A DNA stretch of 64,000 nucleotides from Nitrososphaerota archaeon. Its GTDB lineage: Archaea; Thermoproteota; Nitrososphaeria; Nitrososphaerales; Gagatemarchaeaceae. The stretch lies in NCBI GenBank assembly GCA_027339745.1, contig DAHWNW010000003.1, positions 1-64,000 of the forward strand. The letters run 5' to 3'. Under the pieces are notes generated by a model, which saw only the letters and a program-made list of their open reading frames with translations, was not told the DNA's origin and ran no database searches. Shown one piece after another: positions 1 to 64,000 of this stretch. The first letter of the stretch is position 1. Each line of letters begins with the position of its first letter. Position numbers and translations under genes: made by a program.

Positions 1-2
1 CC

Positions 3-134
3 CAGATGTCCATGTCCGAGAACGCCAAGGTTGTGGAGCCCGTCGAGGTCTTCTACTCCCCGGAGAAGAGGTGGTGGTTCTCCAGGAAGGGCGGAAAAGA
101 CGTGGAGATTGGGCCAGGCGAGCCCTCTGGCTAG
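3..134 (+). CDS. C-terminal fragment of a hypothetical protein truncated by the window edge
   Basis: Open frame ...QMSMSENAKVVEPVEVFYSPEKRWWFSRKGGKDVEIGPGEPSG* from the window start. Confidence 0.4.
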   Translation, partial: QMSMSENAKVVEPVEVFYSPEKRWWFSRKGGKDVEIGPGEPSG

Positions 135-253
135 GTCTCTGGGCTGGGAACTCCAAGAGGAGCCGCACTCTGCATGATGCCTCCGGGCCGCTGGCTACCT
201 GCACGATTCGGATGAAGGATTCGGACCCATGACCAAAGCGATGTTAGGTTTCC

Positions 254-748
254 TTGTACGGTCAACCGGGACCGTGCGCGTTGTTGAAGACACTAGGTGA
301 ACTGAGGCGGCTCCTCACAGCCGGGGAACCTACCCTTCCCTGCCGGGCCACCACCCTCCTTTACCTTCACGGCGTCAGAATCAGCTCCTTCATCGGCCTT
401 GGGGTCAGCGACATCGACTTCGGGACGGGCCCCACTAGAATCACTGTCGCAAGCCCTCGCCTTGTCCATGTCACAGATGAACTCTCAGTGGTCCTTGGAC
501 ATCTGGTTAGAGGGAAGCAGGCAGACGAACTGCTCTTCGGTTACAGCAGCGTCCTCGAGTTCCACGTCGACTTCAAGAGGACGGCCAGGAGATCGAAGCT
601 CTATAACTTCGACCTCTCCGACATCAAGGAGTTGTTCAAGGCTGCCGCGGGGAACGACTACGCTCTCCTCAAGGGGTACAGGTCAGAAGAACCACACTCT
701 CTCGAAGAGTTCAGGGCCGCCTGGCTGAAGGTCCTCCCCGCCTGGTAG
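254..748 (+). CDS. Hypothetical protein, possibly a degenerate tyrosine-recombinase-like fragment
   Basis: Segment TTLLYLHGVRISSFIGLGVSDIDFG resembles the GxRISEL...DID region of phage-type integrases; other catalytic motifs not evident. Confidence 0.35.
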   Translation: MYGQPGPCALLKTLGELRRLLTAGEPTLPCRATTLLYLHGVRISSFIGLGVSDIDFGTGPTRITVASPRLVHVTDELSVVLGHLVRGKQADELLFGYSSVLEFHVDFKRTARRSKLYNFDLSDIKELFKAAAGNDYALLKGYRSEEPHSLEEFRAAWLKVLPAW

Positions 749-842
749 TGGGAATCCAGGCCCTTTCTTCCGTTAAAAGCTGAAACCTTCCGTGCCCGCG
801 TGCAGGCTCAGCGAACGGAAGCCGACAACGAGTTCGTCACCA

Positions 843-2156
843 TCAGGCGGTCCGACCTTGAGAGAATCCTTGCCCTCCTCCAGAAGCTTGAGGGCTCAGG
901 TTCTTCTCGACCAGCCTCCTCAGCTCAGTGATCTCCTGCCTCGTCATCGCCTCGGCCGCAGCCGCCCTCGCCCTCTCCTCCGGCTCCAAAGGCGTGGCGC
1001 ATTTCGGGCAGAACCTCATCCCAGGGGACCCCTTCTCCTGGCACCTCGGGCAGACCACCGGGGAGAACTCGGGCTTCGGGGGCTCCACCGGCCTCCCCGA
1101 CCCATAGACCTGCCGGTACTTCTCGTCCAGGTCCCCGCCCGACAGGTGGACGTACCTCCCGGGGACCTTGGAGTTCGGGGACCAACCGAACATCAGCCTC
1201 ATCTCCGCGTCTGTGAGGAACCTCGCGTTCCTGGTCGCCGACCCGTGCCTGAACATGTACATGTGGCACCTCGCCTTCCTGATCCCCGCCTTCGCCCCAG
1301 CCTCCTTGACGAGCCTGTCCGCCGCCACCCAGCTCATGGGCTCGTTGAGGTGGTTGGTGGACGTCGTCAGCCAGAGGGGCGCGTTGGGGTCGCTGCGGTA
1401 CGGGTGCGTGGAGACCCAGTCCGCGAGGAAGGCCGCAGAGGAGATCAGCCTCAGCGTCCTCCACCCCGTCTTCCCCTGCCTGATCTGGACCCTCACGCCG
1501 TTGTCGTCGAAGGTCATGTCCCCCAGCCTGAGCAGGAGGAACTCGGCCGGCCTCCCTCCCATCTCCCCGTAGGCCGCCAGGAACGCCTTGTCCCTGAGCG
1601 TGTCCGCCGCCTTCACCATGGCCTCGACCTCCTTGTCCGTGAAGAACAATGGCGCCCTCCTGTCCGACTCCTTGACGTTCTTCCTCAGCCACCTGACCTC
1701 GTCCGGATATGGCGTCTCCTTGTCCGTGTCCCCGTATCTCACGAACTTCTGGAACCTCTTCACCACCATGTGGAAGTCGGCCATGGTCTCGGCTGAGTAG
1801 TGCCGGACTTCGCCAGTCCTCTTGTTCTTGATCTCGTGGTCCGCCAGCTTCACCATCAGGTCCTCTATGTCCTTCCTCTTCGCGCTCCTCCAGGGGACCC
1901 GGAGCAGGTGGGTCGCGGCCATGAGCATGTTGGCGTACTTCGCCTGCCTCCCAATCGAAACCCCAAGAGCCTTGATATGAACCATGAAGGCGAGCAACAA
2001 CTTCCTGTCTTGCACTTTGAGCGCCGGGTCGTCTTTCACCCGGGCGAGCGCGTTCTTCAGGTTGTACTCGTAGTCGTGGATCTCGTCCGGGGTCATGCGG
2101 TAGGTGACCGATTTCGTATTTAAGGAGGGGTAGCCCAAAAGTCGGGGATTTGCCAT
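843..2156 (-). CDS. Tyrosine recombinase/integrase with C-terminal zinc ribbon
   Basis: GGRPAEFLLLRLGDM, MYMFRHGSATRNARF and GWSPNSKVPGRYVHL (candidate Tyr) motifs; CPRC...CPKC zinc ribbon near C-terminus. Start placed at MANPRLLGYPS (2156), because the longer ORF start lies inside a tRNA gene. Confidence 0.85.
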   Translation of the reverse strand: MANPRLLGYPSLNTKSVTYRMTPDEIHDYEYNLKNALARVKDDPALKVQDRKLLLAFMVHIKALGVSIGRQAKYANMLMAATHLLRVPWRSAKRKDIEDLMVKLADHEIKNKRTGEVRHYSAETMADFHMVVKRFQKFVRYGDTDKETPYPDEVRWLRKNVKESDRRAPLFFTDKEVEAMVKAADTLRDKAFLAAYGEMGGRPAEFLLLRLGDMTFDDNGVRVQIRQGKTGWRTLRLISSAAFLADWVSTHPYRSDPNAPLWLTTSTNHLNEPMSWVAADRLVKEAGAKAGIRKARCHMYMFRHGSATRNARFLTDAEMRLMFGWSPNSKVPGRYVHLSGGDLDEKYRQVYGSGRPVEPPKPEFSPVVCPRCQEKGSPGMRFCPKCATPLEPEERARAAAAEAMTRQEITELRRLVEKNLSPQASGGGQGFSQGRTA

Positions 2157-2168
2157 CGCGGCAATAGG

Positions 2169-2278
2169 TGCCCCGGCCGGGATTCGAACCCGGGTCGCCG
2201 ACTCGAAAGGCCGGCATACTCTCGACACTTTGGGTTTGACCGGGCTTTACGCCCTTGCGGACTCTATACTACCGGGGC
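2169..2278 (-). tRNA. tRNA-Glu (TTC) containing two insertions/putative introns
   Basis: Acceptor GCCCCGG/CCGGGGC; anticodon arm CCGGC-CTTTCGA-GTCGG; T-arm CCGGGTTCGAATCCCGG; about 19 nt and about 16 nt extra in the D region. Confidence 0.85.
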
Positions 2279-2314
2279 CGTGCGAGGCTAACAGGGACCG
2301 CAATTAGACCTTTC

Positions 2315-3025
2315 TCATACGGACGGCTTGAAGAAACACCACTCTGCGGCTACATTCCCGACAACTTCAACGAAGCGCGAAGCCATGGACTGGGCGTATC
2401 TCGTGAAGACACCGTCCCTAGGGAGGTAGCAATTCCTAGGCCTCCTCTCTCCCACCTCCCTCAGCGACGATTCGACCTCGCGCCCGGAAAGAACCGACTG
2501 GAAATACATCTTCCTACCATAGACGAGGAGGAGCGACCCGTCCGTCGGGAAGTCAGTCACAAAAGGACCAGCAGCGTCATTTGAGCTCACCAGAGTGGTC
2601 ACGGCTAAGTGCTCGTCCGGTGTCAGCCCACAGTCGCCTGATGCTCTGAGCCGCGTCCAGTTCGAGGACGTTTCCAGTCTCGGGTGAAACCTGACAGACT
2701 GGACTCCCCCAGCGAGGAATTCAGAGAAGTAGAGCTGAGCTAACGACTTTGCCGGGACCATCTGCCGGGGGAACTCGAGGAGGTAAGGGATGAGAGGCAC
2801 CAGCAAATCCGAGGGATCCTTCGTAGACCAGCAGTAGCCCGCTCGATTGACGTGCACGATAAGACGGCGCGAACTGGCTGTCAGCGACCCCACCCCCTCT
2901 CTCACGACAAACCCTCTCTTCTCAAGTTCTCTGGCCATGAACCTGAGTTGCAAGGCATTGAGCTTTGGGAGAAGCAGAACGTGCCTGTTCCCGACTAAAA
3001 GTCGGTGCACCTTGTAGGCCGGCAA
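2315..3025 (-). CDS. Hypothetical protein
   Basis: 236-aa ORF divergent from the prenyl synthase gene; no family recognised. Confidence 0.55.
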   Translation of the reverse strand: MPAYKVHRLLVGNRHVLLLPKLNALQLRFMARELEKRGFVVREGVGSLTASSRRLIVHVNRAGYCWSTKDPSDLLVPLIPYLLEFPRQMVPAKSLAQLYFSEFLAGGVQSVRFHPRLETSSNWTRLRASGDCGLTPDEHLAVTTLVSSNDAAGPFVTDFPTDGSLLLVYGRKMYFQSVLSGREVESSLREVGERRPRNCYLPRDGVFTRYAQSMASRFVEVVGNVAAEWCFFKPSV

Positions 3026-3050
3026 CTCCCTGAGCGGTTAGGAGAACTCA

Positions 3051-3058
3051 TTATATAA
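3051..3058 (+). promoter_or_regulatory. TATA box (ttatataa), probable leaderless promoter of the prenyl synthase gene
   Basis: Archaeal TATA-like element 26-33 nt upstream of ATG 3084. Confidence 0.5.
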
Positions 3059-3083
3059 CGAGCCTAATCTGTTCATCTAAATC

Positions 3084-3950
3084 ATGGGGAGAGGGATCGA
3101 AGATAGGCCTTTGACGCTCGAGTCGCTTGAAGAGCGTATGAAGTCGTATGTTATGAGAGTTGACTCTGCGCTGGCCCTAGAGCTCAAACTCTATGCTCAT
3201 TCGAGATTCCACGACCCGCTGGCGTATGCCACTGAAGGAGGGAAGAGGGTAAGGCCGGTGATTCTGATGTTGTCGGCAGAAGCCTTTGGGTGCAAAGACG
3301 ACAGGGTACTAGGGGCTGCGGTCGCAGTTGAATTACTCCATACCGAGTCGATAATCCATGACGACGTAATAGATGAAGAGAAGGCGAGGAGGGCGAAAGT
3401 CCCATTCCACCTGAAGTACGGTTACAGCGCATCACTCCTGAGCGCAGATTTCGTCTTTGCTATGATACTCGCCATCGCGGCGAGATATGATGACAGACGG
3501 ATTGTCGAGGAAATAAGTAGTGCCGCCCTGCAGATGTCAGAGGGGGAGTATTCAGAGTTGACCATCGACCCCCAAATCTACAAGCTCACATGGGACGAAT
3601 ACATCAGAATAGTCACTGAAAAGACGGCGTCGTTGTTCGAGACCTCTGCTAAACTTGGCGCAGTTATCGCCGGGATGGAAGAAAAAGAAGTCGAGGCGCT
3701 GGCCGACTACGGCAGGTGCATAGGGATTGCGTATCAGCTCAAGGACGACCTGCTCGACTGGAGGTCAAAGGACAAGGTGTCGTTGGGTCTGTTGAAGACT
3801 CATAGCGAGAGCGAAGTAGTTGGGAAGATGACCGCCCAGGCGCAGTCTTACGCAGAGGAGGCCAAACGCATGCTGATGCACATCCCCAGGAATGAGGCAA
3901 CGATTCTATTGGAAGACCTGGCGGACTTCTCCATCCGGCGCCTGCGATGA
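3084..3950 (+). CDS. Polyprenyl (geranylgeranyl-type) diphosphate synthase
   Basis: GGKRVRP, IHDDVIDEE (first Asp-rich motif), AYQLKDDLLDW (second Asp-rich motif). Confidence 0.92.
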   Translation: MGRGIEDRPLTLESLEERMKSYVMRVDSALALELKLYAHSRFHDPLAYATEGGKRVRPVILMLSAEAFGCKDDRVLGAAVAVELLHTESIIHDDVIDEEKARRAKVPFHLKYGYSASLLSADFVFAMILAIAARYDDRRIVEEISSAALQMSEGEYSELTIDPQIYKLTWDEYIRIVTEKTASLFETSAKLGAVIAGMEEKEVEALADYGRCIGIAYQLKDDLLDWRSKDKVSLGLLKTHSESEVVGKMTAQAQSYAEEAKRMLMHIPRNEATILLEDLADFSIRRLR

Positions 3951-4016
3951 GGCACGGCAGCCTGTGCCAAATGCGCCGGCAGACAGCCGACGGACACCGA
4001 CGCCACGCTCCTTGAC

Positions 4017-6068
4017 TCAGGCAGTTACTGTCACAGGTTCCGCTGGGACCACTCGGCCCTTTGTGGAAATTTCCATCCTGCTCATGGTGTAGGTTCGCCG
4101 CCCTCTGAACGGTGTGAACATCCTACCCTGCCCGTGATAGAACTTCGAGAAGAACTCGACGTAGATGAGCCTGGCCCCCTGGATGCCAGGTTCGAACAGG
4201 GCTAGAATCAGGTTGAACAGTTGCCCCATCACAAGTATGACAACACCCATCACCGCATAGGCAGGCCCGCTGGAAATGTCTCCGAGGAAGAGTGTGTCCA
4301 CCACGAGCGCGAGGGCGACGGAAGCGAGGAGTATTCCCACCAGCCTGGTGTAAGAGAGGATGTGGCTGACAATGGACGGGAGTTCGATGAGCGCTTGCCC
4401 CCCCTCACCGTAGGCTATGAGCACCATGCCCGCCCCGACGAGCCCGATGTACCCCCCCGCCAGCGTGTTGGAGAGGGGATTGACGTCCCCATGGTGGAGG
4501 ACCGTCAGGCCGACTAGGGCAATCCCCCAAGCTTCGAAGAGCCAGCCGAGCTTGCCAAAAATATGACGCGTCTCCCCCTCCCAGTACTTGTTGACCATCC
4601 CCATCACCAGCCCCATGGAGACCTCGAAGAGTCCGATGTAACCGCTCAGGAGCAGGAGGGTCTTTAGGCCACTTGAGGATATGGGGTCTAGGATGGCGCC
4701 GTTTGTGACTAGGCTCTTCGGGAGGTTCAGACTGAAGGTTGAATTGAGGTAAGAGTAGAGATACTGATTGAAATGGAACCCGAAGTAAGCATTGAATATG
4801 AACCCGAAGACAATCCCTATTATCGAGCCGGGGACCATAGCCATGGCGAGTTTCCTAAACTGGGCAGGCTTGAAGATGTTCCGGGCGAACCTCCTCAGAG
4901 CGGCCGGGACAAGGGTCTTCCCGCCGGGGTGTTCCACCCGCCTGATTATCCATAGAGAGACGCCCAGAATCACCAGGCCGTAACCGACGTCACCGAACAT
5001 CAGCCCGAAGAAGACAGGGAAGGTGAACGCGAAGATCACCGTTGGGTCGAACTCGTTGGACTGGGGGAGCGAATAGAACCTCACGAAGGACTCGAAGAAC
5101 CTGAGCCTTTTCGGAGTCTCCATGAGCGTGGGGGGCCTGCTCGCGCTAGGGATGTCGAAGACGACGGTCGACCTGCTGTGGAGGGCGAGGGCATCCTTAA
5201 GGGCAGCTTCGCTCTTCCGGGGAACCCATCCCTCCATCACGAAGCTGGTCTCAGTGAACCCGAAATGGTTGATCACCTCGTAAATCCTTGCCTCGATGTG
5301 GAGCTGCTCCTCGACTGAAGAAAGGACTCCGTAGTACTTGTCGGAAAGCGCCTTGAGCCCGTCGGCTACTTTGGCGAGCTCGGACTCCGCCATCTTCCTG
5401 TTCGCCTCAAGGGAGGCCAGGACCTTGGGCGCCGCCCCGGTCATCGGCGGGACTCTCTCCAGCCTTACGTTGGCGGCCTGGACTATCGAGCCAAACTTCT
5501 CCAATGCTACCTTGGGGACGATGACGACGACGCGCACGGGGTCGCCGCCGGCGGACTGGACCATGACCCCCGGTATTGACGCAAGGCTACTTGACAGCTG
5601 ACCGAAAGCATCGGCTGGGAGGCTAGCGAAAAAGGAGTCGGCGCTCTCGAGGTTGAGGACGCCAAGGTCTGCGTCGATGAATTCGAGGCTCCTGACTAGC
5701 GCTTCCCTTGCTTTGAGTTCGTCTATCCTCGACTTCAGACGCTCTTCGCTCTGCTTAAGGGACGCCACCTCGGAGTCTATCTTGATTGACTTTGAAGCTT
5801 CCATGACCTCCTTAGTGGAGGAGAAACCCTTCCTCTCCGTCGCCTTTGTCGCCGGGAGTGCGGACATAAGCGACCTGACGCGGAGCAGCTCCTCGGAGAC
5901 TTCCTTCGAGGCCGCAGCCTCGGCGTCAGCTCGCAGCAACGCTGCCGTCTCCTCCGAGAGAGGCTCTATCTGGACGACGCCCAAATCGTGAAGGATTGAG
6001 ACGACGTGTTGTCGCTCTTCGCGCGACCCGACCACCCCCACCCTTTGCATCGCGGCCGGTTTCAGCAA
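4017..6068 (-). CDS. atpI: A/V-type ATP synthase subunit I
   Basis: 683 aa; coiled-coil N-terminus, polytopic C-terminus with FGLMFGDVGYGL and LSYTRLVGILLASVALA; sits in the ATPase operon. Confidence 0.93.
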   Translation of the reverse strand: MLKPAAMQRVGVVGSREERQHVVSILHDLGVVQIEPLSEETAALLRADAEAAASKEVSEELLRVRSLMSALPATKATERKGFSSTKEVMEASKSIKIDSEVASLKQSEERLKSRIDELKAREALVRSLEFIDADLGVLNLESADSFFASLPADAFGQLSSSLASIPGVMVQSAGGDPVRVVVIVPKVALEKFGSIVQAANVRLERVPPMTGAAPKVLASLEANRKMAESELAKVADGLKALSDKYYGVLSSVEEQLHIEARIYEVINHFGFTETSFVMEGWVPRKSEAALKDALALHSRSTVVFDIPSASRPPTLMETPKRLRFFESFVRFYSLPQSNEFDPTVIFAFTFPVFFGLMFGDVGYGLVILGVSLWIIRRVEHPGGKTLVPAALRRFARNIFKPAQFRKLAMAMVPGSIIGIVFGFIFNAYFGFHFNQYLYSYLNSTFSLNLPKSLVTNGAILDPISSSGLKTLLLLSGYIGLFEVSMGLVMGMVNKYWEGETRHIFGKLGWLFEAWGIALVGLTVLHHGDVNPLSNTLAGGYIGLVGAGMVLIAYGEGGQALIELPSIVSHILSYTRLVGILLASVALALVVDTLFLGDISSGPAYAVMGVVILVMGQLFNLILALFEPGIQGARLIYVEFFSKFYHGQGRMFTPFRGRRTYTMSRMEISTKGRVVPAEPVTVTA

Positions 6069-6069
6069 G

Positions 6070-6402
6070 CTAATCGCCCTTGAACTCTGAGAACAGTACC
6101 TCGTCTATTATCTCGCGAAGCTGCTTCTTGCTTAGCGTCTTAGACGAAAGGGCCTCAGCGCGCTTCTTGGTCGCGGCTAGGAGCGCGTCGGCGTCCTTCT
6201 GGGCCGCGCTCCTGGCTCTTTCAGCCTCACTCTCGACGTACGAGTCGGACGCGGCCTTGGCATCGGCGATTGATTTGTCAGCCTCTTTCTCCAGCGAGAA
6301 GAGCTCTGCCTCCAGGCCCTTCTTTTTCTCAGAAATCAAGCGGTTGCCTGTCTCCTCGGCCTCCTTGATTTTCTTCAAGATGTTCGTGTAGTCTGTGGAC
6401 AC
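6070..6402 (-). CDS. A-type ATPase subunit H-like peripheral stalk coiled coil
   Basis: Charged Ala/Lys/Glu-rich 110-aa helical protein directly upstream of subunit I. Confidence 0.7.
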   Translation of the reverse strand: MSTDYTNILKKIKEAEETGNRLISEKKKGLEAELFSLEKEADKSIADAKAASDSYVESEAERARSAAQKDADALLAATKKRAEALSSKTLSKKQLREIIDEVLFSEFKGD

Positions 6403-6403
6403 G

Positions 6404-6598
6404 CTAGATCACTCCAATTATCAGGAGAGCGAATACGGCGATGGCGGCGACCTTCGCCACCTTGAGCATCGTCATAGCGTAGTGGAAGCGCCTTTGCTGT
6501 CCATTGACGAAACCTCTCTGCCTTGGCTTGGGCTGGGCCACCCAATAGAAGGGCGGGAGCCCTAACAGCTTCCTCGCCTTCTTAGGTTCATCACTCAT
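6404..6598 (-). CDS. Small single-TM protein in the ATPase operon
   Basis: MSDEPKKARKLLGLPPFYWVAQPKPRQRG...VAAIAVFALLIIGVI; start at 6598 abuts the atpD stop. Confidence 0.65.
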   Translation of the reverse strand: MSDEPKKARKLLGLPPFYWVAQPKPRQRGFVNGQQRRFHYAMTMLKVAKVAAIAVFALLIIGVI

Positions 6599-6599
6599 G

Positions 6600-7250
6600 C
6601 TAAGCTTCCTCCTCTCTCTCCGCCAGCTTCTTCTTGACCGTTTTGAGTTTGGTGAAGCTCTCCCTCTCCATCTCGTCGAACCTGAATTTGATGTAGCGAG
6701 CATTTGCCTGGAGGCGGGGGATTAGGACGTTCTCAATGGCGTTGGACCTCCTTTTCACTTTCTCTATCTCAAGGAGGAGCTTCCTGAGCGCTGTCTCTTT
6801 TTCTGCCACGTCCAGCACCATCCGATGGAGGTCCTCGAAGGACCTTATCGCCTGGCTCACCGCCGCCGGGATTTCGAGGAGGTACTCCTGGCCAGCGCTC
6901 CCCGAGCCCACCGATGTGATTTCAGGTATCCTGACGCCCATCACGTTCTTGCTCCTCAGGGTGAGCTCGTGAATCCGCGGGATGCGCATGGACTCGTACT
7001 CCAGCCTGAGGGGCCCGACGAACATCTCCGTCGCATGGATTCCCTCGTACCCCTTCACAAGTTTGGACCGAAGACCGCTCCTCATTTCAGCTAGGGTCTT
7101 GCTCAGGTTGAAGAACTCAAGTATGAGGGCGGACCTCTTCAGCTTGAGGAGCTTGAGCCCCTTGCGGGAGACTGCAATCCGCCGCATCGTCCGGAGGTAC
7201 TCCATCCTAGTCGGCTTGATGTTGATCGCGGCTGGCAAGGCCCCCACCAC
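6600..7250 (-). CDS. atpD: A-type ATP synthase subunit D
   Basis: INIKPTRMEYLRTMRRIAVSRKGLKLLKLKRSALI typical of V/A-ATPase subunit D. Confidence 0.92.
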   Translation of the reverse strand: MVGALPAAINIKPTRMEYLRTMRRIAVSRKGLKLLKLKRSALILEFFNLSKTLAEMRSGLRSKLVKGYEGIHATEMFVGPLRLEYESMRIPRIHELTLRSKNVMGVRIPEITSVGSGSAGQEYLLEIPAAVSQAIRSFEDLHRMVLDVAEKETALRKLLLEIEKVKRRSNAIENVLIPRLQANARYIKFRFDEMERESFTKLKTVKKKLAEREEEA

Positions 7251-7255
7251 TCGCC

Positions 7256-8644
7256 CTATTGGGCCGTTGTTCTCTTCCGGTATTTTTCGACGAGCTCTGG
7301 CTTTATCCTCTTGATTTCAGCGTCGGAGAGTGGGTCTATGACCTGCCACCCGATATCGAGGGTCTGCTCTATGCTCCTGTCTTCGTAGACTCCCTGCTTG
7401 ACGAACATCTGCTCGAACCGTTCCGCGACCTTCAGGAACTTCCTGTCTGACTCGCTGAGAGCCTCCTCTCCGACGATGGCCGAAAGGGCACGGACGTCCT
7501 TCCCCTGGGCGTAGGACGCATAGAGCTGGTCAGCCATCCCCCTGTGGTCCTCCCTGGTCCTCTGAGGACCTATTCCCTGGTTCATCAGCCTAGAGAGCGA
7601 CTCGAGGACGTCGATGGGCGGGTAGATGCCAGACCTGTCGAGGTCCCTGCTTACGTAGATCTGTCCCTCGGTGATGTATCCGGTGAGGTCGGGGATCGGA
7701 TGTGTCTTGTCGTCCGCCGGCATCGTGAGGATTGGAATCTGCGTTATCGAACCCTTCCTTCCCTTGATTTTCCCCGCCCGTTCATAGAGCGTCGCGAGGT
7801 CGGTGTAAGTGTATCCAGGGTAGCCTCTTCTGCCAGGGACTTCGCTCCGTGCCGCCGCAATCTCCCTGAGCGACTCACAGTAGTTGGTCATGTCGGTGAG
7901 GATGACAAGCACGTGGCTCTCTCTCTCATAGGCGAGGTACTCCGCGGTCGTGAGCGCGAGCCTGGGCGTGAGAATACGCTCCATTGAAGGGTCGGAGGAC
8001 AGGTTGAGGAACAGGACGGTCCTCTCCAGGGCGCCTGTCTCCTCGAACTGCCTGATGAAGAAATTCGCCTCCTCGCTAGTAATCCCCATCGCTGCGAATA
8101 CCACAGAGAAATTCTCCGAGGAATTGAGAACCTTGGCCTGCCTTGCAATCTGGGCGGCGAGAAGATTGTGTGGGAGGCCAGCGGCCGAGAAAAGCGGAAG
8201 CTTCTGCCCCCTGACGAGGGTGTTCATGCCGTCTATGGTGGATATGCCAGTCTGGATGAACTCCGAGGGCTCTTCCCTGCTATAGGGGTTCATGGCTGAG
8301 CCGACTATCTCAACCTTCGTCTTCGAGACGATGGCAGGGCCAGAATCGCGCGGGTTCCCGAGACCAGAGAAGACCCTTCCAAGCATCTCGTCGGAGACCT
8401 GGATTCGTGCGGTCTCGCCAAGGAATCTTACTGAGGTGCCCGTGGTGCTCAGCCCAAGCGTCGAGCCGAATACCTGGACGACAGCCAGTCCAGAACCTGC
8501 GTCGAGGACTTGGCCCCGGACCCTTTCTCCAAGCGCGTTTGTGACCTCGACCATCTCGCCGTAAGCCGCGTGCTCGACCTTTTCAACGAAGAGGAGGGGG
8601 CCCGCGACCTGGGAGACCGTCTTGTAGGAGACCGGCTCTGGCAT
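7256..8644 (-). CDS. atpB: A-type ATP synthase subunit B
   Basis: [54 protein letters not shown]. Confidence 0.96.
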
Positions 8645-8645
8645 A

Positions 8646-10412
8646 TCAGACCTTGACCTCCTGAATCAGGGCGTGGAACTGCTGGTCCATCTCATCCATC
8701 ACTCCCTTCACGAAGCCGTCGACCTCGCCCTCAGGGGTCCACTTTATCCTTCCTATCTTTATCTTCACAGGGAGAGAAGAGACCTGCGACGCCTGGGCGC
8801 CCGCCTTGATTGCGTCAGCCTCTTTCCGCCCGAACGTGAGGATGGTGTTCAGCATGAGGTACTGCTTCTTCACTGAAGTGTAGGTGTCGACGGCGTCATA
8901 AGCGCTCTGCTGGAGGTAATCCTCTCGGATGCTCTTCGCCACGTCCATGGCCCCCTTCTCAGACTCCGGGAGGGCGTCGTAGCCCACCAGTTGGACGATG
9001 TCGTTGAGTTCTGCCTCTTTTTGGAGGATTCCCAGAGCCTCGGCGCGCATGTCAGGCCATTCCTTGGCAACTTTCTCCTGGTACCACCCCCTCAGATCCT
9101 CGGTGTAGAGCGAATAGCTCGTGAGCCAGTTTATGGATGGGAAGTGCCTTCTTGAAGCCAGGCTAGCGTCAAGGGCCCAGAAGACCCTGGTCACCCTGAG
9201 CGTGTTCTGCGAGACTGGCTCCGAGAAGTCCCCGCCAGGAGGCGAGACTGCTCCTACTACTGTGACGGAGCCGACCCTGTTATCGGGCCCTAGCGCGATG
9301 ACCTTGCCAGACCGCTCGTAGAACTCGGCGAGCCTACTCCCTAGATACGCAGGGTAGCCTTCCTCGCCCGGCATCTCCTCGAGCCTGCCGGAAATCTCCC
9401 TGAGGGCCTCGGCCCACCTAGATGTGCTGTCGGCCATTAAGGCGACATCGTACCCCATGTCCCTGTAATACTCCGCGATGGTGATTCCAGTGTATATGCT
9501 CGCCTCCCTGGCGGCGACAGGCATGTTGGAGGTGTTCGCGACAAGTATAGTCCTCTCCATCAATGGCCTTTTGGACCGCGGATCCTCCAGCTCAGGGAAT
9601 GTCGCCAGGACTTCGGTCATCTCGTTCCCCCGTTCACCGCAACCCACGTAGACGATTATCCGGCTGTCGCTCCATTTCGCGAGCTGCTGCTGGGAGACCG
9701 TCTTGCCGCTCCCGAACGGACCGGGGATCGCCGCGGTCCCACCCTTGGCTACGGGGAAGAAAGTGTCGAAGACCCTCTGTCCCGTAAGGAGCGGAGTGTC
9801 AGGCGGAAGCTTCCTGGCTATCGGCCTTGGGGTCCTGACCTTCCACTTGGTCGCAAGGAAGATGTCGGATTCCTCGTCATGGGTCTTGACCTCGCCTATC
9901 GCCTCTCGTATCGTGAACTTGCCCTCCTTGAGCTCCCTGAGCTCTCCGGAGACCCCCGGCGGTATCATGATCTTGTGCGAGATTAACTGCGTCTCTTGTA
10001 CCGTTCCGATCACCTCGCCCGGAGAGACCTTGCTTCCCTCTTTCTTGGATGGGACGAACTCCCACTTCTTCTTCTCGTCAAGGGCGGGAATGACGAGCCC
10101 CCTGCTGATGAAGTCCCCGCTCTGCTCTCTGAGGACGCTGAGAGGCCGTTGTATGCCGTCGTAAATGGACGTGAGGAGCCCAGGACCCAGATCCACGGAG
10201 AGCGCCTGGCCGGTGTTGACGACCTTGTCACCCGGCCTCACGCCTGTGGTGTCCTCGTAGATTTGGAGGACGGCGGTAGCCCCTTGGAGCTTGATCACCT
10301 CGCCTACAAGGCCGAGTTCCCCGACCCTGACAACGTCGAACATCTTTGCCCTCTCTAGTCCCTCCGCTGTGACAACGGGTCCCGTCACCCTGATGATTGT
10401 CCCGTCCGTCAC
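8646..10412 (-). CDS. atpA: A-type ATP synthase catalytic subunit A
   Basis: Walker [68 protein letters not shown]. Confidence 0.97.
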
Positions 10413-10756
10413 TGCGCGCTACCCCTGATGTCGACGCCCAGCACCCGCCTGGCGAGCTTGGAGAGTGACTCTCCCTGAGACTCAGCCGAGTCTGTGGGGG
10501 GCATGAAAACCACGAGCGGGATTATGGACGACTCGAATCTCTCCCGCGCAGCCGCGGAGAGCGAACTTCTGACCTCGTCTCCCGCCACAATGAGACCATA
10601 ACCTTCGGAGTTGAAAAGGTCCATGAGCGTCTTTTGGGCGTCTTCCTTGGTGGTGATGAAGGCGTCCTCGACCCCGAGGAGGCGGTAGCCCAGGACGAGT
10701 TCTCGCCCTCCCACTACGGCTATCTTGCCACTCTGGGCCGCCTGTTTTCCACTCAA
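10409..10756 (-). CDS. atpF: A-type ATP synthase subunit F
   Basis: IAVVGGRELVLGYRLLGVEDAF...; operon context. Confidence 0.88.
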   Translation of the reverse strand: MSGKQAAQSGKIAVVGGRELVLGYRLLGVEDAFITTKEDAQKTLMDLFNSEGYGLIVAGDEVRSSLSAAARERFESSIIPLVVFMPPTDSAESQGESLSKLARRVLGVDIRGSAQ

Positions 10757-10761
10757 TTTGT

Positions 10762-11826
10762 TTAACCGGACAGAATTGTTGACTTTATGTATTCTTCGGT
10801 CATGCCGTACTGCTTTGCGTAGGTGATCCTCCTGACGTTAGACCTTTCGAATTCAGCCTGGATCACGAAAGCGAAGACCGAAGTCAAGGATATCGCCAGG
10901 CTCTTGAACTTAGGCACGTACTTCCTGACTATCAGGTGGTCCATCGCAACTTCGAAGGCGGTCAGGTCGCGGTCCTGCCTATATCTTTCGAGAGGTTCGG
11001 TGATATCCATCCATGGTTCGAGCCGCTTGGCTACCTCGGTCGGTTCAGGAGAGGAGTAAGCGTCCAGTAGCCCGGCGGCGGAAATGAGCCCCCCTTCGAC
11101 TATATGCCTTGAAAACACGTCTCTGCTAACCTCGGCTTCCTTGGCTCTAAGGAAGGTGAGGATATTCCTCTTTGTAACTTCGGTCCGCATGTACTCCCTG
11201 AGTACCCCCTCGTCACCTTGGAGAAACCTCAACTCCTGAAACAGCCTGGAGTAGTATAGGTTCTGGAGGGCGACAGTGAAAACACCGAGGTCCCCTGACT
11301 TGCGGTACTCGCCGAGCCTCTGCAGGAGGACGGCCCCGTAGCCGTACTTCAAGAGGGAGTTGATCACCGCCTCTACGTCGGGCTGCTGCAGGAGGGCATG
11401 GAGTTCGCTCAAGGGTATGGCGCTGGTCGAGATCCCCACCGGGACGTTTCTAGAGGAGACCAGGAAGGCTTCCGTCTGCTCGAGCGTCCTCCCCAGGCTT
11501 TTGGCCGCTATTATCAGTTCGATGTTCTCTATGTCCCACTTTGAGAGGTAGGCCATCAGGGCGTTCTTCCCGAAGATCGGCGCGGCCTGGAGGGCCATTC
11601 TGTTCACGTACACGAGGTGCTTGTTAACTGCTATCTCAATCGACTCCGGAGCCTTATAGGCCGCCTGGGCTGCCTCGATGTCTGAGCCATACCATGTCTG
11701 CTCCAACCGCTGCGCAATCTCGTTCACGTCCTTGCTCTTTGCGAGGTCATCGAGCTGCGCCTTGGTCAAGAAGCCTAGGGAGAGGACCTTAACCGTGCCG
11801 AAACTCGCGCCATATGAGGACTGCAT
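10762..11826 (-). CDS. atpC: A-type ATP synthase subunit C
   Basis: 354-aa helical protein, LENIELIIAAKSLGR-like segment; operon context. Confidence 0.88.
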   Translation of the reverse strand: MQSSYGASFGTVKVLSLGFLTKAQLDDLAKSKDVNEIAQRLEQTWYGSDIEAAQAAYKAPESIEIAVNKHLVYVNRMALQAAPIFGKNALMAYLSKWDIENIELIIAAKSLGRTLEQTEAFLVSSRNVPVGISTSAIPLSELHALLQQPDVEAVINSLLKYGYGAVLLQRLGEYRKSGDLGVFTVALQNLYYSRLFQELRFLQGDEGVLREYMRTEVTKRNILTFLRAKEAEVSRDVFSRHIVEGGLISAAGLLDAYSSPEPTEVAKRLEPWMDITEPLERYRQDRDLTAFEVAMDHLIVRKYVPKFKSLAISLTSVFAFVIQAEFERSNVRRITYAKQYGMTEEYIKSTILSG

Positions 11827-11832
11827 GCAGCG

Positions 11833-12390
11833 CTACTCCTTCGCCAAAATTGCTGCGCGCACGTCCTCGTCATGCGTCCTGAGTAGCTCCTCGAAGGTCA
11901 GGTCTAGGGCCAGGGTGCCGTCACTGCTGGTCGCCCTGAATCCTCCGATCGATGGGAGGTCTGACGAGGCCACCTTGACGCCCAGCTTCCTCAGGACGGC
12001 AGCGTCAGAGCGGCGACAGTCAACGCTCATCGAGCCACCGAGTCTGTTTTCTGCGTATGATGCCATCTTCGTGAGCATCCCCTGGTAGTCCTTCGACTCG
12101 GCGTAGGCGGCCAAGACCTCTCTGAGAGCGGAGAGGTTGGATTCGAGCCGCTTTTCAGTCGCATCGAACATCATCTTCTTGGCTTGGAGCTTCGCCGCCC
12201 CTTCGATCCTGACCCTCTCTCTCTGGGCTGCCACCTCGGCCCCTTTCTTCGCTAGCTCTTGGATGTAAGCCCTCTGCTCAGCGGCCTTCTTGGTGACCTC
12301 GCCCTTCTTGGCCGAGAACTCCGCCTCAAGCGCCCTTATTGTCTCGTCGCGCTTCTCCTCGACCTCTCGGAGCAGAGCTTCGGCGGCCAA
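11833..12390 (-). CDS. atpE: A-type ATP synthase subunit E
   Basis: Charged coiled-coil N-terminus and subunit E-like C-terminus; TTG start. Confidence 0.85.
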   Translation of the reverse strand: MAAEALLREVEEKRDETIRALEAEFSAKKGEVTKKAAEQRAYIQELAKKGAEVAAQRERVRIEGAAKLQAKKMMFDATEKRLESNLSALREVLAAYAESKDYQGMLTKMASYAENRLGGSMSVDCRRSDAAVLRKLGVKVASSDLPSIGGFRATSSDGTLALDLTFEELLRTHDEDVRAAILAKE

Positions 12391-12399
12391 TCAAGTCGC

Positions 12400-12624
12400 C
12401 TAGAGTATGTTCAGTAGGAGAATTATCCCAAGCACGAATCCGATGATCCACAACGTCTCGGGGATCACGAAGAAGAAGAGCACCTGTCCGAACTTCTCAG
12501 GCTTTTCGGCGATGATCCCCATGCCAGCTGCGCCTATTCCTTGCTGGGCGAGCCCCGTTCCGATCAACCCTCCGGCCATCACTATGGCAGCTGCGATTGC
12601 TAGTTCTGGGCTTACGACCGCCAT
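12400..12624 (-). CDS. atpK: A-type ATP synthase rotor subunit K (proteolipid)
   Basis: Two-TM 74-aa hairpin with GLIGTGLAQQGIGAAGMG and FFFVIPETLWIIGF (buried Glu). Confidence 0.92.
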   Translation of the reverse strand: MAVVSPELAIAAAIVMAGGLIGTGLAQQGIGAAGMGIIAEKPEKFGQVLFFFVIPETLWIIGFVLGIILLLNIL

Positions 12625-12660
12625 GTCTTGGTCCTGGTTTTCGGTTCCCTTCGCGAACCG

Positions 12661-12668
12661 TATTTATG
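12661..12668 (-). promoter_or_regulatory. TATA-like element for the ATPase operon
   Basis: CATAAATA on the minus strand about 37-44 nt upstream of atpK ATG (12624). Confidence 0.4.
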
Positions 12669-12732
12669 CGTATCTGATACCTGACTTCCGGCGGCTTGTT
12701 GAGAGACGGCGGACGTCCGAGGAGGGCCACCT

Positions 12733-14205
12733 CTAGGTGAAGATACCGGACGCAGCTGCGTGGGCGAAGGCGATGACCGGCTGGGGAAAGAGCCCGATGC
12801 CTATAATCAACCCGACCAGCACGGCGAAGACAACGACGAAGCCGAACGGCTCCTTCACCTTCTCTGCGCTCTCGCCCTGGTCAAGGTACATCCGCTTTAT
12901 CACCCAGAAGTAATAGCCGAGGCTGAAGGCGCTGTTCAGTATCGCGGCAACGGCTAGCCACGCCAGCGGGGTGTTGATGACCGAGACGAAGATGAGGAGC
13001 TTGCTCCAAAAGCCGCTGAGCGGGGGGATCCCTCCGAGAGCCAGGAAGGAGATTGCGATGGTGAAAGCGGTCACAGGCATCCTCTTAGCAAGGCCATTGT
13101 ATGCGCCGAGGTCCCCCCTCTTCAGCTGCACAATTACTAGCATGGCGGCCAAGAAGGCGGCCCCCTTCGTTATCGCGTGGTTGATTATGTGGAAAAGGGA
13201 ACCGGTCATCCCGAGCATCGCGTTGTAGGAGTACAATCCGGTCTGCTGGCTGTAGGCGAAGATCGCAAATCCCATCAAGATGTAGCCCGCCTGCGCGATG
13301 CTAGAGTAGGCCAGCAGCCGAGTCATGGTCTTTTGGGTCAGCGCTGCAACGTTCCCCAAGGTCATCGTGATTACAGCGAGGACGGCCAAGACGTTCGCCA
13401 AAGTGAAGATTGAGTTCGGGGCGAGCGCGTAGACGGTGGCGACCGCCAGGACCACCCGGATTGCTGCCACGAAACCAGCCTTCTTGGTCGCAGTCGCGAA
13501 TAGGGTGGCGACGGCCGGAGGGGACCCTTCGTAGGCGTCCGGGACCCACATATGGAACGGAACTATTGACATCTTGAACCCGAAGCCTACTACGAAGAGA
13601 AGGATCGCGACACTGACGAGCGGATTGAACGGCTCCGAGGCCAGCTTGGCCACCACCCCAGATATCTGGGTAGTCCCCGCAACGCCGTAGGTCAGACTCA
13701 TAGCGTATAGGATGATGGCCGACGACAAAGCGCCGAGTATGGCATACTTCGTAGCCGCCTCATTGGATTGAACCCTCTTCTTGTCGAAACCTGCCAGGGC
13801 GTAGGTCGGGAGGCTCATCAGCTCCCAGGCGACGAACAGCATCAGGAGGTCGGCGGAGTAGGAGAGGAGTAGCATCCCCAAAGCGGAGAAGACAAGGAGC
13901 GAGTAGTACGACGGCAAGTTCGGCCCGTTGGGGGAGGAGTAGATGGAGACGACGGCCACCGCAAGCGACATTGAAAGCACTACCAGGGCGAAGAGATCTC
14001 CGAGTGCGTCCGAAACCAGGAGGCCGCCAAAAGACGAAACGCTCCCCCCGTAGGCCGCATTCGCTGCGACCATGACGATGGCTATCCCCAACGCGGCGAT
14101 GGAGGCGTAGGCACCCGCCCTGAACCTGCGTCCCACGGCCTGGAGGAGCGGGGTCCCCAGGGCGGCCGCGCCCAGCGCTACAACTGCTACTACGATGTAC
14201 TCCAA
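12733..14205 (-). CDS. nuoN: NADH-quinone oxidoreductase/Fpo-like subunit N
   Basis: Antiporter-like fold: PTYALAGFDKKRVQSNEAATKYAILGALSSAIILYAMSLTYG. Confidence 0.93.
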   Translation of the reverse strand: MEYIVVAVVALGAAALGTPLLQAVGRRFRAGAYASIAALGIAIVMVAANAAYGGSVSSFGGLLVSDALGDLFALVVLSMSLAVAVVSIYSSPNGPNLPSYYSLLVFSALGMLLLSYSADLLMLFVAWELMSLPTYALAGFDKKRVQSNEAATKYAILGALSSAIILYAMSLTYGVAGTTQISGVVAKLASEPFNPLVSVAILLFVVGFGFKMSIVPFHMWVPDAYEGSPPAVATLFATATKKAGFVAAIRVVLAVATVYALAPNSIFTLANVLAVLAVITMTLGNVAALTQKTMTRLLAYSSIAQAGYILMGFAIFAYSQQTGLYSYNAMLGMTGSLFHIINHAITKGAAFLAAMLVIVQLKRGDLGAYNGLAKRMPVTAFTIAISFLALGGIPPLSGFWSKLLIFVSVINTPLAWLAVAAILNSAFSLGYYFWVIKRMYLDQGESAEKVKEPFGFVVVFAVLVGLIIGIGLFPQPVIAFAHAAASGIFT

Positions 14206-14206
14206 A

Positions 14207-15703
14207 CTAGTGGCTCACCAGTTGGAGCAAATGTTGCACAACAGGGGCCGCCGGCCCGAGCACGAGAATCGAGAAGAACATCATGATGATGAGCGGCACA
14301 AGGTAGAGAGCAAAGACTGCGGCGTCCACGACGTGCAAATCGGTCCCCGAAGCCCTGGCAGAAGCCGGAGATAGGACCGCTCTCTTGATCATCCACAGCA
14401 TATACCCACCTATCATGACCGGGACCAGCACAGCGACCGCTGCGTAGGGCGTCGCATGAATCCCCCCAACAATCACCAGAACCTCGGCGACGAAGCTCCC
14501 GAAGGGAGGGAGGGCCATCGCACCTATGCAGGCGAAGACCAGCAGCGTCCCCATCCTTGGGACAACACTCCGTAGCCCGTTCATCAGAGAGATGTCGGTG
14601 GTCCCGAGCCCACTCTGGATGTAACCAGCGAGCATGAAGAGTGACCCAGCGGTGAAGGCATGCACGAACATCTCGAGGATTGCCCCCTGCATCCCTATGA
14701 TGCTCCCAGACGCCACCGTCGCGAATGAACCGAACACAACGAACCCCATCCCCGCGAGGCTCGTGTAGGCGAACATCGACCTCAGGTTCTTTGAGAGGAT
14801 GGCGACGCCTGCGCCGTAGAACATGGTCACTATCCCGACGGCCATGAACGCCCATGCCCACTGGTGAGACGCTTGGGGGAAGAGCCCGATGCTTATCCTG
14901 ATCAGCCCGTAGCCACCCATGGCCGATTGCACCCCCGCCAGTAGAACCGCCACCGGGGCGGGAGCTTGGGTATAGGCGTCAGGGAGCCAACTGTGCAGCG
15001 GAAACACTGGGAGCTTGATCCCGAAGCCGATAAACGAAGCCAACAGTGGGAGATATTGGATTGAGGCGGGAATCTTCCCCGCCAAGCTCGGGATGTCGAA
15101 AGTCGTAGGGGTCACCCCCATGTAGGCAGCCATCAGGGCCAGCAGTAAAATCATGCTCCCGGTGAAGATGAATATCATGAACTTCATAGCTGCGTACTTC
15201 CTTCTGTCCCCTCCCCAGATCCCGATAAGGAAGAACATGGGGATCATCACGAGGTCCCAGAAGAAATAGAACAGGACGAGGTTGAGCGAGAGAAACACCC
15301 CCATTATTGCCCCCTCGAAGAGGAGGATGAGAGCGTAGTAAGCCGGTTCTGACTTGTGAATCAGCCTTCTTGACCCGACCATCGCGAAGACCGTCAGCAG
15401 GGCGGTAGCGAGGACGAGCGGAGAGCTGAGCCCGTCCACCCCGACCAGATAGCTGACACCAAAGGCTCCCACGCTAACCCAACTGTACTGCTCAGTCAGT
15501 GCATATTGACCCAGCCCCGACTGTCCCAGGCCATTGAAGCCGGTGTAGACGAAGTAGAAGACATACACGGCAAGTAAGAGCTCTGCCATGACCACGGACA
15601 AGGTGAACCAAATCCCCGCTGTCCTGCTCCTGCTGAGCAGGATGTACGAAGGGAAGGACGCTACAATAGGCAGGAACAACAGGATAGAAAGCGTCGGGTT
15701 CAT
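14207..15703 (-). CDS. nuoM: NADH-quinone oxidoreductase subunit M
   Basis: FYFFWDLVMIPMFFLIGIWGGDRRKYAAMKFMIFIFTGS; PLHSWLPDAYTQAPAPVAVLLAGV. Confidence 0.95.
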   Translation of the reverse strand: MNPTLSILLFLPIVASFPSYILLSRSRTAGIWFTLSVVMAELLLAVYVFYFVYTGFNGLGQSGLGQYALTEQYSWVSVGAFGVSYLVGVDGLSSPLVLATALLTVFAMVGSRRLIHKSEPAYYALILLFEGAIMGVFLSLNLVLFYFFWDLVMIPMFFLIGIWGGDRRKYAAMKFMIFIFTGSMILLLALMAAYMGVTPTTFDIPSLAGKIPASIQYLPLLASFIGFGIKLPVFPLHSWLPDAYTQAPAPVAVLLAGVQSAMGGYGLIRISIGLFPQASHQWAWAFMAVGIVTMFYGAGVAILSKNLRSMFAYTSLAGMGFVVFGSFATVASGSIIGMQGAILEMFVHAFTAGSLFMLAGYIQSGLGTTDISLMNGLRSVVPRMGTLLVFACIGAMALPPFGSFVAEVLVIVGGIHATPYAAVAVLVPVMIGGYMLWMIKRAVLSPASARASGTDLHVVDAAVFALYLVPLIIMMFFSILVLGPAAPVVQHLLQLVSH

Positions 15704-17841
15704 ATTGGTAGGTGCACCCCCGATAGGAGAAGGAACAACATCAGGAGGAAGATAAGACCCAGCGCCAAAACTAGGGCGTAGTCTTCGAGCAGCCCCGTCT
15801 GGAGCTTGCGGAAGACGCGGGAGAGTAGCTGTCCAGTCCTCGCGGCGCCGTCGGCAACCTGGTCAATAACATTCACGTCGAACCAGTTCCCTCCAGCCGA
15901 GAACCAAATGGCCAGTGTCCTGGCCCCGTCGTTTACTCTTTCCAGCACCCCTATCTCGAAGTTGTCAAAGGCCCAGTAGGATGCCCTCAGAGGGGCATTG
16001 ACAAAGACCTTGTAATAGACGGCGTTGATGTACCAACGGTTCACGAGGAACTTGTGGATTCCGTGGGCGACCCCCGACTCCTTGACGATGCTCGATGGCG
16101 AGACCACTCTCCGCACGTACAGCTGGACAGAGACGACCAGCCCTACGGCGACGAAACCGAGGGTGATCAGAGAGGAGGCGAAGTTGAACGAGGAGGCCGG
16201 ACTAAGGCCCGAGAAGGAAGCGCCGGAGAACAGAGTATAGATGTATGTGATTGACGAGGCCTGCAGAAACCCCCCGAGGTTGAAGAAGCCCAAGATCCCC
16301 AGGAGCACAGTCCCAGCCGCCAGGACAGAATAAGGTACCCAGCTCAGCGGCGACGGCTCCTTCACCTCATGTCCCACCCCCTCATGGCCGGGCTTGGCTC
16401 TGATGCCATAGAAGACCAACCCAAACATCCTGAAAGCATAGAACGCCGTGAGCCCGGCCGTGGCTGAGCCAACAATGAAGAGGCCATACTGCCCCGCCCC
16501 CCAGGCTGTGGCCAGGATAGCATCTTTGGACCAGAACCCGCTGAGGGGCGGGATCCCTGAAAGCGCGGCCGCCGCGATGAGGAAGACGGAGAAGGTGACC
16601 CGCAGCTTGTCCTTAAGCCCGCCCATCTCGTTGATGTACTTCGTTCCGGTGAGATGGATCAGGAAACCGGCGACCAAGAATAGGGCTGCCTTGAAGATGG
16701 CGTGGCTCATCAGTTGGAATAGACCCGCCGAAAGCCCCTCGGCGAAGTTCGTCGAGAGGCCGGCGAGCCCGAGCGCCAGCATCATGTATCCTATCTGAGA
16801 CACAGTAGAGTAGGCGAGCAGCTTCTTGAGCTCGAAGCCCACCATTGCCTGGGTGGCAGCCAAGAAGGCGGTGAATGCCCCTATCCATGCCACCACCATG
16901 AAGAACGGCTGAATCAGCGCGGGGTTTGAGGCGAGGGCGAAGTAGAAGATCGGGCCGATGCGGGCCACCAATACTACCCCTGCATTCACCATAGTAGCAG
17001 CGTGAATCAGGGCCGACACAGGCGCCGGCCCCGCCATCGCGTCAGGGAGCCACTCCTGTAGGGGGAACTGGGCAGATTTGCCGACCGCCCCGCCAAAAAT
17101 GAGGAGCGCGACAGGGACTAGGAGGCCAGAGGCGGCGAGGGCGGTCGCCCACCCGGTGGTGGTGGCTAGGTCGTGGTAGTTGAACGTCCCCGAGAAGACA
17201 AAGAGGATGAGTATCCCTGCAAGCATGGCAAGATCCCCTATCCTTGTCATGAAGAACGCCTTCATCCCAGCGTGCGACGGCGGGTAGGCCTGCTCCTCTC
17301 CGAGGGCTTTGGACCCGGGAGTCCCAACCCAGTTTTCCGCCTCGTCGTGATAGTAGTATCCTATGAGGGCGTAGCTGCAAAGACCCACCCCTTCCCACCC
17401 GATGAAGAGTCCGAGGAGGTTGTTCGATAGGACGATGAGCTGCATGCTCCCGATGAAGAAGTTCATGAAGAACCAGTACCGCGTGAGACCGCCCTCCCCC
17501 TTCATGTAGTCCACGCTGTACAGCATCACTAGGAAGCTGATCCACGCGACGAGGTTTGCTATGATGATTGTATACGGGTCAGACAGGACTCCGAAGCTGA
17601 CCCCGAGCTCTGGTATCCATGGTACGGAGACAGGGATAATCGAGTTGACCAGGGATACAGTGTTGCCCTGTACCACCGGGATCAGAAGGTCGAGCGCGAA
17701 GAGGGCCGAAAGCAGCGGGAAGAGCACTGCCAACGCGTCCCTGGCCTTCCCCTTGCCGGTCAGAGGCGTCACCACTGTTCCTACGTAGGGGAGGATGAAG
17801 ATCATCCAGACAAAGTAGGATGGGACGGGGACGGCGGTCAT
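15700..17841 (-). CDS. nuoL: NADH-quinone oxidoreductase subunit L
   Basis: LFIGWEGVGLCSYALIGYYYHDEAENWVGTPGSKA; GKSAQFPLQEWLPDAMAGPAPVSALIHAATMVNAGV. Confidence 0.96.
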   Translation of the reverse strand: MTAVPVPSYFVWMIFILPYVGTVVTPLTGKGKARDALAVLFPLLSALFALDLLIPVVQGNTVSLVNSIIPVSVPWIPELGVSFGVLSDPYTIIIANLVAWISFLVMLYSVDYMKGEGGLTRYWFFMNFFIGSMQLIVLSNNLLGLFIGWEGVGLCSYALIGYYYHDEAENWVGTPGSKALGEEQAYPPSHAGMKAFFMTRIGDLAMLAGILILFVFSGTFNYHDLATTTGWATALAASGLLVPVALLIFGGAVGKSAQFPLQEWLPDAMAGPAPVSALIHAATMVNAGVVLVARIGPIFYFALASNPALIQPFFMVVAWIGAFTAFLAATQAMVGFELKKLLAYSTVSQIGYMMLALGLAGLSTNFAEGLSAGLFQLMSHAIFKAALFLVAGFLIHLTGTKYINEMGGLKDKLRVTFSVFLIAAAALSGIPPLSGFWSKDAILATAWGAGQYGLFIVGSATAGLTAFYAFRMFGLVFYGIRAKPGHEGVGHEVKEPSPLSWVPYSVLAAGTVLLGILGFFNLGGFLQASSITYIYTLFSGASFSGLSPASSFNFASSLITLGFVAVGLVVSVQLYVRRVVSPSSIVKESGVAHGIHKFLVNRWYINAVYYKVFVNAPLRASYWAFDNFEIGVLERVNDGARTLAIWFSAGGNWFDVNVIDQVADGAARTGQLLSRVFRKLQTGLLEDYALVLALGLIFLLMLFLLLSGVHLPI

Positions 17842-17843
17842 GC

Positions 17844-19352
17844 TCAGCGGGCTCCCAGCCCGATGCCGCTGGCGAAGTGGTACAGGGACCTGAAGAAGAG
17901 GTCAGGGTAGATGCCTATGACGATAGAGAGTATCGCGAGGAAGAGTATCGGGAGGGTCATGATCAGCGGTGCGTCCCTGACGTCCTGCAGCTCGGCGCGG
18001 AGCGGCCCGAAGAATATCTTCCGCACCGGCCAGAAGGTGTATGCTACAGTGAATATCGTCGCTGCTAGCCCGCCTATGGCGACGACGAAGTTCCACGCAA
18101 GGCCGCCGGTGGTTCCACGGGCGAAGACCCCCTCGAAGAGGATCCACTCGGCTTGGAACCCCCCCGTTGGGGGGACGGCCGAGATCACCATGGTGCCTAT
18201 GAGAGCAAGAGCGGCGGTCAAAGGCATCTTAGACGCTAGGCCGCCCATCTTGCGGATGTCCCTGGTCCCAACCTGGGAGACGAGTATCCCGGCAACGCAG
18301 AAGAGGATGGTCTTGCCGATTATATGGTTCAGGAAGTAGAACACCCCCCCTGACACCCCTAGGAGGGTGAGGCTTCCGATGCCAAGGAGTGAATAGGCGT
18401 TCTGGCTGATTGTGGACCAGGCGTAGACGTACTTCACGTCGTTCTGGACCATGGTCATCGCCCCGCCGAAGACCATCGTGACCAGGGCTATCACCATCAA
18501 TGGGAAGGAGAAGGGGAGGAAGGCGGCTGGCATCCCCTGGACAAGGAGCCTCACCACCACATAATTCCCGACGGCCACGATGGTAGCCATTATCGGGGCG
18601 AAAGAGGTCGGGTGCTCCGCGTGGGCGTAAGGGAGCCACATGTGAACGCCGAACACAGCCATTTTGATCAGCCACCCGACGAGGATGAGACCCACGGCCC
18701 AGTATGCTACCGTCCCAAGCGGGATGCTGGAGAGGGCCGAGATTTGGAAGCTACCTGTGGCTGTGTAGACGACGACTATCCCTGCGAGGAAGATGAATGC
18801 ACCGAGATGGTTCCAGAGGAAGTACATGATGGCGACTCGCTCTCTGTTGACGTACCCGAACAGTGCCATCATGAAAGCCGATGGTATCAGCATGAGCTCA
18901 AGGAACATGTACAGCTCCAGGAGATTGGTGGACAGCGAGATGCCTATCAGCCCGGCGTCTAGGAGCATAAAATTGAGGAAGTAGAGGGAATACTGCCCCT
19001 TCCTCTCCTCTCCATACATGGCCTCCAACCTGTGCTTCATGTACCCCATCGAGTAGACCGAGGTAGCTGTGACGACGATGTTCATGGTCAGAGCCACAGG
19101 AATACTCAGGTTGTCCCCAAGGAACCCGAAGACCAGCCCCGAGACCGGCACCCAAGTGTAGGTCTCCGTCACGCTGGCGCCCCCGTTGAACAGTGAAGAA
19201 GCCAGATAGGCCAGGAGCAGCGTTGTGTATAGTAGCGAGGCGAAGGCGATCCAGCCTACGTGACGGCCAAGCCTCCTGCCTAGGAAGAGGACGATGGGGG
19301 CGACGACCAATGGTACCGCTACCGTCTGGAGGAGAATGTATTCCATTGGCAA
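17844..19352 (-). CDS. Second NuoM-like antiporter subunit of complex I
   Basis: LYMFLELMLIPSAFMMALFGYVNRERVAIMYFLWNHLGAFIFLAG; MAVFGVHMWLPYAHAEHPTSFAPIMA. Confidence 0.9.
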   Translation of the reverse strand: MPMEYILLQTVAVPLVVAPIVLFLGRRLGRHVGWIAFASLLYTTLLLAYLASSLFNGGASVTETYTWVPVSGLVFGFLGDNLSIPVALTMNIVVTATSVYSMGYMKHRLEAMYGEERKGQYSLYFLNFMLLDAGLIGISLSTNLLELYMFLELMLIPSAFMMALFGYVNRERVAIMYFLWNHLGAFIFLAGIVVVYTATGSFQISALSSIPLGTVAYWAVGLILVGWLIKMAVFGVHMWLPYAHAEHPTSFAPIMATIVAVGNYVVVRLLVQGMPAAFLPFSFPLMVIALVTMVFGGAMTMVQNDVKYVYAWSTISQNAYSLLGIGSLTLLGVSGGVFYFLNHIIGKTILFCVAGILVSQVGTRDIRKMGGLASKMPLTAALALIGTMVISAVPPTGGFQAEWILFEGVFARGTTGGLAWNFVVAIGGLAATIFTVAYTFWPVRKIFFGPLRAELQDVRDAPLIMTLPILFLAILSIVIGIYPDLFFRSLYHFASGIGLGAR

Positions 19353-19417
19353 CCTCTCCTAGCGCAGCTCGGTCGTTGGCACCGTACGACTATGCCCAAA
19401 GGAATGTATTCGCACCG

Positions 19418-19735
19418 CTATCCCTCCAGCGTCTTCATCTCGCTCACGTCGATATCGTTGCGCAGCCTATAGGCGACTATGACAATGGCCAGTATCACCG
19501 CCGCCTCGGCGGCGGCCAGTGCGATAGAGAACAGCACGACCGTCTGGCCGAGGGCGTTGCTCGCCTCTTGATAGGGGAGGTATTGGTTGAATGCGACGAA
19601 GTTCAGGTTCGCGGCGTTAATCATCAGCTCGACTGCGAAGAGGAGCCTCATGGCATTCCTCTTGGTCACCAGTCCATAGACCCCAATGCCGAAGAGGAGC
19701 GCAGAAACGACCACGAAGTCTGAAAGTGAGTTCAA
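19418..19735 (-). CDS. nuoK: NADH-quinone oxidoreductase subunit K
   Basis: FGIGVYGLVTKRNAMRLLFAVELMINAANLNFVAF...LAAAEAAVILAIVI. Confidence 0.95.
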   Translation of the reverse strand: MNSLSDFVVVSALLFGIGVYGLVTKRNAMRLLFAVELMINAANLNFVAFNQYLPYQEASNALGQTVVLFSIALAAAEAAVILAIVIVAYRLRNDIDVSEMKTLEG

Positions 19736-20214
19736 CCTGCGCTCCCCTCCCTGTCTACCCTGGATAGGGCGAGAGCGCCTACGATGGACGCAGCTAGGAC
19801 CAGCGCTAGCACCTCTAAGACTGGTGCGTAACCTGTCGAGATGAGCTTGCCTATGTCAACATAGGTCGCCGTGTTAGCTATGACCGAGTACTTCGAGAGG
19901 TCGCTCGCCAGGATTGCGAAAGTAAGAGCCAGTATTACAGCCACCGCGGCGATAACCCCCGCTACCGTAGTAGTCGACTTTGGCCTCACCTCCTTGGCCC
20001 ACCCCTCCTGCCTCACCAACATCACAGTGAACAGGATGAGGACCGCTACGGCCCCTATGTACACCGCAATCTGGAAGACAGCCACATAGGGGGCGTTAAG
20101 GAGGAAGTAGAGGGTGGCCACCCCGAACAACGAGCCCGCGAGTCCGATGGCGCCGTAGACGAGTTCCCTTGCTTCGAGAGAGACAATGGCGCCGCCGACC
20201 GTGACGATAGCCAT
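19732..20214 (-). CDS. nuoJ: NADH-quinone oxidoreductase subunit J
   Basis: FLLNAPYVAVFQIAVYIGAVAVLILFTVMLV. Confidence 0.93.
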   Translation of the reverse strand: MAIVTVGGAIVSLEARELVYGAIGLAGSLFGVATLYFLLNAPYVAVFQIAVYIGAVAVLILFTVMLVRQEGWAKEVRPKSTTTVAGVIAAVAVILALTFAILASDLSKYSVIANTATYVDIGKLISTGYAPVLEVLALVLAASIVGALALSRVDREGSAG

Positions 20215-20230
20215 GGCCAGGAAGACAGCG

Positions 20231-21847
20231 TCAGTCGTATGTGACCACGCCTTTTTCGGTGTCGAACTTCACCTTGTACTTCTTGCCTTCTAACTTTGGC
20301 GGAACGGCGAGCATGTCTGGGGTGTACTTCAGGCCCATCTTGTCATAGGCCGCTAGCTCATAGTCGTTGGTCATGTCGAGCGCGTCGAAGGGGCAAGCGT
20401 CTACGCAGAGGCCGCAGAATACGCAGTTGTGCACAGAGATATTCGAAGCGACATAGCTATTGTCATCCTGGACCTCCAGATTATACACACGCTCCTCGAC
20501 AACGTCCCGCACTGAAATCTCCACCACAGGTGACACGACCATGTCGTCGGTCATCTTTATGGAACTGCATGGTTGGAGCGGAGAGTTCACTGCCGCGACC
20601 TCGATGAGTTCCCCCATCTTCTCGAGGTATGGACTATGAACCGCCACCGAGAAACACGGCTCTCGGGCCCTCTGCCTCGTGATGTTGATTGACGAAAGAA
20701 TCCCAAGCCTACTCAACAAGTAAGTGTACTGTGTCGCAAGGTCCTTGGAGGCCGTCCTGATCGCAAAGAAACTCGAATGTGTTGGGTGCCTGTACGAGCG
20801 ACGTTTACTGCAGTACCCGTCTCCCCAGTAAGCAGCCCGGATTATCTCAGACTGGAGCCCGGTGGGGAGGGTCAAGCCCCAAGGGGGCAAGGCTTTGCCT
20901 TGCATGGCCTCGAATTGTTTGAAGAAGCCAGCGGCTCGCGCCGATTCGACGACCACTTTGAGACCGTTCTGTCTCGCGTCAGGTCTAAGGTCGACTCCCT
21001 CGTTGAAGACCGCCATGACGCACCTGGCGATGTCATCGCGGAGGGCTTCTTCGTCCGCATCGATGCTGAAACTCACCTGATAGCGATCGCAACTGCCTTC
21101 CGACAGGTAGTAACCAACCAAACGGCCGAGTTCGTGGGTGAACTGCAGAGACACCACCTCTACTGTGAAGTAACCACCGCGGCCTGTAGGATGGTAGAGC
21201 TCGTAGTCGTAAGAAAGGGCGGGGACTTCCTTTACTTCGGTGATGATGGGCCTGGTCAGGTATGTCTTGTATCGGATCACAGACGGGTCAACCCATCGAG
21301 CCGTCCCCCCTGAATAAGCGAGGACTGGGTGCCCTTCGGTCACCGAAAGCTTATCGCTGTTCCCTAAAGTCTTGAAAGTGAACATCTTGCCGGTAAACTG
21401 CCGTTGAAAGGTCTTGGTAACAGATTTCAGGTTCCCCTTGTGGGTCAGCACTTTATCCCCCACCTTAATCTGCTCGATGGGTACGATGCCGTTCGAAGTC
21501 ATCACCGGCGTGCCCGAAGGGACACACCTCCCGTAGTCGACGGCGGGCCAAATCTCCTTCTTGTTTTGGGGCTTCCCTTTCTCGACCTTCTGCATGTCGA
21601 TGGCCACGGCGACCCCATCGCAGGCAATAGCGCAAAGCTGGCACCCGGTGCATTTCTCAAACCTCAGTATGTGCCTCCCCTTGAACCCGGGGAGCCCGAC
21701 CCCCTGGCGTGCGTCGTACCTGTATCCTTGCCCCTCCAGGTCCTGCTTCTGGTCCGGGTAGCGAAGGGTAATCCTATGGCGGAAGAAATGCCTCGTCCCT
21801 GACCAGGTCGCTACGAGCACCCCTTTGATGTAGCTCCAGGTTCCCAC
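20231..21847 (-). CDS. nuoI: NADH-quinone oxidoreductase subunit I (two 4Fe-4S clusters) interrupted in frame by an intein
   Basis: Exteins CTGCQLCAIAC...DYGR and CVFCGLCVDACPFDAL; GTG start at 21847 overlaps the nuoH stop; annotated ORF start at 22429 is out of context. Confidence 0.95.
   Translation of the reverse strand: MGTWSYIKGVLVATWSGTRHFFRHRITLRYPDQKQDLEGQGYRYDARQGVGLPGFKGRHILRFEKCTGCQLCAIACDGVAVAIDMQKVEKGKPQNKKEIWPAVDYGRCVPSGTPVMTSNGIVPIEQIKVGDKVLTHKGNLKSVTKTFQRQFTGKMFTFKTLGNSDKLSVTEGHPVLAYSGGTARWVDPSVIRYKTYLTRPIITEVKEVPALSYDYELYHPTGRGGYFTVEVVSLQFTHELGRLVGYYLSEGSCDRYQVSFSIDADEEALRDDIARCVMAVFNEGVDLRPDARQNGLKVVVESARAAGFFKQFEAMQGKALPPWGLTLPTGLQSEIIRAAYWGDGYCSKRRSYRHPTHSSFFAIRTASKDLATQYTYLLSRLGILSSINITRQRAREPCFSVAVHSPYLEKMGELIEVAAVNSPLQPCSSIKMTDDMVVSPVVEISVRDVVEERVYNLEVQDDNSYVASNISVHNCVFCGLCVDACPFDALDMTNDYELAAYDKMGLKYTPDMLAVPPKLEGKKYKVKFDTEKGVVTYD
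20426..21526 (-). other. Intein (367 aa) with LAGLIDADG homing endonuclease, inside nuoI
   Basis: Starts CVPSGTPVMTSNGIVPIEQIKVGDKVLT (block A), KLSVTEGHPVLA (block B), LGRLVGYYLSEG and IRAAYWGDGY (dodecapeptides), ends VYNLEVQDDNSYVASNISVHN followed by Cys+1. Confidence 0.95.
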
Positions 21848-23016
21848 TAGTGGACCACCCCAAGGGATACCAGCACCATGGTTAGGAAGATATTGGCAAA
21901 AGAGATTGCTAGAAGCTTCACCCACCCTGCTCTGAGGAGCATGTCGATCCTTAGCCTGGGCATGATGCTTCGCGGGAGCATGAGGAAGACGTCCACGATG
22001 GTGACCTTCACCAAGAACCAAACCACTGGAGGAACGGGGGCGGGACCTAGCCAGCCACCCAGAAAGAAGGTAGTGAAGAGCCCGGCCATAACATACATCC
22101 TCGTGAAGTTCGCCAGTTGGAAGCTCCCGAAGAGCATGCTCGAATACTCCGTCTGCCACCCGGCCACTAGCTCGCTGTCCGCCTCGGGAAGGTCGAATGG
22201 GATTCTCTCGAGCTCCGCCAGGGCCCCTATGTAGAACACCACAGCGGCCAGGAACTCCGGGACAATGTACCATATCCCCGTCTGGGCGTTGACGATATCC
22301 ATGAGATTGAGGGATCCCGCCAGGACGACCACGCCGACTAGCGACAATACCATCGGTATCTCGTAGGCGACCAGCTGATGGAGGGCTCTCAGTCCCCCTA
22401 AGAAGGGGAACTTGCTGTTGCTGGCCCATCCAGCTACGAGGACCACCAGCGGGGTGAAGCCCAGTATGGCGAAGACAAGAACCGCACCGACCGGAGGATC
22501 TGCGATGAAGACCGTGGGGGAGAGCGGGAGCAGTGCCACCAGAGCCCCGGCCACAGCCATAAGGGCTAGCGGGACCGCCAAGAATGTGGCTCTGTCCACC
22601 CCGTTGGGGATTACCATTTCCTTGAACGCGAGCTTGAGGAAGTCAGCCACGTTTTGGAGTATCCCTTCGAACCTCCCCGCGTACATAGGACCGGTCCTGA
22701 GCTGGATTTTTGCTGTCATCTTCCTCTCGACCCACCCCATCAAGATGGTACCGTAGATGGCGACGAAAGAGAAGCCGGGAAAGATCGCGAGAGCGAAGAT
22801 GGTTTTGAGAGGCTCGGTGGAGAGGAGGCGAAAGACGAAGGCGACGACGAGCCCCGGGTTGCTAGCTATCCTGACGAAGTCGACGGGGAGGTGGAGATAG
22901 GTACCAACCACATAGTAGAGCGGAAGACCCACCAATGCGAGGATAAGCAGGACGAAGAGCACTACGACGACTATCCGCTTGATGAAGCCTGTGAAGTTCA
23001 CGATAGGCTTCGACAT
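21847..23016 (-). CDS. nuoH: NADH-quinone oxidoreductase subunit H
   Basis: GWVERKMTAKIQLRTGPMYAG; ELERIPFDLPEADSELVAGWQTEYSSMLFG. Confidence 0.96.
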   Translation of the reverse strand: MSKPIVNFTGFIKRIVVVVLFVLLILALVGLPLYYVVGTYLHLPVDFVRIASNPGLVVAFVFRLLSTEPLKTIFALAIFPGFSFVAIYGTILMGWVERKMTAKIQLRTGPMYAGRFEGILQNVADFLKLAFKEMVIPNGVDRATFLAVPLALMAVAGALVALLPLSPTVFIADPPVGAVLVFAILGFTPLVVLVAGWASNSKFPFLGGLRALHQLVAYEIPMVLSLVGVVVLAGSLNLMDIVNAQTGIWYIVPEFLAAVVFYIGALAELERIPFDLPEADSELVAGWQTEYSSMLFGSFQLANFTRMYVMAGLFTTFFLGGWLGPAPVPPVVWFLVKVTIVDVFLMLPRSIMPRLRIDMLLRAGWVKLLAISFANIFLTMVLVSLGVVH

Positions 23017-23082
23017 GGCTCTTTTCCATGTTCGCGGCCCGATTTACCCTTTAAAAGGTTGAACGGCGGGACGGGATAAGAT

Positions 23083-23379
23083 TCAGATTATTTCGATGGC
23101 GCTTTCGGAGAACCCGTTCTCCTTGAGCATCTTCGCCGCGCTCTCCCTGTGGTCTCCCTGAAGTATCATTATGCCATCTTTGACCGTGCCGCCGGTCGCC
23201 AACGCCCTCTTCATTTTGGAGTTCAGTTCGTGTAAGTCCTTGTCGCTCATCTTAATCCCCTCAATCACGGTCGTCGGCTTGCCGAATCGCCTCATCTCCA
23301 TCCTTATCTTCACCCTCGCCTCTTCCCGGTCAAGTTCGGCGAGAATGTCGTCGAATCCCTCGTTTTGGTCCTTGCTCAC
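23083..23379 (-). CDS. Translation initiation factor aIF1 (SUI1 family)
   Basis: RRFGKPTTVIEGI...LKRALATGGTVKDGIMILQGDHRE-type SUI1 core. Confidence 0.9.
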   Translation of the reverse strand: MSKDQNEGFDDILAELDREEARVKIRMEMRRFGKPTTVIEGIKMSDKDLHELNSKMKRALATGGTVKDGIMILQGDHRESAAKMLKENGFSESAIEII

Positions 23380-23462
23380 TGCTACTGGATTTCAGACCCT
23401 CTCAGGGGCTATTTAGGTTTGGCCGCGGCGCTTAAAGGGGGCAGCCAAGGAGCCGCGAAAGT

Positions 23463-23568
23463 GGGCCCGTAGCTCAGAGCACGCGCGAGAAGTTCGGTTA
23501 GAGCGACCGGCTCATAGGAGCCGCTCGGGGTGACCGGTCGGTCGGGTGTTCAAATCGCCCCGGGCCCA
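23463..23568 (+). tRNA. tRNA with CAT anticodon (Met or Ile2) containing two insertions/introns
   Basis: Acceptor GGGCCCG/CGGGCCC; D-arm GCTCAG...TTCGGTTAGAGC with 15-nt insert (23478-23492); anticodon stem ACCGG/CCGGT with 16-nt intron after CTCATA (23517-23532). Confidence 0.9.
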
Positions 23569-23907
23569 TAACCTTCTTGCCCTTAGAGGAAACTCTTGAT
23601 TTGGAGGTCGAAGGTCAGGACTATGACCCAGGAAACCAGACGGAGCGGGAGTCGAAAAGGCACTGGTGAGCCATGGAGAAGCCAATGTGGGTCGCGGGAA
23701 GGGGTTCACGCCTACTTGGGCGACGTTGAACCTCTGCTGCGGGCGCTCCCAAAGGGGCTCCAAGAGCTTTCCGCCCTGCCGAGGTCGAAACGCGGCGCGC
23801 CGTTGGCGAACAGGGACACGGCATGGAGCGCCGTGCGTCGTACAGACTGGGAGACAAATGATATACAGCCACGAAGGTCGCCAGCCGACCGTCGGCAAGG
23901 CGCTACT

Positions 23908-24351
23908 TTACTGGGTCTGGAGCGACCAGTCTGGATACCGGCTGAGGTGCTCGTGGGCGATCCTCCATCCTCTGGACGTCTTTACAAGCACCATTGTCAC
24001 CCTGACCCTGCCGCTGACTGGGGACCCCTCGAAGGAGTAGTCGTTGACGAATATTCCCCTATAAGTGAGGTAGAAGGTCGCCACAGCAGCATCCCGGAAG
24101 TTGTCAATCCGGAGGTCATCAATAGCGTAGGTGTAGTCTGTGATGTTGGCGAAGGCGGCTTGTTCGTAGACGAAGGCCTCGTCCGAGTTCTGGCGTGTGT
24201 AGGGTGGGTTTTCGTCAAACTTTGTGAAGGAGTCGCTTGATGAGTGGAAGTCTGCGAGGGCTGTTAGGTCCTTGTTCTTCCCAGCTTCATAGAAAGCGCG
24301 AATGATCCGCTCGACCTCTTCCCTCTCCTGATCCGGAGCATGCTGTCCCAT
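23908..24351 (-). CDS. SnoaL/NTF2-like (ketosteroid-isomerase fold) protein
   Basis: EREEVERIIRAFYEAGKNKDLTALADFH...VTMVLVKTSRGWRIAHEHLS. Confidence 0.75.
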   Translation of the reverse strand: MGQHAPDQEREEVERIIRAFYEAGKNKDLTALADFHSSSDSFTKFDENPPYTRQNSDEAFVYEQAAFANITDYTYAIDDLRIDNFRDAAVATFYLTYRGIFVNDYSFEGSPVSGRVRVTMVLVKTSRGWRIAHEHLSRYPDWSLQTQ

Positions 24352-24420
24352 CTGTATAATGGCCCCGTATGCGGGGGGTAAACAATGTTTTTCAGCCCAT
24401 GTTCTTGCCCGTTGAAATGC

Positions 24421-24516
24421 GGCGACGTAGCTCAGAGGTCTCGATGAGACCGGGGAGCGTGGTAGAGCAATTGGCTGTTAACCAATTGGCCGTCGGTTCG
24501 AGTCCGACCGTCGCCG
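24421..24516 (+). tRNA. tRNA-Asn (GTT) with a D-loop insertion
   Basis: Acceptor GGCGACG/CGTCGCC; anticodon arm ATTGG-CTGTTAA-CCAAT; 22-nt insert 24436-24457 between GCTCAG and CGTGGTAGAGC. Confidence 0.9.
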
Positions 24517-24768
24517 CTGAATTATCTTATAATGGGCGCCGATTGTTAATCTGATGCCTGAATCAAGCTCGTTTTCCAATCCTCGTCTTGAAAGATTAGC
24601 GTCAGCTAGCGATCCCAGAGAGGAAGCCTATAGGCTCAATGCCCCGGCCGGTACTCGGTCACCCATATGGGTGCTCGGGTACACGTCGGCGTCGAGCTTT
24701 CCTACCGGCCGTGCTTGCCATACGGCAACATCACATCGGTTTAAGCGCCTGATGACCTCACAAACCTT

Positions 24769-25446
24769 ATGCCCCTCGTGCCGCCTGGAGGCGAGGTGAT
24801 AGGAACCATGTTCACACCCATAAGAGAGGGGGCATTCAGGTGGTCCACGCCTGATCCCGCAGACGACTGGATGATGGTGGGCCATCTCTTCGTCAGGGAC
24901 ACGGGCGTCGTGTTTGTCGACCCGCCAATGGTTCCCGGACTCCTCGAAGCAGCACGCAGACTGGGCGAGTTCGAGGCAGTGCTGCTGACGGAGCAGAACC
25001 ATACGAGAGCGGCGCGATTCATCGCGAAGAGGGCGGGCATCCCGGTCTATCTTCCCGAGTCAGTTCCGGAGGCTGTGGAGCCATGGGAGGCTGCCAGAGT
25101 GAAGGAGATAGGTGATCCCAAAGTCTACGAGGCAGGCAACGTCTTGGGATTCCAGGCGTACAAGTTCGGAGAAGACTACGCCCTTCTGTCAGATAGGAAG
25201 GAGCTCTTGGTAGGAGATAACGCGCGGGGGAACGACAAGGGAAAGGTGTTGATATTTCCGGAATGGTTCAATCTGTACTCTCCGGGTCCCCCGTACCCGG
25301 GCCCCGAAGATATCTCTCAAGGCTTCAGGAACAAACTAAGGAACCAGTTCAAGGAGATAGCCAGGACCACGGGAGCGACATCTCTTCTGGCATCTCATGA
25401 CTACGACATAATCGGGACCCTACAAGAGCGAGTTAGCGAGCTTTAG
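24769..25446 (+). CDS. Metallo-beta-lactamase-fold-like protein (degenerate metal motif)
   Basis: GTMFTPIREGAFRW...VFVDPPMVPGLLEAARRLGEFEAVLLTEQNHTRAARFIAKRAGIPVY; overall MBL-like pattern but HxHxDH reads EQNHTR. Confidence 0.6.
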   Translation: MPLVPPGGEVIGTMFTPIREGAFRWSTPDPADDWMMVGHLFVRDTGVVFVDPPMVPGLLEAARRLGEFEAVLLTEQNHTRAARFIAKRAGIPVYLPESVPEAVEPWEAARVKEIGDPKVYEAGNVLGFQAYKFGEDYALLSDRKELLVGDNARGNDKGKVLIFPEWFNLYSPGPPYPGPEDISQGFRNKLRNQFKEIARTTGATSLLASHDYDIIGTLQERVSEL

Positions 25447-25497
25447 GATTCCTCTAACGAGACCCTATCTCTGCATCGTTGCGTGTATGCCAAAATC

Positions 25498-25522
25498 TGA
25501 CCCGGCCGGGATTCGAACCCGA
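25498..25522 (-). other. tRNA-like 3' half (T-arm plus acceptor 3' strand), orphan or part of an unresolved intron-rich tRNA
   Basis: Minus strand TCGGG-TTCGAAT-CCCGG-CCGGGTC-A; 21 nt identical to the same region of the tRNA-Glu gene. Confidence 0.6.
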
Positions 25523-26001
25523 TACGCAGATCCTCAATCCAAGGCCATGCGAACGTGATCCGTTCCCTCAAGTCAGTGGTTCTCAAATCCGAAGGCGCTG
25601 ATGGCAGGACTATGAACTCGAAGGTGCATTCACAATCCAAGACTCAAATCGAATTCGGGTCCACTTCTGGCACGGTACACCGGACGGCGACGACCGTCGC
25701 CGCTCCAAATACCTAAGAATGGACTCCGTTAGACGATGGGAGTCGTATCATCATTGTTTTGAAGGATCTCCCAAGAGACGTAAGAGAACTGGCGCGCTGT
25801 TTGACTGCGATGGTTCGCCTACATAGGGCAAGGCCCAGCCTGATACGCTATTCGTGCTAGACTCGGCTACGGGCGGGCGAAAGCCGTAAAATCGAACCAC
25901 ACGAGCCTAGCCGTACGCACGAGCCCACACCCTACAGGCGCTCCGGCTCCAGGAGGGTCAGGAGACACACCAGGACGTTCGGATTCCTGCTTTACCAATC
26001 T

Positions 26002-27013
26002 ATGTATGTGCCCATCTACCTCTTCAAGGCGCTCTACAGGCAGCTGTTCATACTTGTTGGGATGTTCGGCCTGGGAGCCGTGATATTCTCATACTACAAC
26101 GGCCTGCCGCCTCTGGGCGCCCTCCTCGCCTCAGTGTCGACGATTACCACCATTGGAATATACGTGCCGAACAACGGCAACTTCTTCACCATCAATCAGA
26201 CCGAGGAGGTGCTCCTAATCCTGATGATCGTAGTCTCGGTCGGGGCGGCTGCTTCGCTTCTACAGGGGACGGTGAACGCGGTGGTCAATGGTGATCTCGC
26301 GAGAGGGGAGGCGGAAAAGAGCCTCATCAAGAAGATGAAGAAGCAAGTGATAATATTCGGATACGCCCAACTAGGAAGATACGTCGCAGAGAAGCTCGGT
26401 GAGCTCGGAATCGATTACGTGGTGATAACGCACGACCCCGCCGTCCATGATGCGCTTGTCAAGAAGAAGGCACAGGTGGTCCTGCAGCTTGAAAACAGGC
26501 CGATCGTCGCTTTAAAGGAAGCAGGCATAGGTGAGGCGTCGGCCCTAATCGCAGCACACGATAAGGACCCAGAGAACATCCTCATGATGCTCAGCGCACG
26601 GAGGCTACGACCAGACATCAGGATAATCTCGGTCATCCACGACGAGCAGCTGACTGAGACCGCCAAGAACGCGGGCGCAGATGTAGTGGTCCCGTCATCC
26701 ATTTCGGTGGGACACCTGCTGGCGCTCTCGGCTGTCACTCGAGACTTGGTCGGGATTGTCTTCTCTGAGAGGGTCGGGACGAAGGAGATCGCCCAGTTCT
26801 CAGTCTTCAAGACATCCAAGTTGATTGGGAAGAAGCTGCCGGAGCTTACCAACCTCGCCCACGTGATAGGGGTGGATAGGGGTGGTAAGAGGCGGTAATC
26901 TGATACAGAACGTGTTCGATCCAAGTCTGACCATCAAAGAGGACGACACGCTCCTCCTTTTTGGGGACCCCGCCGGGCTCCACGAGCTGGAAGCGGAGGC
27001 GGAGGCCCTTTAG
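26002..27013 (+). pseudogene. K+ channel/TrkA-N-TrkA-C protein with a frameshift from a 10-bp tandem duplication (as read, the ORF stops at 26898)
   Basis: Pore-like N-terminus, VIIFGYAQLGRYVAEKLGELGIDYVVI Rossmann domain; removing one ATAGGGGTGG copy restores ...HVIGVVRGGNLIQNVFDPSLTIKEDDTLLLFGDPAGLHELEAEAEAL*. Confidence 0.85.
26866..26885 (+). repeat. Perfect 10-bp tandem duplication (ATAGGGGTGG x2)
   Basis: gtg ATAGGGGTGG ATAGGGGTGG taaga read directly. Confidence 0.99.
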
Positions 27014-27034
27014 CGGGCCGGCACAGGGAATGAA

Positions 27035-28075
27035 TCAGCGGACGTAGAGTGCGGAGAACTTCGTGAACGCATCTTCGAAGCGCATTGGTTTCGGCGGGGA
27101 CTTAAACCCATAGGCGCAGATTTCCCCGACAGTCCCGAGCTTCCCGACTTTCATGCACTTGTACGTCGCCCTCACCACGTCAAAGAGGACGTTCCCTGCG
27201 TTCGCGCCGTCAGAGGAGCGGAGATACACGTCTACGGTCACCCCGCTCTCCATGAAGGTACTCCCCTGGAACCAGAAGTAGCTCGTCCTGTCGTTTCCCA
27301 TATAGTCGACGTAGTCGGTCGTCCCGGCTATCGTCTCGAACTTGTATGGAACCTCCTCGGCCACGGAAGACGTCTTCATCTCCCTCTTGGCCATCTTAAT
27401 CCCTTCATCGATGGTGTTCAGCGTCTCCGAGCCACCTCCAACGTCGAGCTGGTAGCTTTTTGCGACCTTGATGCCACGCTTCACCATCAGCCCAAGGAGA
27501 CCTTTGTGGAATATCGTACCTCCGAACTGGCTCATCAGGTCGTCACCCACAAGGGGGAGCTTAGCTCTCTGGAAGTCAGCGACCAGTTTGTTGCTCTTCA
27601 GGGACAAGCTGGGGGTGCAGTTGATGAAGCCGCAGCCTGCGCGTAGCGCCGCCCTGGCGTATTCTTCTGTGGAGGAGCCGCTGCCTGAGGAGATGGCATT
27701 GACCAAGATGTCCGCCCCCGATTCTTCAAGCGATTTGGACACGTCGTCCAAGCTCGTCTTCTCCAGCCTTACCCCCCTTAGGTGCGGCGCCAAGTCCCCC
27801 CTCGATAAGCCGCTCTTCACGGTCACCTTGCTTTTAGGCATCGAGACGTACTTCTTGGCGACGTTGGGGGGAGCGAACACGGCCTTGGAGAGATCAAAGC
27901 CCACCTTCCTAGCGTCGATGTCGAAAGCTGCAACCACCTGCATATCCCTGGGCTTGAACCCGGCCACGTTCGGGTGCCATAGTCCCTTTCTCTCGTCGCC
28001 TGAGTAGAACTTCAGGCCCTGGACGAGGACTGAAGCACAGTTCCCCACCCCGGCCAGCGCCAGCTTGATGGTCAA
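27035..28075 (-). CDS. myo-inositol-1-phosphate synthase
   Basis: ALAGVGNCASVLVQGLKFY, DDLMSQFGGTIFHKGLLGL, LDVGGGSETLNT. Confidence 0.93.
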   Translation of the reverse strand: MTIKLALAGVGNCASVLVQGLKFYSGDERKGLWHPNVAGFKPRDMQVVAAFDIDARKVGFDLSKAVFAPPNVAKKYVSMPKSKVTVKSGLSRGDLAPHLRGVRLEKTSLDDVSKSLEESGADILVNAISSGSGSSTEEYARAALRAGCGFINCTPSLSLKSNKLVADFQRAKLPLVGDDLMSQFGGTIFHKGLLGLMVKRGIKVAKSYQLDVGGGSETLNTIDEGIKMAKREMKTSSVAEEVPYKFETIAGTTDYVDYMGNDRTSYFWFQGSTFMESGVTVDVYLRSSDGANAGNVLFDVVRATYKCMKVGKLGTVGEICAYGFKSPPKPMRFEDAFTKFSALYVR

Positions 28076-28081
28076 TCTATC

Positions 28082-28291
28082 TCACTTGAACTTTGAGAAC
28101 GCCGCAAGGATTCCTACGACAGAGAGGACCATGCCGAGAGAATAGTTGATGACGACTATCTCTACCGCCTGTCCGGGAACCCCAGCGTTGACGTAAGTGT
28201 AGTAGGTCAGCAATATACCGAACGCGAGTACGATGAGGCCCATCAGCCTGACCAGGGCGTCCACCCTGGACTGCTGCGCTTCGAAGGTCAA
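28082..28291 (-). CDS. Small two-TM membrane protein
   Basis: 69 aa, two hydrophobic segments, immediately upstream of the inositol-phosphate synthase gene. Confidence 0.6.
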   Translation of the reverse strand: MTFEAQQSRVDALVRLMGLIVLAFGILLTYYTYVNAGVPGQAVEIVVINYSLGMVLSVVGILAAFSKFK

Positions 28292-28349
28292 CGGTCTGTG
28301 CCGGCAGCGGGGGGAGGGTATTTTAGCGATTCTTCCTTCCTGAAGTAGG

Positions 28350-31043
28350 TCAGGAGCTCTTCATCATCTCTAACTTCTCAGGGAGGTATGTGTCCACTAT
28401 GTAGCTGAGGCCATACCTCGCGAATGCCTCCTGCTCGCTTTTCCTCTTGTACTTCAGGAACGTCTCGAGCTCATCGTGCCACATCTTCTCCGTGTATCTC
28501 GGGTCGGACTTCAGCTCGTAGAGCCGCTTTATGTCAACCTCGGTGAGCTTGTCCGAGGGGAGCTTGTACTTCTGGATGTCGCTCGCGTAGACGCCGAGCC
28601 ACTTCGAATTGGGTGTCGTCAACTCTCTCAGATGGGCGGCGTTGGCCGAGTTGTGAAGCAATATTCCAGAGTTGCCCCCGATGAACCTCTCGACGCCAGG
28701 AACTGAGACGTCGTACACATATTCGTCTCTCTTGGATGTCTGCTCGATGGCGACTAATGGGTCAAACGCGACATCGCTCTCAGCAAGGCTCAACAATGAG
28801 GTCGCCAGTTCTCTAGATCTCCGCTCAATGGGGGCTTGGTCGCATTCCAGTATGTGGGCAAGCGCCCCAGTGACGTGCTCACGGTTCGCACCACCCTCGC
28901 GGTCTCGCTGGATTACCTCACAGATTCGCCGGTACAGAATCTTTGATTGAGAATGGTGGTCAGCATGACGGTGTATCTCCTTCCTCATACGAACTAAGCC
29001 GGTGTTTACTACTGGAAACGCCTTGGGCATCGGATAAGAGCTCCTCACAGTCGACTGGACGTGCGCTAGAATCAGAGCCCTGTCCTCGTCATGCAATACT
29101 GCAGACGCCACCTTCTCGACTTCCGAGGCACCTGAGACAACCAGGGAGACACCCCCTTTCCCAATCGACGGGAGTATCCCATTCATCGTCATGAGATAAG
29201 CGAGCTCAGACATCATAGATGGACTCTTCATTTTCCACACTACCCCTCCGGAGTCTGTTATGTAGCCGTCCCCGAAGCAACCCTTGAGGAACTCCAGGAC
29301 CTGCGACTTATTTGCGGAGAAGATGGCTGAAGGCAAGCGCTTGTGCGCGAACCCTGTTCCGCAGAGCCGCAGGAAGAGGAGCGCCGTCGGTGTTCCGCCG
29401 AAACGCAGGCATACCCCGTTCCCTTCTACATCTGTTATCCTCCTGATTGCGGATTCCGGGAAAGTTTCTCTTATGCAGTTTTCGGCGTCGTCCGCGACCT
29501 CGGGTTCGTGTAGACCGAAGCAGAGCTCCACCGCGCGAGGGATTCCTTTCGATTTCACTACCCTCCCTTCTGAGATGTAGTACCCCAAGAGTCTTGAGAA
29601 GCTCTTAGTTAGCCAGATGAGGGCAGGGAGCCTGTCAGGATGCTTGCCTTCGCGGCAACTGATGTAAGCGGAACGCAGCTTGGAAAGATTGGGCCCCTTC
29701 AGACCAGATTGGGAGGACTTCAGCTTCCGTCCAGAGTGATATTTCGAGCCTTGCCCCTGAATGTGTACATACAGGCTTGGTACCTTCGCTTCTTGGGATA
29801 ATTTCTGGAGTTCGGAAGCTGCATTCACCAGAACTGGGGGACAGCTCTTCCGCGAAGTGCTTCTGCCGATCACCAGCATTTCGCCGGGCTTCAAATCCGT
29901 GGTCGGAACTGATTGTATCTGTCCGTCCCTGAGCACAAAGACACTATGGTTCGGGGTGACCTCTACCGTTCTCCCGCTGGACGAGACGAGACGATAGAGG
30001 GGCCCGGTGTTTCTGTGGCGAATCGCAGCTGAAAGAGGTTTGAATCTGACTTTGTTATCGGTGTCTACAGTGAGGGTTTCATAAGGTATGGCGCCACAAA
30101 TCTCGTTCCCTGATGAGTCGTAGTAGCAGCCGTACTTCTCTATGCAGTCGTCCACGAACTGCCCGATAGGGACGGGCTGTACCCTCCCGGTAGAATCGCG
30201 GACGATGATTGGTTCGTCCCTCTGTACAGAGCCGCTCTTGATGACCATGGCTATGTGGGCCCCCCAGGGGTCAGCGTCACAGAGAATCCCCACCGGAAGG
30301 CCGAGTTCCTGGTTCAGCCGCCTGATGAGGAACCGCGTGGACCTTGGGGGCTGGCCTGCGGTGTTGATCAATATCGCCTTGTACTTGTGGTGGACCCTTT
30401 CTTCGATGAACCTCGTGAAGAGACCGCCCTTTTCTATCGCCAGGACGATCTCTGCGTCTGTGTCCCTGAACTCTGCTGTGGTGAGTGCGGGTCCAATCAT
30501 AACTCCGTCGGGGTTCGCCGAGAGATCAGCAGCCTTCCCCTCATAGCCTGGGACAGTGTATTCTATCGTCATATTCCCGAAGATGGCACTCCTTTCCTCT
30601 GGATAGATGTTCATCCCCTCCCTGGCCATCTGCATCAGGACCTCTAGGTCAGTGATCAGCTCATCAGACTCTGCTTGGTCCTGGAACTCAACATTGAACG
30701 CCTGGGCTGAATAGAACACGTCTCTGAGCGTGGACGTACGCTTTTCGTCAACGAGCTTCTTCGCGAAGTAGGCAAGCCAGATGAGCTGCGTGAAAGGGCG
30801 TATGTGCTTGATGTTCCCTGAAGACTTCTTCACGGTGGTGGCGCCGAGTATGAACTGCTGCAGCTTCTTGTCGTACACTATGTTGCGGACGGACCTGCTG
30901 GCCAGGGTCAGGCTGGGGAAGCGACCTTCGTCCAAGTCCGTGTAGACGCTCCCGCCGAGGTCCCGGAGGAGACCCTGGACGACGTTCTGCCTAGACTCTG
31001 CCGAACCTGTCGATTGTCTCTTGCTCGCCTTCTTGCTCGACAT
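28350..31043 (-). CDS. top6A: DNA topoisomerase VI subunit A, interrupted in frame by an intein
   Basis: GLPVGILCDADPWGAHIAMVIKSG / SANAAHLRELTTPNSKWLGVYASDI exteins; likely start MSSKKASKRQ at 31043 (the ORF extends to 31094). Confidence 0.95.
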   Translation of the reverse strand: MSSKKASKRQSTGSAESRQNVVQGLLRDLGGSVYTDLDEGRFPSLTLASRSVRNIVYDKKLQQFILGATTVKKSSGNIKHIRPFTQLIWLAYFAKKLVDEKRTSTLRDVFYSAQAFNVEFQDQAESDELITDLEVLMQMAREGMNIYPEERSAIFGNMTIEYTVPGYEGKAADLSANPDGVMIGPALTTAEFRDTDAEIVLAIEKGGLFTRFIEERVHHKYKAILINTAGQPPRSTRFLIRRLNQELGLPVGILCDADPWGAHIAMVIKSGSVQRDEPIIVRDSTGRVQPVPIGQFVDDCIEKYGCYYDSSGNEICGAIPYETLTVDTDNKVRFKPLSAAIRHRNTGPLYRLVSSSGRTVEVTPNHSVFVLRDGQIQSVPTTDLKPGEMLVIGRSTSRKSCPPVLVNAASELQKLSQEAKVPSLYVHIQGQGSKYHSGRKLKSSQSGLKGPNLSKLRSAYISCREGKHPDRLPALIWLTKSFSRLLGYYISEGRVVKSKGIPRAVELCFGLHEPEVADDAENCIRETFPESAIRRITDVEGNGVCLRFGGTPTALLFLRLCGTGFAHKRLPSAIFSANKSQVLEFLKGCFGDGYITDSGGVVWKMKSPSMMSELAYLMTMNGILPSIGKGGVSLVVSGASEVEKVASAVLHDEDRALILAHVQSTVRSSYPMPKAFPVVNTGLVRMRKEIHRHADHHSQSKILYRRICEVIQRDREGGANREHVTGALAHILECDQAPIERRSRELATSLLSLAESDVAFDPLVAIEQTSKRDEYVYDVSVPGVERFIGGNSGILLHNSANAAHLRELTTPNSKWLGVYASDIQKYKLPSDKLTEVDIKRLYELKSDPRYTEKMWHDELETFLKYKRKSEQEAFARYGLSYIVDTYLPEKLEMMKSS
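28650..30230 (-). other. Intein (527 aa) with LAGLIDADG endonuclease, inside top6A
   Basis: N-term SVQRDEPIIVRDSTGRVQPVPIGQFVDD (Ser1); VEVTPNHSVFVL block B; LLGYYISEG and FLKGCFGDGYIT; C-term VYDVSVPGVERFIGGNSGILLHN followed by Ser+1. Confidence 0.95.
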
Positions 31044-32619
31044 TTTCTCCCTCCTGTTTGTTCGCCGGTTCCCCCTCGGGTTGACCCGCTTCATCGATTT
31101 CGTCGGTCTCCGCCCCCTCTCCGATGAGCTTCCTGTACTTCGGGAGTGCCTTCTTCCCAGCCAGCTCGGTGGAGAACTGGGCGATCAGTGGAAGGTACTT
31201 CCCGTAGATGTTCATCTTCTTTTGGACAGCCTCCATGCTTCCCTTGCGCGACAGGAATATTCCGAGCCTCCGCAGCGCCTCCCTGACGGCGTTCCTGATT
31301 TCCCTCTGTATCTCAGGCCTGTCGGCGATATACTCCTTCCCGACGGTCTTGTATGGGATCCTCGTGCTTGCGATGTGCGTTATAACACCGACCGGGGCGT
31401 CGGCGGGGACGTGATACCTTCGCCAGTCCACCTCCTCGTTTAGCACCTCGAAGCTAACGTCAGAGCTCTCGTCATAGAGCAGAGGGATCCGGTTGGCGAA
31501 CCTGAACAGTTTGACCCCTGGCTGCAATACCTTTCCCCCGTAGGCAACCCCCACCTCGACAAGGAACGGGAAGCCGGAGTACGACGACGGGGGCCTCGTC
31601 ACCACAGTCGAGAACTCCGGCTGGAGCTCCTTGGCGATGCCGGCCATGAGAATCTCCTCGCTGATAGGGGATAGGACGGCCGCGTCGGGTTGAAGGAAGT
31701 CAGGGAACCTTTGGAGTGCGTCTACCACAGCGACTATCTGGTTGGTGCTGAGTCGCTTCGGCGGGAGCTTCGGGCTCACCCCCGCGAATTCTAGGAACTT
31801 TGTCGCTATCTTGTCCCCGACTCTGTGGAAGTGGGTGACCATGAATGATTTCATGTCGTGCTCCTCTGACACCTTGACTATGCGCTTGAACGCCTCCACG
31901 TCTACCCCGTAGGGATGCGGTAGGGTCTCCTTAGGCGGAACAGGCATCGAGGTGGTCGCCCTTTCGTAGTAGGTTATCTGACCTGTAGGGTCGACGAAGG
32001 TCAGGTTGGCGTAGCTCGCAACCATGGCTGTCTGCTTGAAGTAGTCTGCTATCTTCTGGGATGCCCGGAGGTAGTCGCCCTCAAGGACGATGTCCACCCT
32101 GGTCCCCGTGGAGCCGTTGGCGTCGCTGTTGAAGCGCTTGAGCACCGTGGGCCTGTTCTCCCCTATGTCTATCATCATCTGGAAGCCATACCTGCGCTTC
32201 CCGTCAGGAGAAGTGGTGATGGTGACTGGTTTGTTGGTGGTGATCTGACCATAGAGGATGGCCATAGTCCCTCCGAGCCCGAACATCCCCCGGGACTGCC
32301 TCAGGACATACTTCGACCCGTAGAAGACCTTCCCAAAGGCGCTGGGCACGTGCTGCGGCGCCACTCCTGTGCCGTTGTCGATGACCGTGAGTCTATAAGG
32401 CTTGGGATCTGGGAGCTCCAGGTTCGGGTTCTCCGGGGTGATTCTGACGTAGATGTCCGGCGGGGACCTTACCATCTCCGTCGAGTCCAATGAGTTCTCG
32501 ACGAGCTCCCTGATGGCCATGTATAGTGCGCGCGCGGGGTTAGTGAACCCTGCCAGGTCGCGATTGCGGTAAAAGAATTCTGAAGGCGATATTTCCGTGA
32601 AAGTGGCCTTGCTGCTCAG
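30991..32619 (-). CDS. top6B: DNA topoisomerase VI subunit B
   Basis: MAIRELVENSLDS, DNGTGV, GKVFYGSKYVLRQSRGMFGLGGTMAILYGQ; conserved N-terminus ISPSEFFYRNRDLAGFTNPARALY lies upstream of the annotated ATG (32520), so a non-ATG start (CTG at 32619?) is likely. Confidence 0.93.
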   Translation of the reverse strand: MSSKATFTEISPSEFFYRNRDLAGFTNPARALYMAIRELVENSLDSTEMVRSPPDIYVRITPENPNLELPDPKPYRLTVIDNGTGVAPQHVPSAFGKVFYGSKYVLRQSRGMFGLGGTMAILYGQITTNKPVTITTSPDGKRRYGFQMMIDIGENRPTVLKRFNSDANGSTGTRVDIVLEGDYLRASQKIADYFKQTAMVASYANLTFVDPTGQITYYERATTSMPVPPKETLPHPYGVDVEAFKRIVKVSEEHDMKSFMVTHFHRVGDKIATKFLEFAGVSPKLPPKRLSTNQIVAVVDALQRFPDFLQPDAAVLSPISEEILMAGIAKELQPEFSTVVTRPPSSYSGFPFLVEVGVAYGGKVLQPGVKLFRFANRIPLLYDESSDVSFEVLNEEVDWRRYHVPADAPVGVITHIASTRIPYKTVGKEYIADRPEIQREIRNAVREALRRLGIFLSRKGSMEAVQKKMNIYGKYLPLIAQFSTELAGKKALPKYRKLIGEGAETDEIDEAGQPEGEPANKQEGENVEQEGEQETIDRFGRV

Positions 32620-32730
32620 TTCACATCACGTCTCTCCGAGTTGTTCACCACAGAATCTATCACTTATCTAGCTATTCCTGCTCTCGCCCTAAAAGCCCGC
32701 CCGCAGGTATCGACCTGGACCCGATATATG

Positions 32731-33351
32731 CTAGCGCTCAAGCTTCTGAATCTTTTCCTCCAGTGTCTCCGGAGAGGTCCCTTCCCAGAGGAACATCCGC
32801 TCCATCTTCTTCTTGGTCCTTGACTTCTGGAGGGTGTTGTACACGGTTCTGTGCTTACTCCCCGACGCGAGTGACCTCACAGCGTCTGAAGCCAGTTGGA
32901 CCTGACTTGCCTCTCCTATTATGGCCACTGTCCTGCCGTAGACCGACAGGTTGCAGGAGGTAAGCTCCTCGATAACGCGCCTGGACTTCCCCTTGAGGCC
33001 AATCACGCGTCCTCTTATCCTCTCAAGAGAGTTCGCGCTCTTGCCTGCATAGCCGCGGAGGTCAATCACATCCAGGGCTGTCCCCTCGTCCAAGAGCCTG
33101 CACGCCTTCTGAGGGGAGAACCCGCGCCCTATCGCCTCGATGACCCTGGTCGCCGAGAAAGGGTCTGTCCCCAGGGCGGACTCGGACCTGAGTGTCACGA
33201 CCCCCTCCTTCCCGTCAACCTGGAGAGCCACCCCCATTTCACCCTCGAGGTACCTCTTGGTCGACCCTTCCTTGCCTATCACCGCGCCCACCCTGTCGAC
33301 GGGTATACGCACGACCTGCTCGAAGCTCATCTCAAGATCACCCTCATCCAC
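32731..33351 (-). CDS. KH-domain RNA-binding protein (Pno1/Dim2-like)
   Basis: VRIPVDRVGAVIGKEGSTKRYLEGEMGV; IRGRVIGLKGKSRRVIEELTSCNLSVYGRTVAIIG. Confidence 0.9.
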   Translation of the reverse strand: MDEGDLEMSFEQVVRIPVDRVGAVIGKEGSTKRYLEGEMGVALQVDGKEGVVTLRSESALGTDPFSATRVIEAIGRGFSPQKACRLLDEGTALDVIDLRGYAGKSANSLERIRGRVIGLKGKSRRVIEELTSCNLSVYGRTVAIIGEASQVQLASDAVRSLASGSKHRTVYNTLQKSRTKKKMERMFLWEGTSPETLEEKIQKLER

Positions 33352-34100
33352 TCGTCCGCGTCGTTCCCACCTACCCCCCGCTTCCTAAAGAACCTGACCA
33401 TGTTGGAGATGTCCCTCCGCAAGAACTCCTGTGCTTGTGGGTGCGACGAGAGGACGGCCGACCCCATGTCGAACAAGACCGGGCCGCTCTCAGTTCTGAA
33501 GATGTTGAACTCTGAGAAGTCGGCGTGGACCAGTCCGGCACGGGTCCAGAGGGCGTCCAGCGTCTTGAAGGTCCACGCGTACTCTTCATCCCCGACTTCT
33601 GACTCTGAGAAGGTGGGGGCAGGGGCAGGGGGAGTCCCGACGTACTCCATCACAAGGATGTTCTTCAGGAAGGCGAGAGGGGCAGGGACGCGGATTCCTG
33701 CGCCTTGGGCGAGTTGGAGGTTCTTGAACTCCTTCCTGGTCCAGAGATAGACAGTCTCCCTCGACCCGGCGGGTAGCTTCCCAAAGCGCCTGTCCCCCGC
33801 AATGTAACCCATGCGCTTTCTGAAGTCTGAAGCTGAAGTGAGGTAGATTTTGACCGCCACCGGCCCCGCCGCCCTGTCTTCCCCGAGGTACACTCTTGCC
33901 TCCTTCCCTGCCCTTACCACCCCTCGGAGCTCGCTCAGGTCCTTTCTTGCGATCAGCTCTTCGACTGCCAGCATCGTCGACCGGTCGAAGACCTCTTCGA
34001 GCACCTTTCTCTCGTCAGAGTCTCTCCTGAGGTACCTGCTCTCCCGTTCGAAGCGCAGGAGCCTCTCCCTAATCTTGACGCTCTCGTCAGGCTCGGCCAC
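33327..34100 (-). CDS. rio1: RIO1-type serine protein kinase
   Basis: GVVRAGKEARVYLGEDRAAGPVAVKIYLTSASDFRKRMGYIAGDRRFG; GLVHADFSEFNIF. Confidence 0.92.
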   Translation of the reverse strand: MAEPDESVKIRERLLRFERESRYLRRDSDERKVLEEVFDRSTMLAVEELIARKDLSELRGVVRAGKEARVYLGEDRAAGPVAVKIYLTSASDFRKRMGYIAGDRRFGKLPAGSRETVYLWTRKEFKNLQLAQGAGIRVPAPLAFLKNILVMEYVGTPPAPAPTFSESEVGDEEYAWTFKTLDALWTRAGLVHADFSEFNIFRTESGPVLFDMGSAVLSSHPQAQEFLRRDISNMVRFFRKRGVGGNDADEWMRVILR

Positions 34101-34123
34101 GCCCCTCCTTGAAGACTTGAAAA

Positions 34124-34130
34124 TTTATAC
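34124..34130 (+). promoter_or_regulatory. TATA box (tttatac) upstream of grpE
   Basis: Located about 50 nt before ATG 34181. Confidence 0.5.
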
Positions 34131-34180
34131 GTATGAAGAGAAGCGCGCTAGGTTCTCATCGGAAGGTTGGGCTGGAATTG

Positions 34181-34717
34181 ATGGAATCGAAAAAGGCAGA
34201 GGATGGGGAAACCGACAAGTTGGAGGTGCTGGAGAGGTTGCTCTCTGATGAGAGGAAGCGAAGCGAGGAGCTTCTCACGCGGCTGAAGTACTCGCAGGCC
34301 GACCTTGAGAACTACAGGAAGAGGGCGGACAGGGAGCTGCGAGAGGCGGCAGAGTCGCTCGCCAACGGGCTGGTCTCGAAGCTCGTGGTGGTGGCGGACG
34401 AGCTTGAACTGGCGCTGAAACACGCTGAAGGGGGCGCCAACGGAGAGCTGACGGAAGGGATCAGGATGGTCAGCGGGAATCTCCGGGCAGCCCTCCAGTC
34501 GGTGGGGGTCGAGCCAATCGAGGCATTAGGCAAGCCTTTCGACCCTGCCTTACATGAAGCGGTCGAGAAGTCTCAGGGTGCTGCCGACGGGTCGGATAGG
34601 GTGGTCGAAGTATTGAGGACCGGCTACATGTTCAGGGGAAAGCTTCTCAGGCCTAGTTTGGTAAAAGTTGAATTGGCGCGCAAATCCGCCCAGGAGGAGG
34701 CGAAATCCGACGAGTAA
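34181..34717 (+). CDS. grpE: Nucleotide exchange factor GrpE
   Basis: [18 protein letters not shown]...[20 protein letters not shown]; start set to 34181 because the 34133 ATG lies within 3 nt of the TATA box. Confidence 0.92.
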
Positions 34718-36560
34718 CGCAAGGGAAAAGATCATCGGGATAGACCTAGGGACCACCAACTCCGCGGCCGCGGTGGTCGAAGCGGGGAGGCCAGTGGTGA
34801 TTCCGAGCGCTGAGGGGGCGACCCCCGCGGGCAAGATGTTCCCCTCTGTAGTAGCGTACACCAAAGACGGACAGTTGCTGGTGGGAGAACCGGCGAGGCG
34901 CCAGGTTGTGACCAACCCAGACGGGACGGTCTTCGAGATCAAGAGAAAGATGGGGACAGACCAACGGGTGACCCTCTCAGGGAAAGAATACTCGCCTGAG
35001 CAGCTCAGCTCATACATCCTCCAGAAGATCAAGCACGACGCGGATGCTTTCTTAGGCTACCCGGTGAAGAAAGCTGTGATCACCGTCCCGGCGCACTTCA
35101 ACGACAACCAGCGCCAGGCAACCAAAGACGCGGGCGAGATAGCTGGCTTGGAGGTCGTGAGGATAATCAACGAGCCGACCGCCGCTTCGCTCGCCTATGG
35201 GCTCGACAAATCAGAGAAGGAGATGAAGATACTGGTGTTCAGCTTCGGGGGCGGGACTCACGACGCCACGATCATGGAGTTCGGAAAAGGGGTGTTCCAG
35301 GTCCTCGCCACTTCAGGGGACACGCAGACGGGGGGGACTGACGTGGACAAGGCCATCATCCAGGTGCTCCTTGATGACTTCCGCTCCAAGACGGGGATAG
35401 ACTTGACGTCTGACAAGACGGCGATGGCCAGGTTGAAGGAAGGGGCCGAGCAGGCCAAGATACAACTGTCCAACTTGATGTCGACAGACGTGGACCTTCC
35501 GTTCATAGCCAGCGACGCCTCGGGACCGAAGAACCTGCACTTCACGCTCACCCGGACCAAGCTGGAAGAAGTCGCCAAGCCCATAGTCGCGAAGACAGAG
35601 CAGACGATACGCAGGGTAATCAACGACGCCAAGCTCAGCCCGGAGCAGGTGGACAAGGTCATACTGATAGGCGGCATGACCAGGATGCCTCTGGTCCGGA
35701 AGTTCGTCGAAGATGTCGCGGGGAAGCAGGCCGAGAGAGGGGTTGACCCCATGGAGGCTGTAGCAATAGGGGCGGCGATACAGGGCGCCGTCCTGGCGGG
35801 GGAGATCAAGGACATACTCCTACTAGACGTGACGCCTCTTTCGTTGGGCGTAGAGACACTGGGAGGGATTACCGAGCACCTGATAGAGAAGAACGCGACG
35901 ATACCCACCAAGCGGAGCAAGACGTTCACGACGGCCGCAGACTTCCAGACCGCGGTGACCATCCATGTGGTCCAAGGCGAGAGGAGCATGGCGGCCGACA
36001 ATGTCTCTTTAGGGATGTTCAACCTGACAGGGATTCCGCCCGCCCCCAGGGGAGTCCCCCAGATTGAAGTGACGTTCGACATCGACGCCAACGGCATCCT
36101 CACCGTCGGAGCGAAGGACCTCGGGACGGGGAAGGAGAACAAGATCACGATAACAGCTTCAACCAAGTTGTCGAAGGACGAGAAGGAAAAGCTCATCAAG
36201 GAGGCGGAGTCATTCGCAGAGCAGGACAGAAAGAAGAGGGAAGAAGCGGAGATCAGGAACGAAGCAGACTCAGTCCTTTACACCGCTGAAAGAACAAAGA
36301 GAGACCTCGAAGGCAAGGTAGACAAAGGGAGCATCGACAGGATTGACGGCGCGTCTCAGGAGCTGAAGAAGGCGATTGCGGGGCAGGACGCAGGGGCGAT
36401 CAGAGAGAAGAGCGAAGGCCTGAAGAGAGTCCTTCAGGAGGTCGGCGCCTCGGTCTACAAACAGCAGGAACAGAGACAGCAGGGCCCGTCGCCCGAAGGC
36501 GGAGGAGGCGACCAGAAGATGGGTGACGCCGACTACAAGGTAGTGGACGAAGGAAAGTAG
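34668..36560 (+). CDS. dnaK: Chaperone DnaK (Hsp70)
   Basis: [53 protein letters not shown]; exact start uncertain. Confidence 0.97.
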
Positions 36561-36574
36561 GAAGGAATCCTCCC

Positions 36575-37663
36575 ATGGCCGCGAAGGATTACTACGAGGT
36601 GCTCGGCGTGCAGCGGGGCGCGACGAAGGACCAGATTAAGGACGCCTATAGGAAACTCGCCCTCCAGTTCCATCCAGACAGGAACAAAGCGCCTGAGGCC
36701 GAAGCGCGATTCAAGGAGGTATCAGAGGCATACGCCGTGCTCTCCGACGACGAGAAGCGAAGGCAGTACGACTCGTTTGGGCGGGAGGGGGTGTATCAGA
36801 GATACAGCCAGGAAGACATCTTCAGGGGGGCAGACTTCGGGGAGTTCTTCCGAGGGGGAGGGTTCGGTGGGTTCGACGACCTGTTCACGCAGTTTTTCGG
36901 AGGAGGGGGGGTCCGACAGCAAAGCCGTGGCGAGGACCTGACCTACCACCTTCAGCTCAACTTGGAGGACATAGTGGCTGACGCAGAAAGGGAGATCGAG
37001 GTCCCCAGACATGAGGTGTGCGCGACCTGCAACGGGAGCGGCGCGAAGCCTGGGACGTCCCCACGTCAGTGCTCAACCTGTGGCGGGACAGGCCAGGTCC
37101 AGAAGGTGCAGTCGGCAGGCTTCGCGCGCCTCGTCAGGATAGCAGCGTGCGGAAAGTGTGGGGGGAAAGGATACCTCGTCGAAAGCCCCTGTAAGGACTG
37201 CAAAGGGCGCGGGACGGTGGCGAGGACTAGGAAGATCCGCGTGATGATTCCAGGTGGGATTGATGATGGGTACACTCTCCGGCTCAGAGGGGAAGGAAAC
37301 GCAGGCGAAAGAGGGGTCCCGCCGGGCGACCTGTATGTCGTGGTAAACATCGCCCCTCACCGGATCTTCAGGAGGTCGGAAGAAGACCCCAGTAACGTCT
37401 TCTTGGAGACCAAGATAGGAGTCGTGGAGGCGATGCTCGGGACAGAGCTCACGATCCCGACGCTGCATGGCGACGTCAAACTGGCGATACCTCACGGCAC
37501 TCAACCCGGAGAGAGGTTCATGGTGAAGGAGAAAGGCCTGCCGAAGTTTGGCGGATGGAGGGGCGGTTATGGGAACCAATACGTGATAGTTCGCGTTGAG
37601 GTCCCGAAGAAGCTTACCGACCAGCAGAAGGAGATGTTGAAGCGGCTCGGAAGCCTGAACTAG
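36575..37663 (+). CDS. dnaJ: Chaperone DnaJ (Hsp40)
   Basis: [34 protein letters not shown] and four CxxCxG zinc motifs. Confidence 0.97.
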
Positions 37664-37971
37664 CGCGAGAACTTGTAGATCATCAGGAACGGGACCTCCT
37701 GAATCTCTCGGACGGCCTCAGGTGCGCCTACTCTGTTGTCGACTGCTAGCGAGACCGACCGCGAACCGGCGAGGTTGACTATTGAACAGGTCCGGATGAG
37801 CCTGAGGGCTTCCCCACTGTTGACTACCTCGCCGGAGTAGAAGTCCTTGGACAGGTGTACCTTCAGCGCCCCCTCGGTGACGGTCCTCCCGACGAGCTCC
37901 TCGTCGCAGATGTTGACAAGTATCGTCCCCTTGTACTCCGCGGTCCTCACAGAGAACCCCTTTTCGGCCAA
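37660..37971 (-). CDS. DUF424 family protein
   Basis: [33 protein letters not shown]. Confidence 0.8.
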
Positions 37972-37974
37972 GCC

Positions 37975-38391
37975 CTAAGCTACCTTGGCGACGGACCGGG
38001 CGCCACAGGCCTCACACACCATGAACCACATGCGTTTCTCCTTGTCCAGGTGGGTGTCAGGGCTCCCGCAGACCGGGCAGATTACACCGTCCTTGAGATA
38101 GCGCTGGAGGAGCTGAGAGAACGAATCCCTGTCCTTTCGTCCGATGAAGATGGCGCGATCCCCGTCGAGAGAGGCCGCGGTAGCCAGTTCTTTGGCAAGA
38201 TACATGAGGACGCGCCCGGATTCGCGCCTCAAGAGCTTTGGAAATTCGGCGTAGTTCCGGAAGATGGTCTTGTTGCCGACCCAGATTACGTCTGGCTCTG
38301 GGAGCTCGAGCCTGAGCGCGCCGGACTTCGTCGCGTCCTTATCCAGTCCGGATCTTGCCCTAGACAGTAGCTCTTCGTACGACCTCGGCAT
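37975..38391 (-). CDS. Translation initiation factor aIF2 beta
   Basis: MPRSYEELLSRARS..., VGNKTIFRNYAEF, CPVCGSPDT...CEACGARS zinc ribbon; true start at 38391. Confidence 0.93.
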   Translation of the reverse strand: MPRSYEELLSRARSGLDKDATKSGALRLELPEPDVIWVGNKTIFRNYAEFPKLLRRESGRVLMYLAKELATAASLDGDRAIFIGRKDRDSFSQLLQRYLKDGVICPVCGSPDTHLDKEKRMWFMVCEACGARSVAKVA

Positions 38392-38487
38392 TGAGCGAAT
38401 AACGAGCGCATGGTATTTCAAGTCTTCTGACCGACACGAGGCATAGCGCGAGCCAAAGATTAAATCGGAAACCGGGAGGGGCGTTCC

Positions 38488-39294
38488 GTGAAGCCGAGGG
38501 CGGAGTTCGGCGTCTTTGGCGGGTCCGGATTCTACAAGCTCGCAGAAGGGACCGGGACCGTTGTCGTCACCACCCGCTACGGTAAGCCTAGTGGGAAGGT
38601 GACGCTGGCGAACATCGAGGGGCGGAAGGTCGCGTTCATTCCCAGACATGGAGTCCACCATGAATTCCCCCCGCACGAAGTCCCCTACCGGGCGAACGTC
38701 CTCTCTTTCAAGAAGCTGGGGGTGATTAGGGTCATCGGACCGAACGCCGTCGGCAGCTTGAAGGGAGAGGTGGCGCCGGGTGACCTCGTCCTCTGCGACC
38801 AGTTCGTCAACTTCACGTCGGGGAGGAAAGACACGTTCTACGACGGTCCGGAGACGACCCACGTCAGCACGGCGTCGCCCTACTGTCCCCAGATGAGGAG
38901 GGCGGCGGCGGAAGCCGCCGACGCCCTGGGGCTGAAGTACCACCGCTCCGGGACCGTGGTCGTCATACAGGGTCCCAGGTTCTCGACCAAGGCGGAGAGC
39001 AAGTTCTTCTCTCGTCAGGGGTGGGACGTCATCAACATGACCCAGTACCCCGAGGCTGTGCTTGCGCGGGAGCTGGAGATGTGCTATCTGAACATCTCCC
39101 TGGTGACAGACTATGACGCCGGTCTCGAGGGAGACCCAAGCGTGAAACCTGTCTCCCACGAAGAGGTGATCAGTGTATTCAACAGGAACTTGGAGAACTT
39201 AACTAGACTCATAGGCGAAACTGTGAAACGAGTCCCGGAGGAGCGCACATGCGACTGTGGTTCAGCGCTCCAGCATGCGAGATTGATCGCCTGA
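38488..39294 (+). CDS. mtnP: S-methyl-5'-thioadenosine phosphorylase
   Basis: FGVFGGSGFYKL, FIPRHGVHHEFPPHEVPYRANV, QGPRFSTKAESKFFSRQGWDVINMTQYPEAVLARE. Confidence 0.94.
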   Translation: MKPRAEFGVFGGSGFYKLAEGTGTVVVTTRYGKPSGKVTLANIEGRKVAFIPRHGVHHEFPPHEVPYRANVLSFKKLGVIRVIGPNAVGSLKGEVAPGDLVLCDQFVNFTSGRKDTFYDGPETTHVSTASPYCPQMRRAAAEAADALGLKYHRSGTVVVIQGPRFSTKAESKFFSRQGWDVINMTQYPEAVLARELEMCYLNISLVTDYDAGLEGDPSVKPVSHEEVISVFNRNLENLTRLIGETVKRVPEERTCDCGSALQHARLIA

Positions 39295-39824
39295 TGGGTA
39301 AGCTCGAGAAAGACATCAAGAGGGCGATCAGAAACATCCCAGACTATCCGAAAAAAGGAGTGGCGTTCAAGGACCTCACCACGCTTTGGGAGGATGGGAG
39401 TCTGACCAAGAGGGTCACAGACGCCATGGAGAGCAAGTGGGCGGGTGCCAAGCTAGACAAGATAGTCGGAATCGAAGCCAGGGGATTCATTGTCGGCGCC
39501 CCGCTCGCAGACCGCCTCGGCATAGGATTCGTCCCTGCCAGAAAGGTAGGGAAGCTACCAGCGAAGAAGGTGAGCGTGAACTATGAACTCGAATACGGCC
39601 GCCAGGGACTGGAGATGCACGCAGATTCAATCGCCAAAGGGGAGAGGGTGCTCATCGTCGACGACCTCCTTGCGACGGGCGGGACTTCGAAGGCGGCGGC
39701 TGCCCTGGTCAAGAAGCTTGGAGGGAAGGTCGTCGGGTTGGCATTTGTGACCGAACTTGCCTCGCTGAAGGGAAGGGAGAAGCTATCAGGGTACGAGGTA
39801 TTCACGCTATCCAAGTATGACTAG
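39294..39824 (+). CDS. apt: Adenine phosphoribosyltransferase
   Basis: IRNIPDYPKKGVAFKDLTTL; VLIVDDLLATGGTSKAAAALV PRPP motif. Confidence 0.95.
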   Translation: MGKLEKDIKRAIRNIPDYPKKGVAFKDLTTLWEDGSLTKRVTDAMESKWAGAKLDKIVGIEARGFIVGAPLADRLGIGFVPARKVGKLPAKKVSVNYELEYGRQGLEMHADSIAKGERVLIVDDLLATGGTSKAAAALVKKLGGKVVGLAFVTELASLKGREKLSGYEVFTLSKYD

Positions 39825-40551
39825 GTCGACGCCGGTGGGGGTGATCATAGGAACTGGGGTGACAGGGCACTTCGACCTCAGCAGACCCAAAAACGTGAAG
39901 TCAGCGTTCGGAAGCGTGACGGTGTACGAACAAGCGGCTGAGAGGTATGTGGTCATCCCTAGGCACGGAGCCGAACACAAGGTTCCTCCGCACGCGATCA
40001 ACTACCGGGCCAACATAGCGGCCCTGGAGCGCCTTGGGACGAAGGAGGTGATTGCGACCAGCGCCGTGGGCTCCATGAACAGGGGCTTCGTAGTGGGGGG
40101 GCTGGGCTTGGCCGAACAGTTCATTGATTTCACTAGGCGAAGGGAGGTGACCTTCTTCGGGGACGAGGTGCGCCACACGGACATGACCAACCCGTATAGC
40201 AGGCGGGTGAACGAGGCCCTTGCGTCTGCCGCGATGAAGCTTGGGGTGAAGCTGCGCGCCGGTCTAGTTTACGTCTGCACGGACGGGCCGAGGTTCGAGA
40301 CCGCGGCGGAGATCAAGATGTACAGGAAGCTTGGAGGCGACGTGGTGGGGATGACCGGGGTCCCAGAGGTCGTCCTGGCGAAGGAGAAGGGGATTGATTA
40401 TTCATCCGTGCTGGTGGCCACCAACTGGGCGGCGGGGATGCAGCCCGCCGTGAGCCACGAGGAGGTCTCAAAGGTGATGGAAGGTGCGGGGAAGCTGGTG
40501 AAACGGTTGATAGAGGGGGCAGTCAGGGGCCTGACGGGAGACGAACGATGA
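39817..40551 (+). CDS. MTAP-family purine nucleoside phosphorylase paralog (MTIP-like)
   Basis: VIPRHGAEHKVPPHAINYRAN, TDGPRFETAAEIKMYRKLGGDVVGMTGVPEVVLAKE. Confidence 0.9.
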   Translation: MTRSTPVGVIIGTGVTGHFDLSRPKNVKSAFGSVTVYEQAAERYVVIPRHGAEHKVPPHAINYRANIAALERLGTKEVIATSAVGSMNRGFVVGGLGLAEQFIDFTRRREVTFFGDEVRHTDMTNPYSRRVNEALASAAMKLGVKLRAGLVYVCTDGPRFETAAEIKMYRKLGGDVVGMTGVPEVVLAKEKGIDYSSVLVATNWAAGMQPAVSHEEVSKVMEGAGKLVKRLIEGAVRGLTGDER

Positions 40552-41777
40552 GAATCGCAGATGCGAAGCTGAGCAGCGAAGGGGAGAGGAATTTCCTATG
40601 GGCGAAGGCGCACATGGGGGCGCTCACCAATCTGGAAGAGAAGTATGCGAAGTCAAGGCCGTTGGAAGGAGTGAGGATAGGTGTCTGCCTCCATATAACC
40701 AAGGAGACCTCCGTTCTCATAGACGCCCTGCTCGCGGCAGGAGCGGAAGTGAAGCTGGCGGCGGCCAACCCCCTCTCGACGCAAGACGACATTGCGGCGT
40801 ACCTTTCCACCAGGACAGAAGTGTGGGCATGGAGGGGCCAGTCGGCGAAGGAGTACGCGTGGTGCATCGAGCAGGTGCTGGGCAGCAGGCCCCAGCAGCT
40901 CATCGACGACGGTGCAGACCTCCATGTAGCAGCTCACCGCGCTGAGGTCACGGGGATTGTCGGTGGATCTGAGGAGACCACTACCGGAGTGGTCAGGTTG
41001 AAGGCGCTGGAAGCGCAGGGAGGGCTGGCGTATCCGGTCATCGCAGTAAACGACGCCAAGACCAAGTTCATGTTCGACAACAGGTACGGGACGGGGCAAA
41101 GCACCCTGGACGGAATCATGAGGGCCACTGCGCTGCTCCTCGCCGGCATCAAGACCGTGGTAGTAGGCTACGGCTGGGTCGGCAAGGGCGTGGCAATGAG
41201 AGCCAGGGGGATGGGTTCGAGGGTAACGGTCGTAGAAGTTGACCCTATCAGGGCGCTTGAGGCGCATCTGGACGGCTTCGATGTGTCAGACATCGACAAG
41301 GCGGCTCCAGCGGGCGATTTGTTCATCACCACTACTGGGATGAAAGGCGTCATACCCTACGCGTCGATCGAGAAGATGAAAGAAGGAGCGATACTGTCCA
41401 ACGCAGGCCACTTCGACGTCGAAATCGACGTGAAGACGTTGCTGTCAAGGGCGAAGAAGGTCAAAGAGGTGAGGACGAACGTGGACGAGGTGACGCTCCC
41501 ATCTGGCAAGAGGGTATACCTGGTCGCGAAGGGGAGGATAGCGAACCTGGTCGCCGCGGAAGGGCATCCTCCCGAGGTAATGCAGATGTCTTTCGCTAAT
41601 CAGATGATGGCCGCCATCCGCATCCATGCCGACCATCCTAAGATGCAGAAGAAGGTCTATGGAGTCCCGCCTGAGCTCGAAGACGAGGTAGCGAAGGCTG
41701 CGCTGAAGTCCATGGGCATATCCATAGGCGCCATGACGAAGGAACAGAAAGAATACGCCAACAGCTGGGAGATCTGA
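40548..41777 (+). CDS. ahcY: Adenosylhomocysteinase (SAHH; SIHH possible)
   Basis: [54 protein letters not shown]-like, [20 protein letters not shown]. Confidence 0.95.
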   Translation: [409 protein letters not shown]

Positions 41778-41817
41778 GCTAAGGTTTAAACTGAAAGCGA
41801 AACCAACTCGCCCAGCC

Positions 41818-43521
41818 GTGACTGGAGACATGAATTCAGGGCGGGTGCTTGTCCTATGCGCCCTTCCTTACACCAACCAGGTCCCCCATATCGGGAACAT
41901 AGTAGGTTCCCACCTCCCAGCCGACATTTTCGCGCGTTACTGCAGGCTTAGAGGCGTTGAAACACTCTTCGTGGGGGCCACTGACGAGAACGGGACGCCC
42001 ACCGAGGTAGCTGCGCTCGAGCTTGGAGTGAGCCCGAAGGAGCTCACAGACGCCCTTTACCGCGTCCACAGGGACATCTATTCGTGGTTCGAGATATCGT
42101 ACGACATCTTCTCCAGGACTTCGAGCCCCACTCATCACAGGACGACGCAGGAGTTCTTCGCGAAGATCTATGATGAGGGGTATGTGACGGAGGGCGTCCT
42201 CCGGCTCCCTTACTGCGAGAACGACATGCTCTTCCTCCCGGACAGGTACGTGGAAGGGATATGCCCGATATGCGGCTATGAGCTGGCCAGGGGCGACCAG
42301 TGCGAAAAGTGCTCTACGCTCCTCGACCCGATTCAGCTGATTAAGCCTCGGTGCAAGATCGACGGGAGCGCCCCGGTCTTCAAGGACAGCAAACAGCTCT
42401 TCCTAGAGTTAGGAAAGGTGCAGGATAGACTCGAATCGTGGATAAGCTCAAGGGTTGCCTGGAGGGACCACGTCACATCGCTCGCGCTGGGTTGGCTGCG
42501 GGAGGGGCTCAAGAAGAGGTCGATTACCAGAGACCTCCGTTGGGGGGTGCCGGTCCCGCTCGACGGGTACAGGGACAAGGTGTTCTACGTCTGGTTCGAT
42601 GCACCCATCGGGTACATATCGGCCACCAAGGAGTGGGGGGAAGCGAATGGGAATCGGGACGCATGGAAGGGGTTCTGGACAGATCCGGAGACGCGAATAT
42701 ACAACTTCTTGGGGAAGGACAACATACCATTCCACACGATCTTCTGGCCAGGGATGCTCTTCGCTCATGGAGGGCTCAACCTCCCCTACGACGTAGTGGG
42801 GCTTCAGTTCTGCAACTACGAAGGAGACAAGATATCCAAGAGCAAGAATTGGGGGATATTCTGCGAGAACATCCCCCAGGTCGGCCTGGATCCGGACGTC
42901 TGGAGATACTATCTGGTCAGCATCATACCTGAAACCAGAGACACCGAATTCAAATGGGACGACTTCAAGAACAAGGTGAACAACGAGCTGGTGGCGAACA
43001 TAGGCAACTTCGTCCACAGGACTACCACTTTTGCCTGGAACAATTTTGGGGGAAGGGTGGCAGTTGAGCGGGCTAGCGGAGAGGAGGTGGAGCTTGTCCA
43101 CCGAGTCACCCGCCTGGGTGAGGAATCACTCGGCCTCCTCGGCGAAGTCAGGTTCAGGGATGCGATGACGAAGATACTGGCGATTGCCGACCTCGGCAAC
43201 GAGTATTTTCAAGGCAGGCAGCCCTGGAAGCTCGTGAAAGACGACATAGAGGAGTGCCAACAGGTCATCCACGCCTGCTTGATGGTGTGCGATGCCGTCG
43301 CCATACTGCTTCAGCCATTCCTTCCGGCTTCTTCGGCCAAGATCCTTGACCTTCTTGGCACCCCGGACAGGGGCCTGTCAGGCGTCGGAAAGCATCGAGA
43401 ACGCGTGATGCTGAGCGGAAAGCCAGTAATCCCCTTCAGGAAGCTTGAGGATTCCGAGCTCGAAAGAGCGAAGAAGCTTGCCACCAAGAGCAGACCGGTA
43501 AGCGACTACTTCAAGGGCTAG
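41818..43521 (+). CDS. metG: Methionyl-tRNA synthetase
   Basis: LCALPYTNQVPHIGN (HIGH), CPICGYELARGDQCEKC zinc, GDKISKSKNWGI (KMSKS variant). Confidence 0.96.
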   Translation: MTGDMNSGRVLVLCALPYTNQVPHIGNIVGSHLPADIFARYCRLRGVETLFVGATDENGTPTEVAALELGVSPKELTDALYRVHRDIYSWFEISYDIFSRTSSPTHHRTTQEFFAKIYDEGYVTEGVLRLPYCENDMLFLPDRYVEGICPICGYELARGDQCEKCSTLLDPIQLIKPRCKIDGSAPVFKDSKQLFLELGKVQDRLESWISSRVAWRDHVTSLALGWLREGLKKRSITRDLRWGVPVPLDGYRDKVFYVWFDAPIGYISATKEWGEANGNRDAWKGFWTDPETRIYNFLGKDNIPFHTIFWPGMLFAHGGLNLPYDVVGLQFCNYEGDKISKSKNWGIFCENIPQVGLDPDVWRYYLVSIIPETRDTEFKWDDFKNKVNNELVANIGNFVHRTTTFAWNNFGGRVAVERASGEEVELVHRVTRLGEESLGLLGEVRFRDAMTKILAIADLGNEYFQGRQPWKLVKDDIEECQQVIHACLMVCDAVAILLQPFLPASSAKILDLLGTPDRGLSGVGKHRERVMLSGKPVIPFRKLEDSELERAKKLATKSRPVSDYFKG

Positions 43522-43525
43522 GCGC

Positions 43526-44554
43526 TCAACCGCAGGACGGCAGCGCCTCGAGGCCATCCAAAAGCGAGGTGTCTATGTCGTCGTCGAGCACACGCCCCCC
43601 TAGGATCTTCGCAAGCGGGTCGTAGTCGTCATACTTCGTGACACCGAACCCCGAGGCTAGAACGCTGACCTGAAGCTGAGAAGAGCCAGAATAGTCGACG
43701 CCATACTCGACGTCTACCGCCTGGTTGTCGATGAGGGACCCGAACCTCCCTACCGCTAACCCCACTTCCTGGGCCGAGAGGCTAGTGTCCCCGTTCAGGC
43801 CGACGACAGCCCTGCATGCCTCTCTGGCGTTGGCAATCCTGCCCAGCGAGACCACCGCCCCCGCCAGGGCGTCCTCGGTCTTCTCCGCGCCACCGCTGCT
43901 GGATACGCCGAGGATGGAGTACCCGTCTCTGAGGACTGCACCAAGGAACTTGTTCAGGCCGACCGACTTCGAGCCTTCGGCGGAGCTCGCCAGGAGCGAA
44001 CCGAGCGCCCTTACTGCAGCCTTGTTGGCTGAATCGTAGAGGTTGGCTAGTGTCGACTCCTCCGGAGAGGAGTGCATCAGAGTATCGTTGTCCACGACTA
44101 CCACGCCCCTGGACGCGGCACGGAGCCGCCTCAGTGAAACACCGGCATGAAATTTCATCTTCTTCTCGAACTCGAATGGCATCACGGCGACGCCGACCGT
44201 CGTTGCCCCGCACTCCTGAGAGATTGACGCGACCACTGGCGCCAGGCCGCTCCCCGTCGCTCCGCCAAGCCCGGCGACCACGAAGACCACCTTAGAGCCG
44301 CTGACGGCCTCTCTGATCCTGCCATGGTAGGGCAGCGCAAGGCCACGGACGAGGGAAGGAGTAAGCTTCTGATCGATCGGGGATTGAATGTGGATGGCGT
44401 CCTTCGCGTCTATTGGTGAGAAGTCCTCGGCGTCGCAGGACACGTATGCATATCTGTCAACGAACAGCGGCTTCCGGCTGAGCAGGGAGACAATCCTTGT
44501 CCCGGCGCTTCCTATGCCGATTACGGTTACGTCGTCATTTTTTTGGTCGAACAT
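43526..44554 (-). CDS. Divergent FtsZ/tubulin-superfamily GTPase
   Basis: VIGIGSAGTRIV; VFVVAGLGGATGSGLAPVVASIS (tubulin signature-like GGATGSG); VGVAVMPFEFE. Confidence 0.85.
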   Translation of the reverse strand: MFDQKNDDVTVIGIGSAGTRIVSLLSRKPLFVDRYAYVSCDAEDFSPIDAKDAIHIQSPIDQKLTPSLVRGLALPYHGRIREAVSGSKVVFVVAGLGGATGSGLAPVVASISQECGATTVGVAVMPFEFEKKMKFHAGVSLRRLRAASRGVVVVDNDTLMHSSPEESTLANLYDSANKAAVRALGSLLASSAEGSKSVGLNKFLGAVLRDGYSILGVSSSGGAEKTEDALAGAVVSLGRIANAREACRAVVGLNGDTSLSAQEVGLAVGRFGSLIDNQAVDVEYGVDYSGSSQLQVSVLASGFGVTKYDDYDPLAKILGGRVLDDDIDTSLLDGLEALPSCG

Positions 44555-44683
44555 CTCTGGAGCGCAAACCTACAACGCACTCCACATAAACAAACCCAAC
44601 ACCGAATATTGTTGACGACAATGTAGTTTTTGTTTACCCTGAGGCGGTCTGTTCATGGGGAGGTCCGCCTGAGTCGTAGCAGA

Positions 44684-44974
44684 TCAGTCTTGGTTGACGA
44701 GCCGGTTCACCAGCTCGTCCATCAGGTGCCCCGAGCACTCGACCTTCACAGACTGGACGCCGGCCACGGTGAGGGCCGCCGCCCTGATGCTGCGGCCGAT
44801 GTCTACGGCGATAGGGCTGTAGGCCGACAGCGGCTGGAACTTCACAACTATAGAACCCGTGGCCATTTCTGACACGTCGGTGACGATGTTAAGCTCGCCG
44901 AATTTCCTCTTCGTCTCCTCGTCTATCAGCTCGCTGAGCTTGCCTTCTACCTGTCTGGAGAGTTCGCTGGGCAC
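44684..44974 (-). CDS. MIP18/DUF59-like protein, possible Fe-S assembly/maintenance
   Basis: 96 aa; GVQSVKVECSGH and TGSIVVKFQPLSAYSPIAVDIGRSIRAAALTVAGV. Confidence 0.6.
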   Translation of the reverse strand: MPSELSRQVEGKLSELIDEETKRKFGELNIVTDVSEMATGSIVVKFQPLSAYSPIAVDIGRSIRAAALTVAGVQSVKVECSGHLMDELVNRLVNQD

Positions 44975-45015
44975 GCTGGGTCACTCAGGTTTCGTGCGAC
45001 TATAAGGCCTTTGGC

Positions 45016-46425
45016 TTACCAATGGACTCTCAGGGTGAGCGGATGGGACGCCTTGACCTCGTCCACCTTCCCAACGCTGGTGTTCCTAGGCACCGAACCC
45101 AAAGTCCCCTCCTTCAGCTTCGAGTAGATGTCATTCAGGGCCGCCGCGTATTCGTCAAGCATCTCCTCGGGCTCTGACTCCGTTGGCTCGATCATGAGCG
45201 CCTCGTGGACTATGAGCGGAAAATAGACCGTCGGCGCATGCATGCCGAGGTCTAGGATTGCCTTGGCCACTGTCATGGCGCTCCCCGGGAGCTCCCCCTT
45301 GACCGAGACGACAGCTTCGTGCTTCCTGAGCAGCCCATTCCCATGGGATGCTGGAAAGGCGTCAGGGTCGAGGCTCTTCCACAGATAATTCGCCGCGAGG
45401 ACAGCCATGGAAGAAACGTCTTTCAGCCCTGAAGCCCCCAGGAGGCGGATATAGACGTAGGCTCGGAGGAGGACCGCTGAGTTCCCAACGAAGCCCTTCA
45501 GCGGGCCTATCGAACGCCTAAGGCCGTAGTCCAGGGAGTATCCCCTCTTCCCCTTCGTCACGACTGGGACGGGGAGATATTCCGCAAGCTTCCTGGTCAC
45601 CCCGACCGGTCCTGCGCCTGGTCCACCGCCCCCGTGGGGGGTCGCGAAGGTCTTGTGGAGATTCAGATGCACGACGTCGAATCCCATGTCCCCGGGGCGG
45701 ACCCTTCCAAGCAGAGCGTTCATGTTCGCGCCGTCGTAATACATCAGCCCCCCCGCCTCATGGACCGCGTCGCACACTTCCTTCACTTCGCCTTCGAAGA
45801 GCCCGAGTGTGTTGGGGACGGTGAACATCATCCCTGCCGTCCTTTCTGAAGCGAGGTCACTCACCTTGCTCGCACGGACCTGTCCATTGGCTTCAGATGG
45901 GACCTTCACTACCTTGAAGCCGGCCATGGCTGCGCTTGCAGGGTTCGTGCCGTGCGCCGAGTCAGGCACGAGGATCTCGTCCCTGGAGCCCCCTCCGTTG
46001 TTTCTGAGGAACTTGCGGATGATCAGGACGCCTGCGAGCTCCCCCTGGGCTCCCGCGGCTGTCGAGAGGGAGAAGCGGTACATCCCGGTGACCTCGCTTA
46101 GCGCTCGCTCGAGGTCATAGAAGATCGAAAGGATCCCCTGGACGCTCTCAGTTGGCTGCAAAGGGTGCGCCCCCTTCATCGAATCTGACGATGCGATCAT
46201 CTCCGACACCTTAGGGTTGTACTTCATCGTGCAGCTTCCAAGCGGATACATGCCGAGCTCCACGGAGAAGTTCATCTGAGAGAGACGGTTGAAGTGCCGC
46301 AGGACTTGTAGCTCTGAGAGCTCAGGGAGGTCGACCGAGCTTCTCCTCATCGACTCCGGGACGAGGGCCGCGGGGTCCTTGAACTTCGAGCGGACAACAG
46401 GGTCAGACGGGACCTCGTTCCCCAC
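45016..46425 (-). CDS. gcvPB: Glycine dehydrogenase (decarboxylating) subunit 2
   Basis: PLGSCTMKYNPK; HGTNPASAAMAGFKVV; HLNLHKTFATPHGGGGPGAGPVGV PLP site. Confidence 0.96.
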   Translation of the reverse strand: MGNEVPSDPVVRSKFKDPAALVPESMRRSSVDLPELSELQVLRHFNRLSQMNFSVELGMYPLGSCTMKYNPKVSEMIASSDSMKGAHPLQPTESVQGILSIFYDLERALSEVTGMYRFSLSTAAGAQGELAGVLIIRKFLRNNGGGSRDEILVPDSAHGTNPASAAMAGFKVVKVPSEANGQVRASKVSDLASERTAGMMFTVPNTLGLFEGEVKEVCDAVHEAGGLMYYDGANMNALLGRVRPGDMGFDVVHLNLHKTFATPHGGGGPGAGPVGVTRKLAEYLPVPVVTKGKRGYSLDYGLRRSIGPLKGFVGNSAVLLRAYVYIRLLGASGLKDVSSMAVLAANYLWKSLDPDAFPASHGNGLLRKHEAVVSVKGELPGSAMTVAKAILDLGMHAPTVYFPLIVHEALMIEPTESEPEEMLDEYAAALNDIYSKLKEGTLGSVPRNTSVGKVDEVKASHPLTLRVHW

Positions 46426-46489
46426 CCTCCCCGGCCTGCTCAGTTCCTTGATCAGTGGCTCGTCCCAATGAGCCTGTGAGAACTTCAGA

Positions 46490-47872
46490 CTAGACGGCCT
46501 CCTCGATCGCCAAAGCGAGCCTTTCTATATCATCCCTGGTGTGGACCTCGGTGACGCAGTAGAGCCCTGACTGGAAGCCCACCTCCCTGTGGGTGGGGTA
46601 CCCCGCGAGCACCCCCTCCTTCGCGAGCCTCCTGTATACCACTTCCGCCTTCGCCCTCTTGTATGAAACGACGAACTCCTTGAAGTAGGAGCCCTTGAAG
46701 TGTGGTGAGAACACCCCGTCTATGCGCGAAAGCCTCTTCGCCGCGAAGTGAGAGTTGGCAATCACAGTCTCTCCGAGCTTCCGGAAACCTTCCTTGCCCA
46801 GGAGAGACAGATAGCTGGCCGCGGCTACAGCCATCAACGACTGGTTGGTGCAGACGTTGGACATAGCACCTTCCCTGCGTATGTGCTGCTCACGCGTCTG
46901 CAGGACCATGGCGAACGCCTTCCTTTGCTGGTCGGCCACGGGAGTGGTGAGCCCTATGAGCCTCCCTGGCATGCTGCGGGCCAGCTTGATGTCCTTGGCA
47001 GCGAATATGCCCAGATGGGGCCCACCGTAGTTCATCGGGATGCCCAACGGCTGCCCCTCCCCTACTGCTATGTCGACGCCGTACGCCCCGGGCTCCCTGA
47101 CCAGCGACAAGGATATGGGGTCTACCCCTGCCACGGCGAGTGCACCAACACCGTGCACCATGGACGCCAAAACAGCAGCCTCATCCTCGATGACACCGAA
47201 GTAGTTTGGATTCTCGAAGTATAGGCAGGCGACGTCGTCCGATAGTTTCCTCTTCAGGTCATCCTGGTCGACCCGGCCCGTGGCGCGGTCGAAGGCTACC
47301 GTCTCAAGCCCCATGCCCATCGGCTCGGCGTAGGTCTGGATCACTCCCCTCCTCTGCGGACCGGTATTGGCCCCCAGCAAGACCCTGCTTCGCCCCGTAA
47401 CCCGCCCGGCCATCCTCACTGCCTCACCAGCCGCTGAAGCCCAGTCGTAAAGCGAGCTGTTGCAGGCCTCCATCCCGAGGAGGTCGCACATCAGGCTCTG
47501 ATACTCGAAGAGAGCCTGCAGCATCCCCTGGCTCACCTCGGCCTGGTAAGGAGTGTAGCTAGTATAGAACTCCTGCCTTGAAATAATCGACTCCACGGCC
47601 GCGGGGACGTAGTGGGGCCAAACCCCGCCCCCCAGGAAGCAGAGGGCCCTGGGAGGCGTCTTGTTCAGGCCGAGCCGCTCCTGGACCTCGCGCCGGACCT
47701 GATACTCTGAGGTGCCTTCAGGAATCCGGAGAGGTCGTTTGATTCTCAAACAATCGGGGATATCCGAAAAGAGGTCATCCAATGTGGCCACGCCCGCCTT
47801 CCGGAGCATCCTGGCAACGAATTCGTCGTCGAGGTTCGGTAGAAATGGATGCCGCCGGTGGGCGCCGCTCAT
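46490..47872 (-). CDS. gcvPA: Glycine dehydrogenase (decarboxylating) subunit 1
   Basis: FLGGGVWPHYVPAAVESIISRQEFYTSYTPYQAEVSQGMLQALFEYQSLMCDLLGMEACNSSLYD. Confidence 0.96.
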   Translation of the reverse strand: MSGAHRRHPFLPNLDDEFVARMLRKAGVATLDDLFSDIPDCLRIKRPLRIPEGTSEYQVRREVQERLGLNKTPPRALCFLGGGVWPHYVPAAVESIISRQEFYTSYTPYQAEVSQGMLQALFEYQSLMCDLLGMEACNSSLYDWASAAGEAVRMAGRVTGRSRVLLGANTGPQRRGVIQTYAEPMGMGLETVAFDRATGRVDQDDLKRKLSDDVACLYFENPNYFGVIEDEAAVLASMVHGVGALAVAGVDPISLSLVREPGAYGVDIAVGEGQPLGIPMNYGGPHLGIFAAKDIKLARSMPGRLIGLTTPVADQQRKAFAMVLQTREQHIRREGAMSNVCTNQSLMAVAAASYLSLLGKEGFRKLGETVIANSHFAAKRLSRIDGVFSPHFKGSYFKEFVVSYKRAKAEVVYRRLAKEGVLAGYPTHREVGFQSGLYCVTEVHTRDDIERLALAIEEAV

Positions 47873-47927
47873 TCCTCGGGGTCAAAAAACGCTTAAAATA
47901 AGAACGTAGCGCCGTTGGAAAAGTCCT

Positions 47928-49607
47928 TTGAGGAACACTGCGTTAGTCCTGGCGATTTTGCTCATTGCCGCTTTCATCCCCATTCAAGGGGTGGTCCACG
48001 CCCAGGGGTCCCCGAGGGTCGACGTCAACAGTGTCTATTCCCTGAACAGGTATGGGTTCGCGACGATAGAAGAGACCGTGATGTTCACGAACAATGGCAC
48101 TTCGGCGGTCCAAGTGCCTACGGTGACCATCGGGTTCGGGGCATTGTCTTCCAATGTGGTGAAGACCAACCTCACGAGCGGGTTCGCGATGGGGACACCG
48201 CCGTCTGCGGGGGGGCCGTTCACGATAAGCAGCAGCGAGTCTGTCCCGCCGGGAGGGAATTCGAGTTTCGTCCTCAGTGCGCTCTTGAACAATGTAGTCT
48301 CGACCGCGAAGAACGATAGCCTTCTGGTGGAAGTCCTGTCTTCCCCTTCGATAAGCACCAAGGTCGCGACCCTGTTGAACGTAATCCAGATGCCCGCGCA
48401 GACCTCGTTCCTGTCGCCACCGAGCGGCCTGAAGGCTAGCATCCTTGGGACCAACAACACGTACTACTCCAAGCTTTCCGACGTCATCCCCAGCGTAGCC
48501 AACACCTCCGTCAGGGCAGTGTCGTCGAACTCGGCGCAAGACTTCAACCCGCTCAAAGTCATCTACGCGCAGAGGACGATATCGATCGCATCCAACGGGA
48601 CGCCTGAGGTCACCGACACGATCGAGTTCGAGAACATGGGCACCGTGGCCCTCGGGGAACTCTATGTTTCGCTCCTCGCACCAAGCTCCACCCAGGTGAC
48701 GATAATAACGGGAACGGCTGACGAGCCGGTTCTCCAGAATCCGTTCAAGATGTCGCTCACAGGAGGGGCCATCGACCTCACATCGTTCGTGGTAGGGTAT
48801 CCAACCGACGGGGTCCAGACGGGGACGGACTTCACACTCACTTACAGGTACCCTCTGGGGACGAACTACTATTCTACCTCGGGCGGGAGGGTGACAATCA
48901 ACATCCCGGAGACGCCGCTTGTCAAGGCGTTCATAGATTCTTACTCCTTGAATTTCAGTCTGAGCAAGGGTGCTGACGGCATCAAGACGACCCCTGTGAG
49001 CCTCGGAGCGGTAACCCCCTGGCATACTGGGGAGGCGACGTTCGCATATAGCCTCACACTTGGATGGTATCTCGATTCTGGGGTCCCGTTCGCCTCGGTC
49101 GCCTTCGTCCTCCTCCTGATAGGTCTGTTCGCCGTCAAGTCGGTCGCCTCCTCAGGCGAGGATGAAGCGTCCATGGAAGAGGAGACGTCCACCGAGATTG
49201 CTTCAGCGATGATACTCGCATTCGACGAGAAGACAAGTCTAATCAACGGCTTATGGTCTGAGATTGCATCAAAGGACCCGAATGAGCTGGATAAGGCCTA
49301 TTTCGACGGGATTCGAAGCCGCCTTGACTCGTTCCGGAACAGGGCACTGCAGAGGCTGAATGAAGTCAAACAAAAGTCGACCAGTCAAAAGTTCTCAGAG
49401 GTGGTGAGTCAGATTCAGACAACGGAGCGCGAAGTGGACAGGGCGTCGAAGGACAAGCTGAACCTATACCAGCAGTACTACCTGCGTCAGATGAGGAAGG
49501 AGGTGTACGACAGGCTGCTCCCGCAGTACACCAAGCGGCTCGAAAGAGCGCTGAATCAGCTTACCGACGAGCTCCATACGGTCCAGAGAGAAGCGAAACT
49601 CCTCTAG
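47928..49607 (+). CDS. Secreted/anchored protein: signal peptide, large ectodomain, one TM, cytoplasmic coiled coil
   Basis: ALVLAILLIAAFIPIQGVVHA signal; PFASVAFVLLLIGLFAVKSVA TM; charged helical C-terminus; TTG start. Confidence 0.75.
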   Translation: MRNTALVLAILLIAAFIPIQGVVHAQGSPRVDVNSVYSLNRYGFATIEETVMFTNNGTSAVQVPTVTIGFGALSSNVVKTNLTSGFAMGTPPSAGGPFTISSSESVPPGGNSSFVLSALLNNVVSTAKNDSLLVEVLSSPSISTKVATLLNVIQMPAQTSFLSPPSGLKASILGTNNTYYSKLSDVIPSVANTSVRAVSSNSAQDFNPLKVIYAQRTISIASNGTPEVTDTIEFENMGTVALGELYVSLLAPSSTQVTIITGTADEPVLQNPFKMSLTGGAIDLTSFVVGYPTDGVQTGTDFTLTYRYPLGTNYYSTSGGRVTINIPETPLVKAFIDSYSLNFSLSKGADGIKTTPVSLGAVTPWHTGEATFAYSLTLGWYLDSGVPFASVAFVLLLIGLFAVKSVASSGEDEASMEEETSTEIASAMILAFDEKTSLINGLWSEIASKDPNELDKAYFDGIRSRLDSFRNRALQRLNEVKQKSTSQKFSEVVSQIQTTEREVDRASKDKLNLYQQYYLRQMRKEVYDRLLPQYTKRLERALNQLTDELHTVQREAKLL

Positions 49608-49624
49608 TGCCGGTGCGCGCCGGG

Positions 49625-50608
49625 GGCAGATTTATGAAGCGGAAGGCGGCCCTAAACAAAGCTATGGGGAAAGTCGAGAAACTGGTGATTATAGGGTCTG
49701 GGCCGGCCGGGCTGACAGCTGCCATCTACGGGTGCCGGGCAGACCTTGAGCCTCTTGTGTTCATGGGGACCAAGTACGGCGGACAACTGATGCTCACGAG
49801 TGAAGTGGAGAATTTTCCGGGGTTCCCTGACCCGGTCCTTGGGCCGGACCTGATAACGAAGATGAAGTCACAGGCGGAGAGGCTTGGTGCGAGGCTTGTC
49901 CAGGAAGATGTGGTCAAGGTCAACTTCAAGACTTACCCGTTTGAGGTATACACGAGCGGCGGAGTGACGCAAGCCCTGACGGTCATCATAGCAACCGGTG
50001 CCAATCCAAGGAGACTCGACCTCCAGTCGGAGATGAGATTGATGGGAAAGGGAGTGTCAAACTGCGCCGTCTGCGACGGCTTCTTCTTCAGAGGGAAGAG
50101 GGTGGCGGTGGTCGGCGGAGGGGACACCGCCATGGAAGAGGCAACATTCCTGACCAAGTTCGCTTCATCGGTGCAAGTAATCCACAGGAGGGACGAGCTC
50201 AGAGCGAGCGCCGCCCTGAAGAAAGAAGCGCTGGAGAATCCTAAGATCAGCTTCGTCTGGGACTCGGCAGTCACAGAGGTGATAGGGGAGGGGAAGGTCG
50301 AAGGGATCAGGGTCAAGAACCTGAAGACCGGGGTTGAAAGCCAGATGCCTGTGGACGGGCTGTTCGTCGCAATAGGCTATGAACCAAACACCGAGATATT
50401 CAAGGGACAGGTGGAGCTGGATCCCAAGGGTTACTTGGCTGTCCGCAACGGGACAGAAAGCAGCGTGCCAGGCGTCTTCGTAGCAGGGGACGTCCATGAC
50501 TTCCGCTACAGGCAGGCAATCACGGCGGCGGCCGATGGATGTAAAGCTCTCCTCGACGCCGAGAAGTTCGTAAAGCAGAAGCTGGAAGCCAAGATACCTA
50601 GTCGGTGA
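49625..50608 (+). CDS. trxB: Thioredoxin reductase (FAD/NAD(P) dependent)
   Basis: VIIGSGPAGLTAAIYGCRADLEPL, SNCAVCDGFFF redox motif, VVGGGDTAMEEA. Confidence 0.95.
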   Translation, partial: GRFMKRKAALNKAMGKVEKLVIIGSGPAGLTAAIYGCRADLEPLVFMGTKYGGQLMLTSEVENFPGFPDPVLGPDLITKMKSQAERLGARLVQEDVVKVNFKTYPFEVYTSGGVTQALTVIIATGANPRRLDLQSEMRLMGKGVSNCAVCDGFFFRGKRVAVVGGGDTAMEEATFLTKFASSVQVIHRRDELRASAALKKEALENPKISFVWDSAVTEVIGEGKVEGIRVKNLKTGVESQMPVDGLFVAIGYEPNTEIFKGQVELDPKGYLAVRNGTESSVPGVFVAGDVHDFRYRQAITAAADGCKALLDAEKFVKQKLEAKIPSR

Positions 50609-51689
50609 CGGACACGAACCTGTCCTCAGAGAAGGACTTGCTGAGGGGTCCGACTATGGAGGTTCTGTAGCCGCACCGCCTGCACCTGCTCTTGCCGTCC
50701 AGGTTGTATTCTAGTATCTCATAGCCGTAGCGCTTGATGAGGACGGCTTTGCACCCAGGGCAGTAGGTGCTCTCGTCGGGATGGCCTGGCACATTACCTA
50801 TGTAGACGTAGTTAAGGCCCGTCTTCCTCCCTATTGCGACGTGTCTCTCAAGAGTCTCGATCGGGGTCGAAGGGGAGTCCATCATCTTGTAGTCAGGATG
50901 GAAACGTAGGAAGTGGATGGGGGTGTCCGGGCCGAGGTTGTCGTAGACCCATCGGCTCAGCTTTTCTGCAGCTTCGAGGGAGTCCCCCACGGCGGGGACA
51001 ATCAGGTCTGTAATCTCGATGTGGACGTCCGTCTTCTGCTTCAGGTCCAGCAGGGTTTGGAAGATAGCCTGAGCGTCTGGTATGCTGATGTATCGGCGTA
51101 CGAAATCGGTCTCGCCGCTCCCCTTGAAGTCTACGGTGATGCAGTCGAGGAACTCCTTCATCATCGCCACAGCTTCGGGAGTATCGAAACCGTTAGAGAC
51201 GAATATGTTGAAGAGCCCTCGGGACCTCGCGATCTTCCCGACGTCCCGGGCGTACTCGATGAAGACCGACGGCTGGTTGTACGTGTAGGCCACGCCTTCG
51301 CAACCATATTCGGCAGCCGTCGCCACCAGCTCTTCGGGTGTCTTTTGTATCCCCGACGCCTGTCTCCGCTGGCTGATGTCATAGTTCTGGCAGAAGCGGC
51401 ATGCCCATGAGCACCCGCTGGTCGCGATTGAGAAGACCTTCGAGCCGGGACGATAGTGGACTACAGGTTTCTTCTCAATCGGGTCGATTTGAGCCGCCAT
51501 TATCCTGCCGTAGTCAAGCAGGTAGAGCCTCCTGCCAACGACCCCTCTTATGCCGCAGAACCCCACCTGCCCCTCCCCTATCTGGCAAGCCCTGGCGCAA
51601 GCGGTGCACTGGATTCTCCCGTTCCGGAGGTCTCTGAACAGTTCAGCCTCCCTCCCTTCAGGCTTAGTGAGCCGGGGCACAGAAGACAC
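50598..51689 (-). CDS. Radical SAM protein, pyruvate-formate-lyase-activating-enzyme-like (AmmeMemoRadiSam-type)
   Basis: SIATSGCSWACRFCQNYDIS (CxxxCxxC), GVAYTYNQPSVFIEYARDVG. Confidence 0.92.
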   Translation of the reverse strand: MSSVPRLTKPEGREAELFRDLRNGRIQCTACARACQIGEGQVGFCGIRGVVGRRLYLLDYGRIMAAQIDPIEKKPVVHYRPGSKVFSIATSGCSWACRFCQNYDISQRRQASGIQKTPEELVATAAEYGCEGVAYTYNQPSVFIEYARDVGKIARSRGLFNIFVSNGFDTPEAVAMMKEFLDCITVDFKGSGETDFVRRYISIPDAQAIFQTLLDLKQKTDVHIEITDLIVPAVGDSLEAAEKLSRWVYDNLGPDTPIHFLRFHPDYKMMDSPSTPIETLERHVAIGRKTGLNYVYIGNVPGHPDESTYCPGCKAVLIKRYGYEILEYNLDGKSRCRRCGYRTSIVGPLSKSFSEDRFVSVTD

Positions 51690-51777
51690 GTCTCCAATTC
51701 AGCCCCTTCCGCCCATTAAGTTTTGCAGAGTTCACCACAAGTGAGGCCCCAGGAGCAGATAGCGGGAGCAAATAGTT

Positions 51778-51791
51778 ATAACATATGTTAT
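51778..51791. promoter_or_regulatory. Perfect 14-bp palindrome ATAACATATGTTAT upstream of the ZIP-like gene
   Basis: Read directly; ends 13 nt before the start at 51805. Confidence 0.6.
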
Positions 51792-51804
51792 TATCTCAGC
51801 CAAA

Positions 51805-52554
51805 GTGGCTGACTTCATGGAGGCAGTGGGCCTCTCTGCCGTCATAGGATTCTCCATCTACCTTTCGTTCCCACTCGTGATGCGAAAGGGGAAGAATCAA
51901 AGGAGCGTAAACTTCCTCAACGCAGTGGCCGCAGGAATCCTCATTTTCCTGATCGGAGACGTATTCCTTGACGCCGCTGGCACCCTGTATAATGGGTCGC
52001 TCTACGGTTATGGTTCGTCTCCCACCTACGATTTCGTGTTCGCCGTTGCCCTGGCCACGGGGTTTCTCGTGCTTTTTGGGGCAGGTAACAGGTGGAAGAT
52101 GGTCCTTACCCCCACGCAGTTGGCTCTCGTGATAGCCCTAGGGATTGCATTCCAGAACCTCACCGAGGGGCTCCTCTTTGGCGCCCTGAGCGTAGGGATT
52201 GGGTTGACAGGTACGGCCCTGGTGGTGCTGCTAGGATTCACCTTCCAGAACTCGACTGAAGGGTTCCCCATCGCTTCCCCTTTTCTCGAATCGACCGAGG
52301 GCAAGGGAGCGGTGATAGCGGGCGCCCTGTTCGTCGGCGGGGTTCCGACGATACTGGGAGGGGCAGTCGGGTACTTCTACAATACTACCATTCTTGACCA
52401 AGTGTTCTATGGTCTGGCGGTAGGGACGATGCTCTACGTCATTCTTCCAATGCTGAGGCACCTGTTATCGGCGTCAGACCCCGACAAGCTGCAGACAGCG
52501 TACGCGGGTGTGTTCGTCGGTTTCATTCTCGGGTTCGCGGTCAACCTACTCTGA
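51805..52554 (+). CDS. ZIP-family-like metal transporter
   Basis: Polytopic 249 aa; FQNLTEGLLFGALSVGIGLTGTALVVLLGFTFQNSTEG resembles the ZIP HNxxEG signature with Q for H. Confidence 0.75.
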   Translation: MADFMEAVGLSAVIGFSIYLSFPLVMRKGKNQRSVNFLNAVAAGILIFLIGDVFLDAAGTLYNGSLYGYGSSPTYDFVFAVALATGFLVLFGAGNRWKMVLTPTQLALVIALGIAFQNLTEGLLFGALSVGIGLTGTALVVLLGFTFQNSTEGFPIASPFLESTEGKGAVIAGALFVGGVPTILGGAVGYFYNTTILDQVFYGLAVGTMLYVILPMLRHLLSASDPDKLQTAYAGVFVGFILGFAVNLL

Positions 52555-53699
52555 GACTCATCTTAGCAGGAAGGATGACTGGGAGAACCCGCGAGCCCAC
52601 CGCCTCGGCCGCGTTTCGCGGCCCCGCAAGCTCCTAAACGCGCCTGTCGGCCCGGTCTAATCACTTTTGGCTCAGTCAGAGTCTTCCCCTTTGGGTCGTC
52701 GAAGGTCGATCAACGACTCCCCTACGCGCCCCTGCAATATCGGTGGGAGACACACTTCCTCGAAGGAGCGCCTTGTTGTAACCACTATGGCGGCCTTGTT
52801 GTTCATCCTAGTCGCGAGCGTCCTTGGCCTCTTGGATGCGAGGTTGACATTTTCTCTGCCGTCGCCTCCGCTGTGAGGTTGACAGACGCGGTTGGGATGG
52901 GTCCCGTACACGTGAATAAGGCCCCTCCCTCGGGATGTACACGTCTGCCAAAGTGAAGGTGCTTATCCCGCCGCGCTTAGGGCGACTAGCTAGGATTTAC
53001 GTGTCGACATTCCCTTTAAGAGGAGCACCTTTGAATAGACTTCGTTATATCTGTACGCAACCTGAGCATGATTCCTCCGCTAATCCTTTCCTCTGGAAGG
53101 ATGATGAGTTTGGTTCGGTCGGGACTTTAGAGCTCTTTCTGGTTTCATGCGATGAACGCCGAAGATGTCTCAGTGCCGCTTGTAGGATGAGCGCGTTAAG
53201 GCGTTCGCTCATGTCCGCCAGTATCCTGGAGCCAGTCTTCGAGAGTCATCGGGTCATACTCGATCCCCTGACCCATTCATCAGCGAATGAGCCAGTTGAA
53301 GTCAAAGCGCGGCCGTTCGATGCGGTCCCCGTCGCGGGCTCAAGCCATTTCTGGGCATCGGAAAATCTCCTAGTTTCTACAGTACCGATGTAGACTCGTC
53401 TTCTGTCTCCCGATTCCCCAACAAAAGCGGGGAATCCTCTCGTATCACAGGGATAGCCCGGGTACGTTAGCTTCGCGTTGGAACGATTTAGCGCAGGTAC
53501 GTTAGCCAAAGCGGGATACGTGCCTTGGCTTAAAAGCGAGGGGCGTGAAGTTCAGCATGGTCCAGACAGGGACAAACCGGGAGCATGGGAGGTTCACCCC
53601 AGAGTGGGCCAGAGGAAGAAGCCATGGCTGCTGGTCGACCAGGTATGAGTCGTCCACACGAAGACCATCGATAGGGAATCCCTCCAAGAGTTCCGGACC

Positions 53700-54908
53700 G
53701 TGAGGGAGTGGATAGAGAGGAAGAGCGAGAACGGCAAGATGCCGGCCCTCTACCACATGGCAGCGTATCTCAGGTGGAGAGAGACGAAGGGACTCTCGGT
53801 CGACCCGGACCGGTGGGTCGAAGAGTGCAGGAACGGCACCAACAGGACCCTGGTAGAGCACCTGGAGCCGCTGGAACCGTGCGCCGAGAGTGAAATGTTC
53901 GATGGCGACGTGTTCTCCACGCGGCGCAAGTTCTACACCGATATCCGGAGTTTCTACTACAGGCACCTCGTCCCTCTTCCGCAGTCGAGGCTCGAGGTGG
54001 TCAGGAAGGCTGTGAAGGTGAAGGTGCAGGCCCAGGTCACGGCCACCGAGTTTCTGCATATGGCTCAGAGGGTCCTCGCGACAGAGATGCGTCCCCGGGA
54101 CAGGTCCATCATGATTTCGATGATCCAGGGGGGCATGGATGCCTCGACCCTGGCCGAGGCGTTCAACCACGTGGCGTTCCCCCAGCTCGCGAAACATTTC
54201 GGGACGCCCGACTGGAGCAGCTGGGAAGAGCGGAACGTCCCGGTCAGAGTCGACCTGGTCAGGCCGAAGACAGACTACCAGTTCTACACCTTCCAGGACG
54301 CAGACGCCATAGTCGCGCTCAGGGACTACCTCAACGTCAGGAAATCGGTGTTCGGACCCTTGGCGGTTCGACCCTCCGGCAACCCCCAGGTCATGGACAC
54401 TTCCGACCCCATCTACGTCACGGAATATGCGGAACAGATAGACGCCAAGTACGTCAGCAGGATGTTCTACGAGTACGGCGTGAAAGCGGGAGTCAACGTC
54501 GTCCCCGGCGAGAGGCTCCCAGCATACAGGGGGGCCTCCAGGCGCTACCCCTCCCATTCGCACGAGGTGAGGGACACCCTGGTCACCCTGGCGAGGCGCG
54601 CCGGGGTGGAGCTCCCGGTCGCCAACTACTTCGTGGGCCACTCCATTGACAAGTACAAGTATGACAAGTCGCCCTGGGACGACCCGGAGCACTTCAGGGA
54701 GCAGCACATGCTCCTCGCCCCGTACCTGAACGTGATCTCTCAGAAAGAGACCCTAGCGAGAGAGAAGACCGAACGCGGAATCGGCAGCAGTATGAGGGTG
54801 GTCGAGGAGGAGAACAGGGAGCTGGAGGCGAGGGTCCTCCAGGCCGACGACGACAGGAAGAGGCTAGCTGACCTCTATGCTGAGCTCAGGCGCAGGGGGG
54901 TCATCTGA
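53700..54908 (+). CDS. Tyrosine recombinase-like protein, N-terminus possibly truncated
   Basis: SHSHEVRDTLVTLARRAGVELPVANYFVGHSIDKYKYDKSPW; VPVRVDLVRPKTDYQFYTFQDADAIVALRDYL; C-terminal coiled coil. Confidence 0.8.
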   Translation: MREWIERKSENGKMPALYHMAAYLRWRETKGLSVDPDRWVEECRNGTNRTLVEHLEPLEPCAESEMFDGDVFSTRRKFYTDIRSFYYRHLVPLPQSRLEVVRKAVKVKVQAQVTATEFLHMAQRVLATEMRPRDRSIMISMIQGGMDASTLAEAFNHVAFPQLAKHFGTPDWSSWEERNVPVRVDLVRPKTDYQFYTFQDADAIVALRDYLNVRKSVFGPLAVRPSGNPQVMDTSDPIYVTEYAEQIDAKYVSRMFYEYGVKAGVNVVPGERLPAYRGASRRYPSHSHEVRDTLVTLARRAGVELPVANYFVGHSIDKYKYDKSPWDDPEHFREQHMLLAPYLNVISQKETLAREKTERGIGSSMRVVEEENRELEARVLQADDDRKRLADLYAELRRRGVI

Positions 54909-54979
54909 CTGCTGGTGTGGACCACTCCACAGTAGAAACGCCTCAAGGTATAACGAACAGTAAAGGAGGAGCCTAAACG

Positions 54980-56130
54980 ATGGTCTACCAGTCGAAGTGG
55001 AAGCCCGAGGAAAGTCCGGATCGTGATGGAGTCCATCAACATCTCCATCTCGATGTCTGAGCTCTGCAGGAGGTACGTAGTCCCGAACACCTTCTACGCG
55101 TGGAAGGAGAAGTTCCTGGAAGCAGGGAAGATGGGTCTCTCTGGGGGACTCAGGAAGAACGGTCATGCCAGCAAGGAGCTCGAGCACGAGAAGGAGAGGC
55201 TGAAGACCCTGATCGGGGAGCTGACGATAGCCAACGATTCTCAAAAAAGCGCTGGAAGGGGGGAGAAGATGACAGCCATCAGGCTGATGCTCGAGAAGGA
55301 GATGAGCCTCAGGAGGACCCTCCGATACTCTGGCATGTCGAGCTGCTCGTACTACTACAGGCCGGTACCGCGCATTATCCAGCCTGACCCTGCACTCGTT
55401 GGGAAGGTCGAAGAGCTCACCGTGGAGAGGCCCTTCTAAGGCACCAGGAGGATGGCAGCTCAGCTCACCAGAGAGCTGCATGTCTCGGTGAACCGAAAGA
55501 GGGTCCAAAGGGTCTTCCACATGCTGAACTGGAATGAACCCGCCAAGGCGAAGAACCCGATCCTCAGGTCCTCCGTAAAGGTCGTCAGGGCGTCCAGGCC
55601 GTACCAATTCTGGCAGACAGACCTCACCTACATCTGGTGTGGCGACCAAGATAGGTGGTCCTACCTCTTCAACGTGTTGGACGTCTTCCATCGCGAGTGG
55701 CTCGGCTACGCCTTCGAGAGGTCTGCGGTGAAGGAGCATGCGATAATGTCGGTCAACAACGCTCTCGCTTCTCACGACGAAGCTGTGCCAGGCGGGCTGA
55801 CCCTCAGGTGTGACAACGGGCCGCAGTACACCTCTCGCGCGTTCAAAGACTCGATGGACGCCCTCGGCCTCAGGGCGGAGCACATCCTCTACCACACCCC
55901 TGAACAGAACGGGTACATCGAGTCCTTCCATAAAGACCTTGAAGAAGGAATACATCTGGACCAGAGACTTCCAGAGCCACCGGGAGGCAGAGATCGCAAT
56001 CGCCGAAGCGTTCGAGGACTACAACCATCGGGGGATTCATTCGTCGCTGGGGTACCTCACGCCGTCAGAGTACCTGGACGCGTGGAAGCAGGGTAACGTC
56101 ATTCTGGAGGAGGCGAAGGTGAGCAGTTGA
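54980..56130 (+). pseudogene. IS3-family transposase remnant (orfA HTH and orfB rve/DDE) with several frame lesions
   Basis: ISMSELCRRYVVPNTFYAWKEKFLEAG (orfA); YQFWQTDLTYIWCGDQDRWSYLFNVLDVF, TLRCDNGPQYTSRAF, HSSLGYLTPSEYLDAW (orfB) spread over different frames. Confidence 0.9.
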
Positions 56131-56573
56131 CGGCGGAAACTATGAGGCTTGAGGGCCCAGAAACGCATAAGGGACGGGTCCACTCCAATCGTGGTCTGGG
56201 GATTCAAGAGGTAATTCCGGCTGAGGAGGAAGTATGCCGGCCTCTTCATCCGCGCGAAGAGCCTCAAGTCCTCTTGTCCTCGGGGAACTTCAACAGGATC
56301 CTCCGCCATTTTGAGGTCATCGACGAGGGGAGCGGCCGCTCCCCCAGGATGGCCTTCTACCAGATAGCGGACAACGAGGACAACCTGCGTAGGTGGGAGC
56401 GGAAGCTATGCGACGAGTGGAGGTTGGTGGCGAGGATCGAAGAGGGAAACAGGGTCTACTGTCGTAAGACTGAACTCGGGGAGAACCTGCACAGGATTCT
56501 GGAGAGCCACGAGTACGTCGGCCGTCTCTTCGAGGAACTCATCAGGGACAGATTGGCTCCTGGGAACTGGTAA
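56127..56573 (+). CDS. Hypothetical winged-helix-like protein
   Basis: C-terminal half RILRHFEVIDEGSGRSPRMAFYQIADNEDNLRRWERKL; N-terminus doubtful. Confidence 0.4.
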   Translation: MTAETMRLEGPETHKGRVHSNRGLGIQEVIPAEEEVCRPLHPREEPQVLLSSGNFNRILRHFEVIDEGSGRSPRMAFYQIADNEDNLRRWERKLCDEWRLVARIEEGNRVYCRKTELGENLHRILESHEYVGRLFEELIRDRLAPGNW

Positions 56574-56625
56574 TCGCTTCACGCCCAGTCGGCGGAGTGC
56601 ATATCGGGTTGGATGGTTCCCGGCC

Positions 56626-57075
56626 TCATCCCTTGATTTTCTCCAAAACCATCGATGGGCAGACCTTCCGGACCCCTTCTATCCTTCCTATCTTGTTCAT
56701 GAGGACGTGCGAAAGGCGTGCGCTGTCTTCGCACCAGACCTCGATCATTATCATGTGATCTCCGCTGGTCAGGGCAAGGTACCTGACTTCAGGGAGCGCC
56801 TTCAGCTTCTCTGCGATTTCAAGCAGATGGATCGGGTCACCGTCGACTCCGACCAGCGCCGTGCTCTTCATCCCTAGCTTGTCAGGGTCTACAGAGACAG
56901 AGAACCTTGTTATCACCCCCTGCTCCCTGAGCTTAAGAATCTTCTTCCTCACCGTAGACTCGTCGATGCCAGTCTTGCGAGATATCTCGGCGTATGACAG
57001 GTTGCCATCTTCCTGCAGCAGATGGACTATGCGTAAATCGGAATCTTTCAGCAAGGAAGTTTCCTGCCATAGCAT
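56626..57075 (-). CDS. Lrp/AsnC family transcriptional regulator
   Basis: DSDLRIVHLLQEDGNLSYAEISRKTGIDESTVRKKILKLREQGVITRFSVSVDPDKLGM. Confidence 0.93.
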   Translation of the reverse strand: MLWQETSLLKDSDLRIVHLLQEDGNLSYAEISRKTGIDESTVRKKILKLREQGVITRFSVSVDPDKLGMKSTALVGVDGDPIHLLEIAEKLKALPEVRYLALTSGDHMIMIEVWCEDSARLSHVLMNKIGRIEGVRKVCPSMVLEKIKG

Positions 57076-57085
57076 CTTTATTTGA

Positions 57086-59299
<2,214 letters not shown>

Positions 59300-59335
59300 C
59301 CAGCGCCTGCACCTTTGGCTTGGCTTGAGAGAAGC

Positions 59336-59518
59336 ATGAAGTGCTACTATTGCGACCAAGACTCTAGGGGCATCTGTAAGGAATGCGGTCGCGCCAGCTG
59401 CAAAGAGCATGCAACGACAACCGTTCATCACCTGCACATGACAACCGGATTCAAGTTTGTCTGTAATGTGTGCATCGCGGCATACAAGACTCCGGGGGAT
59501 ACGGTTCCGTCGAAGTGA
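59336..59518 (+). CDS. Small Cys-rich zinc-finger protein (DUF2180-like)
   Basis: MKCYYCDQDSRGICKECGRASCKEHA...CNVC. Confidence 0.7.
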   Translation: MKCYYCDQDSRGICKECGRASCKEHATTTVHHLHMTTGFKFVCNVCIAAYKTPGDTVPSK

Positions 59519-60027
59519 ACTGTGCCGGCCTATCCCACACAGTGCGCACTTGTTGTGTTAGACGTCAGAGAGCGGCTCGCGAATCAGGCAGGGCGCGTTA
59601 TTTAGGGCGGCGGACGTTTACCTGATGCTGGACTTCGTGGTCGTCGTAACAACGGTCACGATGCGCGCCTGGGCCCCGGGCCGACGCCGTTTGATTGACC
59701 CGACACCATTTCACGGAAGCGTGAGTTCGTTTCGCCTGCATTCACCCTAGTGCACATGCTGTAGAACTACCCGCCTTGGTCTTCACGGCACGTCAGTCAA
59801 ATGTGGCTCGGTCGGAGAATCGGGTGCAACCTGTCTGAGGGCTGTACGTAATTCCATCTCATCTCGACAGGGTTGCCAAATCCACCTGATTCCTGACCGT
59901 AATCCCCATCCCCCTGATTCGTCAGTGTGTACCCAACTAACCAGAGGCATGGGGATGGAGCTGTATCGGGCTCCGAAGGGTCCTCCCAGAGGAGAGCAAA
60001 GGGAGGAAGGGACAAGAAACGTAAACC

Positions 60028-61150
60028 GATAAGGGAAGAATCTTTTCCAGCGGAGCTGTCTTCCAAAAGAACGACTTCACGTACATAGACCGAATCGTAG
60101 ACCCGTTCAGGAAGGAGAGGGCGGGACCGAAGGGGTACCCTCCAAACGCGATGTTCATGGCCCTCCTCCTGATGTACCTGAAGGAGCTCAGGAGCGTCCT
60201 GGGCCTGATAGGCTTCATGAGTTCGAACCCGGAGTGGCTCAGGACGCTGGGCCTGAAGAGGAGGGTCAACGGGGTCGAGGTCTACTCTGTGCCTGACAGG
60301 ACCAGGTTCTACAGACTCGCCCGAAGGATCGGCATCGACGGGATGATGCGAATCATCTCCGTCATGGTGGTCAGGCTGATGCAGAGAGGGGTCAAAGCGA
60401 GGAGCGTCTCGTTGGATGCCATCATAATCTCAGCATGGTTCAAAGACTGCAGGATCAGGAATGACGAGCAGCATCTGAAGAGGTGCAGGCACGAGAAGAC
60501 GAAGGACAGGGACGCGTCCTGGGGGTACGACCTCCATCGGGACAAGTACGTCTACGGCTACAAGATCCACGTGTTGCTGGACTCGAAGACAGCCCTCCCC
60601 ATTGCGCTCACAGTCACAGCGTCGGGATACGGGGAGAACAGGACGGTGCCATGGTTCGTCTCGATGCTCCTGGTGCTGGGCGTCAGGGTGAGGAAGTTCT
60701 TCGCTGACATGGGGTACGACAGCAACCGGACCAGGCTCCTGATCGCCCAGAAGCTGAGGGCGACCCCGTTCATCTCCCTGCTGGCAAGGAACGCGAAGGG
60801 CTCCACCCCCGAGGAGAAGACCGAGGTCCTCCAGACCCAGGTGGAGGAGTTCTCCATCCTCCTCTCTGACGTCTTCAACACCGATGCTACGAACGCCCCG
60901 CGCCTGATGTTCGTCTTCAAGGGGGCTCTCTACTACCTCTACACCTTCACGGACGACCCGACGTTCTGGGAGCTGTACAACCTCCTGCTCGAGTTCACCA
61001 GGAAGAGCGCCGGCGAGATCACTGACCTGCTGGGGAGGAGTGACGTGGAGCCCGAGGTCATCCACGAGACCATCGAGGCGATCTCCAAGCTCCCCAAGGA
61101 CGCCTTCATGCCATTCATCAACAGGAGGCGTCTCTTCTCTGTCGCTGGAT
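60028..61150 (+). mobile_element. IS4/IS5-superfamily DDE transposase, lacking a clear own start and stop (partial element)
   Basis: SLDAIIISAWFKD, WGYDLHRDKYVYGYKIHVLLDSKTALPIALTVT, KFFADMGYDSNRTR; right limit approximate. Confidence 0.8.
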
Positions 61151-61603
61151 TCAATGGGATACCTGTGGCACGCAATAAACGGTGCGACATACGGAATAGC
61201 CTATACCCTTCTTTTTGGAAGCGGCTCCTGGCTGCTCGCCTTCGGATGGGGCACCTTCGTCTGGTCCGTCATGATGGCGTCTATGCCAAAGATGATGCCG
61301 ATGGTGAAGCTTTCCTATCCGAAGTTCATGGTCATACCCCTGATTGCACACTTGGCGATGGCCATGCCGATTAGCTATTTCGCCCTAAGCTATGTCACGC
61401 CCGGAGCGTCGGCGACGAGCCTGCTCGGAGCTTCGCTCAACCACAAACACAACCGTAGCAATCAAAATCCCACGGAAGATGCACTACCTCAATTGAACGC
61501 CTTCGCTATCAAGCTAAGGAAACTTGTGCATCTCTGGTTTCTCGCTAACTTCCTCTCCTTTGTGAACCTTCATGTGCTTGTAAGCTTTGGCGCAGCGCTC
61601 TGA
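61145..61603 (+). pseudogene. C-terminal fragment of a membrane protein, fused out of frame to the transposase
   Basis: MGYLWHAINGATYGIAYTLLFGSGSWLLAFGWGTFVWSVMMASMPKMMPMVKLSYPKFMVIPLIAHLAMAMPISYF in a different frame from the transposase. Confidence 0.6.
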
Positions 61604-62017
61604 GTTGAAGTAGTACCTGCCTCCGTCGATGTACTCCACGTACGGTTTGCCGACAATGGGAGTGTGGCAGAACTCGCACTTGAACTGGACCATCATGTAA
61701 GAATCCACCGTCGCCCCGTACTCCTCCTTCGCGGTCTTGGTTATGACGAGGCTCGAGTAGCCGGTAATCCACTTCACCTCCGAGAGCTTCTTCGAAACCA
61801 ACTGTCCCAGTTCGTCCGGGTCCCTCGTTTCGACCTTGAGGACCAGAGAGTGAGCGCCCGTCGTCATGTAAGTCTCCCTTACCTCCTTCATCGAGTTCAG
61901 CTTGCTCACCGCTTCATCGATGCTTGTCGGATCCAGCTGTAGAAGGACGAGGCCCCTGACCTTCCCGAATATCTTGTCAGGGTCAACTATGAGGGTGAAT
62001 TTTTTTATCACGCCCAA
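61514..62017 (-). CDS. Lrp/AsnC-type effector domain plus TRASH metal-binding domain; HTH incomplete
   Basis: GVIKKFTLIVDPDKIFGKVRGLVLLQL...; FKCEFCHTPIVGKPYVEYIDGGRYYFNSERCAKAY TRASH motif. Confidence 0.85.
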   Translation of the reverse strand: MGVIKKFTLIVDPDKIFGKVRGLVLLQLDPTSIDEAVSKLNSMKEVRETYMTTGAHSLVLKVETRDPDELGQLVSKKLSEVKWITGYSSLVITKTAKEEYGATVDSYMMVQFKCEFCHTPIVGKPYVEYIDGGRYYFNSERCAKAYKHMKVHKGEEVSEKPEMHKFP

Positions 62018-62133
62018 CTCCGTCAGGCGATGAACCCTAGTTCTGACGGTAGGGAGGCTGACCCCATTCCCCGCACAGAATGGGTTGAGGAACCCCTTCC
62101 TCAGCGTTGCGCTAAATCGTGCTGAGAGTTAGA

Positions 62134-62207
62134 TAGCCCGGCTAGGATTCGAACCTAGGTCGAAGGCTCCAAAGGCCTCCATCCTTGACCAACTAGACGA
62201 CCGGGCT
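62134..62207 (-). tRNA. tRNA-Gln (TTG), no insertion
   Basis: AGCCCGG/CCGGGCT acceptor; anticodon arm GAGGC-CTTTGGA-GCCTT; T-arm CTAGGTTCGAATCCTAG. Confidence 0.93.
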
Positions 62208-62235
62208 GCGGATGAACGCACGCCGCCGTGGTGAT

Positions 62236-63300
62236 TTAGGCTTGTTTGGCAGCCTTCTCTATCTCCATTGCTATCTTGGGGACTGGATCCTCCATCGAAT
62301 CCAACACCAGTCTCGCTCTCTTGGCCAATCTGATCTTAGACGGACCGGAAAGAAGGCGCCTGGCCTCTGAGAGCACACTCAGGACGGTGCTTGCCTTCAC
62401 CAGGAGGCCGACCTTCGCGAGGTACCTGTCGGTATATAGCGGCCCCTGGAACGCTGAGATGGTCGGGACTCCCATCAGTGCAGCCTCTGCGTTCATCGTC
62501 CCACCCATCCCGATGAACAAGTCCGTGGCTGCCAGCAGGTCATGTCCTCCTACCACCTCCTCAGGAACAATGACCTTTGACCCGAACTTGCCCTTCACTT
62601 CTTCAACCTGATAGTCATACCTGCAGAGCGCAACTATGTTGGCATGAGGGTATCCCTCGACCAACGAAGCGAGCACCCTGTCAGACCACCCCAGGTCTGC
62701 CCCGGCGAGATATGGTGCGTCGCTCTCCTGCACTCTTACCGTGATTGTGTCCTTAGAACTGTCCAGCTGAGGGACCGGGCCTGGGATGGGGGGCCTCTTC
62801 AGCCAAGCCGCAGGGTCCAGCGCTCTGTAGGTTGTCACCTGGTCCTTCCGGACCCCGAAGTGAGCCCAAGCGCGGTAAGGTATGACCCAAGGACACATGA
62901 GGTGGTGGCTCAAAGGGAGGGAAAGCCTCCCCGCCACTTCTGAGTGAGGTGAGTCGTTCACCGCCAAGTGCCGAATCCCGAGCCCATAGGCGACCCTGGC
63001 GCACACGGCCGACGCTGTGGAGATGGCGACCTGTGGCCCAAACCGCTTGACCAATGGTATCATCTCCTCCTGGCGCCTGGTGGCCGCGAGAAGCTGTTCC
63101 TCTCTGCCCCTGTGCCCTCTCTCGCCTACGAAGGTCAGCTCTAGCCGCGCCCGGTCTGCTAGAGGAGCCACCTCCCTGTAATTGCGGGAAGTGACAATGA
63201 CCTCGGCCCCTCTGGTCCTGAGCTCGTTGACGACAGGCCCGAAGAATAGGACCTGTTTCGGTGTCAGTACGTCGAACCAGACTCTCATCACGGGCCTCAC
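62236..63300 (-). CDS. DUF354 family (MurG-like glycosyltransferase fold) protein
   Basis: VWFDVLTPKQVLFFGPVVNELRTRGAEVIVTSRNYREV; LFIGMGGTMNAEAALMGVPTIS. Confidence 0.88.
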   Translation of the reverse strand: MRPVMRVWFDVLTPKQVLFFGPVVNELRTRGAEVIVTSRNYREVAPLADRARLELTFVGERGHRGREEQLLAATRRQEEMIPLVKRFGPQVAISTASAVCARVAYGLGIRHLAVNDSPHSEVAGRLSLPLSHHLMCPWVIPYRAWAHFGVRKDQVTTYRALDPAAWLKRPPIPGPVPQLDSSKDTITVRVQESDAPYLAGADLGWSDRVLASLVEGYPHANIVALCRYDYQVEEVKGKFGSKVIVPEEVVGGHDLLAATDLFIGMGGTMNAEAALMGVPTISAFQGPLYTDRYLAKVGLLVKASTVLSVLSEARRLLSGPSKIRLAKRARLVLDSMEDPVPKIAMEIEKAAKQA

Positions 63301-63405
63301 GATTACCGACCAGGCTGGTGTATACTAATCCGTTTGCCTCTGTTTCAACGTAAGGCCTTCCTTTCAAAGTATAATACCGAACTGTTGCTTAGCCAATAGG
63401 AGCCT

Positions 63406-64000
63406 TTGCCCAAGATACAGGTGGCGATGTTCGGCCTCACCAGCGAGGCATACAGGCTGGCTGCCGACATCGGCGATAAGGCGCAGGTCACGATCGTCGA
63501 CGAGACCCTTCAGATGGCAATGGAGCTGGAGCCGGGCTTCCTGAGGAAGAACCCAGCCTTGCAGGAAGTGATGGCAGACGAGCCTCTGCTCAGCCTTAAG
63601 CCGCTGGAGCAGGTCCTGGGAGAGGCGCAGGTGGTCTTCTTCACACCTAAATTGAGGCGGCCGTCAGAAGAGACCCTCATCGAAGCCGGCTCCAAGCTGC
63701 GGGACCTGGCGAAGTACCTCTCCAAGGGGGTCAGCCTCGTCAACGCGCTCCCTTCGGGCCCGGGAGGGAACTCTGAGAACATCATGCTCGTGGAGAAGCA
63801 GACCGGGCTCCAGGTAGGCTCTACGCTGACCTATGCGTACATGCCGCTGAGACCGAGGGAAAGCAAGCCGGCGGTGGTGGCGTTCGCCGGCGCCCAAGAG
63901 AAGGGACCACTGCAGAGCCTTGGTTACTCGCCGAGCTCCCAGAACGTCTTCTCCGCCGAGCTTGAATATGCGGTGACTGTGTTGGAGGCGGCCGTAGGCT
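63406..64000 (+). CDS. UDP-glucose/GDP-mannose dehydrogenase-like protein, truncated by the window edge
   Basis: TTG start; PKIQVAMFGLTSEAYRLAADIGDKAQVTIVDETLQMAMEL...VVFFTPKLRRP; open to the window end. Confidence 0.6.
   Translation, partial: MPKIQVAMFGLTSEAYRLAADIGDKAQVTIVDETLQMAMELEPGFLRKNPALQEVMADEPLLSLKPLEQVLGEAQVVFFTPKLRRPSEETLIEAGSKLRDLAKYLSKGVSLVNALPSGPGGNSENIMLVEKQTGLQVGSTLTYAYMPLRPRESKPAVVAFAGAQEKGPLQSLGYSPSSQNVFSAELEYAVTVLEAAVG

Follow-up and report, generated by a model that had tools for sequence, protein, structure and literature searches.

The MoaA intein of P. abyssi is located in the cluster motif of its host protein. As summarized in PMC3922620 and PMC10663303, Callahan et al. 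2011 found that a Cys-3/Cys1 disulfide controls its splicing, and these sources also describe a Cys1/Cys+1 disulfide that can form in the Pab PolII intein and controls its splicing. For 18 Thaumarchaeota genomes, a survey lists a single intein and no gene with more than one (PMC10643990). While class 1 LAGLIDADG inteins are known, the host described here, NuoI, appears to be new: a search of mostly open-access literature returned no report of a NuoI intein, and none of the papers it listed on Thaumarchaeota, complex I or Fe-S proteins describes such an intein by title and abstract. Respiratory complex I thereby joins the proteins known to carry inteins.

The window analyzed, a stretch of 64,000 nucleotides from contig DAHWNW010000003.1, comes from a 0.76-Mb MAG of an uncultured Nitrososphaerota archaeon that is 60% complete. 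On the minus strand, the nuoI precursor gene (20231..21847; 538 aa; NCBIfam NuoI) begins with a GTG start overlapping the stop codon of nuoH (21847..23016, minus strand; Pfam NADHdh, 1.1e-95). Downstream, the ORF list gives a gene (19732..20214, minus strand) that we take to be nuoJ-like, followed by genes presumed to be nuoK/M/L/M/N-like to ~12733, all named by position and family features. The identity of the host as NuoI is given by a profile search in which the split exteins matched NCBIfam NuoI (1.5e-25), by its two CxxCxxCxxxC motifs, and by its place in the nuo operon with nuoH directly upstream. The first 4Fe-4S motif, CTGCQLCAIAC (21620..21652, minus strand), contains no insert and closes with CD, not CP. 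The second, CVFCGLCVDACP (20390..20425, minus strand), is preceded by an in-frame insertion with the junctions YGR|...HN|CVFCGLCVDACP. The N-extein (107 aa, 21527..21847, minus strand) ends in DYGR, and the C-extein comprises 64 aa plus stop (20231..20425, minus strand). An earlier note, made from the letters of this DNA, had looked to NuoI homologues lacking the insert as a check on its reading; seven intein-free alleles were found in the same family (L022-L028), and the extein without its insert aligns with them from end to end.

That note had placed a full-length class 1 homing intein at 20426-21526, and these coordinates proved exact: on the minus strand, they encode 367 aa without a stop codon, from CVPSGTPVMTSN to VASNISVHN. 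The class 1 residue set is complete and invariant among 12 homologous inteins at this site (NuoI-a), with the Cys1 nucleophile of block A (21524..21526), T63 and H66 of block B TEGH (TxxH, 21329..21340), the penultimate H366 and terminal N367 of blocks F and G (VYNLEVQDDNSYVASNISVHN, 20426..20494), and the extein Cys+1. The insert also has two LAGLIDADG motifs, ELGRLVGYYLSEG (21095..21133) and SEIIRAAYWGDG (20816..20851), all features being on the minus strand, and both motifs retain their acids (E143 in LSEG and D236 in WGDG). Blocks A and B, the two motifs and the terminal HN are thus all present, as the note had listed them. Pfam searches matched LAGLIDADG_3 (8e-9) and Intein_splicing (9.6e-8), the latter at 32.4 bits, slightly below the curated cut-off of 35.8. 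An AlphaFold2 model of the intein obtained from 12 relatives (pLDDT 79.9, pTM 0.80) was matched by Foldseek to PI-SceI, the Tli and Pho VMA inteins, PI-PkoII, PI-PfuI and I-DmoI. The match to the VMA inteins (E ~1e-17) indicates, on the basis of this model, a HINT fold, and the two helices, each with its acid, together with the I-DmoI-like fold, indicate a LAGLIDADG endonuclease. AlphaFold2 modelled the complete precursor poorly (pLDDT 54.6), and for this reason we claim no active-site geometry. Residues, Pfam, fold and empty alleles agree that the NuoI insert is a class 1 intein, predicted to be self-splicing. An identical intein is present in the record 'archaeon isolate DBS2-4.bin21', and relatives are labelled Nitrososphaerales, Thaumarchaeota or Nitrososphaerota.

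The position of the insert has a direct consequence. The +1 nucleophile is the first cysteine of the second CxxCxxCxxxCP motif (20423-20425) and hence also a cluster cysteine, so that splicing must precede assembly of the second-motif cluster; on both points the earlier note was right. In complex I, this is cluster N6b, to which both the first and the third cysteine of the second NuoI motif are ligands. We propose, with a probability of about 0.9, that the insert is a selfish class 1 LAGLIDADG intein spreading through the nuoI gene of a Nitrososphaerota family. After translation, the intein would be excised by Cys1, TxxH, His366-Asn367 and the extein Cys+1, and YGR would be rejoined to CVFCGLC, which would make the motif whole again ahead of 4Fe-4S cluster assembly. 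The YGR/CVF codons of an empty nuoI allele would be the cleavage target of the endonuclease, and repair would copy the intein in. A related intein at the third cysteine would make two elements, with targets 18 bp apart, which may compete for the motif and sometimes share it. Splicing activity, DNA cutting and this competition are inferred from the sequences, in which the anatomy, the insertion points, the empty, a, b and ab alleles, the lateral spread and the decay to mini-inteins can be read directly.

The conservation of the intein bears on whether it could be a dead relic, which would no longer splice and would leave NuoI non-functional, the cell using another copy or none. Although a MAG at 60% completeness leaves room for another nuoI copy, the assembled part of this genome yielded no other full NuoI. 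In addition, variation among 12 diverged copies falls at other positions and leaves every catalytic splicing residue intact and unchanged, the splicing parts show omega values of ~0.06-0.25, and the exteins are open and conserved. We therefore regard a relic as very unlikely. Most pairs also show purifying selection on the endonuclease half (omega ~0.04-0.25, with one pair at 0.51).

The nuoI gene was read in 31 genomes of the window's family, giving 12 alleles with an intein at site a, 8 at site b, 5 at both and 7 empty; a sixth double allele, in G386, was found after this count. Site a lies before the first cysteine (YGR|CVFCGLC), and site b before the third (CVFCGL|CVDACP). In the window, site b (20407..20408, minus strand), 18 nt downstream of site a, is unoccupied. 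In the double alleles, the two inteins are separated by just six residues, CVFCGL or CVFCAL. The site-a inteins of relatives share 43-64% identity with that of the window, and the site-b inteins (NuoI-b) form their own set, related to NuoI-a. Most site-b inteins close with Ser-Asn rather than His-Asn, yet are conserved (L014, L017, L018, L019, L021, L052). Beyond the family, an Aigarchaeota genome (L095/L305) has an intein at site a, and site-b inteins occur in Bathyarchaeota (L097, L302-L304) as well as in another family (L301). Nearly all these genomes are draft MAGs, a circumstance in which an assembly artefact or chimeric reads, the latter one of the refutations foreseen by the earlier note, might be suspected. 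However, the same junctions recur in many independent assemblies, among them contigs of 100-770 kb and, for site b, the single-contig genome G005. Homologues sharing the identical position in more than 10 other genomes from different projects exclude chance and chimera, and we consider an artefact hardly credible.

Two ideas on the relation between the sites were set aside. Mutual exclusion of a and b was dropped, their avoidance being not significant among the genomes of the family (Fisher p=0.27) or of the genus (p=0.067). The origin of b by mis-homing, through a likeness between the two target DNAs, is weak: sites a and b match at 10.2/18 bases, and the middle Cys codon matches b equally well (10.5/18).

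Several comparisons indicate movement of the intein between genomes. G012 has intein a; G015, whose extein is the closest to that of G012 (DNA 92.3% identical), has neither intein. Between G012 and G017, the intein a DNA is 95.2% identical and the extein DNA 84.1%, with an intein dS of 0.10-0.16 vs an extein dS of 0.76, so that an intein shared by two genomes can be much younger than the extein around it. The window's intein groups with those of G011, G014 and G025, whereas its extein groups with that of G017. On the extein tree, which rests on ~530 nt and has few strongly supported branches, AU tests rejected the intein clades {G000,G011,G014,G025} (p=5e-12) and {G012,G017} (p=6e-6). The strong incongruence between intein and extein and the contrast in dS show mobility into empty alleles. 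Decay is also found: the site-a inteins are mini-inteins of 172-182 aa in four doubles (G007, G008, G031 and G032), and that of G036 has lost the motif-1 acid (LSRG). Double occupancy is not always paired with decay, since in G386 neither endonuclease appears to be damaged. Together, these full-length, decayed and mini forms correspond to the expected homing cycle. Searches of IMG/VR returned no relatives of NuoI-b and only distant relatives of NuoI-a, with identities of at most 27% for full-length, intact hits high in the ranking, and no viral carrier was found there for either intein.

Host names of the related inteins were taken from recognized sequence motifs unless a profile search is cited. 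The best-supported clade (99/97) contains NuoI-a, NuoI-b, an ABCE1 intein (CIGCGI|C) and one SufB intein (EG|C), and is adjoined by OorB (WCPG|C) and IscU (before CGDLMW) inteins, themselves grouped at 89/85. The union of all six as one clade is neither rejected nor established (AU p=0.126). Other inteins of the genus or family lie in NuoB (before CAITGG), aconitase (GCTT|C), Mrp (CPH|C), a radical-SAM AmrS-like protein (GCSWA|C) and SufB (two sites). From knowledge of E. coli NuoB, the cysteine of CAITGG is an N2 ligand. One SufB (L059) carries two inteins, at EG|CSAP and VR|CDALL. The AmrS-like intein (L258) shows by eye no LAGLIDADG motifs and a Vsr-looking nuclease stretch, suggesting that inteins of other descent may likewise have settled on an Fe-S cysteine; an intein-free AmrS-like homologue lies inside the window (50598-51689). 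In G005, which was chosen for having NuoI-b, five of the six detected inteins are at Fe-S sites and the sixth is in MCM. In the complete genome G015, the hits that were identified include inteins in MCM, DNA polymerase, RadA and a putative SAM synthetase, and none at an Fe-S site was found among them. The proposal that all inteins here target Fe-S proteins was rejected on these G015 hits. Given how G005 was picked and what G015 contains, the Fe-S pattern is real but not general. An ordinary cause is sufficient for it, as invariant Cys codons are good landing sites with a usable nucleophile.

The use of a cluster cysteine as +1 nucleophile, with free cysteines at +1, +4 and +7, raises the question of whether the intein was co-opted as a switch, in which oxidation or metal would block NuoI splicing and reduction restore it, so that complex I would mature solely under conditions permitting Fe-S assembly. 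The MoaA and PolII inteins offer precedents (PMC3922620, PMC10663303), and related inteins have a Cys-3, at site b (CGL|C) and in OorB (CPG|C), aconitase (CTT|C), ABCE1 (CGI|C) and Mrp (CPH|C), where such a trap is possible. At site a, however, Tyr-Gly-Arg precedes Cys1, and the MoaA-type Cys-3/Cys1 trap cannot form; for a PolII-type trap, NuoI-a has both Cys1 and Cys+1, as far as residues go. The Cys-3 of the relatives is not evidence of selection either, because it is automatic for inteins landing on a later cysteine of a CxxC motif. Finally, as would suit a dispensable parasite, the insert is present in some and absent from others of a set of sisters and close relatives and is laterally mobile, and therefore the hosts do not need the NuoI-a intein. 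Thus, the gating of complex I put forward in the earlier note is not supported, and we hold a co-opted switch to be unlikely. It is likewise improbable that an archaeal intein lineage has specialized on Fe-S ligand cysteines, comprising the inteins of NuoI (twice), OorB, IscU, ABCE1 and some SufB, and imposes a redox- or iron-dependent delay acting as a checkpoint on respiration and Fe-S metabolism. If true, maturation of the apo-proteins would be delayed post-translationally.

The window's source is a small, intein-rich archaeal genome. A second intein in the window (28650-30230, minus strand; 527 aa, Ser first) lies in topoisomerase VI subunit A (28350-31094) at IKSG|S...HN|SANAAHL, with the same C-terminal junction in G023 (L267). 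Contigs C22 and C11 of the same genome (L072-L081) carry inteins in GlmS and in IF2/eIF5B-like, eIF2-gamma-like and PEP synthase/PPDK-like proteins. Elsewhere in the collection, a histidine ammonia-lyase-like protein (L228, L246) has an intein inside its Ala|Ser-Gly triad, the prospective MIO cofactor, and DNA polymerase B and topoisomerase VI subunit B (L066, L067) have two inteins each.

For the selfish class 1 intein proposed here, what stands out is the repeated settling of related inteins on cysteines that bind clusters, including two sites within a single 4Fe-4S motif, six residues from each other. Since empty, a, b and a+b alleles occur naturally, with full-length, degenerate and mini forms, competition between neighboring homing elements can be tested in one host protein, as can, through the a/b contrast, redox control of splicing with and without Cys-3.

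Compared with known systems, NuoI-a resembles the Tli and Pho VMA inteins, PI-PkoII, PI-PfuI and PI-SceI in having a HINT domain and a two-motif LAGLIDADG endonuclease, but its host is a respiratory complex I subunit and identity is ~15%. Its endonuclease and C-terminal part weakly match tetraether lipid synthase Tes (NCBIfam NF045703; 7e-8, far below cut-off), an intein-containing radical-SAM host, which is a different protein from NuoI. The Mycobacterium tuberculosis SufB intein (PMC8891592) is similar in that its host is an Fe-S assembly protein. In the window's archaeal genus, too, there are SufB inteins at EG|CSAP; those of the genus form a separate branch, L099 being the sole archaeal SufB intein that groups with NuoI. 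As far as it is described in PMC3922620 and PMC10663303, the P. abyssi MoaA intein likewise lies in a 4Fe-4S protein and uses a Cys1 nucleophile; it has Cys-3 and a native Cys-3/Cys1 trap, whereas NuoI-a has Arg-1, Gly-2 and Tyr-3, and NuoI-b has Cys-3. The Haloferax MCM-a/MCM-d pair (PMC10643990) also consists of two mobile inteins with nearby targets and single, double and empty alleles, while the NuoI sites are six codons apart within one Fe-S motif.
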